Shown one piece after another: positions 1 to 20,213 of a stretch of DNA of 20,213 nt (position 1 is its first letter; every line of letters starts with the position of its first letter). The translations under genes were made by a program, and so were the position numbers. Source of the stretch: a virus; the IMG/VR virus record IMGVR_UViG_3300036466_000047, positions 1 through 20,213 of that record. One strand, written 5' to 3'. The notes under the pieces were generated by a model, which was not told where the DNA came from, searched no databases, and saw only the letters and a list, made by a program, of their open reading frames with translations.

Positions 1-1815
1 TCTTATACAGATTAGTTGATTCTTTTGCATTTCTTCTGTTAAGTTAATGTTATTGCTACAATCCTTTTTAAGCATCAATTCCATATAAGTGTTTTGTTTT
101 AATTTATTAACTCTATTTAAGATTCCTGTTGCTATGCTCATTTTTGTTCCTTGGTCTTTATCATCTAATTCTTCTAAAGTGTAAATGTATTCTTCTAAAT
201 TATTCATTTGTTCATCTGGAATCTTATCTATATATTCGTGTCTTAGTTTGTGGCTTTGTAATACGTTAAAAACATCCTTTATAGGCCCATCTGAAATAAA
301 CACTACAACTGCTGCTGCTTCTAAGAATCTTTCCATTCTTGCTCTTAATTCTGAATTATCGTTATTAATGGAGTTAATCAATGTCATAAGTTGACTTGTT
401 TTAGCTTTAGCACATCTGTAAACCTCAAATACATTATTGCTATTAGGAGTTACCTCGTTATACCCTAATCCTTGTAATTTATCAAAGTCGCTACAATCAA
501 TATTTAATACATTTTTTACTACACTTGATACGTCATCTGATAACTCACAATTCCCACAAAAGTCAAAGATTATAGTACATTCTTTGTTGTTTAGAGTGTC
601 ATTTGCTATGTTAGAAAATAAAGTTGTTTTCCCTGCTCTAGTAGGACCTATAACTGTTAGCGTTAAGAATCTGTACTCTTTATCCTCTGAAAGATACCCT
701 TGTTGTACTTTGCCTTTATAAGTATTATCTCCTACGCATATAACCCCTTTTTGTAATTCTTTTGGCACTTCTGATTCGTGAGTGTCTATCTTTTCTATCA
801 TGTTGTAATCGTCAAGTAATTCTCTGCCGGGTAATGCTATAAGATTCTGAATTTCCTTAGTAGACATTTTGTTAAGCTCTGTACCTATGTTAAGCCTATT
901 AAAGTTAATATCTCCTTTATGAGCTTTATAAGTCAACTGATTATCTTCTGATATACTTTTAAATCCTTCGCATACTGATACAGCATTATTGTATTTTCTA
1001 GTTCTATCTTCGCTTTCTGATAAGACTACTATCTGTGTGCCTACTACTGTATCATCTTTCTTTTTAATAGTGTTTTCAGAGAGCTTATTCTTGCCATACT
1101 GAATAAATAATAAATCTCTGATGTCTTGGTTGCTTTCTTTGTTATTTCCTCCTAAATCGCACAATATGTCTGTTAGGATATTGATAACTTCTAAGACTAT
1201 TGTTGCTACAAATTTAAAAGCATAAGTTACATTCATTTTTTCTTTATCTAAAGGATAGTTATTTTTAGATTTAGTTAGAGTTCTTTCGTGTTCTGCTCTC
1301 CATGTGTATTGAGTAATAGGTATAAAATTATAAAAGATTCCCACGCGATCTAAATCTTCCATGACATTAATTACATTTAATGCGCTACTCAATAGAGTAT
1401 TAGTTCTTTTATCTGTTGCTAAGGATAAACCATCTTCTTTACTGTATTGTAGTTTATATTTCTTGCAATCCTCTTTAAATATAGGAATAGATTCTACTTT
1501 TTTTATGGTGATTCCTTTCCATGTGTCGCCTATTTTTTCTTTTAATAAGTTCAGGTAGACTTCCGGAACGATAAAATAAAACTCTGTCTTTTGTTTTTCT
1601 ATATAAATGTAGTAACTTATTTTCGTTGGACAATTGAATCTTATTTGTTTTTCATGTTTCACTATTCGTTGAGTGAAATCTCTGTATATTGATGCTATGA
1701 CCTTTGCTATCTTATCCGAATTATAGTTTCTTATTGAGTTGTTGGGTATCAACTTTAAATATGTGTATGTAGGCTTTATTATTTGAAAATATTCTTTTAA
1801 TTTAATGGTTTTCAT
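1..1815 (-). CDS. HerA/VirB4/TraG-type P-loop ATPase, C-terminus beyond the window
   Basis: A reading frame opens with ATG at 1815 (GGAAGTG ribosome site; ATGA overlap with the upstream small membrane gene) and stays open to base 1, so at least 605 residues are present and the C-terminus is missing. The P-loop GPTRAGKTT lies at about residues 390-398 (bases 622-648). It is followed by TIIFDFCGN near residue 418, the position of the beta-strand 'D-x-x-G' motif after the P-loop in HerA/VirB4/TraC-like motors. The first ~380 residues have no recognisable motif and resemble the long N-terminal part of type IV secretion ATPases. The true Walker B would be downstream of the visible part. The gene follows two pilin-like membrane genes in the same operon, so a role at the membrane in DNA or protein transfer is inferred. 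A plain FtsK/TcpA-like translocase is the main alternative. Superfamily call is fairly sure; the subfamily is not. Confidence 0.6.
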   Translation of the reverse strand, partial: MKTIKLKEYFQIIKPTYTYLKLIPNNSIRNYNSDKIAKVIASIYRDFTQRIVKHEKQIRFNCPTKISYYIYIEKQKTEFYFIVPEVYLNLLKEKIGDTWKGITIKKVESIPIFKEDCKKYKLQYSKEDGLSLATDKRTNTLLSSALNVINVMEDLDRVGIFYNFIPITQYTWRAEHERTLTKSKNNYPLDKEKMNVTYAFKFVATIVLEVINILTDILCDLGGNNKESNQDIRDLLFIQYGKNKLSENTIKKKDDTVVGTQIVVLSESEDRTRKYNNAVSVCEGFKSISEDNQLTYKAHKGDINFNRLNIGTELNKMSTKEIQNLIALPGRELLDDYNMIEKIDTHESEVPKELQKGVICVGDNTYKGKVQQGYLSEDKEYRFLTLTVIGPTRAGKTTLFSNIANDTLNNKECTIIFDFCGNCELSDDVSSVVKNVLNIDCSDFDKLQGLGYNEVTPNSNNVFEVYRCAKAKTSQLMTLINSINNDNSELRARMERFLEAAAVVVFISDGPIKDVFNVLQSHKLRHEYIDKIPDEQMNNLEEYIYTLEELDDKDQGTKMSIATGILNRVNKLKQNTYMELMLKKDCSNNINLTEEMQKNQLICIR

Positions 1816-2009
1816 ATGGCACTTCCTATCCCTAGTAACAAAACATATATGACTATTGTCCCTAGTGATATTTGCATAAACCTTCCTGCATTTGTAACAG
1901 CATACAAAATCATTGAGCACACACATATGATTGATGCTATCCAGTAACCTGTATTTTTAACTACTTCTAATATATAAATAAAGAAATTACCTATCAGATT
2001 AGCAATCAT
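1812..2009 (-). CDS. small two-helix membrane protein, pilin-like paralogue
   Basis: A 65-residue protein with two hydrophobic segments (about residues 5-37 and 46-64) and almost no soluble part. It starts with ATG directly after the TAA of the preceding gene, with AAGGAGTG eight bases upstream, and its TGA overlaps the ATG of the ATPase gene. The stretch VVKNTGYWI matches VVRRIGYWI in the preceding gene, and both are followed by a short polar turn and a second helix, so the two look like paralogues. The size and topology fit TrbC/VirB2- or VirB3-like components of type IV secretion systems. No signal peptide is evident, unlike its neighbour. Function is inferred from shape and position only. 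Confidence 0.5.
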   Translation of the reverse strand: MIANLIGNFFIYILEVVKNTGYWIASIICVCSMILYAVTNAGRFMQISLGTIVIYVLLLGIGSAI

Positions 2010-2303
2010 TTAAAACACTCCTTCGACTAATCTTAGAGCATAAGGTAAAAAGAATAACGTTCCGTAAAGAATTACATATAGCATAACAGTTCTACCTATC
2101 GCGTGTACGTCACCTTTCATGCCTTGACCTATGATGTCACTTAAACCCTTGACTAGAATTATCCAATAGCCGATACGCCTAACCACTAATAAAATTCTAT
2201 TTCCTGCTGCATCAACCTTGCCTAAATCGGCAGCAAAACATACGTCAGTAAAAACCATAATTAACAACAATACCAATATAAGAATAACGCTTTTACGTTT
2301 CAA
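2010..2303 (-). CDS. TrbC/VirB2-like pilin-type membrane protein with signal peptide
   Basis: A 97-residue protein translated from a TTG start (2303) with an excellent AGGAGG site seven bases upstream; no suitable ATG exists at the start. Residues 1-25 form a typical signal peptide (basic MKRK, leucine/isoleucine-rich core, cleavage likely after CFA-A). The mature part (about 72 residues) has two membrane-spanning helices separated by a short loop GMKGDVHAIGR. Signal peptide plus two helices is the layout of TrbC/VirB2 major pilin subunits of type IV secretion systems. It heads the operon that goes on to the second small membrane protein and the ATPase. Its mRNA leader seems to start near 2397, inside the oppositely oriented small hydrophobic frame. 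A non-pilin membrane role cannot be excluded. Confidence 0.5.
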   Translation of the reverse strand: MKRKSVILILVLLLIMVFTDVCFAADLGKVDAAGNRILLVVRRIGYWIILVKGLSDIIGQGMKGDVHAIGRTVMLYVILYGTLFFLPYALRLVEGVF

Positions 2304-2322
2304 TTTAATTCCTCCTATAAAT
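2293..2322 (+). promoter_or_regulatory. possible promoter of the small + strand unit
   Basis: TTTACG (2293-2298) and TATAAA (about 2317-2322) are separated by 18 bases on the + strand, upstream of the tiny hydrophobic frame and the structured RNA. The boxes are imperfect and the region is AT-rich, so chance is a real possibility. The downstream + strand terminator makes some + strand promoter in this area likely. Confidence 0.25.
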
Positions 2323-2364
2323 TTTTATAAATTGCACATACTAATAATGAAAGGAAGTGATCTC

Positions 2365-2424
2365 ATGGTTGCATTCGGCATCGGACTAGTTGTAGCATCA
2401 TATATTATAGAAATTTTTGGTTAA
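2365..2424 (+). CDS. 19-residue hydrophobic peptide, type I toxin/holin-like
   Basis: ATG at 2365 follows AAAGGAAGTGATCTC, a good ribosome site that starts translation here rather than at the upstream in-frame ATG (2347). The product is MVAFGIGLVVASYIIEIFG: a single hydrophobic helix with an acidic residue near the end. Short one-helix peptides behind this kind of ribosome site are typical of type I toxins and the small 'holin-like toxin' family in Firmicutes. The frame is on the + strand, opposite the leader of the pilin/ATPase operon. It is followed 40 bases later by a structured RNA and terminator. The peptide is very short and no family match can be confirmed by eye, so chance is possible. 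Confidence 0.35.
   Translation: MVAFGIGLVVASYIIEIFG
2404..2409 (-). promoter_or_regulatory. possible -10 box for the pilin/ATPase operon
   Basis: A perfect TATAAT on the - strand lies about 100 bases before the TTG start at 2303. No convincing TTGACA-like box lies 16-18 bases upstream, so the site is only suggestive. A transcript from here would be antisense to the small + strand frame at 2365-2424. Confidence 0.25.
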
Positions 2425-2463
2425 TTTGATAGTACGTGCATTTTTTTAAATTTTAAATCATAT

Positions 2464-2553
2464 GCTGTAGTGTAGCGGATTCAGCGAGAGCGAAGAAGCA
2501 CACATCAGCTCTTGGGATAACTATAGCCTTTAGCCAGGTTATAGTTATTTTTT
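2464..2553 (+). ncRNA. structured small RNA or structured 3' untranslated region
   Basis: Bases 2464-2509 fold into one long imperfect hairpin: GCTG/CAGC (2464-2467 with 2506-2509), GTGT/ACAC (2470-2473 with 2500-2503), GC/GC, TTC/GAA (2480-2482 with 2492-2494) and GC/GC closing a GAGA tetraloop (2486-2489). The 3x3 internal loop GGA/GAA would form consecutive purine G-A mismatches. GAGA is a GNRA loop only on the + strand, and the following terminator has its T-run only on the + strand, so the RNA is read rightward. An alternative pairing of CGAGAGC (2485-2491) with GCTCTTG (2508-2514) would compete. I do not recognise the family. It could be the 3' part of the small-peptide mRNA or an independent regulator. 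Confidence 0.45.
2517..2553 (+). terminator. intrinsic terminator of the small + strand unit
   Basis: ATAACTATAGCC (2517-2528) pairs with GGTTATAGTTAT (2537-2548) in a 12-pair stem with one G-T pair and an eight-base loop, followed by a T-run (2548-2553). The T-run is only on the + strand side. It ends just at the 3' end of the convergent parR gene. Confidence 0.8.
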
Positions 2554-2770
2554 ATTCAAACATAGTGCTTATAGCTTCTTGTATATCGTTACTGCTTCCG
2601 ATTCCAGCATACTGTTTTATGAGCTTTATAATTTCTTCTTTATCTAACACAGTTTCTTTTTTCATATCTCTTTTCATGAGTTCAACAATGTACCGACTTT
2701 TATTGTATTGAGATTCTAAGTGTTCTAAGACATCACGATCTTTATCCTGGATATAAAAATTAACTCTCAT
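2552..2770 (-). CDS. parR: ParR-like ribbon-helix-helix partition adaptor
   Basis: A 72-residue protein whose ATG overlaps the parM stop (ATGA at 2767-2770), so it is translationally coupled to parM. It begins with a short beta-strand-like stretch (MRVNFYI) followed by two helices (VLEHLESQ and SRYIVELMKRDM), the pattern of a ribbon-helix-helix DNA-binding fold. A charged C-terminal tail ends in a hydrophobic helix (SNDIQEAISTMF) that could bind the ParM filament tip. Position directly downstream of an actin-like ParM is the main evidence for the ParR role, which is to bind centromere repeats and link plasmid DNA to the filament. Sequence alone would only support 'small RHH-like protein'. Confidence 0.6.
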   Translation of the reverse strand: MRVNFYIQDKDRDVLEHLESQYNKSRYIVELMKRDMKKETVLDKEEIIKLIKQYAGIGSSNDIQEAISTMFE

Positions 2771-3645
2771 TTCATCACCTTACCTATATTATAAATTCCA
2801 GTTACATTATCAAACACAGGGTTTGCCGATACTTTAAAGTTGTTGTAATAAAAATTAATTGTATCTTGTAAACGTAGTATTCCTCCACCTATTCCCAACA
2901 TTTTTAGAGTCTCAACCGACCAATTCTTTGTTATCATTTCTCTTGTTAATGTCTCGAAATATTCTTCGTATACGCTTTGAATAACTGTGTTACAATCAAT
3001 TCCTTTGATTCCATCTTGCATAATGTAGGGAATTTCATAGTCTTGGATATTCAGTAAGTATTTTTTGTTTAAAGCTGTTTTGATTCTGTTTTCAAGTATT
3101 TTTGTTCCTAAATTAATAGTGAACATTGATTCCTTTATTGGCTTTAGATTTTCCACTATACATCCATCAATTGTTAACCCTCCAATATCTAATACAGCTA
3201 CCATTTTTTCTTTGTGCTCCGATATGTTGTTGGCGTAAAGAGCTGCTAACCCTTGTGGAATTATTGAGCATTTTTTAATGTTAATTTTCTTTAGCTTACC
3301 ATTATGTCTAATTACTTCTGTTTTGCTCATGAGGGCTTTAAATTCATCTCTAAAATCGTCATTATAATAATGAATAAGTGGTAAGTCTAAGATTAAATTA
3401 AAATCTTCTTCATCTTCTGTTTGTTCTGCTAAAGCTCTAAGAGTACATAGCTTATGCACATAACCTTGTGTTTTGTTGTTGAGTAAATCGTCTTTACCTT
3501 CGCCTATCGTGTAAGTTTCTCCTTCGTAACTTATTGTATTGTTTTCATCAGTAGCTTTTTGTATTTTGCTTTGGAATTTATACATTCTATCTTCTGTTTT
3601 CACCTTTGTCTCGTAATATCCGTTGTCAATAGCACACAATTTCAT
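2767..3645 (-). CDS. parM: actin-like ParM plasmid segregation ATPase
   Basis: A 292-residue protein of the actin/ParM family, which forms filaments that push or pull low-copy plasmids to daughter cells. The nucleotide-binding signatures are visible: phosphate-1 DNGYYETK (residues 7-14), phosphate-2 DIGGLTID (153-160) and the adenosine motif GIGGG (251-255). Length is close to ParM/Alp proteins (about 290-320). The ATG at 3645 is chosen because AAAGGAG lies upstream (11-base spacing) and the protein then begins MKLCAIDNG as in the family; the GTG four codons earlier sits on top of the ribosome site. It forms an operon with the RHH gene at its 3' end. Its presence beside phage late genes points to plasmid-like maintenance of the element. 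Confidence 0.85.
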   Translation of the reverse strand: MKLCAIDNGYYETKVKTEDRMYKFQSKIQKATDENNTISYEGETYTIGEGKDDLLNNKTQGYVHKLCTLRALAEQTEDEEDFNLILDLPLIHYYNDDFRDEFKALMSKTEVIRHNGKLKKINIKKCSIIPQGLAALYANNISEHKEKMVAVLDIGGLTIDGCIVENLKPIKESMFTINLGTKILENRIKTALNKKYLLNIQDYEIPYIMQDGIKGIDCNTVIQSVYEEYFETLTREMITKNWSVETLKMLGIGGGILRLQDTINFYYNNFKVSANPVFDNVTGIYNIGKVMK

Positions 3646-3704
3646 ATTAATACACACTCCTTTTATAATTTAGGTATTTAATTTTGTGTAGTTATACTTA
3701 CAAT

Positions 3705-3720
3705 GTATGTCAGTATGTCA
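3705..3720 (-). promoter_or_regulatory. tandem 8-bp repeat upstream of parM, possible operator/centromere
   Basis: GTATGTCA occurs twice head to tail (TGACATAC twice on the - strand) about 60 bases before the parM start, in the gap between parM and the divergent repressor gene. TATAAC follows toward parM and could be a -10 box. ParR-type proteins bind short direct repeats upstream of parM, and the XRE regulator could also act here. Only two copies are seen, so this may be a small operator and not a full centromere. Confidence 0.35.
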
Positions 3721-3793
3721 TAAATAATGCCTGTCTTAAATAAAAAAAGGAAAAAATATTTTTATATTGAATATTATTTTAGAGGTGATGCGA

Positions 3794-3994
3794 ATGAAAA
3801 ACAGATTTTTAGAGATAAGATTATCTAAAGGATATAAGTTTCAAAAAGATTTTGCTAAATATTTAGGAATAAGTCAATATCAATATACTAGATATGAAAA
3901 TAACGAAAGGCAACCTTCGCTGGAAGTGCTTTTAAAGATATGTGATAAATTAGATATGGATATAAGAGATATTTACGCAATAAAAAAAGAGTAG
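3794..3994 (+). CDS. Cro/C1-type helix-turn-helix regulator
   Basis: A 66-residue protein that is almost wholly one XRE/Cro-C1 helix-turn-helix domain: FQKDFAKYLGISQYQYTRYE is the turn and recognition helix region, followed by the usual LEVLLKICDKLDM helix. The start at 3794 is chosen over an earlier ATG because AGAGGTGATG lies immediately before it. It is the only clear rightward protein gene besides the tiny peptide, and is divergent from parMR. It may control parMR, its own gene or the phage state, but it is short for a full CI-like repressor with a dimerisation domain. Its last bases form part of the terminator stem that ends the convergent late operon. Confidence 0.8.
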   Translation: MKNRFLEIRLSKGYKFQKDFAKYLGISQYQYTRYENNERQPSLEVLLKICDKLDMDIRDIYAIKKE

Positions 3995-4007
3995 GTTCCC
4001 CTACTCT
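3982..4007 (-). terminator. intrinsic terminator of the leftward late operon
   Basis: On the - strand AGAGTAGG pairs perfectly with CCTACTCT (4007-4000 with 3995-3988) around a GGAA loop, followed at once by a T-run (3987-3982). It overlaps the 3' end of the repressor gene. It is the first strong stop after the lysis genes, so it should end the whole structural/lysis transcript. Confidence 0.8.
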
Positions 4008-4127
4008 AATTTCGACGCTCTAATTTTACCTAGATTTAATTTTATTTGTGCAAATGATACATTGTAGTCTTTTTAGATTAACTTTTAACCTCGCAAATTC
4101 CAATAGCTTCTAGGATTGCACTGCGTA
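4008..4127. other. short non-coding stretch with a 9-bp direct repeat
   Basis: The 120 bases between the last lysis gene and its terminator hold no convincing reading frame. CTCTAATTT recurs at 4004-4012 and 4018-4026. An attachment site would be a reasonable thing to look for here, but no integrase is seen and the repeat is too short and AT-rich to call one. Confidence 0.3.
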
Positions 4128-4859
4128 TTACCTTGCATATATTATATTGTTTTGCTTTTGGTAAATGTTATATTTGTATTTTGGTGTATTGATCGCTGCT
4201 ATATGTCCACCATCTAGCATGATTGCAAACTTTAATCCTAGTTTATTTATAGCCCAATCTTTAAATTGAGGTCCGTTACATTTCTTATAAAGTAAAGCGA
4301 TTTCGTTTTCTTCTGTTATGCCTATACCTGTATGCCCTGTGCTTCTTAAAACGTCTGAATAAGCTCCTGTGAATCCTTCTGCTGTTGGGTTGTAGTTATG
4401 TAGCCCTACGCCACTTACAGCCCACTCAATGTCGCTTATTAAGTCATATGGTATACTTATAGCCCTTATAGCTCCTAACACTCCATGATGTGTTTTGTAA
4501 AGAATAGTTTCAGGTTGTTTTAGCCAGGCATGAGAAGATGAATTATTAATAACTTTACCTTCCGACACTAGCACGCTTATAGCTTTACTATTCCATTGAA
4601 AAACCCCACTAATAGAGTAGGGTATATCTTTAACCGCTCTTTTGTTTTGGGAATAATCTATTTCTATGTTTTTAGTGTATATAACAATACCCCCAAAGAA
4701 TTTCTCCTCATAGGGGTATTCTACTTCTGCAAACTGTCTATATAGGCTATCTATTGTTTGTGGTCCTATAATTCCGTCAGGGTAAGCGTTTATTCCTTTC
4801 TGAATACCTTTTATCTTATCAAGTAAATCTTTGTCTGTAGGCTTAAATATGTTACTCAT
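4128..4859 (-). CDS. peptidoglycan-binding / phosphodiester glycosidase-like lysis protein
   Basis: A 243-residue protein counted from ATG 4859, chosen because AGAGGTGAT lies just upstream and the gene then begins four bases after the M15 peptidase stop. Residues 14-42 (IQKGINAYPDGIIGPQTIDS) look like a single peptidoglycan-binding-1 repeat with its D-G-I-x-G-P turn. Residues 55-225 resemble the phosphodiester glycosidase (NAGPA, DUF2233) fold: the core strands carry RSTGHTGIGI (172-181) and the LDGGH motif (215-219), where the family usually has R-x-x-x-G and D-G-G-G/S. There is no signal peptide, so export would need the holin. Acting on wall teichoic acid or other sugar-phosphate bonds is inference from the family. 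It closes the lysis cassette. Confidence 0.6.
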   Translation of the reverse strand: MSNIFKPTDKDLLDKIKGIQKGINAYPDGIIGPQTIDSLYRQFAEVEYPYEEKFFGGIVIYTKNIEIDYSQNKRAVKDIPYSISGVFQWNSKAISVLVSEGKVINNSSSHAWLKQPETILYKTHHGVLGAIRAISIPYDLISDIEWAVSGVGLHNYNPTAEGFTGAYSDVLRSTGHTGIGITEENEIALLYKKCNGPQFKDWAINKLGLKFAIMLDGGHIAAINTPKYKYNIYQKQNNIIYAR

Positions 4860-4863
4860 AATA

Positions 4864-5307
4864 TCACCTCTCATCCCATACAGTAAATTTATCCCTAAAT
4901 CTATCTATATGAAATCTTCCGTTTTTGTATCTGCCTATTCCTTTGTACTTCCGATATATTAAGTAAGTATATATATTGTCTAGTTGTTTATTTGTGGCAT
5001 CTATAACAAAGTCTAAACAATCAAATAAATATTGATGCTCACTTGCTGACGAGCCACCTATTTCTTTTCTAGCGTTATACTCTGGTGTTCTTCCTGCTGA
5101 TGTAATTGTAATTGGCAAACCATAAAGTATTCTTATATATTCTAAAGTATCTAAATCATATTGAGATACACAAGCTAAATCCAAACCATCATTTTTGTTT
5201 ACTAAAAATTCGTAAGCATAAAAGTTTTGCGATAATGCTTCTTTTTTATCTACAAGTCTTGATTCTATTGTGCCATCAAGCTTTTTAAGTAATAAAGTTA
5301 TTTTCAT
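4864..5307 (-). CDS. M15-type peptidase (L,D/D,D-peptidase) endolysin
   Basis: A 147-residue single-domain protein with the D-Ala-D-Ala carboxypeptidase-like layout of Peptidase_M15_3: SAGRTPEYN (residues 70-78), SASEHQYLFDCLDFV (87-101) and a late RFHIDRF (131-137). Expected zinc ligands are His91, an Asp around 96-99 and His133, with Asp135 nearby. It would cut peptide stems of the host wall at lysis. A GGGAGGTG site precedes ATG 5307. It lacks a cell-wall binding domain; the next gene supplies one separately. The His-to-Asp spacing is unusual: the best aligned Asp99 is eight residues after His91, whereas the family has seven. Confidence 0.8.
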   Translation of the reverse strand: MKITLLLKKLDGTIESRLVDKKEALSQNFYAYEFLVNKNDGLDLACVSQYDLDTLEYIRILYGLPITITSAGRTPEYNARKEIGGSSASEHQYLFDCLDFVIDATNKQLDNIYTYLIYRKYKGIGRYKNGRFHIDRFRDKFTVWDER

Positions 5308-5350
5308 ACTTCACCTCCCTAAATAGATTAGACATAGGACCACCGCCTTT

Positions 5351-5779
5351 CTAAACTTCTTCTTTATCAGCTCTATCTCTCATTTGTTGCAATAGACTTC
5401 TTAAAAAACTAGGTAACGCCACTTCCATTCTATCCATGTTTTCTAAGATGCTTATACCTTCATTCGCTATGTAGAAGAATATAACTGCCATGCGAATAGT
5501 TGCATCAAATTCAAATATTGTAATAGTAGAGCCTAACACACCATCAAGTAAAACTCCAATATAAACCACAACAAATATCATTACTTTTTTAATGATGCCT
5601 TTCATTCCGATTGAGCTAGAAAGTTTCCCCTGATACCCGCTAGCTATCATTCCTGTTAAGTAATCTATTATAACCATAGCAAAAAGCACTTTTAACCCCA
5701 TGTCCCAACCTCCAAATATTCCGCCTATAGCACCCCCTACTATTGCCAGTCCTGATTTTAAACTCGTTATTTTATCCAT
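5351..5779 (-). CDS. phage holin (Phage_holin_4 family)
   Basis: A 142-residue membrane protein counted from ATG 5779, which has AAAGGAG six bases upstream; the longer frame starts inside the previous gene. Hydrophobic segments lie at about residues 11-24, 29-46, 66-84 and 97-112. The stretch MVIIDYLTGMIAS (35-47) followed by a GMKGIIKK turn (58-65) and an ANEGISILENM segment (105-115) is characteristic of the phage holin family that includes toxin-secretion holins such as TcdE. The tail is charged and cytoplasmic. It would permeabilise the membrane and release the two lysins encoded immediately downstream. Confidence 0.85.
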   Translation of the reverse strand: MDKITSLKSGLAIVGGAIGGIFGGWDMGLKVLFAMVIIDYLTGMIASGYQGKLSSSIGMKGIIKKVMIFVVVYIGVLLDGVLGSTITIFEFDATIRMAVIFFYIANEGISILENMDRMEVALPSFLRSLLQQMRDRADKEEV

Positions 5780-5790
5780 GTTTTCTCCTT

Positions 5791-6309
5791 TCAAATTTCC
5801 ACTATAGTCCATTCAGCTGTGCTTCTCCGAGAATTAGAAGTCCCTCTGATAGCTTGTATGGTAGTAGTGTTTGGTAGTTGCAAAAAAGATTGAAAATCTC
5901 CAGTGTAAGCTCCGCTATCTATCAATTTACCACCTCGCCTAAATATTAAAGCCTTTTCGATTTCTACCGGGCTTATTGTTTCTGAAGATGTTAAAGTATC
6001 CCACGGGAAAGTGATAACTCCACTCTGCATCGATTTAATTTTTTCGAATTCTACTACTCTCCAATAACCATAACCTGCAATTTTACCGCTTAATTGTAAT
6101 GTGGTAGAGTCTATCAAGGTAGCGGTAAGCCCTATATAAGAATAATCAGTTGACATAGATGTAAATTGCACCTCAACAGCGGTCTTGGCTACATCTACAG
6201 GAGATATTGTTACAATTTCGGCCCCAGCATAAATCCCGCTTTGAATTGATTTTATAAGAGGCTTGTATGCAACCCCGACTCCTAGCCCTGCGAATCTATT
6301 TTCTAGCAT
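5791..6309 (-). CDS. tail/baseplate appendage protein with duplicated domain
   Basis: A 172-residue protein that starts inside the stop of the previous gene (TAATG). It is built of two similar halves: residues 19-86 begin IKSIQSG and contain ITISPVDV-like VTISPVDVAKTAVEV; residues 91-171 begin IKSMQSG and contain ETISPVEIEKALIF. Both halves end in an aromatic strand (YGYWRVVEF and TAEWTIVEI). The repeated 'IKS-x-Q-x-G ... ISPV' unit is familiar from short tail-fibre-like proteins placed between baseplate genes and the holin in Firmicute phages. A role in the tail tip or host binding is inferred from position. No enzyme motif is visible. Confidence 0.5.
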   Translation of the reverse strand: MLENRFAGLGVGVAYKPLIKSIQSGIYAGAEIVTISPVDVAKTAVEVQFTSMSTDYSYIGLTATLIDSTTLQLSGKIAGYGYWRVVEFEKIKSMQSGVITFPWDTLTSSETISPVEIEKALIFRRGGKLIDSGAYTGDFQSFLQLPNTTTIQAIRGTSNSRRSTAEWTIVEI

Positions 6310-7079
6310 TAACTCACCACCTTAGACGATGTTGCAATGATTCCGTTAGCTAAAAAGGTTAATGTATAAGTTATTGTTTTGTAAATTGCTATTCCATCGC
6401 TTTTGTAAAAACTTTCAGCCACTGTTTGATAGTAATTATTAACATCAGGGTTGCTTGCTACTTGTTTTATTGCCAGAGTGTTATCATCTCTTTTATATTG
6501 CACTTCTGTTGGATTGCCTGTTGCATCTGTTGTGATAACTGATTTATCGTATTGACCAAAATTGTTTTCTTGCTCAAACTTTATTTGACCTACGGTTTTT
6601 GCATATCCACATACGTTAGTGTTTTGTCGCTCGTCCGTTATTATCCCATCAGTAATACTCGAGTACCCATTTGCCAAAGTAAGCTTAGCTAGGGATAATT
6701 CGTATACCGTATCAGTTCTTGTAAGTGTCGGTGCTACTGTAGTTCCTTGTTTGACTACGAATTCTATTTTTCTGTCAGGTATATTTAATCTTGCTACGAT
6801 GCGATCAATTCGTGTTGAGCCGCTTGTGTTGTCTGCTACGTTTAAAGTCAAAGCTGAATCTGTAATTCTTTTGGTCCCTTGGATACTTACTGCTCCTGTT
6901 AAAATCTGTACGGATTTATTAGCTACAGTTTGTTGTTTCACTTCTAGGTCGTTTTCGTAATCGCTTACCACTCCACTAGCGACTATCATCTTAAAATACT
7001 CTCGCCAATCATCAGCCGAGTAAAGTCTGTCGCCACCTACATTCGTAAAGGGCATTCCGAATTCATTTATTATTGGCAT
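6309..7079 (-). CDS. phage baseplate/tail appendage protein
   Basis: A 256-residue protein preceded by AAAAGGAGATAACG. The N-terminal pattern GGDRLYSADDWREYFKMIV (residues 15-33), then an STRIDRIVARLNI stretch (about 87-99) and TRTDTVYELSLAKL (about 119-132), is typical of Firmicute phage structural proteins that sit between the tail-tip protein and the lysis genes. These act as upper baseplate or receptor-binding adaptor proteins. It is mainly beta-rich and hydroxyl-residue-rich. No lysin or depolymerase motif is visible. Structural assignment is fairly confident; the exact particle position is not. Confidence 0.7.
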   Translation of the reverse strand: MPIINEFGMPFTNVGGDRLYSADDWREYFKMIVASGVVSDYENDLEVKQQTVANKSVQILTGAVSIQGTKRITDSALTLNVADNTSGSTRIDRIVARLNIPDRKIEFVVKQGTTVAPTLTRTDTVYELSLAKLTLANGYSSITDGIITDERQNTNVCGYAKTVGQIKFEQENNFGQYDKSVITTDATGNPTEVQYKRDDNTLAIKQVASNPDVNNYYQTVAESFYKSDGIAIYKTITYTLTFLANGIIATSSKVVS

Positions 7080-7188
7080 TCGTTATCTCCTTTTCTGCAT
7101 TAAAAAGCAAGGCTCTAATTAACGATATAAGCGTTTTTTTAAAGTCTTGCTTAGTATTTGTACCTACTGATTTTGCCTGTTTTATCAA
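7063..7188 (-). CDS. possible 41-residue small tail-cassette protein (TTG start)
   Basis: A short open frame fills the otherwise empty gap between the XkdX-like gene and the appendage gene. It would start at TTG 7188, overlapping the preceding stop (TTGA), and end 17 bases inside the next gene. The product has a hydrophilic start (IKQAKSVGTNTKQDFKK) and a helix (TLISLIRALLFNAEKEI), which reads like real protein and not a random shadow. The ribosome site is weak, so it would depend on translational coupling or reinitiation. A decayed extension of the upstream gene or a non-coding spacer are alternatives. Confidence 0.35.
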   Translation of the reverse strand: MIKQAKSVGTNTKQDFKKTLISLIRALLFNAEKEITNANNK

Positions 7189-7331
7189 GCAACTAACATT
7201 TCTGTTAATTCGTTATACTGTTCTTGTGTCAATCTATCGTTAAGTAAAAATACATCTAACTTAATCATCATATCTTCTACTGTTCCGTAATTGCCACCTT
7301 CTATTACCTTTTTACAATACGTGTACGTCAT
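7185..7331 (-). CDS. XkdX-like small tail-associated protein
   Basis: A 48-residue protein from ATG 7331 with GGGGTGA upstream, four bases after the preceding gene. The C-terminal half, KLDVFLLNDRLTQEQYNELTEML, matches the pattern of XkdX-type phage proteins, where a short helix is followed by G/N-x-I/L-T-x-E-Q-Y-x-E-L. Such genes of 45-55 residues occur near the tail fibre and lysis genes of PBSX-like and many clostridial phages, and their function is unknown. The DVFLLN stretch and length fit; no other motif is present. Confidence 0.6.
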   Translation of the reverse strand: MTYTYCKKVIEGGNYGTVEDMMIKLDVFLLNDRLTQEQYNELTEMLVA

Positions 7332-7335
7332 TTTA

Positions 7336-7593
7336 TCACCCCAATCCTAATTCTTGCATTGATAATCTAAAATCTAGATCAACTAAATATTCTTCTAACG
7401 TTGGTTCTACTACTATTTCTTTTTCTCCGATTTCAACAACGCTTCCTTCAACTAATTCGTAGTCTTTTGTGAAGTCAAATTCAAAATCATCTTCGATTTC
7501 TAATTCTACTTCATCGGCTTGAATATAAGGATAATTACTATAGCCTTTTATCTTGTTGCCACCTAACTCTAATTGTAATCCTATTTTTTTCAT
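7336..7593 (-). CDS. small acidic tail-cassette protein, function unknown
   Basis: An 85-residue acidic protein preceded by a strong AGGAGG site. The middle (residues 28-66) is rich in Glu, Asp and Val strands; the end VDLDFRLSMQELGLG (71-85) is a short amphipathic helix that recurs in small phage proteins placed just after tail-tip genes. It lies in the tail cassette with tight spacing on both sides, so it is very likely expressed. I do not recognise a specific function. Confidence 0.6.
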   Translation of the reverse strand: MKKIGLQLELGGNKIKGYSNYPYIQADEVELEIEDDFEFDFTKDYELVEGSVVEIGEKEIVVEPTLEEYLVDLDFRLSMQELGLG

Positions 7594-7617
7594 ATTAAGA
7601 AACCTCCTATAACTAAT

Positions 7618-9405
7618 TTAAAAGGAATATTTTGATATTTTTTTTATATGGTAACTTGAACTACCTCCCCATATATCATATGTTGCACCATTGCACACAA
7701 CATTAACATTAACGGTTAGTCTTGCAGTGTTTACCCCTATAAAATTAGAAGGTATGAAAAAAGGATAAGAAAACAGCATATTTGTTGTATTGTAATAACC
7801 TTCAACCAACATTACATCATTTTCAGATATATTAAGGGTTATCCCGGTTAAATTCCATGTATCGCCACTCCACAATGTTGTTATAGTTACACCCTCAGCT
7901 GATGCATTTATAGCATTCTTAGTTTGTAGGGGTGTCATGTATTTAATATTTGATGTGCCAGCCTGGGCTTCTGCTTGAGTTGCTATCCCGTAATTTAAAA
8001 CATCGCTTAATCCTAAGTGACTTTTCGTTAAAGTTACATTTCCGCCAACCTGCGCGACGCCATTCACTGATATTGTCAATCCATCTTGACCTTCAGGGCC
8101 TTGAATACCTTGAATGCCTTGAGAGCCAGTGTCTCCCTTCGGACCTTGAATTCCTTGTGGCCCTTCCGCGCCTGTCTCGCCTTTTGGCCCTTGTGGGCCT
8201 TCGATGCCTTGAGGACCTTTTAAATCTGTGTATGCATAGCTAGATTCATCTTCTCTTTTTATGCCTAATTCAGTTCCGTCCCAAGAATAATTTAATCCAA
8301 TTCCAACTGCTTCGGAAGAATCGCTTGACTCAGTTTCTAAAGCTAGGATTCTTTTAGAAGTTGTGCTCATTATGCTAGTTATAGTTTTTTCAGGCTGACC
8401 AAATTCAGGTATGATTGATATTTTACCAGCTTCATAGATTTCTTGCACTTTTTTAAGCTGTAAATGTCGCTTAGTGTTTTTATCTATGACCACTGTAACA
8501 AAGTCGCCTAAATCATAGTCGATTCCGTATTTAAATTGCCTGTCGATTGTTTCAAATTCATAATTGTTTATTTCTGCTAGTTCATTTAGCTTTTGATTGC
8601 CTCGTTCCGTTAGTTCACTTTCAACGTTAGTGTCTCTCGCATCTATGAATATTTCTTTTTTACGTGTGCCTGCGCCTGTGACTTTGACTATTGTTCTATC
8701 TGCGCCTTCGCCTTGTCCTGCCACATAAATAACGTTTTTGGTCGATGTATTGTCGGATACTTTTCTGTAGTCTGATATGTTGCCATATTTCAAACCGAAT
8801 AAGATTCTCGAATTAACACTTTGAATTGATGTTCTGTTGACTCCTTGATATACATTGAATACAAATCTTTGGTTTGGTATGTCTAATTCAAGCCCATAGC
8901 CAAGGTCTTCTGTTAATAAAACTCTGCTTATTTCATCGGTTAAAACTTTGTATCTTGTTTGTTCAGTTATTGTGTTTCCCAAGCCTTTAATTGTCCCTAG
9001 AACGATTGGATATTGCGCTCTAGTTAAATCGGTAGGGTTAATGCAGTTAGTGTCTACCCAAGCCCTCACGATTGCTTCACGTGTGCCTGTTTGGATGTCA
9101 TAAGACTCAGAGGGTATTGTTATGTAATCTTTCAAGAGCGTGTTAAGGCTTAGTGCTGTTATCTCGTAGTTTGTAGTGTTACCCGATAGTTTTTCTTCTA
9201 TTTTTTCAATAATAAAAACTTTGTTATATTCACGATCAAACCATATTAAATCATCTTTTTGGATTAGGTCAGCATTTGTGATTTCGGAATTGATTGTTAC
9301 TGTTAGACTTCCGATTCCGTTCCACACTCGGTTGACTATAGCTTCGAACGCTCCTATGGATGCTTTATAAACAAAATCTAAACTCATTATATTAAGGGTT
9401 TTCAT
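7618..9405 (-). CDS. tail-tip protein, Gp37-like N-terminus with collagen-like stalk
   Basis: A 595-residue protein from ATG 9405 (GGGGGTGT ribosome site, one base after the previous stop). Residues 1 to about 360 resemble the siphophage ReqiPepy6 Gp37-like/phage minor structural protein, the tail-associated hub: MSLDF, SLTVTI and EIVTALSL-like EITALSL strands and the TEQTRYKVL and IFIDARD stretches fit. Next come 15 uninterrupted G-x-y triplets (bases 8080-8217), a collagen-like triple helix. A receptor-binding head of about 165 residues follows, starting LTISVNGVAQVGGNVTLTK. Three copies would trimerise through the stalk and bind the host. No peptidase motif is seen, so it is not an obvious tail lysin. 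Confidence 0.7.
   Translation of the reverse strand: MKTLNIMSLDFVYKASIGAFEAIVNRVWNGIGSLTVTINSEITNADLIQKDDLIWFDREYNKVFIIEKIEEKLSGNTTNYEITALSLNTLLKDYITIPSESYDIQTGTREAIVRAWVDTNCINPTDLTRAQYPIVLGTIKGLGNTITEQTRYKVLTDEISRVLLTEDLGYGLELDIPNQRFVFNVYQGVNRTSIQSVNSRILFGLKYGNISDYRKVSDNTSTKNVIYVAGQGEGADRTIVKVTGAGTRKKEIFIDARDTNVESELTERGNQKLNELAEINNYEFETIDRQFKYGIDYDLGDFVTVVIDKNTKRHLQLKKVQEIYEAGKISIIPEFGQPEKTITSIMSTTSKRILALETESSDSSEAVGIGLNYSWDGTELGIKREDESSYAYTDLKGPQGIEGPQGPKGETGAEGPQGIQGPKGDTGSQGIQGIQGPEGQDGLTISVNGVAQVGGNVTLTKSHLGLSDVLNYGIATQAEAQAGTSNIKYMTPLQTKNAINASAEGVTITTLWSGDTWNLTGITLNISENDVMLVEGYYNTTNMLFSYPFFIPSNFIGVNTARLTVNVNVVCNGATYDIWGGSSSYHIKKISKYSF
8080..8217 (-). repeat. collagen-like G-x-y triplet repeat region
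   Basis: Fifteen consecutive G-x-y triplets plus a closing Gly, 46 residues, many of the types GPQ, GIQ, GPK and GPE. On the DNA this shows as a short imperfect 9-base pattern. Such tracts form a triple-helical stalk in phage fibres. Repeat number can change by recombination. Confidence 0.9.
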
Positions 9406-9406
9406 A

Positions 9407-10267
9407 TTACACCCCCACATACTTGTTTCTAAATTTCAGCAGTGCACTTGCTACATCTGTGGCGTTGGCTGTTATTACTATGTTATTTTCGCCTATGGCA
9501 AGCTGAAAGAATTCTGTTTGGTCTACGTCAATATATTGAAATGCGCTTTCTTGCACGCCTGTAGAGATTGTTGTCTTGACTACATTTATATTTTCTAGTT
9601 CAGTTGTAATTTTTAGTGATTCATCTGCTGATATGTTGGTTGTAATGACTATTTTCTCGTCTCCATTTGTTATCTCAAGTGGTGCTGTTTGTGGTCCGTC
9701 GATGACGATTTCTAACGGACATTCTACGTCGCCTTTATTTTCTAGTACGAATCCATCTACGTTAAAAAAGCCGAATGAGAAGGTGTCTGTGATGCCTACA
9801 GGGAAGCTAAAGGTAGACGCTCCACTTATGGCTTGAATTTCCGTTGAATTATAATCTTTTAGGTATGGGTCGTATGCTTCTAGAATTATTGAAGTCACTT
9901 GAAAGTTAGGTCCTCTACTTTTATTGCCGAGTCTCGAAGGTAATGTTTTTGTTTTAACTTTATCGTACACATAATATTGATCGTTGTTTATTACTGTTAA
10001 AGTCGCCATTCCTGTTTTAGGATTTAGTACATTGTAAAGAGTCCTTATGTCTGCATCTAAGGTATCCGATAACACTGTAAAATCTATTTTGATTAATTTA
10101 GATTTAAAGTAAGAATCCCCTACACCAGATTCACCGTCCTGATAAGGGGATTTAACAGTTTGACTTACTGCATCCGTTCCTCCGATATCGACCTTTTGCA
10201 ATATACACTTGGAGGTTGCTGAAAATTCTATTGTTTTATTATTTTTATCTGTGTATATTAATTTCAT
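9407..10267 (-). CDS. distal tail protein (Dit), siphovirus tail component
   Basis: A 286-residue protein from ATG 10267, one base after the tape measure stop, with GGGGGTTGT upstream. The N-terminal part (MKLIYTDKNNKTIEF to about residue 135, with VSQTVKSPYQDGESGVG and DSYFKSKLIKIDFTVLSD) matches the beta-rich N-terminal domain of phage tail family/Dit proteins, which form the ring linking tail tube and tip. The C-terminal part (ECPLEIVIDGP and following) is a galectin-like beta domain typical of large Dits. Order tape measure, Dit, tip protein is conserved in siphophages and supports the call. Confidence 0.8.
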   Translation of the reverse strand: MKLIYTDKNNKTIEFSATSKCILQKVDIGGTDAVSQTVKSPYQDGESGVGDSYFKSKLIKIDFTVLSDTLDADIRTLYNVLNPKTGMATLTVINNDQYYVYDKVKTKTLPSRLGNKSRGPNFQVTSIILEAYDPYLKDYNSTEIQAISGASTFSFPVGITDTFSFGFFNVDGFVLENKGDVECPLEIVIDGPQTAPLEITNGDEKIVITTNISADESLKITTELENINVVKTTISTGVQESAFQYIDVDQTEFFQLAIGENNIVITANATDVASALLKFRNKYVGV

Positions 10268-10268
10268 T

Positions 10269-11951
10269 TTACAACCCCCAAGCTAGTTTTTTGTTCAAGA
10301 AATCTAATTCTTTCGTTGCATCGGATACCGAACGAACATTCACAATAACGTTCATATTCGAGCCTCTGTTTTGCTCTGTGTCGCTTTTAATTTGGTCGTT
10401 AGGTGTAATGTATCCTGTTGAATTTGCTGTGAATAATTCAGGGCCCTTTTCTCCTACAAGGTAAGATGTTCCTGCCATAACAGGACCACCATTTGCTCTA
10501 GCGCCTCCGAAATCTGTAGTTGGGTCAACTTTATTTTCTTTTTCTGCTCTTCCAAAATTGCCTAAAGCCGTTATTGCTTTTCCAGCCCAATCAATCAAGC
10601 CTTCAAATGCTCCAGACACTTTTTCTATTATGGATAAAATACCGCCAAACGCTGACGAAAATATCCCTTCCAAAGTTGCTAGTGCCGGTTCAATGAACTC
10701 TACGAAATCTTCAAACTTTTTAAAGAGAAGTTCGACTGTATCAAATACTAAATTGATTGCTCCTGCTATGATGCCAAAGACGTTCTCGAATATCGATTGT
10801 AAAGTAGGAAGGTTTTCTCTAACCCATTTTAATACTTTAATTAAAACAGGTACAAAATACTTCTCTACGAAATCCCAAACTACTTCTAAGACTTCTTTTG
10901 CTCTTTCAAATGTATCTGCGAAGAATTCTTTTATAGTAGGAAGGTGTTCTTCTATCCATACCCACATATCCTCGAAGATTGGTAATATATATTCTTCGAT
11001 AAATTCCCAAACTATTTCTAATTTTTCTCTTACTATCTCAAAGATTTCAGTTGCTTTATCTTTTATGCTATCGCCTTTTGTTCCCCACCAGTCTGCAAAT
11101 AAATCAAATATTGGCAGGACGAAAGTTTCTACGATTTTTCCTACACCTTCTAGGAATACAGTTAGTAGTTTAAAAACTTTATTGGCTATACTTTCTATAA
11201 AAGGTAACTTAGTTTCAAACCATTCAAAGAACTTTAATAACATTGGTATAACTGCCACGCCAAGTCTTTGGCTAAAGAGTTCAGCTCTTTCTTTCATTTG
11301 GTCCATTTTTATTCTGAATTCGTTAGCTTTTATTAAATCTTCTTCCGATATAATGTTAGCGTTATCTTTTATGTCTTTTAGCTTTTCGGTCCCTAAGTCC
11401 ATGATAGGAGCTATTTCTTTCCACGAGCCACCTAAAAGGTCAGTACCTAGCCTTGCTCTTTCTGTTTTATCTTCAACTTCCATTAAGGCTTTCGTTACAG
11501 CATTCATTCTTTCATCTGCGCTCATTTTTGTTAATTTATCGTAACTCAAACCTAGTTTATTAGCAGATTCAGAGGATTTTTCAGTTCCTGTACTCATGGC
11601 ATCAAGTGTTTTTGTTAGCTTCTGACTTGCATTAGTCATAGCCTCTGTTGATACACCGGCTACAGTAGTTGCTCGTTTCCACTTTTGAATTTCATCTGTA
11701 CTCATACCTGTTATAGAGTTTAAGTCCAAAAGTCTGTCTGCCGCTTTACCTGTTTTATTTGCTAAGGCTATCATGCCTGCACCTACAGTTGCCGCCGCCG
11801 CTCCTAAAGCCAATCCCCATTTAGCTGCTGTTTTTATTCCTGCGCCTAATTTAGAACCTACTTTACCTGCTTTTTCTTCTGTCTTTGACATAGACTCTTG
11901 AGCTTTGTCAGAGTCAACCATAATCGTACCCATTAAGGTAAATATATTCAC
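10269..11951 (-). CDS. tail tape measure protein
   Basis: A 560-residue protein starting with GTG at 11951 (AAGGAGGTG site; GTGA overlap with the chaperone frame). The N-terminus is hydrophilic, then a Gly/Ala-rich hydrophobic helix (residues 36-66) and a long helical rod, as in tape measure proteins. Residues 82-200 contain GMSTDEIQKWKRATTVAGVS and related stretches typical of the PhageMin_tail/TP901 type. Residues 225-400 contain four copies of a 44-residue unit with a fixed proline (236, 280, 324, 368). At the usual 0.15 nm per residue it predicts a tail of about 84 nm. The C-terminus (ARANGGPVMAGTSYLVGEKG) is the usual conserved cap. No muramidase or peptidase domain is seen. Confidence 0.85.
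   Translation of the reverse strand: MNIFTLMGTIMVDSDKAQESMSKTEEKAGKVGSKLGAGIKTAAKWGLALGAAAATVGAGMIALANKTGKAADRLLDLNSITGMSTDEIQKWKRATTVAGVSTEAMTNASQKLTKTLDAMSTGTEKSSESANKLGLSYDKLTKMSADERMNAVTKALMEVEDKTERARLGTDLLGGSWKEIAPIMDLGTEKLKDIKDNANIISEEDLIKANEFRIKMDQMKERAELFSQRLGVAVIPMLLKFFEWFETKLPFIESIANKVFKLLTVFLEGVGKIVETFVLPIFDLFADWWGTKGDSIKDKATEIFEIVREKLEIVWEFIEEYILPIFEDMWVWIEEHLPTIKEFFADTFERAKEVLEVVWDFVEKYFVPVLIKVLKWVRENLPTLQSIFENVFGIIAGAINLVFDTVELLFKKFEDFVEFIEPALATLEGIFSSAFGGILSIIEKVSGAFEGLIDWAGKAITALGNFGRAEKENKVDPTTDFGGARANGGPVMAGTSYLVGEKGPELFTANSTGYITPNDQIKSDTEQNRGSNMNVIVNVRSVSDATKELDFLNKKLAWGL
10752..11279 (-). repeat. four 44-residue (132-base) tandem repeats in the tape measure gene
   Basis: The motif [VL]-[IVL]-P-x-[FL]-x-x-x-x-x-W, followed by an E-x-L-P segment in most copies, returns at exactly 44-residue intervals: VIPMLLKFFEWFETKLP, VLPIFDLFADWW, ILPIFEDMWVWIEEHLP and VPVLIKVLKWVRENLP. 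The copies have diverged, so they are old duplications and not recent slippage. They set part of the tail length. Confidence 0.75.
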
Positions 11952-12172
11952 TTATCGCTCACCTCCTTATTAAAGGTGTTTAGTATTTCTTTTACATCTT
12001 TTAATATTTCTTCATCTTTTTTTATTTTTTTAGGTTTTAACTTTTGCTTAAATTCTTCAAAACCCATATGTAACTGTATTTCGTGTATCCATCTTTGAAA
12101 AAGAAGCTCTTCCTCCTGTTGTTTGAATGCGTATTCGATAAGAGAAAAAGCTTCTTCTATTTCTAATCCCAT
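11948..12172 (-). CDS. tail assembly chaperone, T-like part expressed by frameshift
   Basis: A 74-residue open frame in the -1 frame of the upstream gene. Its first ATG (12172) has no ribosome site, but the frame is open farther upstream through the end of the preceding gene to the slippery runs near 12250, giving NLEVITDLL-like coding sequence before the ATG. This is the classic arrangement of lambda G and GT tail chaperones. The sequence is helical and charged (FSLIEYAFKQQEEELLFQRWIHEIQ, then a Lys-rich tail). The real product is probably a fusion of about 202 residues, with the T part recruiting tape measure and major tail protein. The stop overlaps the tape measure GTG. Confidence 0.75.
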   Translation of the reverse strand: MGLEIEEAFSLIEYAFKQQEEELLFQRWIHEIQLHMGFEEFKQKLKPKKIKKDEEILKDVKEILNTFNKEVSDK

Positions 12173-12180
12173 TATATAAT

Positions 12181-12262
12181 CTAAAGAGTGATATCTCTTT
12201 AGTAGCAGGTCGGTTATGACTTCGAGATTAAACCTGCTAACAAAGTAAAAAAACGTTTTAAA
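12181..12262 (-). promoter_or_regulatory. -1 programmed ribosomal frameshift signal (tail chaperone)
   Basis: In the G-like gene the - strand reads CGT TTT TTT ACT: seven Ts (12253-12247), an X-XXX-XXX slippery run. Seven bases later TAGCAGGT (12239-12232) pairs perfectly with ACCTGCTA (12210-12203) around a 21-base loop that contains the zero-frame stop TAA (12216-12214). Next to it is a second perfect hairpin CTAAAGAG/CTCTTTAG (12202-12181). A -1 slip joins the two frames with no stop. The canonical heptamer TTTAAAA (12262-12256) lies a little upstream but is 16 bases from the stem, so the T-run is the better placed site. The loop ATCTC could also pair with GAGAT beyond the stem as a pseudoknot. 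Confidence 0.75.
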
Positions 12263-12555
12263 TCGTTCTCCTTTGCAAGTGCTTCTAGATTATCCACAAA
12301 TACCATTAGATCAAGTTCTTCAACTTCTTCAACTGTCATTTCAAAAGGCCCTGTCAAAACTTCGTAAAATGCTTTTTCAGATTTGTTTTCTGTCAGTATT
12401 TCTATAACCCCTAAAATACCATCTATTCCCATGTCCTCTATAGTTAATTCACTATTAGCAACTTGTTTTAGGATTGGCTTTATTTCTTCCCTTAGATTAG
12501 CTTTTTTTATCATCCTGAAAGCGTTAAATACGTCAGGTGTTTTAAGTTTTCTCAT
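12214..12555 (-). CDS. tail assembly chaperone, G-like part
   Basis: A 113-residue, mostly helical and acidic protein starting at ATG 12555, two bases after the major tail gene. Its position, between major tail protein and tape measure, and its overlap in the -1 frame with the next gene identify it as the G-like tail assembly chaperone of siphophages. LKTPDVFNAFRMIKKANLREEIKPIL and IGVIEIL-like stretches fit the family of small tail chaperones that are not part of the virion. The last 10-13 codons carry the frameshift signal. Normal termination gives 113 residues; frameshifting gives the longer GT-like form. Confidence 0.75.
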   Translation of the reverse strand: MRKLKTPDVFNAFRMIKKANLREEIKPILKQVANSELTIEDMGIDGILGVIEILTENKSEKAFYEVLTGPFEMTVEEVEELDLMVFVDNLEALAKENDLKRFFTLLAGLISKS

Positions 12556-12556
12556 A

Positions 12557-13147
12557 TTAAACCACCGCTACATCAGGGTAGTAAACTGCAAATGGCGGCT
12601 CTTCTAATAAGTCAGGGTCGAAATGTCCTTCAAAGGTTATAGGAATAATTCCTTCTGCTTTATCTGCCATATTCAAAGACAATCCACCAGAACTCATTGC
12701 ATTTAAAACCTGTATAATTACTGGTGTTTCACTGCCTGATAATCTGCCTACCCAAGTAATGTTGTCTATGTAGTCAGTTAAGGCGATTGTTGCGTTTCCT
12801 GTTATTTTTCTGTATCCTGTGGGTCCATCTACTGCTGTTGCAGGTCCTAATGCAGACATTATTACATCTTCGCTTATTTCTTTAATATTGGATACTATAG
12901 TTACTACCCATTCGTCCACTGTTTCTAGTCCTTTAACTTTGCCTTTAGCCCCATCAATTTCAATCGGTCTAATAGTAGGTATAGCAGAGTAATTCCCTCC
13001 ACCTTGTGTAGCTCCTAACAATTTGCCTGCCAATACAGCTGTATCAAATGTATCCGTTGTTACATCATAATTCTTAAAAAAAGCTCCTGCATCTAGCAAG
13101 AGTTTTTCAGGTGTTGCACTGGTTAGTCCTGAAAATATTTTAGGCAT
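12557..13147 (-). CDS. major tail (tube) protein
   Basis: A 196-residue beta-rich protein from ATG 13147 with AAAGGAGAATAAT upstream. It lies between the tail terminator and chaperone genes, the fixed place of the tube protein. The sequence opens with MPKIFSGLTSATPEKLLLDAGAFF, a pattern common in Firmicute siphophage tube proteins where the structure starts after a short hydrophobic segment; EGIIPITFEGHFDP near residues 165-178 is typical of the C-terminal strands. It polymerises around the tape measure to form the tail tube. No Ig-like extra domain is visible. Confidence 0.8.
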   Translation of the reverse strand: MPKIFSGLTSATPEKLLLDAGAFFKNYDVTTDTFDTAVLAGKLLGATQGGGNYSAIPTIRPIEIDGAKGKVKGLETVDEWVVTIVSNIKEISEDVIMSALGPATAVDGPTGYRKITGNATIALTDYIDNITWVGRLSGSETPVIIQVLNAMSSGGLSLNMADKAEGIIPITFEGHFDPDLLEEPPFAVYYPDVAVV

Positions 13148-13148
13148 A

Positions 13149-13523
13149 TTATTCTCCTTTCAATTCGTGTAAATGTATTTCAAATGTTAATCTTCTTCTG
13201 ATTATTTTTTTATCTTCTTCTTCTATTTTTTTTCTTGAATCTTTATAGATTACAAACTGTATTTCTGTATTTATGAAGTAGTATTTATTTAAAGTGTATT
13301 GTATTGTATCTGCTAAACTATCTACTGTTGTTGTGTTTTTACCATAGTCTATAACGTTCATTTCTAGCTCTAGTAAGGTTTTTCCGTACTCGTAGGTAAG
13401 TTCTTGCATTTCATAGACTATATAAGGATGTACAGGCTTAGATGCTTCTTCATAGTAGACATTTGGATTAATAGTTTCCAATAATCTTTGTAATTCTTTT
13501 TTTAATGCTGGTGTTTTACTCAT
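13149..13523 (-). CDS. tail terminator/completion protein (minor)
   Basis: A 124-residue protein whose start overlaps the preceding stop by eight bases (ATGAGTAA). The layout of an N-terminal helix, YEEASKPVHPYIVYEM (residues 24-39), a set of beta strands and C-terminal RRLTFEIHLHE resembles the DUF3168/gpU-like tail terminator fold that caps the tail tube and joins it to the head. It is placed directly before the major tail gene, as in HK97-like phages. Sequence identity cannot be judged by eye, so the call rests on order and overall pattern. Confidence 0.65.
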   Translation of the reverse strand: MSKTPALKKELQRLLETINPNVYYEEASKPVHPYIVYEMQELTYEYGKTLLELEMNVIDYGKNTTTVDSLADTIQYTLNKYYFINTEIQFVIYKDSRKKIEEEDKKIIRRRLTFEIHLHELKGE

Positions 13524-13974
13524 CTAAACCCTCCTTATCTTCATCTATTAATTGAAGTGCTTTAGCTTCATCTTCTATTGCAGATAAATATCTGCTTTCA
13601 ATCTCTATTATTTTTGCTATGTTTTCTTTAACTGATTTTGATATCAGCCCTAGTTTAGGTTGTTTACTTGTACCAATTTCCTGAAACCTTCCATAAAACC
13701 AAGGATATCTACCTGCTTTTAACCCAACTTGCAATATAGGTTTGGGAGTTTTAGATTTAACGAAATATTGAACACCTTTTCCTACGTTTCCAGTCTTACG
13801 TTTAAAGTGAGAATAGTATCTTTGCTTAAATTCTCTACGAACAAATTTACCCACATCTCTCAAGGCAGCTCTTGTTAGTTCATGAATGGTGTAATTAGCT
13901 TTGTCGACATTAGATGCAAATGTAACGCCATCTTTTTTGTTCATCTTAACTACCGATTTAGGCATTGGCATCAA
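13516..13974 (-). CDS. HK97 gp10-like neck/tail component
   Basis: A 152-residue basic protein. Its ATG overlaps the stop of the head-closure gene (ATGA). Residues 40-90 are Arg/Lys/Tyr-rich (VGKFVRREFKQRYYSHF, KRKTGNVGKG) and followed by GRYPWFYGRFQEIGTSKQP (about residues 88-106), the typical W-x-x-x-x-E-F/x-GT core of HK97 gp10/Mu-like neck proteins. It would sit at the head-tail joint. Order connector, closure, gp10-like, terminator, tube is the usual siphophage order. Confidence 0.75.
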   Translation of the reverse strand: MMPMPKSVVKMNKKDGVTFASNVDKANYTIHELTRAALRDVGKFVRREFKQRYYSHFKRKTGNVGKGVQYFVKSKTPKPILQVGLKAGRYPWFYGRFQEIGTSKQPKLGLISKSVKENIAKIIEIESRYLSAIEDEAKALQLIDEDKEGLDE

Positions 13975-14288
13975 ATCACCGGTCCTTCTACTATTAACGA
14001 TATTGCATCAAATTCACTTTCATCTTTCGGGTTGATTGGCGACACGTCAATTATTTTATATCTTTGTCCTTCGAAAATTAATTCTACTTGATTGTCATAT
14101 TCGTATTTGTTTATGCCAAATGTTTTTGAAGGTTTAAGCCCATTCGATAAAGCTTGATAAAAGTCTTTTGTCTTATAGGTTATTAGGTCAGCTAGTACAG
14201 GTTTTTCAATTATATTTTCTATCGAGTCACCTGTTGAGCTAGTTGTATAAGTTATCGTCAATAGTTTTATTTCATAATCGAATGTCAT
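13971..14288 (-). CDS. head-tail joining / head closure protein
   Basis: A 105-residue protein from ATG 14288, chosen because it overlaps the connector stop as ATGA and is preceded by GGGTGGT; the longer frame starts at TTG inside the ribosome site. The strands MTFDYEIKLLTITYTTSS and VELIFEGQRYKIIDVSPI followed by a beta C-terminus match the small beta-barrel head closure/SPP1 gp16-like fold. It would seal the connector after packaging and dock the tail. Assignment is based on order and size plus the 'F-x-G-x-x-Y-x-I' strand. Confidence 0.65.
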   Translation of the reverse strand: MTFDYEIKLLTITYTTSSTGDSIENIIEKPVLADLITYKTKDFYQALSNGLKPSKTFGINKYEYDNQVELIFEGQRYKIIDVSPINPKDESEFDAISLIVEGPVI

Positions 14289-14701
14289 AATACCACCCAA
14301 ATTCCATCTACAATGTCGACTGGTGTCCAGGTGCCATTGATATATATTTGTTTGTCACTATCAGATAAAATGTATACTGTGCGTTCAGTTGGACTTGTTG
14401 GTAATGCGCTTACAACCACAACATCATTTACGATTATATTTCGGTTGTGAACGATCAAATTGTGTAATCTGAATTTTAAGTGTCTAGGTGTTTCGTTTTT
14501 GCCTTTGTTTTGGTATCTCCACACGCAATAATCAACTACAAACATTAAATGATAAGGGCTAGCACTATTAAGCACTAACCCTTGTTCATCTTCTAATTCA
14601 TTTGTAACGCCATCAATTATAGCTGTTAGATATGTGTCTCTTACAGTTGTCGATATGCCTAATTTGGCTTTTACGAGGTCTAATACAGTTGATGTATCCA
14701 T
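14285..14701 (-). CDS. gp6-like head-tail connector (DNA packaging) protein
   Basis: A 138-residue protein from ATG 14701 with AAGGAGCTGATATAG upstream. Residues 1-90 are helical with VLDLVKAKLGISTTVRDTYLTAIIDGVTNELE, the typical start of Phage_connect_1/HK97 gp6-like connectors that form a ring under the portal. The C-terminal ~40 residues (VSALPTSPTERTVYIL ... YINGTWTPVDI) form a separate beta segment that is not part of the usual connector. A similar 'LPTSPT-x-x-x-VYIL ... NGTW' sequence is seen in phage tail-related proteins, so this connector may carry an extra surface domain. Confidence 0.75.
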   Translation of the reverse strand: MDTSTVLDLVKAKLGISTTVRDTYLTAIIDGVTNELEDEQGLVLNSASPYHLMFVVDYCVWRYQNKGKNETPRHLKFRLHNLIVHNRNIIVNDVVVVSALPTSPTERTVYILSDSDKQIYINGTWTPVDIVDGIWVVL

Positions 14702-14714
14702 CTATATCAGCTCC

Positions 14715-14870
14715 TTAATCTTTTGGCTTTTTAGATTCTTTTATTTCCTCTAAAATGTTTTCATTTTTCTTATTAATCTGTTTGAACTTTTCAGTAGATA
14801 ATTCAATCACTTTACCTTTTGAACGAATCTTTTCTCCATCTGAAAAAGTAATTAATACTTTAGCTTTCAT
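14715..14870 (-). CDS. 51-residue small protein between capsid and connector genes
   Basis: A 51-residue basic protein from ATG 14870 with an AGGAGGTAAAAC ribosome site, ending 13 bases before the connector gene. It starts with a short strand (MKAKVLITFSDGEKI), then GKVIELSTEKFKQI and a Lys-rich helix. Small proteins of this shape and place, between capsid and gp6-like genes, are common in Firmicute HK97-type phages, where they may bind or decorate the capsid or connector. The exact function is unknown. Confidence 0.65.
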   Translation of the reverse strand: MKAKVLITFSDGEKIRSKGKVIELSTEKFKQINKKNENILEEIKESKKPKD

Positions 14871-14881
14871 GTTTTACCTCC

Positions 14882-16276
14882 TTAGTTAGCAATGTCAGGT
14901 GCAAATGCTACGTCTGCAGGCGCAGGTGCTACAGCTCCAGCTTCTTGATCTATGTTGATTCCTACAAATCCTTCGCCAAATACTGGTCTACCATCATATC
15001 TAGCTATTCCCTTGAATACAGTGTTATCGTCAATGAATTGTACGTGTTCAGATTGTGCTAACGTTGCTCCAGCTCTTTCTACTAACAAGTAAAGTGATCC
15101 GTATCCACCGATTATATGATTGTCTGGAATAAAGTCTAACAACTCTATATCTCCACCAACTATAGGCATAGTTTGATTTTGTCCTGATACGATTGCTCCA
15201 GCTGCATTAATAGTTAATGCTTTAGCTTGTAATGTAGCAAATGTATTACTGTTCATAGTCCAGAACTTTTGTCCATTGCTATAATTTGCTTTAACTTTAC
15301 CGCATTTCAAAATTAAATCCTTGTAGAACAATACATCTGTGTTAGCTGTAGGGTCGACTAAAAGTAAATTACTTGCGCTTAAATTAGTCCATGCTGGTTC
15401 ATTGTCTCCCCAGTATGCTGGTTGTGCAACTTCTGCAAGTCTTGTAACTATTCCTACTGGCATTTTTGCACCTGTTCCGTATAGTATAGCTTTATCTACT
15501 GCTAATCCTATTGCTTGTCCGATAGCTGTCATGATTTCATTTGAAAGTACAATATCTGAATCTTCTAAGGTTGAATTAGGAACAGCTATAAATCCACCAA
15601 CTTTATATCCATCAACTTCTACCTGGTTAAATACAATATTTAATTCATTTAATTTTCCTACTGCTTCTGTCCAAATTCCTTCTGGTACTGCACCAGCTAT
15701 ATTTTGTCTAGCTTTTCCTGATACAGGCTTTAGATATATTCTTGAAACTAATTTAGAATATTGATTCAGGTTATCTCTTAACATTTCTAAGAGAATAGTA
15801 GGTATTCCTAGTTCTCCACCTGTAACAGCTCTTTTTTGTGTAGTTAATTCTCTTGCTCTAACTAAAAATTCCTTTACTTCTTCTCTTTGAATTAATGAAT
15901 CTATGTTTTCTCTAGTCATGCCTTTGAAAAATTTATATCTATTCACTCTCACTTCATCTCCTTTTTGTTTTGTTTTTCTTTCTTCTTTGTGATTGTCATT
16001 TTTAGGTTCATTAGAATTTAATTGTTCCAATTCACCTTCGAGGTCTGCAATTTCACCTTCCAACTTGCCTTTCTTTTCTTCGAGTTCAGCTTTGTCGGTT
16101 TCTAATTTTGTTACAGCTTCCTCTAATACTTCATTTTCTTCATCAGTTGTGGCTTCTTCTATAGATGCCTCTAGTTCGCTTGACCTAGTTTGCAATACTT
16201 CCTCTTGTCCGATTAATTCTGTTAGACTTGCTTTTCTTTGTTCTATCTTTTTAGATAGCATTAATTGTTTTAACAT
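14882..16276 (-). CDS. HK97-fold major capsid protein with N-terminal scaffold
   Basis: A 464-residue capsid precursor. Residues 10-90 form a strongly charged coiled coil (EELEASIEEATTDEENEV-like, with many Glu/Lys heptads), the delta/scaffolding domain. The mature HK97 fold starts about residue 150 at AVTGGELGIPT, so cleavage by the upstream protease near R149 is expected. Later SGKARQNIAGAVPEG, a GGFIAVPNSTLEDSD stretch and the C-terminal YDGRPVFGEGFVGINI strand fit the family. It overlaps the protease gene by 26 bases with its own GAGAGG site. It assembles into the icosahedral shell. Confidence 0.9.
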   Translation of the reverse strand: MLKQLMLSKKIEQRKASLTELIGQEEVLQTRSSELEASIEEATTDEENEVLEEAVTKLETDKAELEEKKGKLEGEIADLEGELEQLNSNEPKNDNHKEERKTKQKGDEVRVNRYKFFKGMTRENIDSLIQREEVKEFLVRARELTTQKRAVTGGELGIPTILLEMLRDNLNQYSKLVSRIYLKPVSGKARQNIAGAVPEGIWTEAVGKLNELNIVFNQVEVDGYKVGGFIAVPNSTLEDSDIVLSNEIMTAIGQAIGLAVDKAILYGTGAKMPVGIVTRLAEVAQPAYWGDNEPAWTNLSASNLLLVDPTANTDVLFYKDLILKCGKVKANYSNGQKFWTMNSNTFATLQAKALTINAAGAIVSGQNQTMPIVGGDIELLDFIPDNHIIGGYGSLYLLVERAGATLAQSEHVQFIDDNTVFKGIARYDGRPVFGEGFVGINIDQEAGAVAPAPADVAFAPDIAN

Positions 16277-16844
16277 TTTTCAACCTCTCTTTCAGTTCGT
16301 TTTTCTTAGCTTCTAACTGTCTTTTTCTGTGCTGTTCAACTTCTTTTTGTCTTGCTTGTACTCCAGTTTCTTCATACGCCGGGAATGTACAAACACTTAC
16401 TTCGTGTAGGTCTATTTCTTTGATGGTCCACTTCACAGTGCCATCATCTCTGTACTCTGTTTCTTCATTTAAAATATTAAATCCAAATGAGCATTGGTCT
16501 ACATCACCTCGTTTAACTCTTTGGTAGAGGTTTACTGCATCCGTATCATTTGGATTAATTCTTACTGATCCCCATAAGCCATGCGAATCTGTTTTTAGTT
16601 CTAAAGTATTAGCTTTATTTCTTCCCAATACCAAGCTAGTATCATGGTTGGTTAAGGCTCTTATATCATTACCTAGTGTACTATTAAAAGCTTCTGGTGC
16701 TATTTCTTCAAAGGCTCCTCTCCAAAGTTCTGTAAGCTTATTAAACACTGCGAAATAACCTTCTATAAGCATTTCATCTTCTTCTGCTCTAGTCTGCAAA
16801 TCTGTTATAATGCTTCTTGTTTGCATTCCATCTTCTCTATTCAT
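16251..16844 (-). CDS. HK97-type prohead protease (S78 family)
   Basis: A 197-residue serine protease that removes the capsid scaffold domain. His67 in [12 protein letters not shown] and Ser119 in DVDQCSFGF are the catalytic residues of the family, with the [14 protein letters not shown] segment (147-160) completing the core. ATG 16844 is preferred because GGAGGTGGTGGAG lies just upstream; GTG codons lie on the ribosome site itself. It overlaps the portal stop by eight bases. The last 40 residues are a Lys/Arg-rich helix that may bind scaffold or nucleic acid. Confidence 0.9.
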
Positions 16845-18039
16845 CTCCACCACCTCCTTGTAATTTGTTTTGGTCTGCTATCATGCCTGCTGGTATGTAG
16901 TTTTCTAAAATGACTAATTCGTTCAAACCTTCTTTAGGCGATAAACCTACCCAGTCTCTAACTTCGTTACCCCACATCAACCCTCTTGTATAAAGGTTTG
17001 CTCCAACCTCAGACAAGTCTTTAATGTCATAGGCATATAAAGAACGAGGATTGAATTTAAAATATAAATCAGGGCTGTATAAAAGCCCTTTTGTTAAAAC
17101 TTGTTCCATGCCTTTAGCGATAGAAAGTATTCTTGAATTGATAAAGTTGTTGTATTCATCTTTCTTGTACTCACCTACGCCCAAGAAAAAAGCAGGCACT
17201 CCGAAGATTCCTGCTACTGTTCGTTTATCTAGTTGTACTGAATCGTTTATTGCTAAATCATTTAAACTTAAAGGTTTAACTTGCTCGACTTCTAACATCT
17301 CTGCCGGTATAATCCAAGGCTGTCCAGCTTCGCTTGATTCTAAGTATTTTTTAAATACTGCGTTTCTACCTTCCTCACTCGATAGCTCTGCAGTCATTGC
17401 ATCAACTTTTACTATTAAGCTAGGCATGTACTTACCACTCATGAAACTCTTTTTGGTAGCTGTGGCTTGTTTTAAGTTGTAAGCTATATCTCTAAGTGCT
17501 ACTTTGTACCCTGTTCCCATGTATGGTTTTTCAGGGTCGGGGTTAATTGTGAAATGTAATACTTGATCGTGATTGTAAGTTTTGTCTCCATAAGTAACTT
17601 TGTAAGCTGTATCAGTATCAATAAATCTTACCGCCGATGGTTTTAATGGAATCAATTCATCTATAAGCCCATCTTTTACTTTTGGGTAAACTATACAATT
17701 TCCGTCTCCTGCCAATAGCATTGTATAAACAATATTGTATATCCAAGTTTTTCTAGTCATTAAAGAATAAGGGTTAATGTCTATTTTTTTTGATAGCTCA
17801 TTTTTAACTCTTAAATCTCCATCATCTGTGTTTTGCATCAGATGAATTGTCATTGAAGAAATAAGATCTGCTATTTTACTTGCAGCTATTTTAATTTCAG
17901 GGTTATCTGATAATTTTGTATATCCTGGAATACATAAAGTATCGTATGCATCAGTTGTTAAGAACCAGCTTGTTGCATCTCTTTTGTTTTGGGGTTCTGC
18001 TCTCGCTCTAGTTCTTTTTAAAAAGTTTATAAATCCCAT
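16837..18039 (-). CDS. HK97-type portal protein
   Basis: A 400-residue portal protein from ATG 18039 (AAAGGAGATAG site; TAATG overlap with terminase). The family pattern is clear: [20 protein letters not shown] (residues 49-68), [31 protein letters not shown] (about 90-120) and [30 protein letters not shown] (about 255-285). The length matches Phage_portal (HK97 gp3-like) proteins. It forms the dodecameric ring for DNA entry and exit and for terminase docking. Confidence 0.92.
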
Positions 18040-19805
18040 TAACTATCTCCTTTCGATTTCAACCATTTACTAGCTGAACCTGATTTCTCCATACTTTTAA
18101 TTAATCTAACGCAACTAAATACGCTAGCATCAAACAAGTCTATTCTTTGGGTTGGTTCTACTTTTTCATACTGGATCATATCATCTGTTTTCTCTACTGC
18201 TCTTACATTTTGCAAGCAATACTCATAGGCTTGTGAGTGAAGATAATAAAAGTCTCCATCCTTAGCTTTTTTCTCTATTCTTCTAAACCCTTGTGTTTTA
18301 TTTATGTAAAGTTGAGGTTCATCAACGATTCTAAACCCAGCTTTCTTCATGCCTAAATAAAATTCTTGTCCAAACTTTCTATCAAAACCACATTGCTTTA
18401 TTTTGAATCCTTTGTTCTTCATATCAATAAACCAATTTATAATATCTGAATAATTAACTGTAGGAGTGTTGCACATTGTCAGCCAACCATCATCTTGCCA
18501 GCCAAACAAGGGAATGTTATCTTCATCTGCTTTTCTGTGTGCCATTACTACCGGAAACCACGCGTGTGTTATTGCTATGTCTACGTCTCTATAATTTCCT
18601 TCGTTGTCTTTGTAAGCATCTTTGTAAGTTCCATATAATGCGCTAGCTGTTAAGTCATATAGTTTTGAAAGGTCAGCGCCACCGTACCAATCAATAGGCA
18701 ACTTAGATAATTCTTCTATGGTCCAGTTATGTTTTTTATCACTAGACTTAAATTCATCTATGTTGAAATAAGCTTTCATCGCAGAAGTATATATATTGAG
18801 TGATTTAGCTAAGAAAGACTTTCTTTGTTGTGGATCGTTTTGTGCTTGCAAAGCATCACTCATTAATTCTTGTCCAGAAACCGATACGTTGTAGTTAGGA
18901 TTTGCTTTTTCGTGCTCGATAGGATTTGTATAATCAACATCTCCTGTATCTTTGTCTTGATTTGCCTTTGCTATAAATATAAATAACTGTTCATCTTTAA
19001 CTGTTTCATTTAAAACCTTTTGAGAATAAACCATCCTGTTATAGCAGAACGAATTCATGTTGTCCCCTGCGGTAGTTATCCCTACACATAAGCTATTTCT
19101 GTAAGCTTTGCCTGATTCTTTTATGGTGTTATATTGGCTAGCATTTTTATATAAGTGCAACTCATCTAAAATTTGAATTAGTGTATTTAAACTATCCATT
19201 CTATCACTGTTGCCTGCGATAGTTTCTATTCGCATATACCCATCACCAAGCTCACCACTAATACTGTGTTCTTGGTTATTGTCTAATACTCTAAAGTTTT
19301 CAATTTCTCCCATTTCTTTGAGGTTGTATAATAAAAAATTAAAACTTTGTAATGCTTGCTTTAATAAAGCGCCTACAATTACTATTTCTGCTCCAGATTT
19401 TCTTTCAAGCAATCCAAGGCCCCAAGCTAAAGCACTCATAAAAGGTGTCTTGCCTTGCTTTCTAGGTAGCATGATAAAAGCTTCTTTGTATCTTCTAAGC
19501 CGGGTGTTTTTATGAAAAAATCCCAACAGGTTATAAACAACAAACTTTTGCCAAGGCTCTAATAAAAAAGGCGTACCTCTTAATGGGTAGCCCTGCATAT
19601 TTTCGCCCTTTTGATGAACGAAGGTTTTTTCTATTATCCCAATTACAAACTCCGCATCTTTAGGATTAAAATTATAGTCAGTGTTCTTTAAGTCTTTCTT
19701 GAATCTTCGACATGCTTCAAAAATTTCTTTACAGGCTACTTTCTTTCCTGTAACAATACTTTCAACATACTCTGTTACCACAATGTAATTCTTATGTTTT
19801 TTCAT
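18039..19805 (-). CDS. terL: terminase large subunit
   Basis: A 588-residue packaging motor. Q-motif-like LEPWQ (82-86), Walker A LPRKQGKT (113-120), Walker B ILDE (212-215) and coupling motif GITTAG (242-247) mark the N-terminal ATPase. The C-terminal nuclease has Asp378 in GADLS, Asp475 in GFDRKFG and an Asp in RIDLFDAS (554-561), the three-acid metal site. The gene starts at ATG 19805, overlapping the small terminase stop. It belongs to the HK97/Terminase_1-like branch. It cuts and pumps phage DNA into proheads at the portal encoded next. Confidence 0.93.
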
Positions 19806-20161
19806 TTTTTATCTAACTCTTTTAATATACCAGCTAATTTCGATTTACTTCCTTCTTCAATAGTTACTGTTTCTAAAGCCTTAGGATTAAGACACAACCT
19901 ATCAGAGTATGTTAATATATCTTTTCTTAAAGTTTCTAGTGTGGCGACAATAGGAGCTTTCTTTGTACCGCTTTGCATAGTCTCTACTTCGTATTTATAT
20001 TTACTTTTAATAAACTTAGCAGTGATCCGTTCGTATTGTTCTGAAATCTCTGCGTATATATCAATAAGCCTGTTATATTCCGGCTTATACACACCAAGTT
20101 TTTTCATATCTTGAATTGTTTTATTCCTTATGGTTTCTTTGGTTATAGCTTTTCTTGGCAT
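19802..20161 (-). CDS. terS: terminase small subunit (P27-like)
   Basis: A 119-residue protein from ATG 20161, chosen because GAGGAGGTG lies eight bases upstream and the frame then begins MPRKAITKETIRNKT. The Arg/Lys-rich N-terminus, EYNRLIDIYAEISEQYERI (about residues 24-42) and SGTKKAPIVATLETLRKDIL (about 62-81) match phage terminase small subunits of the P27 type that bind DNA and recruit the large subunit. It directly precedes terL with an ATGA overlap and heads the late operon. Confidence 0.85.
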   Translation of the reverse strand: MPRKAITKETIRNKTIQDMKKLGVYKPEYNRLIDIYAEISEQYERITAKFIKSKYKYEVETMQSGTKKAPIVATLETLRKDILTYSDRLCLNPKALETVTIEEGSKSKLAGILKELDKK

Positions 20162-20184
20162 GTACTTCACCTCCTCAAAAAATA

Positions 20185-20210
20185 TTTTCCAGAGTCGCTC
20201 TATTGGAAAA
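20185..20210 (-). terminator. hairpin upstream of the terminase operon, possible terminator or cos-like site
   Basis: TTTTCCA (20185-20191) pairs with TGGAAAA (20204-20210), with GAG/CTC (20192-20194 with 20198-20200) inside and an unpaired TAT. On the - strand it is followed by TATTTTTTG, which looks like a weak terminator just before the terS ribosome site. A structured site at this place could also take part in packaging. The window ends at its base. Confidence 0.4.
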
Positions 20211-20213
20211 AGT

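Follow-up and report, generated by a model that had tools for sequence, protein, structure and literature searches.

A block of genes next to the late operon of a siphovirus represents a single cassette that recurs in many viruses whose hosts are Gram-positive bacteria. Judged from sequence comparison, it most likely encodes a translocator that is derived from a type IV secretion system (T4SS) and fed by a filament system. We consider it quite likely that the cassette gives rise to a working T4SS-related membrane machine and, with somewhat less confidence, regard this machine as a minimal T4SS-derived envelope translocator of the infected or lysogenic cell. That the machine moves DNA is possible, though not likely. 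Our data suggest that phages with the cassette equip their host cells with a channel that has so far gone unrecognised.

The window, which is the whole stretch of DNA analysed here, is an entire IMG/VR record, a linear fragment of 20,213 bases. Its minus strand carries a full siphovirus late operon, as stated in the original prediction; this operon extends from the terminase through the lysis module and is followed by a five-gene block. The block starts with a ParM-type actin-like protein of 296 aa (2767..3657), which matches Pfam ALP_N (2.5e-18) and the partition protein family phrog_691 (3e-48). Its end is overlapped by the gene for a ribbon-helix-helix (RHH) ParR-like DNA-binding adaptor of 72 aa (2552..2770), which matches phrog_14312 (2e-9) and no Pfam model over the cut-off. 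A 13-bp inverted repeat just past the RHH gene (2517..2548) is a possible terminator between this gene and the next. Then follow gene 1 for a VirB2-like pilin candidate of 97 aa (2010..2303), gene 2 for a VirB3-like two-helix membrane protein of 65 aa (1812..2009), and gene 3 for a VirB4-like ATPase (1..1815), which is cut by the contig end after the first 605 of about 790 residues. These last three minus-strand genes are all present where they had been predicted, but they abut or overlap by 4 nt and do not all overlap. A small XRE/Cro-type repressor (3767..3994, plus strand; Pfam HTH_3, 5e-12) lies between the late operon and the block, divergent from the cassette with a gap of 110 bp; most temperate-type relatives have a small divergent XRE gene upstream as well. 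The three-gene lysis module directly upstream of the cassette (4128..5812, minus strand) comprises a holin-like protein, called by size, hydrophobicity and place (5812-5351), an M15 peptidase/endolysin (5307-4864), and, between endolysin and repressor, a NAGPA-like protein (phosphodiester glycosidase, below the Pfam cut-off; 4874-4128). Further into the late operon, a tail protein (7618-9420) contains collagen-like Gly-X-Y repeats (GPQGIEGPQGPKGETGAEG).

Profiles built without the window sequences were searched against the window in a leave-one-out test. Gene 1 (E 1e-16), gene 3 (5e-224), RHH (1e-7), ParM (2e-16) and XRE (2e-15) were regained and gene 2 was not, which argues against a chance origin of the window block. 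Its recurrence was assessed in 27 ATPase lineages with less than 85% identity and at least 4 kb of upstream DNA. Among them, 26 have a pilin-like gene, 24 a hairpin gene and 18 an RHH gene, while a filament motor was found in 15 (ParM in 13, TubZ in 2) and was undetected by these profiles in 12 of the 27. Some profile seeds were drawn from the loci of these same lineages; L033, L035-L037 and L092-L095, none of which seeded the small-gene profiles, have this block too. The three-gene set recurs across numerous phage genomes, and lysis genes are often its neighbours. With dN/dS values of 0.01-0.21 for the RHH, pilin, hairpin and ATPase genes, the cassette is under strong purifying selection across divergent phages.

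The original prediction inferred that a phage-plasmid may carry these genes; judged from their distribution, they are not a peculiarity of phage-plasmids. The cassette is present in the lytic phages SPP1 and GBK2, in SPO1-like phages and in the integrated prophages L032 and L038. An ATPase homologue was found in 53 phage records versus only 2 of 72,556 plasmid records; the one plasmid of these two that was inspected carries the same cassette, with ParM, ATPase and Replic_Relax, beside an integrase. The term phage-plasmid is therefore too narrow. As for the window itself, ParM and RHH are present as partition genes, but its contig is a fragment and integrated prophages share this cassette. The family phrog_5156 matches 16 of 398 Bacillota genomes at 1e-15, many of the matches being partial or remote. 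In the Paenibacillus humicus genome G022 we noticed two different cassette copies (L036/L069 and L054), and in the Paenibacillus prophage L038 AgrB-like and LytTR-like genes were seen by eye just downstream of the cassette (L038:13294-14366). The distribution also bears on the idea that a phage once captured a conjugative plasmid, of which the cassette would be a decaying remnant. The tyrovirus authors regarded their genes as plasmid-derived and proposed acquisition from a conjugative plasmid (PMC9703825), and relaxase and coupling protein are indeed missing. However, a decaying remnant would hardly keep its gene order in divergent lineages, such low dN/dS values and intact Walker and M23 motifs, or be so rare in plasmids. 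Due to this conservation, the remnant reading is largely refuted, and we give it next to no probability.

The ATPase is the protein with the clearest relationship to a T4SS. The open frame of gene 3 begins at position 1926, but its homologues align only from query residue 38 onward. This places the true start at the ATG at 1815, with an overlap of 4 nt with gene 2. The P-loop (Walker A) GPTRAGKTT is located at about residues 390-398, and the window copy lacks the last ~185 residues. The protein belongs to phrog_5156 (8e-73), for which no function is annotated there, and no Pfam or NCBIfam model was matched above cut-off. The T4SS coupling-protein domain TrwB_AAD_bind was matched by 8 of 18 relatives (best 3e-6, below the curated cut-off). 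For L018, a relative with a complete ATPase, an AlphaFold2 model was made (mean pLDDT 84.5). Its best PDB match is R388 TrwK/VirB4, with both proteins aligned from end to end (E 7e-13, 913 columns), followed by TrwB (about 490 columns), HerA (1e-8) and a Thermoanaerobacter VirB4 domain. Since identity in the structural alignment with TrwK is about 10% and full-length TM-scores are about 0.33, the homology is remote and the ATPase is best read as VirB4-like. In agreement with this, a four-sequence VirB4 profile aligned with the ATPase family over 553 columns (P 2e-5; reversed control 0.57). Single-sequence hhalign against the R388 proteins gave no useful signal, and multi-sequence profiles were needed. 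The predicted VirB4-type ATPase, as opposed to one related to FtsK only, is therefore supported by a full-length structural match to TrwK/VirB4. A reading as FtsK only was rejected because VirB4 fits better than HerA, and signal peptides and the M23 peptidase described below point outside the cell.

Gene 1 (2303-2010, minus strand) starts with TTG, closely preceded by the ribosome site AGGAGG. The 97-aa protein begins with a hydrophobic signal that ends CFA|AD, followed by a second hydrophobic segment, and aligns with its family in signal peptide, cleavage-like AxA site and two helices. Pfam TrbC/VirB2 is matched by 5 of 18 family members, below or near cut-off. Against a profile of true TrbC pilins the family reached a score of 26.8, compared to 15.6 for the best of 200 block-shuffles and 15.5 for the reversed alignment; since block-shuffles disrupt the signal-helix-helix order, a share of this score may reflect architecture. 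The predicted VirB2/TrbC pilin is thus supported by a profile score above the shuffles, along with the sub-threshold Pfam matches, and we consider the protein a candidate VirB2 homologue at the profile level. A PDB fold search with the pilin model and a search of the profile against PDB sequences returned chance matches only. With the window pilin alone, tblastn against phage records found nothing, and relatives were reached by profile only. In L094, up to four proteins with an N-terminal 'TMSIxxFM'-like motif precede the hairpin gene (L094:8020-9696), and since the pilin profile matches two of them, this run may be a pilin array. Another short motif, similar to ETIKWNDFF, is common to pilin leaders and ATPase N-termini, for example in L003, L007 and L025; it was spotted post hoc, is strong in three pilins and is weak or absent in others including that of the window.

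Gene 2 (2009-1812, minus strand) encodes two hydrophobic segments within 65 aa, and its position and topology make it a candidate VirB3. A comparison with VirB3 gave no sequence signal (hhalign P 0.33; Pfam VirB3 0.19 in 2 of 16), and a count of loop charges was too crude for use in assigning membrane topology. In 8 of the 27 lineages an M23 peptidase is joined to the hairpin protein, and in several relatives with this fusion its two catalytic motifs are intact; in L030 the M23 peptidase is a separate gene after the ATPase. The peptidoglycan hydrolase that the original prediction suggested looking for therefore occurs in 9 lineages altogether, although it is absent from the cassette of the window itself. 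The fusion is at the N-end of the hairpin in L008 and at its C-end in L022. Both termini of a two-helix hairpin are on the same side of the membrane, and either arrangement would thus fit a peptidase outside the cell.

A peptidase, hairpin proteins and the position of the cassette could also point to an accessory lysis module, with the hairpin proteins acting like holins or antiholins and the M23 domain as an extra lysin. In the window as well as in L002, L003 and L004, the cassette comes directly after the genes for holin and endolysin. Such a module would nevertheless not account for the separate divergent regulator in temperate-type loci or for a signal-peptide pilin with TrbC similarity, and its ATPase is of a kind that, to our knowledge, no lysis system uses. 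We give this reading hardly any chance, and the holin interpretation of the small proteins was rejected for the same reasons.

ParM and RHH proteins are partition proteins, and the window combines an actin-like motor with an RHH adaptor as in the ParMRC partition system. A search for a centromere (parC) revealed short weak repeats only, upstream of ParM, and no close relative of the window ParM was found in viral_contigs. In L015 (7648-8745) and L030 (7765-8862) a TubZ/FtsZ-like GTPase (Pfam Tubulin, 2e-12 and 2e-16) replaces ParM. The cassette might accordingly be a DNA segregation pump, in which ParM-RHH and an FtsK/HerA-like pump share out the phage genomes when the cell divides, with the small membrane proteins as anchor only. 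Besides the partition proteins themselves, the HerA match is consistent with this, and the genes were read as plasmid functions in two earlier studies (PMC9658697; PMC9703825). The segregation pump is, however, improbable, as strictly lytic phages (SPO1-like and SPP1) carry the cassette, as integrated prophages, for which partition is unnecessary, have it too, and as the better fit of VirB4, the signal peptides and the M23 domain do not agree with an internal pump. Since ParM is kept in a strictly lytic SPO1-like phage and in the chromosomally integrated prophages L032 and L038, it probably does not function in partition only. Other roles are known for such filaments: ParM of plasmid R1 binds the VirB4-like TraC, and efficient transfer needs ParM/ParR (PMC4949242), while in an integrated prophage phage DNA is linked to actin-like filaments by AlpC/AlpA (PMC4446434).

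The original prediction suggested looking for further transfer genes to the left of base 1. As the window is the whole record, this sequence is unreadable from this genome, and relatives had to be consulted. The nearest ones, L092 (52% identity), L095 (53%) and L093 (46%), have nothing T4SS-like past the ATPase, which is followed by an integrase in L093; the ATPase is usually the last gene. The coupling protein VirD4/TraG (PF02534) was over cut-off in 0 of 23 phage records, and PF03432, the one relaxase family searched, in 0 of 21; a Replic_Relax gene adjoins the ATPase in CampHawk. Inspection of neighbours in the relatives revealed no VirB8-like or multi-pass gene by the ATPase, and hence nothing resembling the VirB6 that had been sought. 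The prediction of a T4SS-like system is supported at the level of parts, while the proposed phage-plasmid transfer is possible but hypothetical.

A pilin and an ATPase acting without relaxase are known from archaeal DNA import by the Ced and Ted systems, and the cassette could likewise take DNA from neighbours into the infected cell. Both combine a VirB2-like pilin with a VirB4/HerA ATPase, and Ted loci include a ParA-like gene (PMC9905601). Import is nonetheless very improbable for the cassette: no VirB6/CedA-like multi-pass channel gene was seen to adjoin it on inspection, and the benefit for a lytic phage would be unclear.

We propose that the signal peptide directs export of the VirB2-like pilin, which would form a hairpin retained in the membrane. 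There the VirB3-like hairpin protein, in some phages with a wall-cutting M23 domain of its own, would anchor the VirB4-like ATPase. The ATPase may extract or assemble pilin subunits, drive the substrate, or both. The ParM (or TubZ) filament, together with the RHH adaptor, would dock DNA, most likely phage DNA, on this complex, and the divergent XRE repressor would time cassette expression. Gene content and order, the recurrence, the purifying selection and, at the level of profile or fold, the homology of ATPase and pilin to VirB4 and VirB2 are results of the analysis. We infer that the proteins form one machine and that it spans the wall; DNA as its substrate and the direction of transport are likewise deduced. 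Several results count against the model: VirB6, VirB8, relaxase and coupling protein were not found within or next to the cassette, Pfam matches of pilin and ATPase stay under the curated cut-offs, the pilin model matches no PDB fold, gene 2 shows no VirB3 signal, the filament motor went undetected in 12 of 27 lineages, and SPP1 does without ORFs 31.2 and 32 in the laboratory. A bolder version of this model, which we put forward only tentatively and hold to be less likely than DNA movement as such, is a relaxase-free pilin-based DNA exporter in tailed phages of Gram-positive bacteria. Here a ParM or TubZ filament would haul phage DNA to a VirB4-driven wall-cutting channel, and the phage genome would pass directly between cells in addition to travelling in virions.

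Alternatively, the cassette may be an exclusion or fitness module that alters membrane or wall and blocks the injection of other phages, with no substrate moved between cells. In L032 it has its own divergent regulator and lies between lysis genes and host DNA, with host genes directly after it; this is the usual site for lysogenic-conversion genes. VirB2-type proteins sit in the membrane, and the SPP1 homologues are early genes, of which 31.2 and 32 proved non-essential in laboratory work (PMC6316719). We consider exclusion unlikely, since it leaves unexplained an 800-aa VirB4-type motor, the attached M23 peptidase and the ParM/TubZ-RHH pair in the block. Returning to the T4SS-derived translocator, the question is directly testable in the laboratory phage SPP1, which carries the cassette. 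Should DNA be what the cassette moves, spread by virions and transfer resembling conjugation would be combined in one element; should it move protein or exclude rivals, it would represent a new use of T4SS parts.

The cassette resembles trwL-trwM-trwK of R388 (MPF_T), which correspond to virB2-virB3-virB4, in gene order, sizes and ATPase architecture, whereas R388 also has other VirB proteins, coupling protein and relaxase, and the structural alignment mentioned above shows about 10% identity. Gram-positive T4SS classes are said to be without a VirB2 major pilin (PMC12102498), and the text of one recent T4SS review mentions neither bacteriophages nor prophages. Plasmid R1 likewise pairs ParM/ParR with a VirB4-like ATPase (PMC4949242), but its T4SS is a complete F-type system that includes relaxase and coupling protein, and its par genes lie outside any compact VirB2-VirB4 cassette. 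The Ced and Ted systems share with the cassette a minimal set of VirB2-like pilin and VirB4/HerA ATPase without relaxase, but have a VirB6/CedA channel and archaeal hosts, with no M23 domain or ParM/TubZ noted (PMC9905601). Among phages, gp31-gp31.1-gp31.2-gp32 of SPP1 and their GBK2 counterparts are homologues of the window genes and encode RHH, a pair of membrane proteins and ATPase, arranged as in the window and located next to lysis genes; unlike the window, these strictly lytic phages have no ParM and no divergent XRE gene. A membrane translocon of gp31.1, gp31.2 and gp32 was proposed by the SPP1 authors (PMC6316719). Genes 135-128 of SPO1-like CampHawk and gp11-gp18 of tyroviruses unite ParM, small membrane proteins and a VirB4-like ATPase in one block (PMC9703825), and differ in having Replic_Relax past the ATPase; in CampHawk the pilin precedes ParM and three one-helix proteins take the place of the hairpin gene. 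TrbC/VirB2, Replic_Relax and FtsK-like proteins were named in Novomoskovsk (PMC9658697). Pieces of the cassette have thus been noted before in SPP1, tyroviruses and Novomoskovsk, and were read as plasmid leftovers or an unexplained translocon. New are the unified cassette with its VirB2-VirB3-VirB4 order, the M23 fusion, the alternation of ParM and TubZ, and the occurrence in integrated prophages.
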